DNA of 48,155 bases, taken from Archaeoglobaceae archaeon. GTDB lineage: Archaea; Halobacteriota; Archaeoglobi; Archaeoglobales; Archaeoglobaceae. The stretch lies in contig JALSLC010000024.1 of NCBI GenBank assembly GCA_026988525.1, positions 1-48,155 of the forward strand, in the 5' to 3' direction. The notes under the pieces are model-generated. The model saw only the letters and a list, made by a program, of their open reading frames with translations. It searched no databases and had not been told where the DNA came from. Positions 1 to 48,155 of this stretch are shown here, in pieces. Within the stretch, counting starts at the first letter, position 1. Each line of letters opens with the position of its first letter. The position numbers were made by a program, and so were the translations under genes.

Positions 1-119
1 ATCTCAAAACAAAGAAAATATAAAATATAACTTTAATCAATAATATTAATCAATTTTAAGATGAGCGACTCGCTGATTAAGTTCGTATTGCTGGTATCTC
101 TTATTTTACAGCTTGTTTT

Positions 120-836
120 TTGGAAATGTTGGATTTTAGAAGGAATCTGAAATACAGAGTAACTAAATATTATATTAGACACTTTTTCCAAAAAAGGGTT
201 ATGAATGATGAAAATGGGGAAGTATATGAAACAAATGAGCTTAAGTCGGTATTAGAAAAAGTTTCTAACAAAATGATATCTGTTAGAAACATACGCATAG
301 CTATGACGTTCCAATTCTGGCTTGTAGTAATGGCTGGATACTACATTTTAGTAGCTCCTCTAAGAAATCCGCCAATTTGGATGACTGCAGTTTATTGGTC
401 ATTTGGTTTAATTGTATTTATTGCTACGTCCAGAAGAATTTGGAAGAAAATAGAAATTTTGACACTCGAAAAACGTAATGTAAGAACTGACATAGGAATA
501 ACTATTTCGTGGATAATAGCCTCTATATTGGGGTGGTTTATAGTTCCGCATTTAATCGAAGGAAACTTCTTTCAAAAATTGGCAGTAGCTCTACTAAGCT
601 TCATATCTCTTGCAGTTTTTGGAATGATATTAGTTCTGTTGGTTACAACTAAAAAATTTGCAAAGGAGATGGTTCCTGCAGTTTTAGCCCCAACAATGAT
701 AATACCCCTTGTACACCTTATTGAGAATCCAATATACTTTGCAGGAATGGGTATTGTTTTTGGATACAGTTTAACTGTTTTGATGTACTTGTATTCAGCG
801 CTTAAGGTGTCTGAAAATGATCAAGGAATTGACTAA
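120..836 (+). CDS. Multi-pass membrane protein of unknown function
   Basis: I do not recognise the family. The 238-residue product has a basic, polar N-terminal section of about 60 residues. About five hydrophobic segments follow (roughly residues 62-80, 85-103, 125-145, 152-175 and 185-228), so it is probably an integral membrane protein. The only start codons are TTG at 120 or ATG at 126, and neither has a clear ribosome binding site. Directly upstream, in another frame, ATG at 61 opens a hydrophobic stretch that would join this frame if the T run at 115-120 had one more T. The true N-terminus may therefore lie at 61. Its end overlaps the start of the winged-helix gene at 817, so the two are probably co-translated and functionally paired. 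Confidence 0.6.
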   Translation: MEMLDFRRNLKYRVTKYYIRHFFQKRVMNDENGEVYETNELKSVLEKVSNKMISVRNIRIAMTFQFWLVVMAGYYILVAPLRNPPIWMTAVYWSFGLIVFIATSRRIWKKIEILTLEKRNVRTDIGITISWIIASILGWFIVPHLIEGNFFQKLAVALLSFISLAVFGMILVLLVTTKKFAKEMVPAVLAPTMIIPLVHLIENPIYFAGMGIVFGYSLTVLMYLYSALKVSENDQGID

Positions 837-1104
837 AAGTGTTCTTAGAAATCCCATAAGACTTGGAATAATGATTTATCTTTTAACAAGAGAGAAAGCT
901 TTATTTAAAGAAATTCAAAATGTTTTAGAATTAACTCCTGGAAATCTGGATTCTCATTTAAAAATTCTTGAAAAAGAGGGATTAATAAAACTAAAAAAAG
1001 TAATAGCAGATAGGCCTAGGACCTTAATAGTTTTAACAGATAAGGGTATAAAAGAAACTAAAAGATATTTAAAGTTGCTTGAAGATTTGATTAAACTTCA
1101 ATAA
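817..1104 (+). CDS. Small winged-helix transcriptional regulator
   Basis: This 95-residue protein consists almost entirely of one winged-helix domain. The fold is visible as an N-terminal helix, a middle segment reading like 'LTPGNLDSHLKILEKEGLI' (recognition helix, about residues 38-56) and a wing with 'RPRTLIVLTDKG' (about 66-77). It resembles the archaeal MarR/ArsR-like single-domain regulators (HTH_34 type). It overlaps the upstream membrane-protein gene by 20 bases. In archaea this arrangement often means that a regulator is linked to a membrane partner, but here that is inference. Its 3' end overlaps the convergent metallo-beta-lactamase gene by 14 bases. The target is unknown. Confidence 0.75.
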   Translation: MIKELTKSVLRNPIRLGIMIYLLTREKALFKEIQNVLELTPGNLDSHLKILEKEGLIKLKKVIADRPRTLIVLTDKGIKETKRYLKLLEDLIKLQ

Positions 1105-1657
1105 CTTCTCCAATTTCAACTATTTTACAATTAATTCCTTCTTTTTCAAGTTTTTCTTTCAATCCTTTTGCATTTTTTCTTTTTTCAGGTTTTTCTGGAT
1201 TATAGTGGATTGGTATAACTAATTTTGGTTTGAGCCTCTTCATTTCTGATACGTACTCATCATAAAAGTCTGGGAAACAGGCAGTAAATACAACATCTGC
1301 TTTAACATCTGGGAACTTTGATGAATCCCCTGTATGTAAGATACCCTTGTATAAATAGCTAACAGACTCCTTTGCCTTCCAACACCAGCTTTCTAGAACT
1401 TCTACTTCATCTATTTCCATTCCGGGCTTAACTTCAATACCTTCAATATTGTATTCCTCTAAAGTAGCTTTGGGAGCCAGTAGCTTATCGTATCTAATTT
1501 CTTTCAATTTTTCTGGATCTATATGATCAGAGTGCTCGTGAGTGACTAAAACTAAATCAAACTTGCCTTCTGGTTTTAGCACATAGTTTGGGTCAATTAA
1601 AATCATTTTCTCTGCTGAAATTTCAACACATGAATTCCCAAGCCATCTTATTTTCAT
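1091..1657 (-). CDS. Metallo-beta-lactamase-fold hydrolase
   Basis: This is a compact MBL-fold protein of 188 residues if translation starts at the ATG at 1657. There the sequence reads MKIRWLGNSCVEI, the usual first strand of small UPF0173-like hydrolases. An in-frame start at 1711 would add 18 residues unlike the family, so I reject it. The metal motif HEHSDH is present (about residues 41-46). Later ligands are likely in 'HTGDSS' (about residue 108) and the final 'IPIHYN' histidine (about residue 149). Such proteins bind two metal ions and hydrolyse varied substrates, so the substrate cannot be named. It is transcribed away from nifH and converges on the winged-helix gene. Confidence 0.8.
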   Translation of the reverse strand: MKIRWLGNSCVEISAEKMILIDPNYVLKPEGKFDLVLVTHEHSDHIDPEKLKEIRYDKLLAPKATLEEYNIEGIEVKPGMEIDEVEVLESWCWKAKESVSYLYKGILHTGDSSKFPDVKADVVFTACFPDFYDEYVSEMKRLKPKLVIPIHYNPEKPEKRKNAKGLKEKLEKEGINCKIVEIGEVIEV

Positions 1658-1755
1658 GATTTTAAAATTAAATGCGTCATTCTTAATACTTTCTGATACA
1701 GATGGATTCACTTCATAAATTTTATCAAAAATTAATCAATATTATGAAAATTTTA

Positions 1756-2691
<936 letters not shown>

Positions 2692-2717
2692 TTTTTATTT
2701 TGCTTAGGTTGATGATT

Positions 2718-3035
2718 ATGAAACTCGTAAAGGCTATTATTAGGCCAGAAAAGGTGGATGATGTAATAGATGCATTAAACAGTCAGGGATTTCCAGCTTT
2801 TACGAAGATAGATGTGGTTGGGAGGGGAAAGCAAGGTGGGTTAAAAGTGGGCGAATTTTACTACGACGAACTACCAAAAGTAATGATACTCATAGCTGTT
2901 AACGATGAAGATTTAGAGAAAGTGGTAGATTTAGTGAAAAACTCAGCTTATACTGGAAATTATGGTGATGGAAAGATATTCATCCAACCAATTGAGGAGG
3001 CGTACACAATTAGGACTGGTGAGAGGGGGATTTAG
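2718..3035 (+). CDS. nifI1: Nitrogenase regulatory PII-like protein NifI1
   Basis: NifI1 is a GlnB/PII-family protein. With NifI2 it forms a complex that inhibits the MoFe protein when 2-oxoglutarate is low (nitrogen-sufficient), as shown for methanogen homologues. The product starts MKLVKAIIRPEKVDDV, the typical first PII strand, and contains the family signature 'TGNYGDGKIF' with 'IRTGERG' at the end. ATG 2718 is chosen: the family begins with MK at this point, and AGGTTGAT lies just upstream. Earlier in-frame starts at 2700 and 2712 would add only a few residues. Its stop codon directly abuts the TTG start of nifI2. Position between nifH and nifD is diagnostic of NifI rather than GlnK. Confidence 0.93.
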   Translation: MKLVKAIIRPEKVDDVIDALNSQGFPAFTKIDVVGRGKQGGLKVGEFYYDELPKVMILIAVNDEDLEKVVDLVKNSAYTGNYGDGKIFIQPIEEAYTIRTGERGI

Positions 3036-3410
3036 TTGAAGGAAATATTAGCAATAATAAGACCGAATAAAGTATCAAAAACTGCAAAAGCTTTAGAAGC
3101 TGTTGGTTTTCCTGCTTTAACAGTTGTCAAATGTTTTGGAAGAGGAAAACAAAAAGGATACATTGAGGCTTCTTTGCCTGATAATAAAGAAAAAATAATC
3201 GAAGAAGGTGAAAAACAGGGGCTGTATATGAAATACATACCTAAAAGATTGTTGTCCATAGTTGTAAATGATGAAGATGTAAATCTTGTAGTTGGAATAA
3301 TAATGAAAGTTAATAGGACTGGAAACATTGGTGATGGAAAAATCTTCGTTTTGCCCGTAGAAGATGCTATTAGAGTTAGGACTGGTGAAGTTGGGATAAA
3401 TGCAATATAA
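3036..3410 (+). CDS. nifI2: Nitrogenase regulatory PII-like protein NifI2
   Basis: NifI2 is the second subunit of the NifI1-NifI2 switch that turns nitrogenase off after ammonium addition. It is a PII-family protein of 124 residues, longer than NifI1 because of a larger T-loop region. It shows the end motif 'TGNIGDGKIFVLPVEDA' and 'RVRTGEVG'. The start is TTG 3036, immediately after the nifI1 stop and preceded by GAGAGGGGGA, so translation is tightly coupled. The GC content of this gene is low (hand count 21 of 60 at 3061-3120), in contrast with nifD, which begins 14 bases after its stop. Confidence 0.93.
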   Translation: MKEILAIIRPNKVSKTAKALEAVGFPALTVVKCFGRGKQKGYIEASLPDNKEKIIEEGEKQGLYMKYIPKRLLSIVVNDEDVNLVVGIIMKVNRTGNIGDGKIFVLPVEDAIRVRTGEVGINAI

Positions 3411-3418
3411 GGAGGTGA
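3411..3418 (+). promoter_or_regulatory. Strong ribosome binding site setting the TTG start of nifD
   Basis: GGAGGTGA lies immediately after the nifI2 stop codon and five bases before TTG 3424. It decides the nifD start. The open frame extends upstream to an ATG at 3400, but that would place the ribosome binding site inside the gene and add eight residues unlike archaeal NifD. Confidence 0.75.
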
Positions 3419-3423
3419 AATAT

Positions 3424-4854
3424 TTGCCTTTTATTTTATTAAATTGTAATGAATGCATTCCGGAGAGGATGAAGCACATATACGCCTACGATCCTGAAGA
3501 GGAGATAGTTCCGCTCTGCAATTCCAACACGGTTCCGGGAGATTTGACGGAAAGAGGTTGCGCTTTTGCTGGAGCGAGGGGTGTGGTAGGAGGGCCCATA
3601 AAGGACGTAATTCAGATGGTTCATGGCCCTATAGGTTGTGCGTTCTACACTTGGGGAACGAGGAGAAATTTAAGCGACAACGACCTTCACAGGCGTTACT
3701 GCTTCTCCACGGACATGCAGGAAACAGACGTTGTTTACGGGGGAGAAAAGAAGCTATACAAGGCTTGTGTTGAGGCTAACGAGGAGTTTCCAGATGCAGC
3801 AAAGGGTATAATAATCTACACCACCTGCCCCACCGCTCTGATAGGAGATAACGTCGAAGCTGTAGCTAAGAAGGTGGAGGATGAGATAAAGAAGCCGGTC
3901 GTGGCAATAAACAGTCCGGGATACGCTGGAGTGAGCCAGTCTAAGGGTCATCATGTATTCAACATAACCTTCTACAGATACATAAAAAAGGCGAGAGAGA
4001 AGTTTCCGGAGAAGTGCCTGAAGGAGGAGGAAAAGACACCCTACGATGTCGCGATAATCGGAGAGTATAACATGGACTGGGATGTCGCTGTGTGGGTTCC
4101 GTTGCTTGAAAAGATGGGTTGCAGGGTAGTTGCGATATTCACCGGCAACTCTTCGATGGACGACCTCTTCAAGCTGCCGGATGTGAAGCTGAACATCGTT
4201 CTCTGCCAGAGATCGGCGGAATACATAGCGGAGATGATTCAAGATGGGTTCAACGTTCCTTTCATAAGAGTCAGCATGTTTGGAATTACCGAAACGACTG
4301 AGTCCTTATATAAAATTGCTGAAACTTTGAACATTCCAAAGGAGAGGGTGGACGAGATAGTAGAGGAGGAGATGGAGGCAATAAGGCCACAGCTTGAATT
4401 CTACAGGGAGAAGTTCGAAGGTGTGACTTGCTTATGCTACGTCGGAGCTCCAAGAACCTGGCACTGGGTTATGGCGATGAAGGACTTGGGTATAGATTAT
4501 GTAGTTGCGTGCACGACTTTTGGGCATGAAGAAGATTACGAAAAGATAAACAAAAATCTGAAGAGAGCTGGATTAAAAGGTGTTATCGTTATAGATGCAC
4601 CCAACGAGCTGGAGCTTGAGGAAGCTATAAAGACGTTTCAGCCAGATTTCATGCTTACGGGGCTTAAGGAGAGGTATCTGTTCAGGAAGTATGGAGTTCC
4701 GACGATAAACTCCCACTCATACGAGAGAGGGCCTTACGTGGCATACAGAGGCTTCATCAACTTCGCCAGAGACATCTACAAGGCTGTTTTCCACCCGATA
4801 TGGAATACTCTAAAAGAGGGTGAGAAGAAGTTCGAACCGTTCAAGGGTGGTTGA
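3424..4854 (+). CDS. nifD: Nitrogenase MoFe protein alpha subunit NifD
   Basis: NifD carries FeMo-co and half of the P-cluster in the alpha2beta2 MoFe protein, the site of N2 reduction. The 476-residue product has P-cluster cysteines Cys46 (TERGC), Cys72 (GPIGC) and Cys135 (TTCPT). FeMo-co ligands are Cys261 (NIVLCQRS) and a histidine near residue 431 (NSHSYERG). GVSQSKGHH supplies the equivalent of the catalytic-region His195. Having both cofactor ligands separates it from the nifE paralogue at 38694. The N-terminus is short, as in archaeal and methanogen NifD. From about base 3460 onward codons become G/C-ending (AAG, GAG, TAC, TTC), unlike nifI2, with an AT-rich patch near 4270-4330. nifK follows after one base. 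Confidence 0.97.
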   Translation: MPFILLNCNECIPERMKHIYAYDPEEEIVPLCNSNTVPGDLTERGCAFAGARGVVGGPIKDVIQMVHGPIGCAFYTWGTRRNLSDNDLHRRYCFSTDMQETDVVYGGEKKLYKACVEANEEFPDAAKGIIIYTTCPTALIGDNVEAVAKKVEDEIKKPVVAINSPGYAGVSQSKGHHVFNITFYRYIKKAREKFPEKCLKEEEKTPYDVAIIGEYNMDWDVAVWVPLLEKMGCRVVAIFTGNSSMDDLFKLPDVKLNIVLCQRSAEYIAEMIQDGFNVPFIRVSMFGITETTESLYKIAETLNIPKERVDEIVEEEMEAIRPQLEFYREKFEGVTCLCYVGAPRTWHWVMAMKDLGIDYVVACTTFGHEEDYEKINKNLKRAGLKGVIVIDAPNELELEEAIKTFQPDFMLTGLKERYLFRKYGVPTINSHSYERGPYVAYRGFINFARDIYKAVFHPIWNTLKEGEKKFEPFKGG

Positions 4855-6410
4855 GATGGGAGAAATCTGCTACGTTCAAAAGCAGAGGGCGGTAACCATA
4901 AATCCCAACAAGATCTGCCAGCCAATTGGAGCGATGTGGGCTACGCTGGGGGTTCACAGAGGCATTCCTTTCGTTCAAGGCTCTCAGGGTTGTTGCACAT
5001 ACGTGAGATACACCTTCAACAGACACTTCAGGGAGCCGGTAACCATAGCGGTCGCTTCATTCCACGAACACGCCGCAGTCTATGGAGGAATGAAGAACTT
5101 GGTCGAGGGAGTATTCAATTTGGTAGCGAGATACGATCCCGATTTGATAGCGGTGATAACTACATGTTCCTCGGAAACGATAGGGGACGACATAGAGGCT
5201 TTCATAAGGGCCGCAAAGAAGAAGATAGCCAAGGAGTTGGGAGAGGAGAAGGCTCAACTGCCAGTTATTCCTGTTCACTGCCCCTCATACGTCGGGAGTC
5301 ACGTTACTGGCTATGACAACGCTTCGAAGGCGTTCTTGGGATATTTAGCTAAGAAGGACGAGGACAGTGAGAAGTTGATAAACGTCATTCCCGGTTTCGG
5401 CGTGAATCCGGGGGACATAGAGGAGATAAAGAGAATCCTGAGCATGTTCGGACTGAAGGAGAAGAAGGATTACTCAATTCTTTTCGACATAAGCGAAACC
5501 CTCTACCAGCCTCTGAGAGAGCCCATTAAGGAACTTCCCTACTACCCGAAGGGTGGAACTCTCGTAGAGGAGTTCGTCGATGCCGCTAACGCAAAGGCGA
5601 CCTTCGCACTATGCCAACACGCCGGAGGGAGTGGGGCTTTGTATTTGAAGAACAGGTTCGGAGTGGAAGCTTACTTCGGACTGCCTATAGGCATAAAGAA
5701 CACGGACGACTTCATAATCAATTTGGCGAAGGTTACGGGCTTGGAAATTCCCGACAGGCTTTTGGATGAGAGAGGGAGGCTGATAGACGCGATAGTTGAT
5801 ACCGTCCACTACACCAAAGATGTGAGAGTTGGTATATTCGGGGATCCTGACTTCGTCATAGCCATAACGAGGTTCTGTTGCGAAATGGGGCTTAGGCCCG
5901 TAGTTGTAAACACTCAGACGCCTTCGAAGGTTTACAGACAGGAGATGGAGAAGATAGCCAAGGAGTTCGACGTGAGCTTCGAAGTTCAGTTCTCCGACCT
6001 CTGGGACTTCGAGAAGTCGGTTAAGGAGAAGGGCGTCGATCTGTTAATCGGACATCCGAGGGGTGGAGCCAAGCTTGCTGAGGAGCTCGAAATAGGCTTA
6101 GTTAGAATTGGATTTCCGATATATGATAGGGTGGGATACTTCAGGTGGCCGATAGTAGGTTACATGGGTAGTTTGAGATTGTTCGACGAGATTGTGAACA
6201 CGATACTCGACACGCGCATACCTTGGGATCAGAAGCAGCAGTGAGGTGGTGGTATATGAGGATTGTAAAGGTTAGGTTTTACGACAGACTCGGAAGAATA
6301 GCTGAGAATGGGAATTTCGCATACATAACGTTCCACTTGGGAGAGGACATAAAGCCCAAAGAAGGAGATCTGCTCGTTCAGGTTACGAACTTAAAGGGGA
6401 TACCGATTAT
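3460..6410. other. High-GC segment covering nifDK
   Basis: Hand counts give 29 of 60 G+C at 3601-3660 and 30 of 60 at 5041-5100. The next gene gives 16 of 60 at 6481-6540 and nifI2 gives 21 of 60 at 3061-3120. The shift is not at gene borders. It begins a few codons inside nifD and ends in the middle of the small gene at 6256-6564. Codon choice changes with it. Replacement by homologous recombination with a higher-GC relative is inferred. Confidence 0.7.
4856..6244 (+). CDS. nifK: Nitrogenase MoFe protein beta subunit NifK
   Basis: NifK pairs with NifD and supplies the other P-cluster ligands. The 462-residue product starts at ATG 4856, two bases after the nifD stop, with AAGGGTGG upstream. 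The open frame reaches back to 4820, but that part overlaps nifD and lacks family similarity. P-cluster cysteines are Cys21 (NKICQPIGA), Cys46 (GSQGCC) and Cys104 (TTCSSETIGDD). 'NRHFREP' and 'SYVGSHVTGYDN' are classic NifK segments. It lacks the long N-terminal extension of proteobacterial NifK, as is usual in archaea. Like nifD it has high GC and G/C-ending codons. The downstream small gene starts 11 bases later, so the transcript probably continues. Confidence 0.97.
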   Translation: MGEICYVQKQRAVTINPNKICQPIGAMWATLGVHRGIPFVQGSQGCCTYVRYTFNRHFREPVTIAVASFHEHAAVYGGMKNLVEGVFNLVARYDPDLIAVITTCSSETIGDDIEAFIRAAKKKIAKELGEEKAQLPVIPVHCPSYVGSHVTGYDNASKAFLGYLAKKDEDSEKLINVIPGFGVNPGDIEEIKRILSMFGLKEKKDYSILFDISETLYQPLREPIKELPYYPKGGTLVEEFVDAANAKATFALCQHAGGSGALYLKNRFGVEAYFGLPIGIKNTDDFIINLAKVTGLEIPDRLLDERGRLIDAIVDTVHYTKDVRVGIFGDPDFVIAITRFCCEMGLRPVVVNTQTPSKVYRQEMEKIAKEFDVSFEVQFSDLWDFEKSVKEKGVDLLIGHPRGGAKLAEELEIGLVRIGFPIYDRVGYFRWPIVGYMGSLRLFDEIVNTILDTRIPWDQKQQ

Positions 6411-6564
6411 AGTTGCAAAATTTGTTAAAGGAGAATTTCTTTCAGCATTTAGAAAACCGATGGATTTAAAAAGTTTGGACGATCTAAAAAAATTCAATGT
6501 TCCTGAGGATTTAATTGAAGAAATTAGAAGAACATGTAGAGAAAAGGGAGTGGAGTGGGTATGA
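6256..6564 (+). CDS. Small nif-linked protein of unknown function
   Basis: I do not recognise this 102-residue protein. ATG 6256 follows GAGGTGGT, 11 bases after the nifK stop, so it is probably the sixth gene of the nif operon. The first 60 residues look beta-rich ('RIVKVRFYDRLGR', 'FAYITFHLGED', 'IPIIVAKFVKG'). The last 35 look helical with a charged 'EEIRRTCREKG' end. There is no cysteine motif beyond one Cys near the end, no signal peptide and no membrane segment. It is not NifX, NifZ, NifW or an AnfG/VnfG delta subunit by eye. The first half has the GC content of nifK and the second half is AT-rich, so the composition boundary falls inside this gene. Confidence 0.65.
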   Translation: MRIVKVRFYDRLGRIAENGNFAYITFHLGEDIKPKEGDLLVQVTNLKGIPIIVAKFVKGEFLSAFRKPMDLKSLDDLKKFNVPEDLIEEIRRTCREKGVEWV

Positions 6565-6803
6565 TATATATGGAGCTTGACCCCAAGTACCAGGAACTTA
6601 GAGTTCTATTTGAAAAGGCAATATCCTCGCATAGAAAATCGCATTTTCTCAATGCATACATAAAATTTTTTGAAAAATTATCAGAATTCTGCGAGTGGGC
6701 GAAGAAGTATGGAGTAAGTGAGGAGGAATTATTTAAATATTTTCCTGACGTAGAGTATATGGTTGAAAAAGTAAAAAGCAGATATGATGAATTTATATCT
6801 TAA
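6561..6803 (+). CDS. Small helical nif-linked protein of unknown function
   Basis: The 80-residue product is predicted to be almost all helix and is rich in aromatic and charged residues ('FFEKLSEFCEWAKKYGVSEEEL'). ATG 6561 overlaps the previous stop codon as ATGA, so it is translationally coupled to the 102-residue gene. GTG 6555 is a possible alternative start. It is AT-rich like the background. I know no family for it. The coupling to nifK through the preceding gene suggests a nitrogenase-related role such as an accessory, protection or delivery factor, but this is only inference. It ends seven bases before the convergent radical SAM gene. Confidence 0.6.
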   Translation: MIYMELDPKYQELRVLFEKAISSHRKSHFLNAYIKFFEKLSEFCEWAKKYGVSEEELFKYFPDVEYMVEKVKSRYDEFIS

Positions 6804-6809
6804 AATTTT

Positions 6810-7814
6810 TTATACAATTATATTTTGCTTATAACCGCAATTAGGACATTTGTTTCCATCGAGATTTATTTCTCTTACATAAAACCCCTCTCTCGATATT
6901 AGTAAAGCCCCGCAGTTGGGACAGTAAGTATTCTCAAATTTGTGGCCCCAAACATTACCTACGTAAACGTACTCAAGACCTGTTTTGTATGCGATATCTA
7001 CAGCCATTTCTATCTTTTCTATGGGTGTTGGTGGTAAATCGAGCATTTGAAAATCTGGATGAAATCTAGTGAAGTGAACTGGAATTCTTTTGTCAAGTTG
7101 GTAAACCCATTCTGCAAATGCAGAAATTTCTTCTCTGCTATCATTTAGTGTGGGTATAATTAGATAAGTTAATTCAAGAAAGATACCTTTTTCGTACATA
7201 TATCCTATGGAGTTCAAAACTTCTTCAAGCTTGGCTTTACAGATTTTTCTATAAAATTCTTCATTGAAAGCTTTAACGTCAACATTTGCAGCATCCAATA
7301 CTCCCTCTTCAACAAACTGATCTAAAGCATATTCACTCATATATCCATTGGTTACGTAAACAACGTAACCGCCCTTCTTTTTTATCTCAATACTTGAATC
7401 AAGTGTAAATTCATGCCATATTGCTGGTTCGTTGTAAGTCCAAGCAACACCATCGGCCCCACTCTGAACAAAAGCTTCTACAACATCATCCACACTCATT
7501 TCTCTGCATGGATAATTAATGTCGGCAAAAGCTATTGAGTAATTTTGACAGTGTTTACATCTAAAGTTACAACTAACACTTCCAAATGATAGAGCTTTTG
7601 TTGCTGGCATAAAGTTGTGAAAAGGCTTCTTTTCTATTGGATCCAAAGCTACGGATGAGACTAATCCATAATTGTAAGCGTAAAGCTTTCCATTTTCATT
7701 TTTTCTAACCCTGCATATACCCCAATTTCCATTTTCCAACTTGCATTTATGCCTACAAGTCAAACATTCAACTTTCCCGTTTAGTTTCCTATAGAGGTAA
7801 GATTCTACTTTCAT
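6810..7814 (-). CDS. AmmeMemoRadiSam-system radical SAM enzyme (COG1180 type)
   Basis: This is a radical SAM protein of 335 residues. It has the cluster motif CNFRCKHC about 80 residues from the N-terminus. An upstream cysteine set ('CLTCRHKC...GICRVR', about 17-35) and a C-terminal zinc-ribbon-like pair ('YCPNCG', 'KCPNCG') are also present, as in the archaeal/bacterial AmrS family. Members are often linked to Memo and AMMECR1 proteins, but neither is in this window, and the reaction is not established to my knowledge. ATG 7814 is preferred because AGGTGAT lies four bases upstream. GTG 7823 is the longer alternative. It follows the DUF89 gene, whose stop overlaps the ribosome binding site. 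Confidence 0.85.
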   Translation of the reverse strand: MKVESYLYRKLNGKVECLTCRHKCKLENGNWGICRVRKNENGKLYAYNYGLVSSVALDPIEKKPFHNFMPATKALSFGSVSCNFRCKHCQNYSIAFADINYPCREMSVDDVVEAFVQSGADGVAWTYNEPAIWHEFTLDSSIEIKKKGGYVVYVTNGYMSEYALDQFVEEGVLDAANVDVKAFNEEFYRKICKAKLEEVLNSIGYMYEKGIFLELTYLIIPTLNDSREEISAFAEWVYQLDKRIPVHFTRFHPDFQMLDLPPTPIEKIEMAVDIAYKTGLEYVYVGNVWGHKFENTYCPNCGALLISREGFYVREINLDGNKCPNCGYKQNIIV

Positions 7815-7819
7815 TTTTA

Positions 7820-8674
7820 TCACCTGTAAAGTAATACTTTACTTCCAACTTTAACTCCAACGTGTCTTGCTATAACGGGACATTTAACTAACAACAAGTA
7901 AAAAATACCTCTAAACTCACTTAATCCCTCGTAATTTCCTTGCCCCTTGGATATTGTTACATCATGTTCGTCTATCCAACTTTTAACTTCGGGAGAGTTT
8001 CTCTCAACCCCCACTTCTCCGTTGGAAATGAATCTATACTCTTCTACCACATCATCCATTCCTACTTGTTTTGCATCCTCTATCGTTGCATCGTTTATTA
8101 TTGGTCCTGCTTTTAATACAAGAGTTACTTTAATAGGAAAATATTCTTTTATCGTTTCAATTAATATTTTGTCGAATACGATCTCTCCAGCATTATCTGC
8201 AAAGTAGAGCAGTTTTTTACACTTTTCAAGTTTTCTCCTTAATTTATCGTAGTGATCAATTTCTAATTCTTCTTCCGCAATTCTTTTAACAAAGTTGAAT
8301 AAGTCAAAATCCTCAACTTTTTCTTTATCTATAGCTCCAAAGTCCACAATATTTCCGGCTATTGCCACTTTAACAGCTGTTTTTAAAGAATTCTCACTTT
8401 TTTCAACCAATTTTTTAATTTCACCATAAATCTCCATAGCCAATTCGTTGCTTCTCTTTTTAACTTCAGCGTATGGATCTCCACAATATTTTCTGACGAG
8501 AGCGTGGACGATGTGAGCTAATTCAGGAGGTGTTTTATCCCATTTTTCCTCAAGAAGATTTAGCATAACTTCTCTAAGTACTTTTTCTTGAATTTCTTCA
8601 CTTAGATTACAAAATCGAGAAGCTTTCAAAGCTTGTCTAATGAAACAAGGTATGCACTCGAGGTTCAACTTCAT
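7820..8674 (-). CDS. DUF89/ARMT1-like damage-control phosphatase
   Basis: The 284-residue protein begins MKLNLECIPCFIRQALKAS, the CxxC-containing start of archaeal DUF89 (COG1578) proteins. It contains 'FADNAGEIVFDKIL' (about residues 156-169), 'VLKAGPIINDATIEDA' and 'SKGQGNYEGL' (about 238-247), which form the metal-phosphatase site. Family members are metal-dependent phosphatases acting on damaged or side-product phosphometabolites. The exact substrate here is unknown. Its stop overlaps the ribosome binding site of the radical SAM gene downstream, so the two are probably co-transcribed. Confidence 0.88.
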   Translation of the reverse strand: MKLNLECIPCFIRQALKASRFCNLSEEIQEKVLREVMLNLLEEKWDKTPPELAHIVHALVRKYCGDPYAEVKKRSNELAMEIYGEIKKLVEKSENSLKTAVKVAIAGNIVDFGAIDKEKVEDFDLFNFVKRIAEEELEIDHYDKLRRKLEKCKKLLYFADNAGEIVFDKILIETIKEYFPIKVTLVLKAGPIINDATIEDAKQVGMDDVVEEYRFISNGEVGVERNSPEVKSWIDEHDVTISKGQGNYEGLSEFRGIFYLLLVKCPVIARHVGVKVGSKVLLYR

Positions 8675-8707
8675 AATAAAAATTCGTATTTCAACATAAT
8701 ATTAAGG

Positions 8708-9334
8708 TTATTCTATGCCAAAATCAAGTAGTGAAACTTTCTTTCTTCTTAAAATTTCACCTATTTTCTTAAAATCCTCTTCAAGATCCTCTTTTAATTG
8801 CGGCTTATAAAGTGCAGCAGCCGGATGGTAAGTTGGCAATATATAAACGACTCTGTTCCATACTCTAACTTTTTTTACGTTTCCTCTTTCTCTACTTATA
8901 CCTCTAAAAGGTATGTCAAATAGGTCAAATATAAAGGATGTAGAATGCCTACCGAGACAAACTATTACCTTGGGCTTTATGACATTTAACTGTCTTAGCA
9001 AGTAAGGGCTGCAAGCCTCAATTTCTTCAGGTTTTGGATCTCTATTGTTTGGTGGTCTGCATTTTAAGACATTTCCTATGAAAACGTCTTCCCTCCTTAA
9101 CCCTATTTTTTTTAGTAGCTCATTTAGAAGTTTTCCAGCATTGCCTACAAACGGTCTTCCTTGTTTATCTTCTTCTTTTCCGGGAGCTTCCCCTATAAAG
9201 AAAACTTCTGCATTTTCATTGCCTTCTCCGGGTACATAATTTGTTTTTACTTTCCAAAGATTACATTTTTTGCATTTTTTTATATCTCTTTCTATATCTT
9301 TAAGTCTCTCTTCAACTTCGCTAAATACTTTCAT
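8708..9334 (-). CDS. udg: Family 4 uracil-DNA glycosylase
   Basis: This enzyme removes uracil produced by cytosine deamination, which matters at high temperature. The 208-residue product has the family 4 motif A '[17 protein letters not shown]' (about residues 47-63) and motif B 'THPAA'-like 'YHPAALYKP'. The [4Fe-4S] cysteines are CKKC near the N-terminus, Cys in 'LKCRPP' and Cys in 'EACSPY'. ATG 9334 is chosen because GGAGTGAG lies four bases upstream. GTG 9343 is an alternative. It starts directly after the Lhr-type helicase stop, so repair and helicase genes form one transcription unit. Confidence 0.93.
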
Positions 9335-9335
9335 T

Positions 9336-12092
9336 TTACTCACTCCAAAACTTTTTTGTTCTTATATAATTTTTTTCAGCTTCAAGTAGAGTTTTAAAAA
9401 ATTCTTCGTCACTTCTATAGTATCGAGAAAGAACTCTTACAGCTACTTCAACTCCAATACCGTAGGTATTTAATGCATAAATTGCTTTAGACCCATAACT
9501 CATAACTAAATTTGCTATTTTTAATAGTTTTTCCTTAGAGAAATCCTTTAAATTTCTCCTTGAATTTAAACAGGCTATTAATCTTGATCCACACTTTATA
9601 CATTTTAACTCACTACTTACAGCATTTTTTACAGTCATTCTGAGAGTACATCCACAGTTAATGCAATGTAAAATACACAATTCTTTCTCGATTCTATTTT
9701 TAAAAACATGTAAAATTGCTGAATTTGGTTTAGATGGTATAAGCAAATCAAAAGTTTGATCTTTTGCCACTTTTGAAATTTCACTCAATTCTGTTTCTAC
9801 AACGTCTATTTCTTCAAACAACTTACCAAGTATTGAAGTTAAATTATCAATATCAAATTTTTCAGTAAACATTTCTCTTACAGCTTCTTTGTAAACTGGA
9901 GTATCCTTAAGATTTATTGCAAATTTTTTTAAATTCATCCTAGTTATATCAGCATTTTTACTCAATATTCCAAATTTTCTTGCTGTTGAAACTATTTTCC
10001 ATTGAAAAAGTTTTGTATCAAGCATTGATCTCTCAGCTAACCACATTATACCTTCTTTTCCACTCTCAATAGCTAATTTTTTGAGGTTTTTAAGAGTGTC
10101 TATAACTTCACTTGTAGTGGATGGATAAATTTTAATTCTGTATGGATCTATCTCTACCGAAACACTCGTCCCCCTTCTTACAGCTATTAATGTTGCTAAA
10201 ATTCTGCCTAAGGTCTCATTAACGTTATGACCAAAACAAGCATTTACTACTACACCATCACCTTTCTCAACTGTGATAACTTTGTTTGATGGTACAATCT
10301 CTGTTTTATCTATTATATTTACTACTTCTTCACACGCTTTTTTGTTTGTTTTAAATCTTTTAGATAACAATTCTACTGTTTTTTCTTTACCAAACACTCT
10401 TATCATCTTTTTTATGCTATCTCTCAATTCTCCAACTTTAACTGCTACTTCATAAGGGACAGGAATCTCTTCCCCAACCCAGCTTGGTATTTCACCTTCA
10501 GCACTTACGGGTTCAACTTTAATTTTTTCTTTAGTTTTTTCACCTACATCAACAATTCTCCATAACTCACCTTTCATTGCAAAAACTTCTCCTTTAAAAG
10601 TTGTGACAAAAATTTCATCGAGAGAACCTATTATCTTTCCAGATACTATATCTAAAACGTCGTATCTTTTTTCATCTGGAATCATTGAAACATTATCGTA
10701 GAAGTAAGATCTTGTCTTCTTTTTAACATATATCGTGAAGTTAAGGTTTGAATCCGTTAAATCTATTTTTGAATCTACCCATATAATTCCGTGTTTTTTT
10801 AAGAAGTTACAAACTTCAAGAAATTCCTCTTTTCTTAATTTTCTAAATGGATAAGACCTTTTAACAATTCTAAAAACTTTATGTGCTTCAATTTTTTTAT
10901 ATTCAAGAGCCATTCCTACTATTTGATTTGCAAGAGTATCAAGACTCTTCTCATGACATACTTCGTTCTCTATTTCTCCTTTTATAGCCATATCTGAGAT
11001 TATCCAAGATTCCAGTATATCATCAAAGCTTTGAACTAAAATATATCCCTTGGAAGTTTTATCTCTTTTATGGCCACTCCTACCCACTCTCTGTATGAGT
11101 TTTGAAACCTGTCTTGGACTGCTGTATTGAACTACTAAATCAATATGTCCAATATCTATTCCAAGCTCCATAGATGACGTGCAAACTAGAATTTTTATTT
11201 CTCTATTTAAAAACTTTTTTTCAGCTTCAAGTCTTGCTTCTTTTGAAAGAGAGCCGTGATGCACTTCAACCGATGTCAATTTTCTTAACTTTAAAGCTAA
11301 AGCCTCTGCAGTCTGCCTTGTATTTGTAAACAACAATACAGAATTTTTTTTTGTAAGATTTGAAATAAATCTGAGATGAGAAGCTATTTCAACATCTACA
11401 AACAGTTTTTCAGCAAGTTTTTCGTCTTCATCTATTAACTCAGGTTTAACAACTTTTAAACTGTAATTTTTATTGTTACTGCTTACTACTACTTCAAATT
11501 CACTTTCTCCGGCAAAGAACTTTGATATTTGCTCAACATTTTTTACAGTTGCAGAAAGACATATAGTCTGAAAGTTTGCAATCTCCTTTAACCTCTCCAC
11601 AGCAACAGAGAGTTGAACGCCTCTTTTACTTTGAAAGAGTTCATGCACTTCATCAATTATAACAAATTTAACGTTTTTAATCCAATTTCTTAAATTTTTT
11701 CCAAGGAATAAAATTTGAAAAGTTTCAGGCGTTGTAACAAGTATATCTGGTGCATTTTTTGATTGTTTAACTCTCTCCATTTTTGATGTATCGCCATGCC
11801 TTACTGCTACTCTCAATCCAACCAAAGAAGATAGCTTTTTTATTCTCCTTAACATGTCTCTATTCAAAGCTCTGAGTGGAGTTATGTATATTATAGAGAT
11901 TGGCTTAAAATTTCTTTTTAAAACTAAATTCAAAGCTGGAATTATGGCTGCCTCAGTTTTTCCACTGCCTGTGGGGGCTACAATTAAGCAGTTTTTTTCT
12001 TCCTCAATATACCTTAAACTGTTAAGCTGGATATCGTTTAACTCGTTTATGCCGTACTCTTTTATAGCTTTTCTAAGTTTTTCGATTAACAT
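9336..12092 (-). CDS. Lhr-type superfamily 2 ATP-dependent helicase
   Basis: This 918-residue helicase has motif I APTGSGKTE (about residues 39-47), motif Ia 'TPLRALNRD', motif II DEVH (about 148-151), motif III 'SATV' and motif VI 'QRVGRSGH' (about 330). A long Lhr-type C-terminal region follows, including a zinc-ribbon-like 'CINCGCTL...CIKCGSR' near residue 830. The size and layout match the archaeal Lhr family (COG1201), ssDNA translocases implicated in repair and recombination. Motif II is DEVH where DEIH is more usual. It lies between the hydrogenase operon and the uracil-DNA glycosylase on the same strand. A repair partnership with the glycosylase is plausible but inferred. Confidence 0.92.
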   Translation of the reverse strand: MLIEKLRKAIKEYGINELNDIQLNSLRYIEEEKNCLIVAPTGSGKTEAAIIPALNLVLKRNFKPISIIYITPLRALNRDMLRRIKKLSSLVGLRVAVRHGDTSKMERVKQSKNAPDILVTTPETFQILFLGKNLRNWIKNVKFVIIDEVHELFQSKRGVQLSVAVERLKEIANFQTICLSATVKNVEQISKFFAGESEFEVVVSSNNKNYSLKVVKPELIDEDEKLAEKLFVDVEIASHLRFISNLTKKNSVLLFTNTRQTAEALALKLRKLTSVEVHHGSLSKEARLEAEKKFLNREIKILVCTSSMELGIDIGHIDLVVQYSSPRQVSKLIQRVGRSGHKRDKTSKGYILVQSFDDILESWIISDMAIKGEIENEVCHEKSLDTLANQIVGMALEYKKIEAHKVFRIVKRSYPFRKLRKEEFLEVCNFLKKHGIIWVDSKIDLTDSNLNFTIYVKKKTRSYFYDNVSMIPDEKRYDVLDIVSGKIIGSLDEIFVTTFKGEVFAMKGELWRIVDVGEKTKEKIKVEPVSAEGEIPSWVGEEIPVPYEVAVKVGELRDSIKKMIRVFGKEKTVELLSKRFKTNKKACEEVVNIIDKTEIVPSNKVITVEKGDGVVVNACFGHNVNETLGRILATLIAVRRGTSVSVEIDPYRIKIYPSTTSEVIDTLKNLKKLAIESGKEGIMWLAERSMLDTKLFQWKIVSTARKFGILSKNADITRMNLKKFAINLKDTPVYKEAVREMFTEKFDIDNLTSILGKLFEEIDVVETELSEISKVAKDQTFDLLIPSKPNSAILHVFKNRIEKELCILHCINCGCTLRMTVKNAVSSELKCIKCGSRLIACLNSRRNLKDFSKEKLLKIANLVMSYGSKAIYALNTYGIGVEVAVRVLSRYYRSDEEFFKTLLEAEKNYIRTKKFWSE

Positions 12093-12102
12093 TTTTACTG
12101 AA

Positions 12103-12915
12103 TTAAAGCAGTTTTGCTGTATAATCCATTGCTCTTTTTAGTTTTTCTAATGCTTTTTCTTTTAATTTAGTTATTTCATCTTCACTTGCACTTTCTACTT
12201 CAATATATCCTTCCTCAGACGCTTTTTTGATTATATTATCTCCGAGCTTGCTTCTTGTTATTAGCAATGTACCTTTTTTGGTTATAGCTCTACCAGCAGA
12301 TATATCCGCAAAAACTCCAGTGTAGTCAGGGCATAAAAGACAACCGTGTTGTATGTGGTTAAGTACGATATCTACAGGTACTTTTATCTCTCCATCTGAG
12401 TGTATAATAACTAAATAATCTTTATCAATGTCAATATTTTTTACATCTTCAGGAGATATTTTATATTCTCTTATTAGTTTTACAAAACCATCAGTTATAA
12501 AAGTGCCCATGCAAAATAGACTTATAATTACATAAATTTTATTTGCAAAATCACTCTCTACGAGTGGAAAAGTTTTCATGTGTCTTAAAAACTGTGCTTG
12601 GCAGGGTAATCCAACGAAAGCTATCTTATTTAAATTGGACGAAGTGAGCATGTCCTTAAGCTTCATAGTATATGGTACAACACTCCAGCAATTTCCTACA
12701 GTATTTAAAAGTTCATCTCTTGTCTTTATAAGCAAGATTTTACCTAAGATACCTTTGACTTTCCTTGCAGTTACAACACCATCCACCTTTTTATTTTCCA
12801 GCATATATAAAAGAATTGACGTGACAACTCCAGCATTCTCAACTTTTTTTGGTTTAGCTACGTAGATACCCTCAACACTTCCAATCGGGTTTTCTAAATT
12901 TACATCATGAAACAT
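12103..12915 (-). CDS. frhB: F420-reducing hydrogenase beta subunit-like protein FrhB
   Basis: FrhB carries FAD and an iron-sulfur cluster and is the site of coenzyme F420 reduction. The 270-residue protein shows 'VGLPCQAQFLRHMK' (about 115-128), 'SLFCMGTF', 'HIQHGCLLCPDY' and 'FADISAGRA', all hallmark FrhB/FpoF/FdhB segments. ATG 12915 is chosen because AGGTGAT precedes it by four bases. GTG 12924 would overlap the frhG stop. Last gene of frhA-frhG-frhB on the minus strand. FrhB-like modules also serve other F420-dependent enzymes, but the neighbours here point to hydrogenase. Confidence 0.92.
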   Translation of the reverse strand: MFHDVNLENPIGSVEGIYVAKPKKVENAGVVTSILLYMLENKKVDGVVTARKVKGILGKILLIKTRDELLNTVGNCWSVVPYTMKLKDMLTSSNLNKIAFVGLPCQAQFLRHMKTFPLVESDFANKIYVIISLFCMGTFITDGFVKLIREYKISPEDVKNIDIDKDYLVIIHSDGEIKVPVDIVLNHIQHGCLLCPDYTGVFADISAGRAITKKGTLLITRSKLGDNIIKKASEEGYIEVESASEDEITKLKEKALEKLKRAMDYTAKLL

Positions 12916-12920
12916 ATCAA

Positions 12921-13559
12921 TCACCTAAGTATGTTTTGTGTAAACTTGGGACATCTAACTATACACGTTCCACACCTTATACATTTTTCTACAATTAAGT
13001 CAGGTACACCATCAACTAACTGCAGAGCTTCTGTTGGGCAGGATAGAGTGCAAGCACCACATCCCACACATAAGCCCGTTAATACAACATCATCTATAAG
13101 GTCAAATCCACTTAACTTTTGGTATTTTGTTAAAGCTTTAAACAATTCAAGAAAACGTCCACCTTTTTTCTCTATACAATTAAGAAAATTGATTATTGTT
13201 CTTGATGCTGGGGGACATCCCGGTATTGAGTAATCAATATCAACAACCTTGCCAATAGATGCAAATCTACAGTTTTGTCCTTTTGAGTAAAGAAAGATTC
13301 CTCCAACACTTGCACAGGAACCGTATGCAACAAGAATTTTTGAATTTTCTCTAACCTTTTTTAATAAATCTATTTTTTCTGAACTAACAAGACTTACTGG
13401 ACCCGAAACTATTGCAAAATCGAATTCACGATCTAAGTTTAAGTTGCCCAAGTAAGATATATAAAGATCATACTTTTTTTCAAGCTTTGGATAACTGTTC
13501 ATAATGCTTGCTATGCATCCTTCACAACCTCCAAGATCTAAAACCAATATACTTGGCAT
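12921..13559 (-). CDS. frhG: F420-reducing hydrogenase small subunit FrhG
   Basis: FrhG relays electrons from the NiFe site to FrhB. The 212-residue product starts MPSILVLDLGGCEGC with the proximal-cluster cysteines. 'GSCASVGG' and 'IPGCPPAS' follow, which are typical of NiFe small subunits. A C-terminal ferredoxin part has two clusters: CVGCGACTLSC (about 167-177) and CIRCGTCIVRC (about 195-205). No twin-arginine signal is present, so it is cytoplasmic. ATG 13559 is preceded by AGGTGAT. It begins six bases after frhA and ends overlapping the alternative frhB start, so the three genes are an operon. Confidence 0.93.
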   Translation of the reverse strand: MPSILVLDLGGCEGCIASIMNSYPKLEKKYDLYISYLGNLNLDREFDFAIVSGPVSLVSSEKIDLLKKVRENSKILVAYGSCASVGGIFLYSKGQNCRFASIGKVVDIDYSIPGCPPASRTIINFLNCIEKKGGRFLELFKALTKYQKLSGFDLIDDVVLTGLCVGCGACTLSCPTEALQLVDGVPDLIVEKCIRCGTCIVRCPKFTQNILR

Positions 13560-13565
13560 GGCCCA

Positions 13566-14750
13566 TCACCTAAGTGTATATGCTGAATAACATGGAATAC
13601 ACGGATCATAAATTCTTGGTATGACTTCTGCAAATCTTACTTCAATATTTTGTGTAGCTTTTTCAATAACTGGAACTAAAAACATTGTGGGAAGTATTAT
13701 AGTGTAGTTTTCAATTCTTCCACTTTCATTTAAGACGACTTTGTGAACTAATATGCCTCTCGGTGCCTCAAAAACACTAACACCTTTCCCCGATCTATAT
13801 ATCATTATTTTAGTTTGACATGGCTCTCCCAGCTCTAATTTTTCCAGTAACTCATAGATTCTTTTGTAAGACAATTCTATCTCTAATAATCTTGCCTCCT
13901 GCAAACCCCACAGACTGTCGTTATTATACTCATAGTACTCTGCAAGTCTTGCTCTTGGGCCAGTTTCAACAACGTTATCTTCGTACAAAGCCAAGGTTAG
14001 AGGTGTAAATTCAACATCTGGCAAATCATCGTGAAAATCACTATATTTGATTAATTTTATTTTATCTACAGATATACTGTATTTATCACCATAAAATAGG
14101 TCAGACCCCAAGAATTTTGGTTTAAATTTTATAGTTCTTAGGTAATCGTAAGTCTCATTCAAGCAATTTATTAGTTCTTTTCTGTATTCTGCGTATTTAT
14201 CTCTAAGGTTTCCTATGTTTTCTATAATTTTTGAAAGAATTTTTTCATTTGGTATTTTTTCTACTCCACCTATGGTTATATACGACGGATGGGTACTACT
14301 ACCACCGAGCTTAGTCATAATGCTGTGAGTTTCGTTTAGAATATCTAATGTACTTTTTAGAACGTATGCTTGCTTTGACTCTTCAACAAAATCTGGTATA
14401 GCCATAACTAAATGCATTAAATGGCTTTGAACCCTATTTACCAAACCCAATATTTCTCTCATGTATCTACCGTTCATTGGTGGTGTTATTCCCATTGCAT
14501 CCTCTATTGCCTCTGCAGAAGCTATGCCGTGTGCAGCGTGACAAATGCCACATATCCTCATAAGTGCGTACAATGCAAATATAGGGTTCTTACCCTTGAC
14601 AATATTATCAAAACCTCTAAACGGATAGTTTGTCAAGAAAAAAGCTTTCTCCACTTTATTAGATTTACAATACATCAAAAACTTAACTTCACCACACACT
14701 CTTTGCAAGTCTAAGGTTATCTTTTTTAAGTCCAATTCCATAATCATCAT
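13566..14750 (-). CDS. frhA: F420-reducing hydrogenase large subunit FrhA (NiFe)
   Basis: This is the NiFe catalytic subunit, 394 residues. The N-terminal nickel motif is RICGICHAAH (Cys67, Cys70, His74). The C-terminal pair is DPCIPC (Cys384, Cys387), so all four nickel cysteines are present. The usual histidine or arginine three residues after the last cysteine is missing: the protein ends YSAYTLR with Ala at that position. No cleavable tail and no frhD protease gene are visible, which suggests maturation without proteolysis. Start may be ATG 14750, 14747 or 14741, with GAGAGAG upstream. frhG and frhB follow. H2 oxidation with F420 reduction is the likely role. Coupling to nitrogenase (H2 recycling) is possible but not shown. 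Confidence 0.92.
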   Translation of the reverse strand: MMIMELDLKKITLDLQRVCGEVKFLMYCKSNKVEKAFFLTNYPFRGFDNIVKGKNPIFALYALMRICGICHAAHGIASAEAIEDAMGITPPMNGRYMREILGLVNRVQSHLMHLVMAIPDFVEESKQAYVLKSTLDILNETHSIMTKLGGSSTHPSYITIGGVEKIPNEKILSKIIENIGNLRDKYAEYRKELINCLNETYDYLRTIKFKPKFLGSDLFYGDKYSISVDKIKLIKYSDFHDDLPDVEFTPLTLALYEDNVVETGPRARLAEYYEYNNDSLWGLQEARLLEIELSYKRIYELLEKLELGEPCQTKIMIYRSGKGVSVFEAPRGILVHKVVLNESGRIENYTIILPTMFLVPVIEKATQNIEVRFAEVIPRIYDPCIPCYSAYTLR

Positions 14751-14812
14751 TTATTACTCTCTCGCTATAAATTATTTATCCAACTACTGGTTTGTAGGTT
14801 AATTATTAAATC
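14751..14812. promoter_or_regulatory. Divergent promoter region, frhA / Lon-like protease
   Basis: These 62 bases separate frhA (minus) from the secreted protease gene (plus). For frhA the minus strand has a TATA-like AATAATTTATAG about 20-31 bases upstream. On the plus strand TTAATTATTAAATC leads directly into the first ATG of the protease gene, consistent with a short or absent leader. No operator is evident. Confidence 0.35.
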
Positions 14813-16693
14813 ATGCCAAAAACTTTTTTTAAATTTTGTATAAGTTATATCATGCTACAAAGACAAACAGTTTCTGTATTTCTTTTGGTAAGCTTACTAA
14901 TTTCAGTGTTTGCAGTTAACGTTTCTTCTGCTCAATTTGTAAATGAAAGAGTTGTAAAAATACAGGCAGTTGCAGTAAAAACCGGAGAAAAACCAGAAGG
15001 TGCAGTAATAAACATAACTGTGATTGTAACGCCCGGAGATGGAAAAGTGTTCGTATCTACATCCCCTTATACTGAAATAGATATGCAGGGTAGCGCGCAA
15101 CTTGCAGCCCTTACTGCATGTGATTTGCTCGGAGTTGACTATATGAAACATGATTTCTTTTACATAATTCAGGCTAATGCACCTATTGTTGGTGGTCCTT
15201 CTGCTGGAGGAGTTATGTGTATAGCAACCATAGCAGCACTCAAGAACCTTTCAATAAAAAGAGATGTTTTTATGACTGGAATGATATACCCAGATGGATT
15301 TATAGGGCCAGTAGGTGGAATACCCTATAAACTTGAGGCTGCAGCTGAGCATGGGGCTAAGTACTTCTTAATTCCAGCTGGACAGAGGATAGTTTATGAG
15401 AGAGAGGTAAAAGTTGTAAAGAATGGTCCATTCATATTTGAATCAACTGTAATAAAACCTGTGGATGTTGTAGAACTCGGTAAAAAATTGGGTGTAAAAG
15501 TTATTGAAGTAGAGACTGTTAATCAAGCTTTGAAGTATTACACGGGTTACGAACTTAAGCAAAAGAATGCTACAGTCAATTTATCTAAGTACTCCAACAT
15601 ATTGAAAAAGCTTGCTGATAAAATGAAAAATGAAGCTGAGAATTTATATGAAATAGTCAGTCAGTTTTCTTCAGATGAAATTAGTGTCGTAAACAACGAA
15701 ATGAAACTGGCAGAAAAAAACTATAAAGAAGGTAAATACTACACAGCAACAAGTTACTGGTTTGCAGCAATGATAAACATGAGATACATACAATATAAAC
15801 ATACATTAACTAATGAAAAAGCTCTGGAAAATGAGTTCAGTAGAGTACAGAGAGATATAAACAACATGGCTAATTATCTGAGATCTATAAAGTCAGTTGG
15901 TCTTGAAAGTTTTCAACTATTCGGTGCTGCAGAGGAAAGAGTTACTATAGCTCAAAACTACCTTGACAAAGCAAAAAGCTCCCCGGATATAGATACTGCT
16001 TTATGGGACTTAGCTTATGCGAGAGAAAGAGTAGAAAGTGCAAGACTTTGGCTTTCTCTTTTATCAAGTATTAGAGAGGATATACCTCTTAACAAACAGG
16101 AGCTAAGGAGAAGAGCTCAGCTATATTTAAGTCAGGCTGAATCCCTTATAGTATATGCAAGCACCATTTACGGGCAGAAGGACTTATTGGACATGGCTCA
16201 GCAAGATGTTGCAAATGGAAGAATTCAGTTAGATGAAGGTCTTTATTGTGGTGCTGCTTTATCTGCTATAAACGCAATAACAAAGGCAAGTTTAAGCATT
16301 GAATTAATAGGCTTAACAAATTCCCCTACCAGTCAAGAACTGTTACAGGAAAAAATTAATGCTTCTAAAAAAGATGCTCAAATTGCAATTGCTCAGCTGG
16401 AGAAACATGTAACTCCAGTATTGCCAGTTGCATACTATGAGTTTGCCGAAACGAGTAAAAACCCAATAACTAAGTTGGCTTACTTTAAATTATCTGAAAG
16501 AATTGCAAAACTAATAGGTGTCTTAGCAAGAATACACGAACACAGCAAACTTGTAAAAGTGAAGCATCTCCCTGTACCATCTTTTGAAGAGTCTTCAAAA
16601 GGAATAAATGTAAACACAAGAATTCCGGGATTTACAGCTGTAATAGCTATAATTGCCTTAGTTGTTGCTTTGAAAAAGAGAAGAATATTTTAA
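14813..16693 (+). CDS. Secreted membrane-anchored Lon-like (COG1750) serine protease
   Basis: This 626-residue protein has a signal peptide (hydrophobic residues about 20-38 ending SSAQ), an S16 Lon-like proteolytic domain and a C-terminal membrane helix (about 605-620) followed by KKRRIF. The catalytic serine is in GGPSAGG (Ser130) and the catalytic lysine in GGIPYK (Lys173). No AAA+ domain is present. After the protease domain come about 350 residues rich in predicted helices. The protease therefore probably works outside the membrane or is anchored to it. ATG 14852 gives a more compact signal peptide than ATG 14813, and the choice is open. It is transcribed divergently from the hydrogenase operon. 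Confidence 0.88.
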   Translation: MPKTFFKFCISYIMLQRQTVSVFLLVSLLISVFAVNVSSAQFVNERVVKIQAVAVKTGEKPEGAVINITVIVTPGDGKVFVSTSPYTEIDMQGSAQLAALTACDLLGVDYMKHDFFYIIQANAPIVGGPSAGGVMCIATIAALKNLSIKRDVFMTGMIYPDGFIGPVGGIPYKLEAAAEHGAKYFLIPAGQRIVYEREVKVVKNGPFIFESTVIKPVDVVELGKKLGVKVIEVETVNQALKYYTGYELKQKNATVNLSKYSNILKKLADKMKNEAENLYEIVSQFSSDEISVVNNEMKLAEKNYKEGKYYTATSYWFAAMINMRYIQYKHTLTNEKALENEFSRVQRDINNMANYLRSIKSVGLESFQLFGAAEERVTIAQNYLDKAKSSPDIDTALWDLAYARERVESARLWLSLLSSIREDIPLNKQELRRRAQLYLSQAESLIVYASTIYGQKDLLDMAQQDVANGRIQLDEGLYCGAALSAINAITKASLSIELIGLTNSPTSQELLQEKINASKKDAQIAIAQLEKHVTPVLPVAYYEFAETSKNPITKLAYFKLSERIAKLIGVLARIHEHSKLVKVKHLPVPSFEESSKGINVNTRIPGFTAVIAIIALVVALKKRRIF

Positions 16694-16787
16694 TTTCATT
16701 TCGTTTTTTTAAAACAGTTACTTATTAAGGATTTAAAATTAATTGAAATCTCGAAAATTTTAAGTTTAATGTTTCTACTGCCGGAAT

Positions 16788-17813
16788 GTGAAGGTAGTGG
16801 TAGTTGGAAGTGGTACAGCTGGAGCAGAATTTCTTAGACATTACAAGGGAGAAGTTACTGTAGTTTCTCCAACTAAATACTTATTCTGTCAAGCACTTTT
16901 TCCATCCTACGTTGCCGGAAAAATAGAGGAAGATGAACTAAAAGTGGATCTACAACCATTTTTTGAACATAGGGGAATTATATTTAGAAAATGTAAAGTA
17001 GAATTTGTAAAACAGAAGTGTAAAACTTTGTTTTCAAAAGTGAAAACAGTTAGAGGAATAGGTTACGACATATGTATAATTGCGATAGGTGGAACTAATG
17101 GTGTTTATGTTGAAGGTGTAGAAAAAACTCTATCAATAAATGACTTTGAATCCGCGAAAATTGCAAGAAAAAGAATTGAAAAAGCAAAAGATGTTGTAGT
17201 AGTTGGCTCAGGTATGAGCGGGGTAGAAGTAGCTTACGAAATTTCTGATTTTTGTAATGTTACTTTAATTGAAGCTGAAAAGAGAGTGTTACCCAACATG
17301 TGTGAAAAAGCATCTAAGTACGTTAAAAAACTGCTTGAAAACGCGGGAGTTGATATTTTAACTTCTTGTAAAGTTGAAAAAATTTCAGATACAATAATGA
17401 CATCTTGCGGAGAGATTGAATTTGATGAAGTTTTATGGTGTACGGGTATAGTAGGAAAACGCTTAGCTGGATTGAAGTATGGCAAATACGGAATTTTGGT
17501 AAACTCATCTTTAAAGGCAGGAGAGAATATTTTTGTTATAGGAGATGCAGCAGAAGTAAAAAGTAAAAATGGAATAGCAACCAAAACTGCCTTAGAGGCG
17601 GAGAGACAGGCAAAGTTCGTTGCAAAAGCTATTAAAAAAGATATTAAAAATTTAGAGTATAAGCCATTTTCTACAATCGAAAATCCCTTCTCTATAATTA
17701 CCTTAGGTAACAGAGCTATACTCGTAAGAGGAAATACAGTAATTTCAGGTGATATAGTACACAAGCTTAAAAATTACGTTGTAAGAAGATTTTTGAAAAA
17801 TTTTGAAGTTTAA
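16788..17813 (+). CDS. FAD-dependent NAD(P)H dehydrogenase-like oxidoreductase
   Basis: The 341-residue flavoprotein belongs to the pyridine nucleotide-disulfide oxidoreductase fold (NDH-2 / sulfide:quinone reductase side). It has an N-terminal FAD-binding VVGSGTAGAEF (about residues 5-15) and a central NAD(P)-binding VVGSGMSGVEVAYE (about 140). 'FVIGDAAEV' (about 250) is the second FAD site. No redox-active CxxxxC disulfide motif is visible, which argues against a thioredoxin-reductase-type enzyme. The C-terminus is basic and amphipathic ('HKLKNYVVRRFLKNFEV'), as in membrane-associated NDH-2 enzymes. Start is GTG 16788. An electron-transport role is likely but the acceptor is unknown. Confidence 0.82.
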   Translation: MKVVVVGSGTAGAEFLRHYKGEVTVVSPTKYLFCQALFPSYVAGKIEEDELKVDLQPFFEHRGIIFRKCKVEFVKQKCKTLFSKVKTVRGIGYDICIIAIGGTNGVYVEGVEKTLSINDFESAKIARKRIEKAKDVVVVGSGMSGVEVAYEISDFCNVTLIEAEKRVLPNMCEKASKYVKKLLENAGVDILTSCKVEKISDTIMTSCGEIEFDEVLWCTGIVGKRLAGLKYGKYGILVNSSLKAGENIFVIGDAAEVKSKNGIATKTALEAERQAKFVAKAIKKDIKNLEYKPFSTIENPFSIITLGNRAILVRGNTVISGDIVHKLKNYVVRRFLKNFEV

Positions 17814-17851
17814 TCAAAAACAATATATTCTTGAAATACTTGTTTTTGAGT

Positions 17852-18055
17852 ATGAAAGTAGAAATTCCAGATGAGTTGTACGCAAAGTTAGAAGAGAGAG
17901 TGAAAGAAACTGAATTCGGTTCTGTAGATGAGTACGTGCGCTATATTTTACAGGAAGTACTTGCCAGCCTTGAGGAGGATGAAGAAGAAGTATTTAGCGA
18001 GGAGGAAGAAGAAAAAGTTAAAGAAAGGCTTAGAGCTCTTGGTTACTTAGACTAA
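17852..18055 (+). CDS. Small ribbon-helix-helix (CopG-like) protein
   Basis: A 67-residue protein starting MKVEIPDELYAKLEERV, the strand-helix opening of archaeal ribbon-helix-helix proteins, with 'SVDEYVRYILQEVL' as second helix. A strongly acidic stretch follows (about residues 43-55). ATG 17852 is chosen because the family starts at MKVEIPDEL. The frame extends upstream to 17831. It may bind DNA, or be an antitoxin-like protein, but no toxin gene is beside it. It ends four bases inside the convergent phosphomannose isomerase gene. Confidence 0.75.
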   Translation: MKVEIPDELYAKLEERVKETEFGSVDEYVRYILQEVLASLEEDEEEVFSEEEEEKVKERLRALGYLD

Positions 18056-18930
18056 ATTTTTTTTAGAGGTTTTGCAACTAAAACGGACCCGCTTCCAGTA
18101 ATTGTGAATATATCCGTTTGATTTGGAACAAAAACAGTTTTGAACTCTCCAATTTTTATACTTTCTCCGTAAGCTGACAGCTCAGCGTAGCCTTCAACAC
18201 AGCTGACGTACATGTAAGCATCATTCTTTATTTCTCTCGTTATTTCTTTGGAGAGCCTTATTAATCTTACTTCAAAATTTTCTCCCGTAAGTTTTGAGGC
18301 ATCCCTTTTAAGTATTGATGGATTACACTTTCTGAAATCTATTACTTCAATTGCTTTATCGAGATGTAGTTCTCTCCCTCTACCATAATCATAAACTCTA
18401 TAAGTTATATCAGAGCAAGTAGAAACTTCGTAAATTAAACCTCTGCATATTGCATGAACGGTTTTTGGCGGAATAAGATAAGAATCATACTTACTACAGG
18501 AAACTTTGTTTAGTAACTCTTCAACTTTTAGCTCTTCTACAGCCTTCAAAAATTCTTCTTTGCTTAAGTCTCTTGAGAAACCTATCATCATTTCTGCATT
18601 ACTTAAAGCAACCCATGCTTCTTCCTTGCCTCTATCTTTTTCACCAAGCCTTTTTGCATCCTCGTCAGATGGATGAACTTGTACACTAAGCTTGTCTCCA
18701 GCGTCTATAAATTTAATTAACAAAGGATCGTAACCACCGGAAATACTACTAAAAATGTCGCTCATTTTTACAGTTTCACCCTTATAACTGACTATTGATG
18801 GATTCTTAGGGTGAGGAGATAGTTCCCATGATTCACCAGCTCCCGGAATACCTTTTAGTTTAGAAAGATAATTTCCAGCCCAAGGTTTTTCTACAACATT
18901 TTCTTCTACTTGAACTACAAAGTGTTCCAT
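18052..18930 (-). CDS. manA: Mannose-6-phosphate isomerase, class I
   Basis: This cupin-fold zinc enzyme interconverts mannose-6-phosphate and fructose-6-phosphate, feeding sugar nucleotide and glycan synthesis. The 292-residue product has 'EKPWAGNYL' and 'GESWELSPHP' at the start and 'QVHPSDEDAKRL' (about 102-113), which holds the metal-binding Gln and His. 'KEEAWVAL' and 'PPKTVHAICRGLIYEV' supply the other metal ligands. The length suits the short archaeal/Firmicutes class. It lies alone between the ribbon-helix-helix gene and the divergent radical SAM gene. Confidence 0.92.
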   Translation of the reverse strand: MEHFVVQVEENVVEKPWAGNYLSKLKGIPGAGESWELSPHPKNPSIVSYKGETVKMSDIFSSISGGYDPLLIKFIDAGDKLSVQVHPSDEDAKRLGEKDRGKEEAWVALSNAEMMIGFSRDLSKEEFLKAVEELKVEELLNKVSCSKYDSYLIPPKTVHAICRGLIYEVSTCSDITYRVYDYGRGRELHLDKAIEVIDFRKCNPSILKRDASKLTGENFEVRLIRLSKEITREIKNDAYMYVSCVEGYAELSAYGESIKIGEFKTVFVPNQTDIFTITGSGSVLVAKPLKKI

Positions 18931-18981
18931 GTACTATGTTTTTTCGCAAGTATTATTTAACAATAATCTATACCTACTAAA

Positions 18982-19872
18982 GTGAAGTACGTTTATGGTC
19001 CCGTACCTTCAAGAAGACTTGGCAAATCACTGGGTGTTAACTTAACTCCTTTTAAAACTTGCAGTTACTCTTGTATCTATTGTCAGCTTGGCAGAACTAC
19101 TTTTAAAACTGTGGAAAGAAAGAGTTTTTTCAAAAAAGAAGAAATACTTGAAGAAATAAGTAAATCTCTTAAATCTAATCCAGATTACGTAACTTTTGCT
19201 GGAGAAGGAGAACCCACTCTTAATTCAGATTTAGGATGGATTCTTGAGAGAATAAACCACGATACTGCAGTAATAACGAACTCTTCTTTACTCTGGAGGA
19301 AAGACGTTAGAGAAGATTTAATGCAAGCTGACGCATGCTTACCATCTATTGATGCAGTTACTGAAAAAACTTTTAAGAGAATTAACAGATCTCATCCATC
19401 CTTAGAAATAGAAAAAGTGTTAGATGGGTTAAAAGAATTCTGTGATGAATTTGATGGCACAATTATGCTGGAAATTATGATTGTCAAAGGATACAATGAT
19501 GAAGAGGTGGAAAAAATAGCTGAAGTAGTTGGAGAGATAAAGAAAGATAAAGTGCATATATTGACACCTATAAGACCCCCAGCATCAAAAATAGAGGGTG
19601 TTGATGCAAGAAAAATGATCGAAATCCTGAGTATTTTTGATGCATACAAGATTCCTGTAGAGATAGTAGATTTTTTGGAAAGTAATGATTTTGACTTTAG
19701 CTCTTTTTCCAGTTTGAAGGATGCAATAAAAATAATGAGAAGACATCCAATGAGAGAAGAACAAGTAAAAAAGTTAGCTGAGCATTTTGAAGTTAGTTTA
19801 AAGGAGATAGAGGAGATAAACGGAATATTCTACAAGAAATTTAAAGGAAAAAAGTACTATTACTATTTGTAA
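18982..19872 (+). CDS. Radical SAM protein, COG0731 family
   Basis: The 296-residue protein starts MKYVYGPVPSRRLGKSLGVN, a well-conserved opening of COG0731 proteins. The radical SAM cysteines are CSYSCIYC (Cys27, Cys31, Cys34) and an SAM-binding 'FAGEGEPTLN' lies at about 73-82. A C-terminal part of about 60 residues ('RHPMREEQVKKLAEHF') looks like a small helical domain. COG0731 is related to the wybutosine enzyme TYW1, but this protein lacks other TYW1 segments and its reaction is unknown to me. Start is GTG 18982 with no clear ribosome binding site. Divergent from the isomerase. Confidence 0.85.
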   Translation: MKYVYGPVPSRRLGKSLGVNLTPFKTCSYSCIYCQLGRTTFKTVERKSFFKKEEILEEISKSLKSNPDYVTFAGEGEPTLNSDLGWILERINHDTAVITNSSLLWRKDVREDLMQADACLPSIDAVTEKTFKRINRSHPSLEIEKVLDGLKEFCDEFDGTIMLEIMIVKGYNDEEVEKIAEVVGEIKKDKVHILTPIRPPASKIEGVDARKMIEILSIFDAYKIPVEIVDFLESNDFDFSSFSSLKDAIKIMRRHPMREEQVKKLAEHFEVSLKEIEEINGIFYKKFKGKKYYYYL

Positions 19873-19896
19873 CCGCAACACTTATTTCTACTATAC

Positions 19897-21219
19897 TTGA
19901 AAGAAAGTACAATGGATGATTTAAGAAAAAAATTCATACAAACTTATAACTTCATAAATTCCAATCTTCACTTTGGGGAGAGAACTTTTTATTCAACCAA
20001 ATCTTACAACCCTCTAATTCTCTTCTGCATGTTTTCTGCTATATTGAGAAAGAACGTTTTAATTTTTGGTGATTATGGTAGCGGTAAGACGACTTCTTGC
20101 GAAAGAATTGCATCTTTAATGTCTTGCCTGCCTCTTGAATTTATACAAGCTTCTACTATACACTCTCACCCAGAACAAACTGAAGAAAAAATAAAAGCTA
20201 CCTTAGACTTAGGAATACTTGAAAAAAAGGGAATTGAGGTCGTTAGATGGAAGATAACTCCTTTTTCACCTGTGACAATAATTGATGAAATAAATCGGCT
20301 CCCTGCTGGAAAACAGAACATCATTTTGAATGAGGTAGATAGGGGCATATGGTCATATAGGGGTTCAACTTTGTTTTTGAGGAAGAAACCGCTTTTTGCA
20401 ACTATAAACTACGGTGATGAGGGTACAGCCAAACTAATTCCACCCCTCTTAGATAGATTTGATATAGCTGTAGAAACAGGGAAAATGAGTGTTGTTATGA
20501 AGAGAAAATTAAGAAAGGGTATTAAAGACGAGTTTTTGAGAGATCCAAAATTAGCTGAAGAAATTATAGAAAATATAATTGAAATCAACAGTAAAGAAGC
20601 TGAAAAATACGTTAGAGATGTGACAGAAAAATTCTCTTTAAAACTTAGTAATAAGCTTGGATTTGATGTTTTAACTCCTGATGAGCAGGAAAAAATAGAA
20701 AAAGAAATACTGAGTTTGAATACAAGTCAGGATGTAGAATTATTTCTTGATTACTTTTCCCAAGAAGTTTACTGTCAAATGACAACAAAAAAAGATTTTA
20801 CAAGGTGTGATGGTTGTCACTACTCAAGTTTTGCATGTTCAGATATTGGTGTCTTCTCAGGTAGAGCTGAGTTAAGCTCTCTTGTTTTTGCAAAAGCAAT
20901 TGCATGGATTGAGGAAAGTGAATGTGAATTTAACCATTTAAAAGCTGTACTTCCATACTGTTTGTGGCATAGATGCAATTTAAACTCCAGCAGAGCCTTA
21001 GAAGTAAGGGACATAGAAAAGATGGAGTGTGATGAAATATTCGCACTAAAAGATGTGATATGTGATGTGGAGAGAAGGTGGGAAGAACATAGAGAGTTCC
21101 AGCTAATAGCGTATAGAGCCCTTGTAGATGGCAATATGGAATTACTGGAGGAAATCTGTGAAAAAGTATCTCATCCCCTCTTTAAATCATTGTTGGAGGT
21201 CGCTTTAAATGAAACGTAA
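19897..21219 (+). CDS. MoxR-like AAA+ ATPase with cysteine-rich insert
   Basis: The 440-residue product has Walker A 'GDYGSGKTT' (about residues 58-66), Walker B 'TIIDEINRLP' (about 128-137) and a sensor segment 'LFATINYGDEG' with 'LLDRFDIAVE', as in MoxR/RavA-like AAA+ ATPases. The C-terminal third is unusual and holds a cluster CDGCHYSSFAC (about 307-317) plus other cysteines, perhaps binding zinc or an iron-sulfur cluster. MoxR ATPases usually pair with von Willebrand A-domain proteins to insert metals or assemble complexes. No such partner is adjacent. Start is TTG 19897 or ATG 19912. The end overlaps the lipoprotein gene by 11 bases, so the two are probably one unit. Confidence 0.8.
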   Translation: MKESTMDDLRKKFIQTYNFINSNLHFGERTFYSTKSYNPLILFCMFSAILRKNVLIFGDYGSGKTTSCERIASLMSCLPLEFIQASTIHSHPEQTEEKIKATLDLGILEKKGIEVVRWKITPFSPVTIIDEINRLPAGKQNIILNEVDRGIWSYRGSTLFLRKKPLFATINYGDEGTAKLIPPLLDRFDIAVETGKMSVVMKRKLRKGIKDEFLRDPKLAEEIIENIIEINSKEAEKYVRDVTEKFSLKLSNKLGFDVLTPDEQEKIEKEILSLNTSQDVELFLDYFSQEVYCQMTTKKDFTRCDGCHYSSFACSDIGVFSGRAELSSLVFAKAIAWIEESECEFNHLKAVLPYCLWHRCNLNSSRALEVRDIEKMECDEIFALKDVICDVERRWEEHREFQLIAYRALVDGNMELLEEICEKVSHPLFKSLLEVALNET

Positions 21220-21742
21220 GTTAATAGTTATCTTGGTGTTATCCGTTACATTACTTGGTTGTTTAAACAATACTCACCCAAACAATACTCACATTGCGAG
21301 TAGTAACAATATGAGTGTAGCAAACATCTTACCAAATAAGATAATGGGAATGGAAAAATTTGTAGCCCTTAAAGGTAAACTTGCCCTCGAATTTGTGAAA
21401 AAATCACACATAGGCCCCATAAAATATGTAAAAGATATAGCTCTCGTTCACTATATCGGCAACAATAGCATGATGATTGTTTGGATTACTGAATACCCAT
21501 CAGCAAAAATTGCAGAAAACCAAACTTTGTTGATGGTTAAAGGAATGAGAAAATACGGGAATGTTTGGAGTCTCGTTAATAGAACGAGCCTTGATAACCT
21601 TAGAGCATACTATATACCTGAGAAAAACCACTACTTTTTCTGCATAGGAAAGTATATGATATACTTAATTCCAATTAACATGAGTAAAATGCAAATAGAT
21701 AAATTTACTGAAGTTATCGTACGCTCTATAGAAAATCACTAA
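21209..21742 (+). CDS. Predicted lipoprotein of unknown function
   Basis: The first 20 residues form a lipoprotein signal peptide (MKRKLIVILVLSVTLLGC) with lipobox LLGC. An Asn/Thr/His-rich linker follows, then a soluble domain of about 140 residues that I do not recognise. No enzyme motif is visible. ATG 21209 lies inside the end of the MoxR-like ATPase gene, preceded by GGAGGTCGC, so translation is coupled. An extracytoplasmic partner of the ATPase is a reasonable guess only. It ends inside the convergent radical SAM gene by 17 bases. Confidence 0.7.
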   Translation: MKRKLIVILVLSVTLLGCLNNTHPNNTHIASSNNMSVANILPNKIMGMEKFVALKGKLALEFVKKSHIGPIKYVKDIALVHYIGNNSMMIVWITEYPSAKIAENQTLLMVKGMRKYGNVWSLVNRTSLDNLRAYYIPEKNHYFFCIGKYMIYLIPINMSKMQIDKFTEVIVRSIENH

Positions 21743-22694
21743 TTTTTTTCTGTTCTGGCAAGAAACTTAATGCTTTTTTGATTTTAAAGCCCATTTTTTT
21801 CAAATCTTTTAATGAGTACCCTCTCTCCATAAGTTTTGCGGCTTTAAATCCTATACCGGGTATTTCCAAAAAATTATTGATTCCAAACTCCTTAGCTACA
21901 AGAAGTTTTGGATCTTCTTTAAACCTTTCTCCGGCAACAGCTTCAAGCTTTCTTATATCATATCCATACTTTCTAACTAGCCAATCCGCTCTATATAAAT
22001 TGATAATTCTGCTTCTTTTCTCGTTTTCTTTATTTTCATAAGGTGTTCCTTTTAAAGCTCTGAAAGGTGAGAAGTATATTCTTTTTACACCAAAACTGTA
22101 CCATTTTTTCATAAAGCTTAGTATATCCTTATCTGTTTCTCCAAGTCCTACAACTATTTGGGTTGTGTGAGAAATATTTTTAGCATATTTGGCTATCCAT
22201 CTTTCTCTCCTTAGAATATCGTATTTGCTTTTAACACTACAAACTTCGGATAACATTTTTTCATCTGCAACTTCTGCGTTTATACTAATTCTATTTGCTA
22301 TTTCTGTAGCTCTTTTTATTTGATCCTTGTTGGCTCCTGGAATTATTTTTAAATGTATATATCCAGAGAACTCTTTTCTTATTAGTTCTCCAGCCTCAAT
22401 AATATCGTTCATAACTTTTTCAACATCTCCGTATATGCCAGAACTTATAAAAACGGAATCAGCCAATCCTTTCTTATATAACGATAAAAAAACTTTAGAA
22501 AATTCCTCTGGAGTTATTGTATCTTTACCGTGCCACGGATTGTAACAATACTTACAATCAAATTGACATTTACTGGACAAAAGACACTTAAAAAGTTTTA
22601 AACTTCCGGATCGATAAACTAATTTAGAATAACTACAATTTTCGTGACAAACATCAAATCTGCTTAAAGTTGTTAATCTGAAAATTTTCTTCAT
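21726..22694 (-). CDS. Radical SAM protein with helix-hairpin-helix end (COG4277)
   Basis: The 322-residue protein has the radical SAM motif CQFDCKYC (Cys43, Cys47, Cys50), preceded by two further cysteines 'VCHENC' near residues 16-20. The C-terminus carries a helix-hairpin-helix-like segment 'NNFLEIPGIGFKAAKLMERG' (about 275-295), suggesting contact with nucleic acid. This matches the COG4277 group predicted to modify or repair DNA. The reaction is not known to me. It lies immediately downstream of livF, overlapping by four bases, so it is probably co-transcribed with livGF. Confidence 0.85.
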   Translation of the reverse strand: MKKIFRLTTLSRFDVCHENCSYSKLVYRSGSLKLFKCLLSSKCQFDCKYCYNPWHGKDTITPEEFSKVFLSLYKKGLADSVFISSGIYGDVEKVMNDIIEAGELIRKEFSGYIHLKIIPGANKDQIKRATEIANRISINAEVADEKMLSEVCSVKSKYDILRRERWIAKYAKNISHTTQIVVGLGETDKDILSFMKKWYSFGVKRIYFSPFRALKGTPYENKENEKRSRIINLYRADWLVRKYGYDIRKLEAVAGERFKEDPKLLVAKEFGINNFLEIPGIGFKAAKLMERGYSLKDLKKMGFKIKKALSFLPEQKKISDFL

Positions 22695-23371
22695 ATTTCC
22701 AAGTAATGTTCTTCAAGATTATGCATATCTTCAGTTCTACCTTCTTTAACTATTTTTCCTTTAACAAGGATATAAGCTCTTTCTGCTATTTTAAATGCTA
22801 AATGAACGTTTTGTTCAACTATCATTACGGGAATACCCATTTTTTTTATTTTGAGAATAGTATCCCCAATTGCATTTACAACTATTGGTGCTAAACCGAT
22901 AGACGGCTCATCGAGTATTAAAAGCTTGGGTTTTTGCATCAAAGCTCTGGCTATTGCAACCATTTGTTGTTCCCCACCACTCATCGTTTTTACAATCTGT
23001 TTTCTCCTCTCTTTTAATTTTGGAAAGAGTTCATAAACAACGTCGAGCATATCTTCTTCTCCTGCAATTATTAGATTATCCTCAACACTCATAGAAGGAA
23101 AAAGTCTCCTGCCTTCTGGACATACTGATATACCTAACTTGACTCTTTCATGAGTTTTCATTTTTTGAATTTGCTTTCCCATAAAGAGTATTTCACCTTC
23201 ACTTCTAACAAGGCCAAATATTGCTTTTATTAGTGTAGTTTTTCCAGCCCCATTTGGCCCCAATATTGCAACACCCTCATTACCTACTTTTAAATTTATA
23301 CCGCTTAGAACTTCTGAATCGTAATATGCTCTGAGGTTTTTTATCTCTAAAATTGGTTTATTCAACACCAT
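22691..23371 (-). CDS. livF: Branched-chain amino-acid-type ABC transporter ATPase LivF
   Basis: LivF is one of the two cytoplasmic ATPases of a LivKHMGF importer. It has Walker A 'GPNGAGKTT' (about residues 39-47), Q-loop region 'ISVCPEGRRLFPSMSVEDN', signature 'SGGEQQMVAIARALM' and Walker B 'LLILDEPSIGLAP'. The 'PEGRRLFPSMSVEDNL' wording is typical of LivF. The start sits inside the end of livG: GGAGGT precedes ATG 23371 by one base, GTG 23368 by four and TTG 23365 by seven, so the real start may be one of the latter two. livG is upstream and the COG4277 radical SAM gene downstream. Confidence 0.92.
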   Translation of the reverse strand: MVLNKPILEIKNLRAYYDSEVLSGINLKVGNEGVAILGPNGAGKTTLIKAIFGLVRSEGEILFMGKQIQKMKTHERVKLGISVCPEGRRLFPSMSVEDNLIIAGEEDMLDVVYELFPKLKERRKQIVKTMSGGEQQMVAIARALMQKPKLLILDEPSIGLAPIVVNAIGDTILKIKKMGIPVMIVEQNVHLAFKIAERAYILVKGKIVKEGRTEDMHNLEEHYLEI

Positions 23372-24038
23372 TACCTCCAAGATAAGCTTCGATAACAGTT
23401 TTATCTTTTATTACTTCTTCTGGCAAACCTTCGAATATGAGTTTACCGTAGTTTAGTACTATAACCCTATCTACAACGTTAAACAGCTCTTTAAGTTTGT
23501 GTTCTATTATTACAAGAGGTATTCCACACCCTTTCAGAGACAGTATTACTCTTTCGAGTTCTTTACTCTCTATGCTACTCAATCCTGAAAAAGGTTCATC
23601 TAACATTAACATTTTAGGTTTTGTTGAAAGAGCTAAGGCTATACTTAATCTTCTTAGTTCACCATGTGAGAGATTTTGAGCTTTCTCATATCTTTTGTTG
23701 TGCAAACCCACTGCTTTAAGTTCTTCTATTCCTCCTCCAGCAGTTAATACGTTCTCTTCAACACTCATTTGTCTGAAAACTTTTATTAATTGAAAAGTTC
23801 TGACTAAACCTTTTTTGACGAGGTAGCTCGGTTTTTTGCCTGATATTTTTTCCCCTCTAAATAAAACTTCACCCCTATCGGGTTTTGTAAATCCTGAGAT
23901 TATATTGAATAGTGTAGTTTTTCCAGCCCCATTTGGCCCAATTATTCCAAGACACTCATCTTTATTTACTTTAAAGCTGACTCCACTAAGAGCTCTCAGC
24001 TCTCCAAACTTCTTTTCTACATCTATCACCTTAAGCAT
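23358..24038 (-). CDS. livG: Branched-chain amino-acid-type ABC transporter ATPase LivG
   Basis: LivG is the partner ATPase to LivF. The 226-residue protein has Walker A 'GPNGAGKTT' (about residues 33-41), 'LVRTFQLIKVFRQMSVEENVL' with the Q-loop glutamine, signature 'LSHGELRRLSIALAL' and Walker B 'MLMLDEPFSGLSS'. It is somewhat shorter than the 250-odd residues common for LivG. ATG 24038 follows GGTGG by four bases on the minus strand. It is transcribed divergently from livKHM across an intergenic region of 78 bases. Confidence 0.92.
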   Translation of the reverse strand: MLKVIDVEKKFGELRALSGVSFKVNKDECLGIIGPNGAGKTTLFNIISGFTKPDRGEVLFRGEKISGKKPSYLVKKGLVRTFQLIKVFRQMSVEENVLTAGGGIEELKAVGLHNKRYEKAQNLSHGELRRLSIALALSTKPKMLMLDEPFSGLSSIESKELERVILSLKGCGIPLVIIEHKLKELFNVVDRVIVLNYGKLIFEGLPEEVIKDKTVIEAYLGGNGVE

Positions 24039-24116
24039 GTTACCACCGCGAACATTATTTGGCAGAGTGTCACTATATATCAGAATACTTAAATATTGCT
24101 TTAAAATCCCCCAAAC
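24039..24116. promoter_or_regulatory. Divergent promoter region between livGF and livKHM
   Basis: This 78-base gap must contain both promoters of the split transporter. ACTATATAT at 24072-24080 gives a TATA-like element 34-42 bases before livG on the minus strand. An ACTTAAATATTG stretch near 24087 lies about 25-30 bases before the livK ATG on the plus strand. No clear inverted repeat was seen. Confidence 0.4.
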
Positions 24117-25361
24117 ATGCGTAAAGTTTGGTTGATACTTTTAATGGTCATGGTGGGTTCAGTAGTGATGGGATGTGCAAACAAGAAAGCTACAAACAAT
24201 ACAATTAAGATAGGTGTAATTGGACCTATGCAAACAAAATACGGTATAGCGATGGTTCATGCCGCAAAATTAGCTGCAGAAGAGATAAATAAAGAAGGGG
24301 GCATTCTCGGTAAAAAAATTGAAATAGTTACAGCTGATACAAAAATGGATCCTAACACTGGTATTGTTGCTTTTAGAAGACTTGCGGATGAATGTAATGT
24401 AATAGTTGGTGGATTTTCAAGCGGTGTTTGTCTTTCAATGCAAAAGGTAATGGCAGAGAAAAAAATACTTTGGCTTGGTGATTCAGCTACTCCAAGATTA
24501 ACTCAAAAAGTGTCAGACAACTACAATTTATACAAGTACTATTTCAGAGTTATAGGTACAAATGCTTCCACATTTCCTTTGGATATGGTTGCTATGCTCA
24601 ACTATTTGAATGAAAATGGCATTCACATAAAAAGAGTTGCAATAATAAGGGATAACGCTCTATGGACGGATGATGTAATGAAAGTTTTGAAACCTCTGTT
24701 AGAGAAGAACGGATATACCATAGTTATGGATGAAAAAGTAAACAGAGGTCAGACAGACTTCACAACTCTACTTTTAAAAGCAAAGCAGGAAAAAGCTGAT
24801 GTAATAATGCCTATAATAGCACACGTTAGAGGAGCTCCATTAGTTAAAGAATGGAAGAGATTAAAGCTTGGAATACCCATCGCTGGACATGACCTCTCTG
24901 CAATAGATCCCGATTACTGGAATGCAACAGGTGGAGCTTGTAACGGTGAACTATATACTGCAGATGGTGGGGGAGTGCCGTATCCAATAAACGCAAAAAT
25001 GGCTCACTTCTTGAAAGCATACAAGGAGAAGTACCATACACTCCCAGAGGCTTTTGATGCGTATGGTGTCTATGATGCAATATATCTATACAAGCAGGCT
25101 GTTGAAGATGCAGCAAAAGCTGGAGAAAAAAATCCATTTGACTCAAATGTTCTCGTCAAGTACTTGGAGAAGTACAACACAAAACATCCATTCGAAGGTG
25201 TTAGAGGTAAAATTGCTTTTACAAAGTACCATGATCTTGTCTGGGGCAACGAATTTGTGAGGAATTGGATTTGTCAGTGGCAGAATGGTAAGCAAGTTGT
25301 AGTATATCCAAACGTTTCATGGATAAAGACAGGTAAACTAATAACATCTTGGAAACATTAA
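24117..25361 (+). CDS. livK: Branched-chain amino-acid-type substrate-binding lipoprotein
   Basis: The product is a 414-residue Peripla_BP_6-type binding protein. It has a lipoprotein signal peptide ending VMGC (Cys20). The mature part begins 'IKIGVIGPMQTKYGIAMVHAAKLAAEEIN', the usual first lobe. It continues through 'VIVGGFSSGVCLSMQKVMAEKKILWLG'-like features (about 98-125) and a C-terminal 'FDAYGVYDAIYLYKQAVEDA' segment. It delivers a ligand to LivHM. LivK-type proteins bind branched-chain amino acids but also amides, urea or aromatic acids, so the substrate is not certain. ilvE 3.5 kb away fits, but does not prove, branched-chain amino acids. Confidence 0.9.
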   Translation: MRKVWLILLMVMVGSVVMGCANKKATNNTIKIGVIGPMQTKYGIAMVHAAKLAAEEINKEGGILGKKIEIVTADTKMDPNTGIVAFRRLADECNVIVGGFSSGVCLSMQKVMAEKKILWLGDSATPRLTQKVSDNYNLYKYYFRVIGTNASTFPLDMVAMLNYLNENGIHIKRVAIIRDNALWTDDVMKVLKPLLEKNGYTIVMDEKVNRGQTDFTTLLLKAKQEKADVIMPIIAHVRGAPLVKEWKRLKLGIPIAGHDLSAIDPDYWNATGGACNGELYTADGGGVPYPINAKMAHFLKAYKEKYHTLPEAFDAYGVYDAIYLYKQAVEDAAKAGEKNPFDSNVLVKYLEKYNTKHPFEGVRGKIAFTKYHDLVWGNEFVRNWICQWQNGKQVVVYPNVSWIKTGKLITSWKH

Positions 25362-25384
25362 TTCTTATTTTTTAGGTGTCTTAA

Positions 25385-26254
25385 ATGAGTTTCGTTGAAA
25401 TAGTGATACTTGGAACTGTAATTGGTGGTGTTTGGGCTCTTGTGGCATCTGGATTTAGTTTAGTATTTGGAGTTTCAAGAATTCTTAACTTTGCTCATGG
25501 TACGTACTTTGCACTTGGAGCTTATTTCTCTCTGGTTTTTTATACTGTTTTTAGTACATTTTTACCTCCTTATTTATCCTTGTTAATTTCTACTTTTTTT
25601 GCAGTAATTTTAACCGGTATTACGGGAGTTTTAGTTTATTTATTAACAGTCAAACCCATAAGAAACTATGAAGTGATGGTAATTCTTGTAACGCTTGCAG
25701 TAGCCTTATTTATAAAGGAAATACTGCTTATGTTTTTTAGTGATGTATCTATATCCATTCCACCTTACATTTCGGGTTGTACGTACATTTTTGGAATACC
25801 CATAACGTATTCAAGAGTTTTGGCTTTATCAATAGCTATAATTTCGATAATAGCATTAGATGTATTCACCAATAAGACAAAGTTGGGTAAAGAAATAATA
25901 GCCACATCTCAGGACTTAGAGGCAGCAATGCTTGTTGGAATTGATGTAGAGAAGATATTTGTTATAGTTATGTTTATTTCATCAATTCTTGCTGCAATTG
26001 CGGGAATTTTGTATGCTCAAATATATGCAGTAAATCCAATGACAGCTTTGAGAGTTTTGATATATGCATTTGCTATTGTAATTTTGGGAGGTCTTGGTAG
26101 TGTTAGAGGTAGCATTTTAGCAGCTTTTATTATTGGGTATATGCAAGTTGCAGTTTCAACTCTCTTAGCATCAGAATGGGCCGAAATTGTAGCAATGGTA
26201 GCCATAATAGTAATTCTGATAGTCAGGCCTAAGGGGCTAATGGGGGTGGAGTGA
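25385..26254 (+). CDS. livH: Branched-chain amino-acid-type ABC permease LivH
   Basis: A hydrophobic 289-residue permease with about eight membrane segments. It opens 'GTVIGGVWALVASGFSLVFGVSRILNFAHG', broken in the usual way before 'TYFALGAYFS', which is the classic LivH start. The coupling-helix region 'GKEIIATSQDLEAAMLVGID' (about residues 175-194) and 'VILGGLGSVRGSILAAFIIG' (about 235-254) are diagnostic. ATG 25385 follows TAGGTGTC. It sits 23 bases after livK and overlaps livM, so livKHM is one operon. Confidence 0.93.
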   Translation: MSFVEIVILGTVIGGVWALVASGFSLVFGVSRILNFAHGTYFALGAYFSLVFYTVFSTFLPPYLSLLISTFFAVILTGITGVLVYLLTVKPIRNYEVMVILVTLAVALFIKEILLMFFSDVSISIPPYISGCTYIFGIPITYSRVLALSIAIISIIALDVFTNKTKLGKEIIATSQDLEAAMLVGIDVEKIFVIVMFISSILAAIAGILYAQIYAVNPMTALRVLIYAFAIVILGGLGSVRGSILAAFIIGYMQVAVSTLLASEWAEIVAMVAIIVILIVRPKGLMGVE

Positions 26255-27204
26255 TGAAAAAAGAAGCTATAATCATTGCATTGCTCTTTTTACTTCTCCC
26301 AACTGTTGTTAGAGGTGATATACTATACATGTTAGGGTTAGCTTTTATATTTGTCGTTTACTGCGTTAGCTGGGATATAATTGCTGGATATACTGGTCAA
26401 ACAAACTTAGGGCATACAGTTTTCATAGGAATTGGCGCATACACAACCGCACTTTTAAATTCCACAAGAATTCCGCACCCTAATTTACCTATATTTGTTA
26501 CGATAATTGCTGGTGGCTTTGTGGCGATGTTATTTGGCTTATTTATAGGTTGTGTGTGTTTAAGATTAAAGGAGTACTATCTTGCATTGGTTACTGCAAT
26601 TCTGCCATTAATATTTATTCAATTGACAAACATATACTCAGGAATTTTTGGTGGTTATGAAGGTTTTTCAATTCCTTTTTCAAAAGCACTACCGGGAGGA
26701 GTTATAGGAAACTATTACATTTCTCTAATTTTTTGTTTTTCCTCCATATATTTAACGTACTTACTTGTAAACAGTAGGCTTGGTTTGAAATTAAAGGCAA
26801 TAAGAGATGATGAAGAGTTGGCAGAAGCTGTAGGTATTGATGTCGTGAAATATAAGCTAATAGCGTTTTGTATTAGCGCATTTTTTGCTGGTATGGCTGG
26901 TGCTTTAGCTGTTCATTATAAATTAACTGTGGGTGTTGATTACTTTGGCATACCATTAATGCTTGAAATTATACTGGGTGTAATAGCTGGAGGATTGGGT
27001 ACTCTCTACGGCGGAGCTATTGGAGGCTTTCTAATATTTACAGCGAAAAATTGGATTTTAATTCAGATTTCTTCCTACTTAAGTACAATTTTGCCTTTTA
27101 GAGTTTCAGATGAGTTAATACTGTACGCAATTCTAATAATTCTCGTTGTCCGCTTTCCGCGTGGGATTATCTATGAACTGTATACCAAACTTAAACTCCA
27201 TTAA
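26254..27204 (+). CDS. livM: Branched-chain amino-acid-type ABC permease LivM
   Basis: The second permease, 316 residues, has about eight to nine membrane segments. Diagnostic parts are 'AGYTGQTNLGHTVFIGIGAY' (about residues 46-65), 'LKAIRDDEELAEAVGIDV' (about 181-198, the coupling helix) and 'GVIAGGLGTLYGGAIGGF' (about 249-266). ATG 26254 overlaps the livH stop as TGATG and is preceded by GGGGTGGAG, so GTG 26251 is less likely. It ends 14 bases inside the convergent nep1 gene. Confidence 0.93.
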   Translation: MKKEAIIIALLFLLLPTVVRGDILYMLGLAFIFVVYCVSWDIIAGYTGQTNLGHTVFIGIGAYTTALLNSTRIPHPNLPIFVTIIAGGFVAMLFGLFIGCVCLRLKEYYLALVTAILPLIFIQLTNIYSGIFGGYEGFSIPFSKALPGGVIGNYYISLIFCFSSIYLTYLLVNSRLGLKLKAIRDDEELAEAVGIDVVKYKLIAFCISAFFAGMAGALAVHYKLTVGVDYFGIPLMLEIILGVIAGGLGTLYGGAIGGFLIFTAKNWILIQISSYLSTILPFRVSDELILYAILIILVVRFPRGIIYELYTKLKLH

Positions 27205-27835
27205 TAGAGTTAATGCAACATATAACCATGCAAGTTGAATACAGAGAGGAGCAAGATTTGTCGTCAAACCTTACAAATTTTGCGTTTGCTTTTTTAAAAG
27301 TATTTAAAGTCTCTTCTTCAAAATTTCCTTTTGGAAAAGCCCCTATACAGATTGTGTTTGCAGTAACAACATGTTTACAGAATTTATCTTTTTCTCCATT
27401 TTCACTTAAAACAACTACTTTTCCTTTAAGTACATCTTCAAGTTTATAGTTTAAAATTTCAAGTAGAACTTTTCCATTTATTTCAATTTTTCCAGTTTTA
27501 AACAGTTTTTCCATCAATCCTCTAAATCTTTCGTAAGTTCGTGGCAATCTCGTATTTTTATTTACCCAAATAATCTTATCAGCAATTGTATGAACAAAGA
27601 TTTCGTCAAACAATTGAGAATCCAAAGCTAAAAGTAAACACCTATGTATAATATCTGGTCTTCCCCTCTTTTCAGCATTTCTAAGCTTTCTTATTGCTCT
27701 GTAATGCAAGTAATCTTCAAGTAGCATTTCTTCGATCTTTTTTCTTCTAATTCTTGAAGATTTAATTACATCAACATGGTGGTGTATTGTTTTAGGTATT
27801 AACTCAAGAGAAGAATCAACAAAAATCAATCTCAC
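27191..27835 (-). CDS. nep1: Ribosome biogenesis rRNA methyltransferase Nep1
   Basis: Nep1 (Emg1) is a SPOUT-class enzyme that N1-methylates a pseudouridine in the small-subunit rRNA, in archaea and eukaryotes. The 214-residue product shows 'SRIRRKKIEEMLLEDYLHYRAI', 'RGRPDIIH', 'VNKNTRLPRTYERFRGLME' (about 115-133) and the knot region 'VTANTICIGAFPKGNF' (about 158-173). Start is GTG 27835 with no ribosome binding site, suggesting a leaderless transcript. It is convergent with livM. Confidence 0.93.
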   Translation of the reverse strand: MRLIFVDSSLELIPKTIHHHVDVIKSSRIRRKKIEEMLLEDYLHYRAIRKLRNAEKRGRPDIIHRCLLLALDSQLFDEIFVHTIADKIIWVNKNTRLPRTYERFRGLMEKLFKTGKIEINGKVLLEILNYKLEDVLKGKVVVLSENGEKDKFCKHVVTANTICIGAFPKGNFEEETLNTFKKANAKFVRFDDKSCSSLYSTCMVICCINSINGV

Positions 27836-27945
27836 GATATATTTTGGTCAATTCTGCAAATAAAGTTTTCTGTAGTTTATTGAGAAAAATTTATAATATC
27901 TATTGAACAAAAAATAATTAGAAAACTATTATGGAGGTGATAATG

Positions 27946-28554
27946 ATGGAAGTTATTGCAAAACCAAAAGGTGGAAACATAGACAAAATGGCTGAAAAAG
28001 TATTTATGGAAAGTATAAATATACTTGGTGGATTGAAAAAACTCGTTCAATATAGAAATCTTACTTGGTTACCTTCTCTCGCTGAAGCTGCTTACGTTGT
28101 GGTTTTAAAGAATGAAGCTGCAAAAACTTACAAAGAAATAGCTGAAATACTTGGAATTACGGAAACTACAGCAAGAAACATTGCTACAGCTGATGAAGAG
28201 AAAGTTATAGAGTACATAGAAGGAGAATTGGAAGAAAGACCTAAGGAGCACATAGCTGGAGGTATTGCAAAACTTGCATACAAAAAATTAAAGGAGAGTG
28301 GAAAATTGTATGAAGGAGATGAAGTTGTAATAGGTGGTGAAGAAATAGAAGTTTTAGACATTGACTGGGCAGTACACGTTTTAGCAAAAATAAAGGGTGT
28401 AGATTTCCCAGCCAATAAGGATGTTTTGGAGGAGAGGCTTAAAGGAATGGTTATAAAAGGTAAGAGAATAGAAGATATACTCGAAAAATTAGAGTATCCA
28501 ATCAAAAGTCCAGCTGAATTGCTACATGGAATAAAAGTTAATCTTGAATCTTAA
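27946..28554 (+). CDS. Archaeal helix-turn-helix regulator (KaiC-linked type)
   Basis: The 202-residue protein resembles the archaeal COG1318 predicted regulators with the domain often found near KaiC-like genes. It has 'AEAAYVVVLKNEAAKTYKEIAEILGITETTARNIA' (split here for reading at about residues 47-81), which contains a helix-turn-helix 'YKEIAEILGITETTARNI'. A C-terminal region follows with 'EEIEVLDIDWAVHVLAKIKG'. GGAGGTGA at 27933-27940 lies five bases before ATG 27946, which therefore is preferred over ATG 27931 and 27943. No KaiC gene is adjacent. Target unknown. Confidence 0.72.
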   Translation: MEVIAKPKGGNIDKMAEKVFMESINILGGLKKLVQYRNLTWLPSLAEAAYVVVLKNEAAKTYKEIAEILGITETTARNIATADEEKVIEYIEGELEERPKEHIAGGIAKLAYKKLKESGKLYEGDEVVIGGEEIEVLDIDWAVHVLAKIKGVDFPANKDVLEERLKGMVIKGKRIEDILEKLEYPIKSPAELLHGIKVNLES

Positions 28555-28604
28555 TTTTTAAATTAATTTTAATTATTGTTTTACTTTTAATAGGGGAATA
28601 TAAA

Positions 28605-28638
28605 ATTTAGTAAGGTGATACAAATTATCACACTAAAT
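28605..28638. promoter_or_regulatory. Imperfect inverted repeat upstream of ilvE
   Basis: The left arm ATTTAGTAAGGTGATA and the right arm TATCACACTAAAT are inverted copies, with three extra bases in the left arm, separated by CAAAT. The element lies 42-75 bases before the ilvE ATG. It sits just upstream of a TATA-like CTTTTTAATT at about 28649-28658. A regulator binding site (dimeric) is the simplest reading. A folded RNA element is less likely because the repeat appears to precede the transcription start. Confidence 0.45.
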
Positions 28639-28679
28639 AATGCAAAACTTTTTAATTCCATATACCTATTAAAGAAGAC

Positions 28680-29558
28680 ATGTCGGAATTACTGGTTTAT
28701 CTAAATGGAGAATTTGTTCCAGAGAGTGAAGCAAAGATAAGCGTTTTTGATCACGGATTTTTATATGGAGATGGTGTTTTCGAAGGGATAAGAGCTTACA
28801 ATGGTAAAGTTTTCAAGTTAGATGAACACTTGGATAGAATGTACGATTGTGCAAAAGTTATAAAACTTAAAATACCTTTGAGCAAGGAAGAATTCAAAGA
28901 AGCTATTTTGGAAACTTTGCGTAAAAATAATTTGAGAGATGCATACATAAGGCCTATAGTTACAAGAGGTATAGGAGATTTGGGTTTAAATCCTGATATA
29001 TGTACCAATTCTAACGTTATTATAATAACAAAACCTTGGGGTGCTATGTATGGCAATCTTTATGAGAAGGGTTTAAAGGCTATTACGGTTACGATTAGAA
29101 GAAATGCAATTGATTCTTTGCCACCTAACATAAAGTCATTAAACTATCTGAACAACATTTTAGCTAAAATTGAGGCTAATGCAAAAGGAGGAGATGAAGC
29201 CATATTTTTAGATCACAATGGGTATGTTAGTGAGGGTAGTGGAGACAATGTATTTATTGTAAAAAATGGTGTTGTCTATACACCTCCAACACTAAACAAC
29301 TTAAGAGGTATAACAAGAGCAGTTACAATAGAAATCATAGAAAGATTGGGTATTCCTTTTAAAGAGGTAAATTTAGGTTTATTTGATTTGTACTCTGCTG
29401 ATGAAATGTTTGTAACTGGAACTGCTGCGGAGATATGTCCTATAACCATTATAGACGGTAGAATTATTGGTAATGGTAAGCCGGGTGAAATAACGAAAAA
29501 ACTTATGCAGGAATTTAGGAAAATAGTGGATAATGAAGGTACACCAATATACGATTAA
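28680..29558 (+). CDS. ilvE: Branched-chain amino acid aminotransferase
   Basis: IlvE is a PLP-dependent class IV aminotransferase that transfers amino groups between glutamate and branched-chain keto acids. The 292-residue product begins '[37 protein letters not shown]' in family style. The PLP lysine lies in '[17 protein letters not shown]' (about residue 159). '[20 protein letters not shown]' and '[16 protein letters not shown]' are further hallmarks. The ATG has no ribosome binding site and a TATA-like box about 28 bases upstream, so the mRNA is probably leaderless. An inverted repeat lies upstream. It may work with the liv-type transporter. Confidence 0.93.
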
Positions 29559-29674
29559 AATTTTTATAAATATTTTTAATATCTATTCAACTCTACAACC
29601 CAATAATGTGGAAAATAACAATAGCTTAAACATCAAGACAAAATTAATTTAACTATTTTTTAAACATTGTTCTC

Positions 29675-29986
29675 ATGAAAAGAAAGACTGCTGGATGGGT
29701 TATATGGACCGCGAACCTTGACAAAAAGTTAAGCAAAAAAGAAGGTAGAAAAATACCCAAGAAACTCGCTTCCCCCAGAGTTAGATTACAAGAGTTAATA
29801 GAAGCTTGCTCATCCTTAAATCTTAGATTTATAGCAGAGGAAAAAAAGTATCCAAGATGCTGGTGGATGGAAGGTGGGAGAGTTATTGTTGAAAAAACTA
29901 AACCCAAGCCCGTTCTTATGAGAGAAATTGCCAAAAAAATTAAAGAAATTAGAAAGGAAAAAGAAGAAAGGAGGAAAAGAAAGTAA
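29675..29986 (+). CDS. srp19: Signal recognition particle 19 kDa protein SRP19
   Basis: SRP19 binds 7S RNA and helps assemble the archaeal/eukaryotic signal recognition particle. The 103-residue basic protein shows 'VIWTANLDKKLSKKEGRKIPKKLA' in part (about residues 9-32), 'SPRVRLQELIEAC' and 'EEKKYPRCWWMEGGRVIVE', all typical. The C-terminal 25 residues are a highly charged Lys/Glu/Arg helix. Its TAA stop is followed immediately by the ATG of the tRNA methyltransferase gene, so the two are co-translated. Confidence 0.94.
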   Translation: MKRKTAGWVIWTANLDKKLSKKEGRKIPKKLASPRVRLQELIEACSSLNLRFIAEEKKYPRCWWMEGGRVIVEKTKPKPVLMREIAKKIKEIRKEKEERRKRK

Positions 29987-31000
29987 ATGCTGTATGCTTT
30001 TTTGCTGTCTGGAGAAAATCCTGAACTCGCAAGAGCTGAAATAGAGTACTTACTATCACTGACTAATCCAAAAAAGTTTGGAAGAGTTTTAGTTTACTCT
30101 GGGGAAGTTAATAATTTGAAAAGATTAGCTCTAACAAAAGAAGTTGTTAAAGTTTATTCTATCTGCAAACTTGAAGATTTAAAAGATATTTTTGATAGCT
30201 TAGCAGAATATATGTTGCTAATCGGAAAAACATGCTGTGTTAGAGTAAAATACTTTTCACCCGGATCTATGGTTTTGGGCGATGCAAATATAAAATCTGA
30301 AAGTAAAATAAATAAAATAAATAATACAGAACTTGAAAAAGAACTTGGAGCTATATTATGGAGAAAAGGTGTAAAAATTAGCGTTTCCAAACCAGAAAAC
30401 ATTATAAGAGTTTACATCTTTCCAGATTCAACCGTTATTGTAGGATTACTCGTTTTTAAACTAAATACCAAAGAATATTCTGAGAGACATCCTGAAAAAA
30501 GACCTTTTTTTAGGCCGGGAGTTATGCTTCCCAAACTCTGCAGAGCTATTGTTAACATAGCTTTGAGAGCAGGCTCATTACTTGATCCAATGTGTGGAAC
30601 GGGAGGATTTTTAATAGAAGCTTATCTATCAGGATTGAACGCATGCGGTGTTGAACTGTATCCTGAAATAGCAAGAGGTTGTAAAATCAATCTTGATTTT
30701 CTAAAAATTAATGCAGAAGTTCTATGTGGAAACGCTTTGAACCTACCTTTTAAGGATGAAAGTTTTAACGCTATAGCAACTGACTTTCCATATTTTCAAT
30801 CTTCAAAAAGTGTTTTTGATTGTGAAACCATATATTCAAAGGCTCCTGAGGAGTTTTATAGAGTATTAAAACCGAATAGTAGAGCTGTAGTAGTTACAAA
30901 TAGGGACATGGATTTTTCACCGTTAAAGATTATCGACATATACCGAATTAAAGTTCACAGTAGTTTAATTAGAAGAATTTACGTACTTGAAAAATCGTGA
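29987..31000 (+). CDS. tRNA (guanine-10-N2) methyltransferase, Trm-G10/Trm11 type
   Basis: The protein has an N-terminal THUMP-like RNA-binding region and a C-terminal Rossmann methyltransferase domain, 337 residues, as in archaeal Trm-G10. It includes 'RPFFRPGVMLPKLCRAIVNIA' in part (about 168-188), motif I 'LLDPMCGTGGFLIEA' (about 198-212) and 'GVELYPEIARGC'. The catalytic motif IV reads DFPYF where DPPYG is usual, an odd change at a normally strict position. ATG 29987 follows the srp19 stop with no gap. It would modify G10 of tRNA for stability. Confidence 0.85.
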   Translation: MLYAFLLSGENPELARAEIEYLLSLTNPKKFGRVLVYSGEVNNLKRLALTKEVVKVYSICKLEDLKDIFDSLAEYMLLIGKTCCVRVKYFSPGSMVLGDANIKSESKINKINNTELEKELGAILWRKGVKISVSKPENIIRVYIFPDSTVIVGLLVFKLNTKEYSERHPEKRPFFRPGVMLPKLCRAIVNIALRAGSLLDPMCGTGGFLIEAYLSGLNACGVELYPEIARGCKINLDFLKINAEVLCGNALNLPFKDESFNAIATDFPYFQSSKSVFDCETIYSKAPEEFYRVLKPNSRAVVVTNRDMDFSPLKIIDIYRIKVHSSLIRRIYVLEKS

Positions 31001-31069
31001 ATAAACGTTTAAAACCGTAAACATTAAACACCCTTTTAAGCTGTGCTAACTCTTGTTGGAGGTGACAGA

Positions 31070-32827
31070 TTGAAGGAAGAAAGTATGATAAGCTTATATA
31101 AAGAATTTATCAATATAAATAATTTAGAAGATAAGAAAAAAAGAAAAGAAGAACTAAAAAAATTTTTTGATAAATTAAATAAAACAAACTTGCCTGAGAA
31201 CTTCAACTGGGTAACTGATGTTTTTGAAGGAATACACGTTAAAGAGAGAGGTGAGAAAAAAGCTTTAATTTGGTATGACATGGATCTTGATGTTAGAAAA
31301 GAATTCTGCTACAAAGATTTGAAGAAAGAGTACGACAAACTTCTTAGTTTTTTGAGAGATAATGGAATTAAAAAGGGAAATGGATTATATATAATGCTTC
31401 CAACTATTCCTGAAACTTGGATATCTATATTTGCATCTCTTAAAGGCGGGTTTGTTGCAGTGCCTACAGCTACAACTATGGTAGAAAGAGAGTTAGAATA
31501 TAGATTTAATGTTTATCCCCCGAATGCTATAATAGCTGATGAAAGTTCTGCAAAAGTAATTGATAGAGCTCTTGAAAAGAGCAAAGAAAATCCATTAAAA
31601 ATTGTTGTAGGAGAAAGAAATGGATGGATTAGTTATGAGGATATAGATGGCGGTAAAGCTGAAGGAGAAAAAACAAAGATAAATGATATTGTTTTCAACT
31701 TTTTTACATCTGGAACTACTGGTTTACCAAAAATGGTGGGCCATACAGCAATAAGTTATCCTCTTGGACATTTATCCACAGCATACATGATAGGTATCAA
31801 TACAGATGATATACACACTAATTTAAGTGCGCCTGGGTGGGCTAAGTTTGCTTGGAGCTCCTTTTTTGCACCGTTTATTATGGGTGCAACAGTTTTTGGA
31901 GTAAACTATAGAAAATTTGTACCAGACATGTATTTAGAAGTCATTTCAGAAAATTCAATAAATACTTTCTGCGCACCACCCACTGCTTGGAGAATATTTA
32001 TGTTGCAAAAGCTTAACAACTACGATTTCTCGTCCCTTAGAGAAGTTATGAGTGCTGGTGAACCTCTTAATCCCGAAATAATAAACACTTGGAAAAAATA
32101 TACTGGAACAATAATTAGAGATTTTTATGGGCAGACTGAAAGCACAGCTATGATAGGCAACCCTCCATGGGTAAAAGAAGTATTACCCGGATCTTTTGGT
32201 TTTCCCGGATACATGCATGACATTGCTTTAGTAGATGATGAAAGAAACTTGATAGAAAAACCGGGTGAAGTTGGACAGATCGTAGTTAGATTAGATAGAT
32301 GGAGACCTATTGGTTTGTTTTCTGGATACATTGGTGACGAAGAAAAAACAAAAATGGTATTTAGAAACAATATGTACTATACTGGAGATAAAGCTTACTT
32401 TGATGAGAAGGGCTACTGGTGGTTTGTTGGGAGGGCTGATGATGTTATAAAAACTTCAGACTACAGGGTTGGTCCGTTTGAGGTAGAAAGTGCATTGATA
32501 GAACATCCTGCAGTTGCAGAAGCCGCAGTTATTGGAAGTCCTGACCCAATAAGATGGCAAGTAGTAAAAGCTTTTATAGTGCTAAAACCGGGATACGAGC
32601 CAAGTGATGAGCTTGCAGTAGATATTTTTGAACACTGTTCAAAAAATCTTGCTAAATACAAGATACCAAGAATAATAGAGTTTGTTCAAGAACTACCAAA
32701 AACGATAAGTGGGAAAATAAAGAGGAATGAGCTAAGGAGGATAGAAGAGAATAGAAGAAAAGAAGGTATAAAAGGGGAGTATGAGTACTTTTATTCAGAA
32801 TTAAAAGAAAAATATAAGAAAAAATAG
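31070..32827 (+). CDS. AMP-forming acyl-CoA synthetase (medium-chain/acetyl type)
   Basis: The 585-residue adenylate-forming enzyme activates a carboxylic acid to its CoA thioester through an acyl-AMP. It has 'FFTSGTTGLPKMVGH' (A3, about residues 211-225), 'SAGEPLNPEI', 'DFYGQTES' (A5), 'YYTGDKAY' (A7), 'GRADDVIKTSDYRVGPFE' (A8) and 'PKTISGKIKRNELR' (A10, with the catalytic lysine). A8 normally reads SGYRIG and here is SDYRVG, Gly to Asp. The start is TTG 31070 because GGAGGTGA at 31058-31065 precedes it by four bases. GTG 31043 lies before that site. The substrate cannot be read from sequence. Acetate, short-chain or aromatic acids are possible. Confidence 0.9.
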   Translation: MKEESMISLYKEFININNLEDKKKRKEELKKFFDKLNKTNLPENFNWVTDVFEGIHVKERGEKKALIWYDMDLDVRKEFCYKDLKKEYDKLLSFLRDNGIKKGNGLYIMLPTIPETWISIFASLKGGFVAVPTATTMVERELEYRFNVYPPNAIIADESSAKVIDRALEKSKENPLKIVVGERNGWISYEDIDGGKAEGEKTKINDIVFNFFTSGTTGLPKMVGHTAISYPLGHLSTAYMIGINTDDIHTNLSAPGWAKFAWSSFFAPFIMGATVFGVNYRKFVPDMYLEVISENSINTFCAPPTAWRIFMLQKLNNYDFSSLREVMSAGEPLNPEIINTWKKYTGTIIRDFYGQTESTAMIGNPPWVKEVLPGSFGFPGYMHDIALVDDERNLIEKPGEVGQIVVRLDRWRPIGLFSGYIGDEEKTKMVFRNNMYYTGDKAYFDEKGYWWFVGRADDVIKTSDYRVGPFEVESALIEHPAVAEAAVIGSPDPIRWQVVKAFIVLKPGYEPSDELAVDIFEHCSKNLAKYKIPRIIEFVQELPKTISGKIKRNELRRIEENRRKEGIKGEYEYFYSELKEKYKKK

Positions 32828-32843
32828 TTTACTAATTTTTTAA

Positions 32844-35783
32844 TCATTCAGCATATATTGCCGGTTTTCCGGGCATAGAAGTTTTTCTTTTATCCTCAGG
32901 AACTTTATTTTCTTCAAGTGATATTTTTACACCTAACTCTCTTTCAAGAAATTCTTTGTTCTCTTCTATAATCTTTCTTTCATTGAGTTCAACTATTTCT
33001 TTTTCTTTTAATACCTTTTTAACAAAGTTTGAGATTTCTTTGCCCATTTTTCTCCACTTTTCATCTTTCATCAATTCTTTCATTGCATTTTTGAAGTTTC
33101 CAGCTTTCAGAGCAATTTTTGCAACCTCAGTTTTCCACTCTTCTGCGGGAGCTATATAAACTGATTTTGCATCAACAAACTTTAAAACTTCTTTTATGTC
33201 GTTTATTAGAGCTTTTATATATTCTTCTGCTACTTCTGCAATTCTATCAACTTTACTTTCATCGTAAGTTGGATATTTCTCCAAGCTAATGAAACTGTTA
33301 TGCTTCCAGTGCCATATCTCTTCGCATATATGAGGTATAAACGGAGTTAGTAGTTTTAACCATTCATCAAAGATTATTTGTGGATTTTTACCACCCCTTC
33401 TTAAGTACCATTTTACGTCATTCATAACTTCAAAGAATGCTGAATTCACGGCCCTTCTTGTTTGTAAGTTTTCCATAGCCTCTCTCGTATCTTTTATTGC
33501 TTTTTGTATTCTGCTTATTAACCACCTATCCAAGTAAGATTCGTTTTTCACATCTCTTATATAGTATTCATTCATGAGAGCGTAAAATTTTCTAAGATTT
33601 GTTGCTAAGCTTTCAACATCTTTTCTTCTCCAATCTGCATCGTTATCGTATTCTGCAGCGTGCAATATATACATCCTTGTGACATCAGCTCCAAATTCTT
33701 CTACTGCTTTTTTCATTGTTAGTAGTGGGCCCTTGCTTTTACTCATCTTCTTTCCTTCCAAGCTAACGTAACCATTTACTGCTATTGCTTTTGGCCATAA
33801 GTCTGGTGGAAATATTGCTACATGATGAAAGAGAAAGAAAAGCAGGTGGTTAGCCACTAAATCCTTACCACTACTTCTTAAATCTACTGGATACCAGTAT
33901 CTAAACTCTTCTCTAACTTTTTCTATTAATTCGGTATCTAAGGATGAAATCTTAGCTACATCCTCTAAATTGCCCTTTCCAAGAAATATGTAGTCCAGCA
34001 ATTCTGGTTTTATATTTTCAGCCTTTATTTTTCCATTGTTGATAAACTTTGCAAGAATGTAGTAACACATGTAAATCGTTGAATCTGATAAACTCTCTAT
34101 CAACCACTCTTTATCCCAAGGTATTCTTGTACCTAATCCTTTTCTTCTTGCACACGCCTTATCTTTCAACCACTCAATTTTGTTTCTAAATTCATTTTTA
34201 TAGTAATCAGGAATAATTTTCATTCTCTCAAGGAGTTCTAGAACTCTTTCTTTCCAATCCGGTCTTGAATAATTTAAAAACCACTGATCTCTTACTATTT
34301 TAACCACACACTTAGCACCGCACCTACAAATAACGGGTTTTTCACTGAATTCATAAAAAATATCTCCAATTCCAAGCTCTATTAAATCTCTTTGGAGTAC
34401 ATCTTTAACTTTTGATACGGGCATTCCGGGGTAGAGTGTATTATCTAAGAGTATACCTTTATGGAATTCTTTTCTATATACTATTTTTGTTGCTTTATCA
34501 AGAAGATCACTTTCTTTTTGACTTTTTATGTTTAGTTCTTCTGAAATTTCTTTTGCAGGAATTTTGTAATTTTCACCTTCAATTTTTATTAAGGTTATAG
34601 GTTCAACATTAGCAATCTCTAAATCTTTTTTTAATTCTTCAAGAGCTATGTAGTCGTATGGAGCATGAGCTGGGACACTCATAACAACACCAGTTGCATT
34701 GTCAGTATCTACAAACTCTGCTGGAAGTATAGGTACTACTACCAATCTTAAAGATGGATTAAATTGTTTTATAAGTTCTTCAACTATAATTTCTAAGTTT
34801 TCTACAATCTTGGCTATTCTCTCCTTTCTATCCGCCAAATTACATACTTCTTTTAATAAGTTCTCAATTTTAGAATTTTTGAGACTTTTTACCAGCTCTT
34901 CAGCGAGCATTCCTACGAGAACAGGATTTACTACAAGTTTTCCAATTAGTTCTTTTCCTTTAAATTCTTTTATTAATTTAACACTTTTTTCCTGATGAAC
35001 TAATTTTTCTGCTGCTTCTTTACTTAGAACCCATTTCTCACCATTCACATCTGCAAGAACGTACACACCATTCGGGTTTACCCATAAGTTAGTAACACCA
35101 AATACTGTTTCAGGTCTCAGCGTTGCACATGGAAAAACAATTAGACCATCTTCAAAACTGTAAAGTTTGATTACGGTAAAATCGACTATTGTTGCATTTT
35201 CTCCCTTCATTAAATCGTGATCTTCAACAGGGTTTTCATCATTTGGACAATATCTCACTGGATGTGAACCTTTAACAACCAGATTCTTCTCTTTGAGCTT
35301 CCAGTACTGCCATTCTATGAACTTTTGGTAGGGTTCATCCATAGTAGTAAAAACTCTTCTCCAATCTATGGAATATCCTATGGATTTTAGAGCTTTTGTA
35401 GCTTCTTTTGAGAAGTAATCTACTATCTTTTCTGGTGTATCAAGTTTGAGTAAATCCTCTAATGGGACGTCATGATATGTTGTATATACTCTTATTGTTT
35501 CTGGATCTTTCTTTGCTATCCTCTCTGCTAATCCGATAATTGGTGTACCTGTAACGTGATAACCCATTGGGAACAGAACGTTGTACCCATTCATTCTCAT
35601 ATATCTCGCTATAGCATCTCCAATAGTTAGAGTTCTAGTGTGCCCGGCATGTAAATTTCCATTTAAGTATGGATAAGGTATAGTAATGAAGAATTTTGGT
35701 CTTTCGTCAGGTTCAGCTTCAAAAATTCTATTCTTACTCCATTCTTCCTGCCACTTTCTCTCTATTGATTGAAAATCTATCAT
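32844..35783 (-). CDS. leuS: Leucyl-tRNA synthetase, archaeal type
   Basis: LeuRS charges tRNA-Leu. The 979-residue class I enzyme has the HIGH-type motif 'GNLHAGHTRTLTIGDA' (about residues 40-55), 'GYHVTGTPIIGLAERIAK', the editing domain region 'TLRPETVFGVTNLWVNP' (about 230-246) and the 'KMSKSKGPLLT' motif (about 690). The C-terminal anticodon and archaeal-specific domains follow. The length is normal. It is convergent with the acyl-CoA synthetase gene, 16 bases apart. A tRNA-Leu gene lies 1.5 kb further on. Confidence 0.96.
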   Translation of the reverse strand: MIDFQSIERKWQEEWSKNRIFEAEPDERPKFFITIPYPYLNGNLHAGHTRTLTIGDAIARYMRMNGYNVLFPMGYHVTGTPIIGLAERIAKKDPETIRVYTTYHDVPLEDLLKLDTPEKIVDYFSKEATKALKSIGYSIDWRRVFTTMDEPYQKFIEWQYWKLKEKNLVVKGSHPVRYCPNDENPVEDHDLMKGENATIVDFTVIKLYSFEDGLIVFPCATLRPETVFGVTNLWVNPNGVYVLADVNGEKWVLSKEAAEKLVHQEKSVKLIKEFKGKELIGKLVVNPVLVGMLAEELVKSLKNSKIENLLKEVCNLADRKERIAKIVENLEIIVEELIKQFNPSLRLVVVPILPAEFVDTDNATGVVMSVPAHAPYDYIALEELKKDLEIANVEPITLIKIEGENYKIPAKEISEELNIKSQKESDLLDKATKIVYRKEFHKGILLDNTLYPGMPVSKVKDVLQRDLIELGIGDIFYEFSEKPVICRCGAKCVVKIVRDQWFLNYSRPDWKERVLELLERMKIIPDYYKNEFRNKIEWLKDKACARRKGLGTRIPWDKEWLIESLSDSTIYMCYYILAKFINNGKIKAENIKPELLDYIFLGKGNLEDVAKISSLDTELIEKVREEFRYWYPVDLRSSGKDLVANHLLFFLFHHVAIFPPDLWPKAIAVNGYVSLEGKKMSKSKGPLLTMKKAVEEFGADVTRMYILHAAEYDNDADWRRKDVESLATNLRKFYALMNEYYIRDVKNESYLDRWLISRIQKAIKDTREAMENLQTRRAVNSAFFEVMNDVKWYLRRGGKNPQIIFDEWLKLLTPFIPHICEEIWHWKHNSFISLEKYPTYDESKVDRIAEVAEEYIKALINDIKEVLKFVDAKSVYIAPAEEWKTEVAKIALKAGNFKNAMKELMKDEKWRKMGKEISNFVKKVLKEKEIVELNERKIIEENKEFLERELGVKISLEENKVPEDKRKTSMPGKPAIYAE

Positions 35784-35824
35784 GTTCTAAGAATTTCATG
35801 AAGGCTTTAAAAAGTTTGAGCAAA

Positions 35825-36295
35825 TCAGTAACTCCAGTTAATATCCCAGACAATATTAGTATGGGCTTCAGCTAACTCTCTTCCATCTTTAAGTACTTGA
35901 ATAACTACAAGCATTCGATCCCCCTTTTTTGGAACGCTTTTAGGACTTTTAAATCCAATATATGCTATTATTTTTCCTTGCTTGGTTAGAGGGAGATATG
36001 TAGAAGGTGTAACTCTCAAGCCCAACTCTTTCATACTTTTAACACCACTCATGTCGTAAGCATACAAAATTATGCCAGTCATAGGTGTGTTGTACCATGG
36101 ATACAGTGTAGGAGCTTTATTTTTTGAAATTAAAGTAGCTTTTGCGTACTCTATTTTTAGAATATGTTTGTTTCCAGCAATATAATGATCAAAACAAACT
36201 TCTATTGCAGGTAGCTTCTTTTCATGCATTACGCAACCTGAAAAAGTTAGTGATACAATCACTCCAAGAATTAACAAGATCTTTATGTATTTCAT
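35825..36295 (-). CDS. Predicted lipoprotein of unknown function
   Basis: A 156-residue protein with a lipoprotein signal (MKYIKILLILGVIVSLTFSGC, split here: lipobox FSGC, Cys21). A domain of about 130 residues follows that I do not recognise and that is probably beta-rich. No catalytic motif is visible. It lies alone between leuS and the metallo-beta-lactamase-fold gene, all on the minus strand. Confidence 0.68.
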   Translation of the reverse strand: MKYIKILLILGVIVSLTFSGCVMHEKKLPAIEVCFDHYIAGNKHILKIEYAKATLISKNKAPTLYPWYNTPMTGIILYAYDMSGVKSMKELGLRVTPSTYLPLTKQGKIIAYIGFKSPKSVPKKGDRMLVVIQVLKDGRELAEAHTNIVWDINWSY

Positions 36296-36331
36296 TGATA
36301 AAACTTAATTTAGAGATACTTAAAAATCTTG

Positions 36332-37183
36332 CTAATTTAGTATGCTTTTATAGTGACTTTTAACTCTAAACATGATTATACCATCCTTTTCAAACATATC
36401 TAAGGCTCCTCTCTCACATAAATCGCTTAAATGCCCCCTAATTGGAGGCATTATTACTAAGTTTGCTCTTATACCTTTAAAGTTATATTTTTTAGCGAAG
36501 TGCGAGAAAATTTCGCATTCTGCTACTTCTTCTCTCTCTTTAACAAATTCATATATCTCCCTATCTACTTTTTCAAGCATTTTTAAATTGTATTTCATTA
36601 TTTTTATACCCTCTTTTTTATTATCAATGATATCACAATGTCCAAGAACAAGAACATCCCAATCTAAGTCCTTCACAGCATTTATACTTTCAGCCATTAA
36701 ACGTGGATCTACATAGTAAAGTATTCCAAACTTCTCCCAGCACTTAGGACTATGAATAGCATCACCCACAACAAAGATTGAATCTATTAAATAGGCCGTA
36801 TGTCCCGGCGTATGCCCTGGCATTTTTATAGATATTTCCATTTCATCTGAAAAGTAATCAACTTTAACACCCCTTCCAAGGAAGTAGGGTGTTACAACTT
36901 TCTCAGGTAGTTTTGCCCAGCTATACATACCCCTCCAGTTTATTTCAGGGTTTTCAACGAAAGGTAACTCTGACCTTGGAGCCAATATCTTAGCTTTATT
37001 TTTTAGCATAAATGCATCTCCAAAATGGTCTGCATGTCCATGCGTTATCAAAACTTGATTTACATTCTCGTACACATTTTTTCCAACATTTGGATCGATT
37101 ACTATGCCAAGTTTTTTGAAAATTGTTGTATTAACTTCAAATCTTCCAGAATAAACTATAAAATTTTCGCATTCATACTTCAT
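36332..37183 (-). CDS. Metallo-beta-lactamase-fold hydrolase
   Basis: This MBL-fold enzyme has the complete metal motif THGHADHFGD (about residues 50-59), 'KMPGHTPGHTAYLID' (about 129-143), 'VVGDAIHSP' and 'VLGHCDII', so both metal sites look intact. The start is ATG 37183 (MKYECENFIVYSG), giving 283 residues. The open frame continues 58 codons further into the complementary strand of the tRNA-Leu gene, but that part cannot be protein-coding. The last 60 residues are helical, with a possible small DNA-binding-like end. Glyoxalase II-like activity is typical, but the substrate is unknown. Confidence 0.82.
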   Translation of the reverse strand: MKYECENFIVYSGRFEVNTTIFKKLGIVIDPNVGKNVYENVNQVLITHGHADHFGDAFMLKNKAKILAPRSELPFVENPEINWRGMYSWAKLPEKVVTPYFLGRGVKVDYFSDEMEISIKMPGHTPGHTAYLIDSIFVVGDAIHSPKCWEKFGILYYVDPRLMAESINAVKDLDWDVLVLGHCDIIDNKKEGIKIMKYNLKMLEKVDREIYEFVKEREEVAECEIFSHFAKKYNFKGIRANLVIMPPIRGHLSDLCERGALDMFEKDGIIMFRVKSHYKSILN

Positions 37184-37256
37184 TATTCGGATACCGAAAC
37201 CAACGTTTATAAAACTTGCTATCGTTATTTGTCGAAATAAGCGACAGACCGAGGGT

Positions 37257-37264
37257 TTTATAAA
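37257..37264 (+). promoter_or_regulatory. TATA box of the tRNA-Leu gene
   Basis: TTTATAAA lies 24-31 bases before the first base of the tRNA, the normal archaeal distance, with a GAGGG stretch just upstream where a BRE would sit. Confidence 0.6.
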
Positions 37265-37287
37265 CTGTTTGAATAACATGTATATAA

Positions 37288-37372
37288 GCGGGGGTTGCCG
37301 AGCCAGGCCAAAGGCGGGAGACTCAAGATCTCCTCCCGTAGGGGTCCGTGGGTTCAAATCCCACCCCCCGCA
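37288..37372 (+). tRNA. tRNA-Leu, anticodon CAA
   Basis: The 85-base gene folds as a class II tRNA. The seven-base acceptor stem is GCGGGGG with CCCCCGC. The D-arm lies around TTGCCGAGCC. The anticodon stem GGAGA/TCTCC holds loop CTCAAGA with anticodon CAA at 37324-37326. A long variable arm follows, then the T stem GTGGG/CCCAC with loop TTCAAAT. The discriminator is A at 37372, and CCA is not encoded. No intron is present. It is very GC-rich compared with the surroundings, as expected in a thermophile. Confidence 0.95.
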
Positions 37373-37409
37373 CTAAGTTTTTAAAGGTTAAAATACAGAA
37401 ATTATTATA

Positions 37410-37736
37410 ATGACTAATCAACTAAGGTTGTTGGCAATCAAAGAATACCTTGATGATTCAGATGATAAATCTGATAAAGAAAGTGAAGAACTGTCCGCTT
37501 CCAATGCTTTAGTTCACATAATAGTGGGAATTATAGCAATGTTACTTTCTTATATAGTCTTTTATATTACACCTTACATTAAACTATCGTTTTTTGGATT
37601 TATCTCTGGTTTGCTTTCTTACCTTTTGTTAGTAACAGATATAGCATTCTTCATAGTTGGGTTTTTTACATTACTACAGGGCTTACTGGAGATGGGTGTA
37701 GCTATATTTTTGGCTTTGTTCGATCGTAAATCGTAA
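37410..37736 (+). CDS. Small membrane protein of unknown function
   Basis: The 108-residue product has a soluble, acidic N-terminal part (about residues 13-30, rich in Asp, Ser, Glu and Lys). Two to three membrane helices follow (about 34-55, 60-82 and 83-102). It ends FDRKS. I do not recognise a family. The start ATG 37410 has no clear ribosome binding site, and a TATA-like TTTTTAAAGG lies about 30 bases upstream. The gene stands alone between tRNA-Leu and nifB. Confidence 0.6.
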   Translation: MTNQLRLLAIKEYLDDSDDKSDKESEELSASNALVHIIVGIIAMLLSYIVFYITPYIKLSFFGFISGLLSYLLLVTDIAFFIVGFFTLLQGLLEMGVAIFLALFDRKS

Positions 37737-37891
37737 CTTTATTTTTTTGATAATACAATAGCAATCTCAAGAAATTGTAAATATTTAGCATTAGTTCTAT
37801 TAACAGCTATGAAACCTTAGGAGATATTAATAAAAATAGCAAATGTATTAAGAAGAAAGTAAATTTATTTCACAAATAGAATTTTATTCTA
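37737..37891 (+). promoter_or_regulatory. Intergenic region with probable nifB promoter
   Basis: These 155 bases hold no gene that I can see. AAATTTATTT at 37861-37870 lies 22-31 bases before the nifB ATG, fitting a TATA box and an almost leaderless mRNA. No GGAA-N6-TTCC operator or palindrome shared with the nifH upstream region was found. Confidence 0.4.
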
Positions 37892-38719
37892 ATGACTCTT
37901 AGCCCCTTCATGTATCAGCAATACGAATTGCTAAAACACCCGTGTTACAACAATTGCTCACACGCTAAGTACTCCAGAATTCACCTTCCAGTTGCCAAGA
38001 GATGCAATATACAGTGCAACTACTGTAGCAGAAAGTTTAGTAAAAAGGGCAATGTACCGGGGACGTGTGAAAGAATCATTTCTCCAAGAGAAGTAGAATC
38101 TTATCTGGAAAGAATTATAGAGAAAATTCCTGAAGAAACGACTACTCTCGGTATATCTGGTCCGGGTGAACCTTTATTTAACAAAGAGACTTTTGAGACT
38201 TTGAAAATTGTTAGAGAAAAGTATCCCAATTTGTACAGGTGCGTAGCAACAAATGGATTACTCCTTGAAGATGTAATAGACAAGTTGCTGGAGTGCGATG
38301 TAACTCACGTAACTGTGACTTTAAACACAATATATCCAAAGACAGCATCCAAGATATACTCATGGGTAAACTATGGTAAAATATACTATGGGCTGGAAGC
38401 AGGAGAAGTAATTGTTGAAAAGCAGATAAATGGTATAATCGAGGCATCTAAAGCTGGATTACTTATAAAGATAAACACAGTATATATCCCCGGAATAAAT
38501 GATAGAGAAGTGGTTGATGTTGCAAAAGTAGTTTCAAACTATGCGTACATAATGAATATAATGCCTCTAATACCTAATGGTAAATTCTCTAACCTTAGAA
38601 TGCCGACTGTAGAGGAAATTGAAAATGCCAGAAATGCTGCTTCTCGGTATATTAGGCAGTTCTACCACTGCAAGCTGTGTAGGGCTGATGCATATGGTGT
38701 CCCTGGAAAGTTGTTTTGA
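37892..38719 (+). CDS. nifB: Nitrogenase cofactor radical SAM enzyme NifB
   Basis: NifB fuses two [4Fe-4S] clusters and inserts a carbide from SAM to make NifB-co, the core of FeMo-co. The 275-residue product is the short archaeal form without a NifX-like tail. It shows HPCYNNC (Cys18, Cys22), the radical SAM motif CNIQCNYC (Cys38, Cys42, Cys45), 'GISGPGEPLFN' (about 88-98) and the C-terminal CKLCRADAYGVPG that is diagnostic of NifB. ATG 37892 has no ribosome binding site and a TATA-like box nearby. nifE starts inside its last 26 bases, so nifB-nifE-nifN is one operon. Confidence 0.96.
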   Translation: MTLSPFMYQQYELLKHPCYNNCSHAKYSRIHLPVAKRCNIQCNYCSRKFSKKGNVPGTCERIISPREVESYLERIIEKIPEETTTLGISGPGEPLFNKETFETLKIVREKYPNLYRCVATNGLLLEDVIDKLLECDVTHVTVTLNTIYPKTASKIYSWVNYGKIYYGLEAGEVIVEKQINGIIEASKAGLLIKINTVYIPGINDREVVDVAKVVSNYAYIMNIMPLIPNGKFSNLRMPTVEEIENARNAASRYIRQFYHCKLCRADAYGVPGKLF

Positions 38720-39929
38720 AACTAAGGCTGGAGATTTTACCGAGAGGGGCTGCTCTCTTCTTGGTTGTAGAGTTGTTGTTTGTGGACAAGTAAAGAATGT
38801 TGTTCATTTAGTTCATTCACCCATAGGCTGTGCTTATTATTCTTGGGATTACAGAATGGATACAAAGGGATACTGTTTTACTACAGATATGAATGAAATA
38901 GACATAGTTTTTGGGGGAGAAAATAAATTACTAAAAGCTGTACTTTTAGCTATAGAAGAATTTAGTCCGGATGCAGTTTTTATTTACGAAACTTGTAGCA
39001 CCAGTATCATAGGGGATGACATCCAAGCTGTAGCGAAAAAAGCGAGTGATTTAACTGGAATACCAGTCATAGCATTTAACTGTGCTGGGTTTAGAGGTAA
39101 AAGTCAGAATTTCGGACATAGAATTGCAAATCTTGGACTGTTTAATATCATCTTAGATGGGGAAAGGAAAGAAATGGTAAATACGGTTAATTTGATAGGT
39201 GACTTTAATAAAAAAGATTCAGAAATACTTGAAAGACTGTTTGGAGAAATAGGTATAAAAGTTATTTGTACATTTACAGCTAATGCTACTATAGATAAAA
39301 TTAGAGATATGAAAAATGCTGAACTAAACATTGTTATGTGTAGTAAAAGCTCTATATTTTTAGCGGAGTTGATGGAGGAAAAGTATGGAATACCTTACGT
39401 AGAATTAAACTTTTTTGGTTTAGACAACTGCTGTAAATCTTTATATAAAATATCAGAATATTTCAATAATTTAAATGTTGAAGAGGTAATACACGAAAAT
39501 ATGAGTTGGATTAAAATGAAGATTGATAAATATAAAAATATTTTGGAAGATAAAAGAGTATTTATATGTCATGGGGCTCAAAGAGCCATATACTGGATAA
39601 AACCATTCGAAGAGCTTGGAATGAAAGTTGTTGGAATAGCCACTCATTTTGGAGGAGAAATACCAAACTTTGATGGATTGGTAGTAGATAACTTAAGCAG
39701 CGATGAGCTTGAAAAAATACTTGAAAAAGTTAGGCCAGATATCGTCGTATCTGATGATAAAATAAGACATTTAGTGCATAAAATGTCTATACCATTTTTT
39801 AATGGTAGAGGTCAGAATAGAGGATACTCAGGATTCGAAGGTTTCCTCAACTTTGCTAAAGATGTGGGTGAAACTTTAAATGCTAAATTGTGGTACTTGG
39901 CAAGAGATTTCGGAGGTTTTAACGTATGA
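38694..39929 (+). CDS. nifE: Nitrogenase cofactor scaffold subunit NifE
   Basis: NifE with NifN forms the scaffold on which NifB-co becomes FeMo-co. It is a paralogue of NifD. Using ATG 38694 the protein has 411 residues, shorter than proteobacterial NifE (about 475) because the N-terminal extension is missing. P-cluster-like cysteines are Cys20 (TERGC), Cys46 (SPIGC) and Cys101 (ETCSTSIIGDD), and 'NIVMCSKSS' supplies the cofactor cysteine position. The FeMo-co histidine of NifD is replaced: NGRGQNRG stands where NifD has NSHSYERG. This marks it as NifE rather than a second NifD. The start lies within nifB. GTG 38697 or ATG 38688 are alternatives. It is AT-rich, unlike nifD. Confidence 0.92.
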   Translation: MVSLESCFETKAGDFTERGCSLLGCRVVVCGQVKNVVHLVHSPIGCAYYSWDYRMDTKGYCFTTDMNEIDIVFGGENKLLKAVLLAIEEFSPDAVFIYETCSTSIIGDDIQAVAKKASDLTGIPVIAFNCAGFRGKSQNFGHRIANLGLFNIILDGERKEMVNTVNLIGDFNKKDSEILERLFGEIGIKVICTFTANATIDKIRDMKNAELNIVMCSKSSIFLAELMEEKYGIPYVELNFFGLDNCCKSLYKISEYFNNLNVEEVIHENMSWIKMKIDKYKNILEDKRVFICHGAQRAIYWIKPFEELGMKVVGIATHFGGEIPNFDGLVVDNLSSDELEKILEKVRPDIVVSDDKIRHLVHKMSIPFFNGRGQNRGYSGFEGFLNFAKDVGETLNAKLWYLARDFGGFNV

Positions 39930-41194
39930 TAGATGTGTTTTGTAACAATTTACCTTTAAAAGTTAATCCTCCTAAGATGTGCCAACTTACAGGAGTTGTG
40001 CTTGCGACACTTGGTATAAATGGAGCTATACCGCTTATACACGGATCTCAAGGATGTTCAAATTTTGTAAAACACCTAATGTCCAAGCACTTTAAAGAAC
40101 CTATGGATATTGCTACAACTGCTTTAAACGAGAAAGTAATTGCAGCTGGTGGAGAGAAAAGATTGCTTAATGCTATAAAAAATTTAAGAGACAGGTTGGA
40201 TCCAGAATTGATAGTGGTTATGACAACTTGTCTTACTGAAACAATAGGTGATAACTTAGGCGTAGTTAAGGATTGCGTTGTTGTTAGAACTCCGTCTTAC
40301 TCTGGAACACATGTTGAAGGTTATGACAGTGCAATAAAGGAAATTATAAAGTTTTTAGCTGATGATTGTATTGAAAGAAAGAACAGTATTAATGTTATAA
40401 GTGGTTTTGTAAATCCCGCTGATGTTAGAGAGTTGAAAAAAATTTTAACTTTAATGGGTGTTGAGCACACCATACTGACAGATTTAACATCCTTAGATAT
40501 GCCCATATTAAAAAAGAGAAGGAGTGATACTACAGTTGAAAAAATAAGAGAGTCTGTAAATGCTATTGCCACTTTTAGTTTTGGAAAGGAAGGAAAAAGT
40601 GGAGGAGAGTATCTTGAAAAATTTGGAGTAAATAATTTAAATCTTAGATTTCCTATTGGTATAATCAATACAGATAGATTTTTACTTAAGGTTTCTGAAA
40701 TTACGGGAGCTGAAATATCGGATAAAGTAGTTGAAGAAAGGAATTATGCTCTTGATGGAATGGTTGATGTTAGTCACGTTTTAAGGGGGAAAAAAGTAGC
40801 TATATTCGGCGATGTGGATAAAGTTATTGCCCTCTCAGAATTTGCATTTGAAGTTGGTATGAAAGTAAAGGCAGTTCTAATTCCAGTAAAGTGCGAACGC
40901 TTTGTAAACGAAATGGAATACATAGCTGTTAAAAATAATTCTAAGATTGCTGTTTTTGAGAACTCCGATCTATACACATTACATAAGTTTTTGAGAGATA
41001 ATCCTGTCGATGTTTTAATAGGGGATTATAGAGGAAGATATATAGCTGAAAAAGAGAAAATACCTCTCTTAAGAGTGGGTTTTCCTGTGTGCGATAGATT
41101 CGGATATCATAGAAAGCCTATTTTTTGCTACGCTGGAGCTTTGAGGATGGCCGAAGAAATGGCAAACTTAATTGTTGGGAAATACTATGGGTAA
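39926..41194 (+). CDS. nifN: Nitrogenase cofactor scaffold subunit NifN
   Basis: NifN is the NifK-like partner of NifE. The 422-residue product begins near 'NPPKMCQLTGVVLATLGING' (Cys19), then 'GSQGCSNF' (Cys44) and 'TTCLTETIGD' (Cys102). It thus keeps cysteines at all three NifK P-cluster positions, more than bacterial NifN usually does. 'HFKEPMDIATTALNE', 'SYSGTHVEGYDSA' and 'GFPVCDRFGYHRKPIFCYAGA' in part match the family. ATG 39926 overlaps the nifE stop as ATGA. Position after nifB-nifE decides NifN over a second NifK. A 95-base gap follows before nifV. Confidence 0.92.
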   Translation: MIDVFCNNLPLKVNPPKMCQLTGVVLATLGINGAIPLIHGSQGCSNFVKHLMSKHFKEPMDIATTALNEKVIAAGGEKRLLNAIKNLRDRLDPELIVVMTTCLTETIGDNLGVVKDCVVVRTPSYSGTHVEGYDSAIKEIIKFLADDCIERKNSINVISGFVNPADVRELKKILTLMGVEHTILTDLTSLDMPILKKRRSDTTVEKIRESVNAIATFSFGKEGKSGGEYLEKFGVNNLNLRFPIGIINTDRFLLKVSEITGAEISDKVVEERNYALDGMVDVSHVLRGKKVAIFGDVDKVIALSEFAFEVGMKVKAVLIPVKCERFVNEMEYIAVKNNSKIAVFENSDLYTLHKFLRDNPVDVLIGDYRGRYIAEKEKIPLLRVGFPVCDRFGYHRKPIFCYAGALRMAEEMANLIVGKYYG

Positions 41195-41257
41195 TTTTTA
41201 AAATATATTAAGAAAGATTATGAATGTTTAATCAGAAAATTCTTTTTTTCGTAAATA

Positions 41258-41267
41258 AATTTTTATG
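41258..41267 (+). promoter_or_regulatory. Probable TATA box of nifV-modABC
   Basis: AATTTTTATG lies 23-32 bases before the nifV ATG, in a 95-base gap after nifN. The distance predicts a leader of only a few bases. A separate promoter for nifV-modABC is likely. No operator-like palindrome was seen. Confidence 0.4.
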
Positions 41268-41289
41268 CTGAATTTATATCTTCAAGTGT

Positions 41290-42390
41290 ATGGTATTCTA
41301 CGACACAACACTGAGGGATGGAGAACAAACACCAGGAGTTAGCTTTACACCAGAGCAAAAACTTGAAATCGCAATAGCCTTAGATGAAATAGGGATACAA
41401 GAAATAGAAGCAGGATTTCCTGTTGTCTCTAACAGAGAATTCAAGGCCGTTAAAGAGATAGCCAACCAATCTTTAAATGCAAGAGTGTTCGCCTTTTGTC
41501 GAGCTAAAATAGGGGATGTAAATACTGCTTTAAAATGCGATGTTGATGGAATAGTTGTAGCTACTTCCTTAAGTGAAAGGCATTTAAAGTACAAACTTAA
41601 GAGGTCATTTGAAGCCGTTTTTAGAGAGGCTATAGATGTTCTTGAATATGCAAAAGATCACGTTTTTGTTTCTTTTACAACAGAAGATGCCACGAGAATA
41701 CCTTTGAGTAAGCTTGTGGATATATATAGTGCTGCACTCGAATTTGCTGACAGAGTGCACATCTCAGATACCGTTGGTATTGCTACAACTGAGTTGATTG
41801 AATGTTACGTTCCAGCCATAAAGTCCTTAGGAGGAGAGGTGTTGTGTCACCTTCATAACGACTTTGGAATGGCTACTGCTAATAGTATTAGAGCTGTAAT
41901 ATGTGGTGCAGATAGGGTAGCTGTTACAGTTAATGGAATTGGTGAGAGGTGTGGAAACGCCTGCTTGCAGGAAGTAGCTACAGCACTCGAAATACTATAC
42001 GGCGTAGATACTGGATTAAAGTTGGATAAAATGTGTGAAATAGCTAAACTTGTGGAAAAGTACTCAGGAATTCCTGTTCATCCAATTTCACCAGTTATAG
42101 GTGAAAATGCTTTTACCCATGAAAGTGGTATGCATGTAGCAGGAATCTTAGAAAATCCAGAAACCTACGAACCATATCCTCCTGAAATGGTCGGTCAGAA
42201 AAGAAAGATTGTACTTGGAAAGCACTCTGGGAGAAAGAGCATAGTTTACAAGATGAGTGAAATTAATACTGAAAACAATGGAAACTACAGTATAGATGAA
42301 ATTTTGAAGATAGTAAAAGAAATTCATGAAAGAGGTTATTCTGTTACAGATAAAGTTTTTAGAACTATTTGTGAAAATATTGGAAATTGA
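41290..42390 (+). CDS. nifV: Homocitrate synthase NifV
   Basis: NifV condenses acetyl-CoA and 2-oxoglutarate to homocitrate, the organic ligand of FeMo-co. The 366-residue LeuA/NifV-family protein has 'YDTTLRDGEQTPGVSF' (about residues 4-19), 'HLHNDFGMATAN' (about 180-191), 'GIGERCGNACLQEVATAL' (about 216-233) and 'HESGMHVAGIL' with 'LGKHSGRKS' near the C-terminus. By sequence alone it could be an AksA-like enzyme or another re/si homologue. The location between nifBEN and modABC supports NifV. modA follows nine bases after the stop. Confidence 0.88.
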   Translation: MVFYDTTLRDGEQTPGVSFTPEQKLEIAIALDEIGIQEIEAGFPVVSNREFKAVKEIANQSLNARVFAFCRAKIGDVNTALKCDVDGIVVATSLSERHLKYKLKRSFEAVFREAIDVLEYAKDHVFVSFTTEDATRIPLSKLVDIYSAALEFADRVHISDTVGIATTELIECYVPAIKSLGGEVLCHLHNDFGMATANSIRAVICGADRVAVTVNGIGERCGNACLQEVATALEILYGVDTGLKLDKMCEIAKLVEKYSGIPVHPISPVIGENAFTHESGMHVAGILENPETYEPYPPEMVGQKRKIVLGKHSGRKSIVYKMSEINTENNGNYSIDEILKIVKEIHERGYSVTDKVFRTICENIGN

Positions 42391-42399
42391 GGTGGTTTA

Positions 42400-43167
42400 A
42401 TGGAGAAAAAGCTGGTATTACTCTTAGTTGTATTGTTGAGTTGTGTTTTATTGGGTTGTACTCAAAAACAACAGGAAAAAACACTCCATGTTTATTCTGG
42501 AGCTGGTATGAGGAAACCAATGGATAAGATTGCCAAAATGTTTGAAAAGGAATACGGTGTTAAAGTTCTATGCGATTACGCTGGTAGTGGTTATCTACTT
42601 GCAAAAATTGAATCAACTAAGAGTGGTGATATATTTGTTCCAGGAGATTATATTTACGTTAAAAAACTAATTGAAAAGGGTGATATTATTAAGTATAAGA
42701 ATCTATCCAAGCATATTCCAGTTATCGTTGTTCCAAAAGGAAATCCTAAACATATAACATGCTTAGAGGATTTAGCAAAGCCGGGAGTTAAGTTAGCCAT
42801 AGGAGATAGAAACATAGCAATTGGAATAGCAATGAATAAGATCCTCGACAAAGCAAACAAGTATAATCCCGGAATAAAAGAGAAGATATTGAAGAATGTT
42901 GTTGTAAAGGGTGCTACTGTAAAGCAAGTTCTATTTTATGTATTGGAAGGGCAAGTAGATGCAGGGGTTATATGGAAAGCTGATGCTTTAGAAAATAAGA
43001 ACAAGCTTGAGATAATACCAATAAATGAAAGTTACAACGTAATAAAAACAATACCTATAGCTATTCTAAAGTTCACAAAAGATAAGAAATTAGCAAACGA
43101 GTTCTATAACTTTACATTGACCAAGGGTAGGCGCGTATTTGAAGAATATGGATTTACGTTAATATGA
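42400..43167 (+). CDS. modA: Molybdate-binding lipoprotein ModA
   Basis: ModA captures molybdate (or tungstate) outside the membrane. The 255-residue protein has a lipoprotein signal with lipobox LLGC (Cys20). The binding-fold segments are 'LHVYSGAGMRKPMDKIAKMF' in part (about 29-48), 'DYAGSGYLLAKIE', 'GDIFVPGDY' and 'VLEGQVDAGVIWKADAL' (about 183-199). The length is that of bacterial ModA and is shorter than the about 340-residue WtpA/ModA proteins known from Archaeoglobus and Pyrococcus. ATG 42400 follows GAGGTGGT. Its stop overlaps modB. Confidence 0.9.
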   Translation: MEKKLVLLLVVLLSCVLLGCTQKQQEKTLHVYSGAGMRKPMDKIAKMFEKEYGVKVLCDYAGSGYLLAKIESTKSGDIFVPGDYIYVKKLIEKGDIIKYKNLSKHIPVIVVPKGNPKHITCLEDLAKPGVKLAIGDRNIAIGIAMNKILDKANKYNPGIKEKILKNVVVKGATVKQVLFYVLEGQVDAGVIWKADALENKNKLEIIPINESYNVIKTIPIAILKFTKDKKLANEFYNFTLTKGRRVFEEYGFTLI

Positions 43168-43937
43168 GGCGAGTTTTTCTTGTATTTTTTATTTTAATGA
43201 TACTGTCAGTAATACTGTCCATAGCTAGTAATATAACACCCTCAGTAATCACCAAAGCTCTAAATTCCAAAGAAGTGCAGTTTGCAGTATTTTTAAGTCT
43301 AAAATCAGCTTTAGTTGCTACAATATTAGCACTAATAGTTGGTGTTCCCACAGCATACACTCTCGCTCGATCGAATTTTGCATTAAAAGAGCTGGTAGAT
43401 AGTCTTGTAGATTTACCAGTTGTATTACCTCCACTAATCAGCGGTTTCGGTCTTCTACTGTTTTTTGGAGACACACCTATAGGGAAGTTTATTTCAAGTT
43501 ATATCAACGTAATTTTTACGCCATTAGGCATAATAGTGGCTCAATTTTTTATAGCCACTCCGTTTGTAATTAGAACTGTTAGAGCTGTTTTTGAAAACAT
43601 AGACCCGAAGTATGAACTTGTTGCTATGAATCTCGGAGCATCAAAAACTGAATGCTTTTTCAACATAGTTTTACCTATGGCAAGAAAAGGTATTTTAGCG
43701 GGGGCCATTCTTGCTTGGGCGAGATGTATGGGTGAATTTGGTGCAACTCTTATGCTTGCAGGGGCTACAAGAATGAGAACAGAAACACTACCGATAGCAG
43801 TCTATCTAAATATTTCTATTGGAAATATCAATTTAGCTCTTGCAATATCTTTGATTATGTTAACAATTGCTGTACTAACAATAGCTTCAATAAAAATTAT
43901 AGTTGGTGGGTTTAATGTTGGAAATATTAGGGGTTAA
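43164..43937 (+). CDS. modB: Molybdate ABC transporter permease ModB
   Basis: The 257-residue inner-membrane permease has about six membrane segments. 'TAYTLARSNFALKELVDSLVDLPVVLPPLISGFGLLL' (read in parts, about residues 52-90) and the coupling motif 'EFGATLMLAGATRMRTETLPIAVYL' in part (about 191-215) are the ModB/CysT-type signatures. ATG 43164 overlaps the modA stop (ATGA). modC starts inside its last 23 bases. The three mod genes are thus a tight operon downstream of nifV. Confidence 0.94.
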   Translation: MRRVFLVFFILMILSVILSIASNITPSVITKALNSKEVQFAVFLSLKSALVATILALIVGVPTAYTLARSNFALKELVDSLVDLPVVLPPLISGFGLLLFFGDTPIGKFISSYINVIFTPLGIIVAQFFIATPFVIRTVRAVFENIDPKYELVAMNLGASKTECFFNIVLPMARKGILAGAILAWARCMGEFGATLMLAGATRMRTETLPIAVYLNISIGNINLALAISLIMLTIAVLTIASIKIIVGGFNVGNIRG

Positions 43938-44949
43938 GAAAAAGTTAGAGTACTTTGATTTACAAGTAGATAACCTGAAAATAAATAGTGGTGAGTATTT
44001 TATTTTTCTTGGATTGAGTGGCGCCGGAAAAACAACACTATTAGAAATAATAGCAGGTTTTAGAAAACCAGATTTTGGTAAAATAATCTTAAACGGAGAA
44101 GATATAACTAATAAACCTGTGAATGAAAGAAAAATCTCAATTTGTAATGAATATCTCTTTCCACATATGAACGTTTACGACAATATAGCTTATGGCATAA
44201 GAAAAAAGAAAGATAAAAAAAGAAAAGTTATTGAGTTGGCAGAAATGCTTGGAATAGAAAATTTACTTGACAGAAAAATAGACACTCTTAGCGCAGGAGA
44301 GAGACAGAGGGTTGCTATAGCAAGAGCTTTAGCAGTAGAACCTGAAGTAATTTTGCTTGATGAACCCCTTAACTCTTTGGATAGGCTAACTCACGAATCG
44401 CTAATGGTAGAACTTAGGAAGTTGAATGAGAATACTAATACTACATTTATACATGTAACTCACGATTTTATAGAAGCTATAGCTTTGGCAGATAGAATAG
44501 CTATAATAAGAAGAGGAAAAATAGAACAATGTGAAGAAGTTGAAAAAATATTAAAAAATCCAAAAAATGAATTTGTTGCAAAATTTGTCGGTGTAAAAAA
44601 TCTATTAGATGGAGTTATTTATAGAAAGAACAGTAGTTATGTGCTTGATTGTGGATTAAAATTGAGAGTTAATACAGAATATGAAGGCAAAGTGAGAGTT
44701 GGTATAAGGCCTGAAAATATAATGATTATATCAAGCGAGAATTGTAGATTCGTGAAAGATAATATATTTGAGGCTGAAGTAGTTGATATAATTCCCCTTA
44801 CACTTTCTACTACACAGGTTGTTTTGAATGTTGACGGAGTAGAATTAGTGGCTGAAACTGTAAAATCAAAAATTTTGAGAATGGGGTTGAAAAAAGGTAG
44901 TAAAGTAAAAATTAGTATAACTGACGTAAGCATAATAAAAGCTTCATAA
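43915..44949 (+). CDS. modC: Molybdate ABC transporter ATPase ModC
   Basis: ModC powers molybdate import. The 344-residue protein has Walker A 'GLSGAGKTT' (about residues 33-41), signature 'LSAGERQRVAIARAL' (about 124-138), Walker B 'VILLDEPLNSLD' and the switch histidine in 'HVTHDF'. A C-terminal TOBE-like domain (from about 225) may sense molybdate. The Q-loop is odd: the segment reads ICNEYLFPHMNV where Q-N-Y-A-L-F-P-H is usual, so the glutamine is Asn and one residue is missing. ATG 43915 follows GGTGGG by four bases and overlaps modB. Confidence 0.92.
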   Translation: MLEILGVKKKLEYFDLQVDNLKINSGEYFIFLGLSGAGKTTLLEIIAGFRKPDFGKIILNGEDITNKPVNERKISICNEYLFPHMNVYDNIAYGIRKKKDKKRKVIELAEMLGIENLLDRKIDTLSAGERQRVAIARALAVEPEVILLDEPLNSLDRLTHESLMVELRKLNENTNTTFIHVTHDFIEAIALADRIAIIRRGKIEQCEEVEKILKNPKNEFVAKFVGVKNLLDGVIYRKNSSYVLDCGLKLRVNTEYEGKVRVGIRPENIMIISSENCRFVKDNIFEAEVVDIIPLTLSTTQVVLNVDGVELVAETVKSKILRMGLKKGSKVKISITDVSIIKAS

Positions 44950-45004
44950 AATTTAATATTTTTTATACATAATATTTATTTAGTATTCTATTCTCAATAA
45001 TACC

Positions 45005-45559
45005 ATGTTTAAGTTATTGTATCCGGGGGATGAAAAGGGGTCTTCTGTATCTCTAATAATGACTGAAAAACATATTGTTGTAGTAGATACTTCATCCAGC
45101 AAAGTTAGAGAGATTCTACTCAGAAATTTAGAAAACGCTGGAATAGATGCAAAAGATGTTGATGTTGTTATAAACACGCACTTACACCCAAGACATATGG
45201 GCAATAACGATTTATTTCCAAAAGCAGAGATTTTTGCTTCACCACATGAATTCGTAAGAAATATTGACAACTGTTTAGTTTACGATGAGGAGACAATATT
45301 TAGAAATGTCAAAGAATTGGAGGATAAAGAACTATCCATCATTAACACTCCTGGTCATACATGGGGTAGCATATCTGTTATTTACGATGAATATGTTGTT
45401 GTAGGCGATGCTATACCAACGAGAAATTTGAAAGTGGATAACTGCGTTGATGACATTTCGGCAAGAAGTAGTATAAATAGAATAATTAGATTAAAGAAAA
45501 AAATAGTTACTGGTCATGACGGTATTTTACTACCTGAGGAATTGAATATATTATTCTAA
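45005..45559 (+). CDS. Metallo-beta-lactamase-fold protein with altered metal motif
   Basis: The 184-residue MBL-fold protein has 'VDVVINTHLHPRHMGNNDLF' in its metal region (about residues 53-72). The HxHxDH motif reads HLHPRH, so the second-metal aspartate is arginine. 'INTPGHTWGSISVIYD' (about 113-128), 'VVVGDAIPT' and 'IVTGHDGILLP' keep the other ligands. It may bind one metal, or be inactive on usual substrates. Start is ATG 45005 with no ribosome binding site and a TATA-like TTTTTTATACATAA upstream. It ends inside the convergent DUF61 gene by nine bases. Confidence 0.8.
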   Translation: MFKLLYPGDEKGSSVSLIMTEKHIVVVDTSSSKVREILLRNLENAGIDAKDVDVVINTHLHPRHMGNNDLFPKAEIFASPHEFVRNIDNCLVYDEETIFRNVKELEDKELSIINTPGHTWGSISVIYDEYVVVGDAIPTRNLKVDNCVDDISARSSINRIIRLKKKIVTGHDGILLPEELNILF

Positions 45560-45985
45560 AACATTAAACATTACTTGAGTTGCTGTTTTCAATTTTCTTC
45601 TAATTTTGCCCATTTCATAGGTTTCAAGAACTAATACTCCATTAACAAACCTATCAAATCCAAAAGCCCTCTTTATGAAATCTGCGTGTTTTTTGTTTCT
45701 TATGTAAACAAGAGTTTTACCACCAATATCACACATTTCGAGAAGTATTGGTATTGGAAAATCTTTTAATTCATCATCATTCAAATAAGAGGCTATAAAT
45801 TCGAGTTCTTTTCTTTCTATGATATATTCATTTCCATCCTTGGCTTTTATAGTAGGGTACTCTTCCTTAAGCATATCCAATAAATATCTACTATTTCTTG
45901 GCAGATGTTTGTTTACAGCTGATATTAAAGTTGTAATAGCTATGTCAATTTTATCAACTTCGTTTTTATTACCATTCAAACTCAT
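45551..45985 (-). CDS. UPF0216/DUF61 archaeal protein
   Basis: The 144-residue protein matches the archaeal DUF61 (UPF0216) family, function unknown. It has 'DIAITTLISAVNKHLPRNSRYL' in part (about residues 14-35) and 'EEYPTIKAKDGNEYIIERKELEFIA' in part (about 41-65). 'FPIPILLEMCDIGGKTLVYIR' in part (about 76-96) completes the match. No catalytic motif is known. It follows the SAM hydrolase gene on the minus strand after six bases, suggesting one transcript. Confidence 0.85.
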   Translation of the reverse strand: MSLNGNKNEVDKIDIAITTLISAVNKHLPRNSRYLLDMLKEEYPTIKAKDGNEYIIERKELEFIASYLNDDELKDFPIPILLEMCDIGGKTLVYIRNKKHADFIKRAFGFDRFVNGVLVLETYEMGKIRRKLKTATQVMFNVLE

Positions 45986-45991
45986 AAAACA

Positions 45992-46804
45992 TCACCTTAC
46001 TAACTTTATTTTTATTTCTCCAGTTTTTAATCCGGCGTCTTTAGCACTACCTTCTCTAATACACAACTCTAAGGTTGAAAAACTTCCTATTATTGCAAAT
46101 GGTTCCTTAATATCTACATCTGTAATTCTATTCACCATTGGAAAGTAAATTCCTTTTACTTCTATACCTACAACATCTTGCAACACTTCAGATTTAAGAT
46201 TTGTTATTGCATTACCAAATCTGTCATTGAATACTATTCTGCATTTGACTTTATCATTTTTGACTTTAAAATTGAATAGATCAATTTTTGTTATTTCATC
46301 TTCTTCAATCTCACATCCAAATTTTTCTATTTTCCCAGCTGATGCTATAGCAGAGGCTGGAGCAAATATATCTCTACCATGAAATGTAGTAGAGAGAGTT
46401 ACATTTTTGTTTGTGTGTGTTCTAATGCACTCTTTTAAAAAATCGAATACATTATCTTTTACTTCTAAAATTTTTACTATTTCTGCTTCTTTTGCCGCTG
46501 GGTATAAAATTCCGTTATCTGGTCCTACAAATATGGAGTTTTTACAAACTACGACTATTGCTTTTCTCTCACTACCAACTGTAGGATCAACTACTGCACA
46601 GTGCACCGCTTTTATATACTTCCAAGAATTGAAGAGTAAGAATGCGCCGTGATATACATTAAATGGTTCAACTTCGTGACTAATGTCTATTATTGTTGCT
46701 TCATGCTTTAAACACTTTAAACAAGATTTAATTGCACATTTGACTACTCCGGGATAATAATCTCCAAAATCAGTTATAAGGGTTATAGTATTAAAAGTCA
46801 TCAT
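45992..46804 (-). CDS. S-adenosyl-L-methionine hydrolase (SAM hydroxide adenosyltransferase)
   Basis: DUF62-family enzymes cleave SAM to adenosine and methionine using water. They are relatives of fluorinase but without halide chemistry in archaea. The 270-residue product shows 'ITLITDFGDYYPGVVK' (about residues 5-20), 'DISHEVEPFNVYHGAFLL' (about 40-57), 'VVDPTVGSERKAIVV', 'GPDNGILYPA' and 'FHGRDIFAPASA'. Tandem ATG codons at 46804 and 46801 are the likely starts, with TTG 46813 an alternative. The DUF61 gene follows. Confidence 0.9.
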   Translation of the reverse strand: MMTFNTITLITDFGDYYPGVVKCAIKSCLKCLKHEATIIDISHEVEPFNVYHGAFLLFNSWKYIKAVHCAVVDPTVGSERKAIVVVCKNSIFVGPDNGILYPAAKEAEIVKILEVKDNVFDFLKECIRTHTNKNVTLSTTFHGRDIFAPASAIASAGKIEKFGCEIEEDEITKIDLFNFKVKNDKVKCRIVFNDRFGNAITNLKSEVLQDVVGIEVKGIYFPMVNRITDVDIKEPFAIIGSFSTLELCIREGSAKDAGLKTGEIKIKLVR

Positions 46805-46828
46805 TTTAATCAATACTTTTAGTTATAC

Positions 46829-47356
46829 TTACCATTTTTCCCAGTGAGTTAATTCTTCAATTGGATATCTGCTTCTTCTTTCTGGTTTTTCGTCTGGCCA
46901 ACCTATTGGTACTATAGCTATAGGTCTAACGTACTCTGGTAAATTCAATATGTAAGAAATGGCTGTTTCATAAAAAGCTCCAACCCATACTGCACCAAGA
47001 CCGAGAGCGTGCGCTGCAAGTAAAATATTTTCTACAGCAGCTGTTGCATCTTGCTCAGCGTATAATTTTCCTCTATCACCGTATATTCTTACACTCCTAG
47101 GATAGTTTGCACATACGACTATTACCACAGGAGCAGAAGCAATAAACATTTGTTCTAGTGCTGCTTTAGCTATTTTTTTCTTCGTTTCTGGATTTTTTAT
47201 GACTACAAAATCTCTTGCCTGTAAATTTCCAGCTGAAGGAGCGGCATTTCCAGCTTTAAGCAATTCTAAAATCAATTCATCAGGAACGGGGTCTGGTTTG
47301 TACTTCCTAATGGATACTCTTTCGTATATCAGCCTGAGACATTCCCTAAGTTCCAT
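46829..47356 (-). CDS. Nitroreductase-family flavoprotein
   Basis: The 175-residue FMN-binding protein has '[19 protein letters not shown]' (about residues 11-29), '[19 protein letters not shown]' (about 35-53) and '[24 protein letters not shown]' in part (about 102-125). '[14 protein letters not shown]' near the end is typical too. Such enzymes reduce nitro groups or quinones or act in dehalogenation or cofactor reactions. The substrate is not known. ATG 47356 starts a single gene. 164 AT-rich bases with no gene then separate it from the CRISPR array. Confidence 0.9.
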
Positions 47357-47520
47357 GTGATATGCTTGGGCTTATTCAAAGTTATATTTTTTCTTTCATT
47401 TCTGTGGTTAGTTTGAGGTAGCACTCTAATTTTTCAACTTTGATGTTTAAAAAAATTAGATAATGATAAGAAACTTATTTGTAGTTTTTTGTTATCTTGA
47501 TTTAATTTTTTGTTTTTTGG

Positions 47521-48155
47521 GGTCTGATTTTAACACTCTTTGTAATGGTGGCTGTCGTCTTCGTTATCAGGCTTTCAATCCCTTAAAGGTCTGATTTTAA
47601 CAAAATGGGAGTTATTGAAGATATTATAAAAAAGAAATACTTTCAATCCCATCAAGGTCTGATTTTAACACTACAACCGCCCGGTAAGACCACCGAAATA
47701 CCTCCCCACTTTCAATCCCATCAAGGTCTGATTTTAACGTTTAATACAGGTGGAACTACAGAATCTTCAACCATACTTTCAATCCCATCAAGGTCTGATT
47801 TTAACGAAGAAATAGACAACCTGTATCAAAGGTCTGTCAAGCTTTCAATCCCATCAAGGTCTGATTTTAACAGATTAGGACGGGGTTCCCATCCCCATCC
47901 TCATCCACTTTCAATCCCATCAAGGTCTGATTTTAACTCGCCAGCCTGAAGGCAGATGCACGCAGGAAAGACTTCTTTCAATCCCATCAAGGTCTGATTT
48001 TAACCTGATAGAGTCAAAATAGTGAGTGCCTGCTTCAAGTGTATGTACTTTCAATCCCATCAAGGTCTGATTTTAACTCGTTAGTATGGAATTTTTCCCA
48101 AAACATTATCAAACAAGTCTTTCAATCCCATCAAGGTCTGATTTTAACTCGTTAG
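47521..48155 (-). CRISPR. CRISPR array, nine full 30-bp repeats plus one degenerate, open at the window edge
   Basis: On the plus strand the repeat begins CTTTCAATCCCATC and ends AAGGTCTGATTTTAAC. Full repeats start at 47572, 47640, 47709, 47776, 47842, 47908, 47975, 48048 and 48119. A half repeat (GGTCTGATTTTAAC, 47521-47534) lies to the left. The first full copy differs from consensus at two bases in the middle and the rest are identical. Spacers run 36-43 bases. The complement ends ATTGAAAG, the usual crRNA 5' handle of type I archaeal systems, so transcription is on the minus strand, and the decayed end is leader-distal. No cas genes or leader are in the window. The short open frame at 47605-47949 is an artefact of the array. 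Confidence 0.98.

Follow-up and report, generated by a model that had tools for sequence, protein, structure and literature searches.

Whole nif clusters move horizontally, for example on the symbiosis islands of rhizobia, and the homologous replacement of prokaryotic orthologues, which produces mosaic genes, is also a known process. In methanogens the nitrogenase genes can form a nifHI1I2DK operon, and the Methanothermococcus versions (L008, L009) have the same gene order as the archaeal operon described here, with NifD 72% and NifK 77% identical to its products. However, these copies are AT-rich (GC3 0.31-0.34) and distant from our genome, and they are therefore not the donor of the segment discussed below. 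A 2015 genome paper found no nifHDK in Geoglobus ahangari, as earlier for other Archaeoglobales (PMC4600277), so that nif in the Archaeoglobaceae itself has been little described. In the literature searched on Archaeoglobaceae nif and on nifDK recombination, we found no account of the present case. Here, we report an operon whose nifDK segment was very probably replaced in place by homologous recombination from a higher-GC, G036-like Archaeoglobaceae donor of another genus.

The window analyzed (48,155 nucleotides) is one whole contig of the host genome G000, an Archaeoglobaceae archaeon (1.43 Mb in 39 contigs, estimated completeness 99.8%, contamination 0.07%) that is probably a metagenome bin. 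The region at 1.8-6.8 kb carries nifH-nifI1-nifI2-nifD-nifK followed by two small conserved genes (Table 1), an order common to G000, G042, G044, G043 and G038. nifD starts with TTG, with an AGGAGG ribosome-binding motif directly 5' at about 3411, and both nifD and nifK are single-copy in G000 with intact reading frames. NifK scored 388.5 bits against the nifK equivalog model, which is under the cut-off of 427.3 yet is still the best match for NifK. The second nif block contains nifE and nifN together with a gene for a radical SAM protein, probably nifB, a homocitrate synthase-like gene, probably nifV, and transport genes that are probably modABC. No Pfam or NCBIfam model matched either of the small genes at 6256-6564 and 6570-6803, but both are conserved across nif-bearing Archaeoglobaceae, the former also in Methanothermococcus (about 49%), and they are possible unnamed nif accessory genes. 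At the contig end, an ORF at 47605-47949 is built from SIPSRSDFN repeats and resembles a translated CRISPR array.

Table 1. Features of the nif operon and of the second nif block, in window positions.
Feature	Position	Strand	Evidence and composition
nifH, nitrogenase iron protein	1837..2691	+	TIGR01287 equivalog 453.5 bits (cut-off 394.4)
nifI1, PII-type regulator	2718..3035	+	PII matches under cut-off; GC3 0.37
nifI2, PII-type regulator	3036..3410	+	AT-rich, GC3 0.20
nifD codons 1-11, native side of upstream junction	3424..3456	+	GC 21%, GC3 0.18
nifD, probably replaced part, nitrogenase component I alpha	3457..4854	+	TIGR01862 519.2 bits (cut-off 486.1); GC3 0.57
nifK, probably replaced, nitrogenase component I beta	4856..6244	+	GC3 0.62
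102-residue gene, conserved	6256..6564	+	5' half GC-rich and donor-like (to about 6408), 3' half native
Small conserved gene 3' of the 102-residue gene	6570..6803	+	Native, outside the segment; GC3 0.33
Second nif block	37892..44949	+	GC3 0.21-0.36, native composition; Pfam and NCBIfam matches

A two-state HMM on GC, run over the whole window, returned a single high-GC segment at 3460-6405 (48.5% G+C vs 34.6% for the window), essentially the edges of the patch at 3460-6410 that the original prediction had drawn from the letters alone. In 300-bp windows, G+C was 45-51% over 3451-6300 against about 30-38% over most of the neighboring DNA, with nifH at 40-46%. The genome background was a 348-kb sample of G000 (stretches of 20 further contigs together with the ribosomal cluster, 327 genes), in which 2,800-bp windows averaged 0.347 G+C (sd 0.020) and reached 0.426 at most, vs 0.487 in the patch. 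The GC3 of the sampled genes averaged 0.26 (sd 0.05, max 0.48, n=327), compared with 0.56 for nifD and the highest value among the genes examined for nifK. Two adjoining genes on contig C14 of G000 (L130:698-2956) rank next (0.48 and 0.45); one of them looks Orc1/Cdc6-like by eye, and the pair may mark a further foreign segment or an island related to a replicon.

Codon usage follows the same division. The anticipated switch to G/C-ending codons was found for all five codons named, with AAG making up 91% of Lys codons in the patch vs 32% in the other nif genes, TTC 85% vs 27%, TAC 77% vs 48%, GAC 54% vs 10% and GAG 65% vs 27%. Both edges fall inside genes, as had been proposed: GC3 steps up between codons 11 and 12 of nifD (Table 1) and drops from 0.53 in the first half of the 102-residue gene to 0.19 in the second. 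nifH, described earlier as intermediate, is mildly raised (GC3 0.33), and nifE and nifN have the native, AT-rich composition expected of them (0.24). The patch GC3 of 0.56-0.62 fits G036 (sampled-gene mean 0.567), not G000 (0.26) or G042 (0.36).

A search of 57 genomes from the order gave 9 with a NifD-like match, and in 8 of these NifD was at least 80% identical, all within the host genus g1 and genus g12. A tree of 19 ribosomal-cluster proteins placed G000 with G042 (support 100) in g1 and G036 in g12. G042 has 38.7% GC (mean GC3 0.36) and G036 has 46.8% (mean GC3 0.57). Alignable genomic DNA of G000 and G036 has a background identity of about 70% (median), and in the segment the two are about 93-95% identical, although the G036 contigs are without its middle (about nifD codon 245 to nifK codon 263). 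A 1.3-kb stretch of G000 contig C3 with a radical SAM-like gene (L119:7325-8667), 83% identical to G036 vs the median of 70%, is a candidate for a further cross-genus exchange.

Synonymous similarity was measured as the fraction of conserved residues encoded by an identical codon in both genomes; paralogue entries of G035, G037 and G038 (nifI1, nifK, nifE, nifN) were left out of this set and of the topology set. Between G000 and G036, identical codons make up 0.42 in nifH, 0.38 in nifI1 and 0.23 in nifI2, and then jump, at the predicted edges, to 0.84 in nifD (codons 12-244) and 0.87 in nifK (codons 264-462), as allelic replacement from a higher-GC relative had led one to expect. They fall to 0.59 and 0.29 in the 5' and 3' halves of the 102-residue gene, and stand at 0.43 in the small gene at 6570..6803, 0.36 in nifE, 0.37 in nifN and 0.36 in ribosomal proteins. 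The control pairs G000-G038, G000-G044, G036-G038, G036-G044 and G038-G044 share only 0.48-0.63 of nifDK codons; synonymous change in nifDK is therefore not slow. Likewise, dS between G000 and G036 is 0.34 in nifD (228 codons) and saturated in nifH and nifI. The genes nifH, nifI1, nifI2, nifBENV and modABC are left native.

Likelihood scans against G036 placed the upstream breakpoint at 3457 (3454-3465), within codon 12 of nifD, with identity rising from 0.732 on the left to 0.932 on the right (LLR 68.5 vs a maximum of 9.1 in 200 permutations); positions 3457-3530 are identical between the two genomes. The downstream breakpoint was at 6250 (support interval 6236-6408), where identity falls from 0.95 to 0.70 (LLR 68.0 vs a permutation maximum of 6.6). 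Control pairs (G036-G038, G036-G044, G000-G038, G038-G044) showed no comparable break, with LLR of 1-8 vs 36-68. The downstream composition edge is inside the 102-residue gene, at 6405 by HMM with a second step at 6408, and the stretch 6256-6408 is GC-rich but less G036-like. The true downstream crossover may thus lie at about 6405, the donor having differed from G036 over this stretch, or the stretch may derive from another source. A repeat scan of 3300-6650 found neither inverted repeats nor direct repeats linking both edges, and none of the ORFs read next to the patch was recognized as transposase-like. A mobile-element insertion was rejected on these grounds, in keeping with the earlier preference for replacement.

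Separate phylogenies had been proposed as a further check, and these gave a mixed outcome. For the patch, the listed trees parting G036 from G000 and G042 were rejected (AU p <=2.5e-4), as was the grouping of G036 with G038; for the upstream flank, the listed trees with (G000,G036) or (G042,G036) pairs were rejected. However, the tree (((G000,G042),G036),G038) fits both patch and upstream flank and was rejected by neither, so recombination does not follow from branching order by itself. The decisive signal is divergence depth and composition, not topology.

The sister species G042 also holds a replaced nifDK, related to that of G000 and with a different downstream edge. Its nifDK has a GC3 of 0.56-0.61, vs 0.30-0.47 in its flanking nif genes, and its breakpoints against G036 are at 3453 and 6238. 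G000 and G042 share 0.74-0.88 of identical codons in nifDK (0.84-0.88 in nifK) against 0.42-0.53 elsewhere, which indicates at least one replacement after the split of these two species, and the different downstream edges point to two events. The replacement has therefore probably occurred more than once. The nifH of G042 (L141) has a GC3 of 0.47, at the top of the range for that genome, and G042 may have exchanged part of nifH as well. The G036 contigs (C22 start, L139; C29 end, L138) stop inside nifD and nifK, and their ends overlap the G042 contig (L141) exactly by 126 and 125 bases, both genomes being from sample 356-284. Overlaps of this length would be expected of an assembly graph built on words of about 127, and they suggest that tracts in this region are identical in the G036 and G042 populations, because of either a very recent exchange or an assembly collapse; G000 is not directly involved in them. 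A wider reading, which we offer tentatively as one that could well fail, is that nifDK is an exchangeable module that has repeatedly crossed, and is still crossing, Archaeoglobaceae genera (G000, G042, G036) while NifH, NifI and NifEN stay with the host, that is, a gene-specific sweep.

Replacement by recombination would have required donor DNA to enter the host cell by some route and to pair with the resident operon at high-identity stretches. Two crossovers would then have swapped the catalytic genes; the native promoter side would remain, as would nifH, the switch encoded by nifI1/nifI2 and the second-block scaffold genes. The exchanged tract would run from 3457 to about 6250-6408, taking in nifD from codon 12, the whole of nifK and probably the 5' half of the 102-residue gene. 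Since the frames are intact, the predicted hybrid nitrogenase, a native NifH reductase with a foreign NifDK catalytic component, would likely be functional. Among the changes private to G000, the ratio of S-to-W to W-to-S is 22:9 in the patch vs 49:10 in the native flank (binomial p 0.006); the patch-private changes are less AT-biased, and most of them probably predate arrival, which points to a transfer that was recent relative to the split from G036.

We take the direction to have been from a GC-rich donor to an AT-rich recipient. Across the operon, G036 and its congener G038 show no break (LLR 3.6 and 1.3), and their codon identity of 0.50-0.64 is at the ribosomal baseline of 0.56, as expected if the G036 copy is native. 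Together with the patch composition, this makes a G036-like lineage the likely native owner, and it argues against the reverse direction or a common third source, in which an unsampled GC-rich member of the host genus gave nifDK to G000, G042 and G036. Such a source has in its favor that G043 and G044 of the host genus are GC-rich (nifDK GC3 0.51-0.64) and that the nucleotide nifD tree sets G044 beside the G000/G036/G042 clade (support 83); we consider it unlikely, though deserving of weight. The exact donor is absent from all sampled genomes. Within the patch, G000, G042 and G036 are nearly equidistant, which leaves the roles of donor and recipient tentative.

An assembly chimera is a less probable account still. 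A metagenome assembler could have spliced nifDK from a GC-rich Archaeoglobaceae in the same community into an AT-rich contig at conserved stretches, with the native nifDK missing from the bin. This would agree with an upstream junction in a well-conserved stretch (3457-3530), with patch-private changes that are hardly AT-biased, and with the G036/G042 contig overlaps, in which assembly graphs meet in nifDK. However, two joins would be required, with the downstream one in a gene of low conservation; this nearly complete and clean genome retains no native nifDK; and the patch is identical to no known genome. In addition, G042 has the same type of replacement, with outer parts several percent off G036.

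Vertical inheritance, in which an old GC-rich nifDK was kept while the remaining genome became AT-rich, is very improbable, even though the genus ancestor may have been GC-rich as G043 and G044 are. It predicts equal similarity of G000 and G042 throughout, and it was rejected because their synonymous divergence is unequal inside and outside the segment (identical codons 0.74-0.88 vs 0.42-0.53); native AT-rich genes also lie on either side in the operon. Translational selection or another local pressure toward GC-ending codons in the most expressed nif genes, which the abundance of nitrogenase when expressed and the mildly raised nifH could favor, has almost no probability left, since it fails the ribosomal-protein codon-bias check proposed at the outset (GC3 0.22-0.33; EF-1 alpha 0.36), would not place edges inside genes, and is refuted by codon sharing specific to G036, as it cannot give 84-87% shared codons with one genome when equally GC-rich relatives share 48-58%.

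Replacement from a G036-like donor has consequences for how nitrogenase history is read, which is often inferred from nifH or from concatenated HDK. In this operon the catalytic genes have a recent history unlike that of nifH and nifI, so nifH or HDK trees can mislead. An enzyme core appears to have been exchanged between archaea whose alignable DNA is only about 70% identical, and native regulators and scaffold proteins would be left to work alongside it. As in rhizobia, nitrogen-fixation genes would have passed between lineages; unlike the whole-cluster transfers seen there, the part that moved here is limited to nifDK and perhaps half of the gene that follows, with nifH, nifI1/nifI2 and nifEN native. 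The locus is closer to mosaic genes, with which it shares exchange in place, sharp edges inside coding sequence, a single copy, donor composition and divergence, and edges at which the repeat scan saw no mobile element. It differs from them in that a genus boundary was crossed at that background identity and that what was exchanged is the pair of catalytic nitrogenase genes. The process itself is already known, and this nifDK-only, cross-genus instance is a good new example of it.
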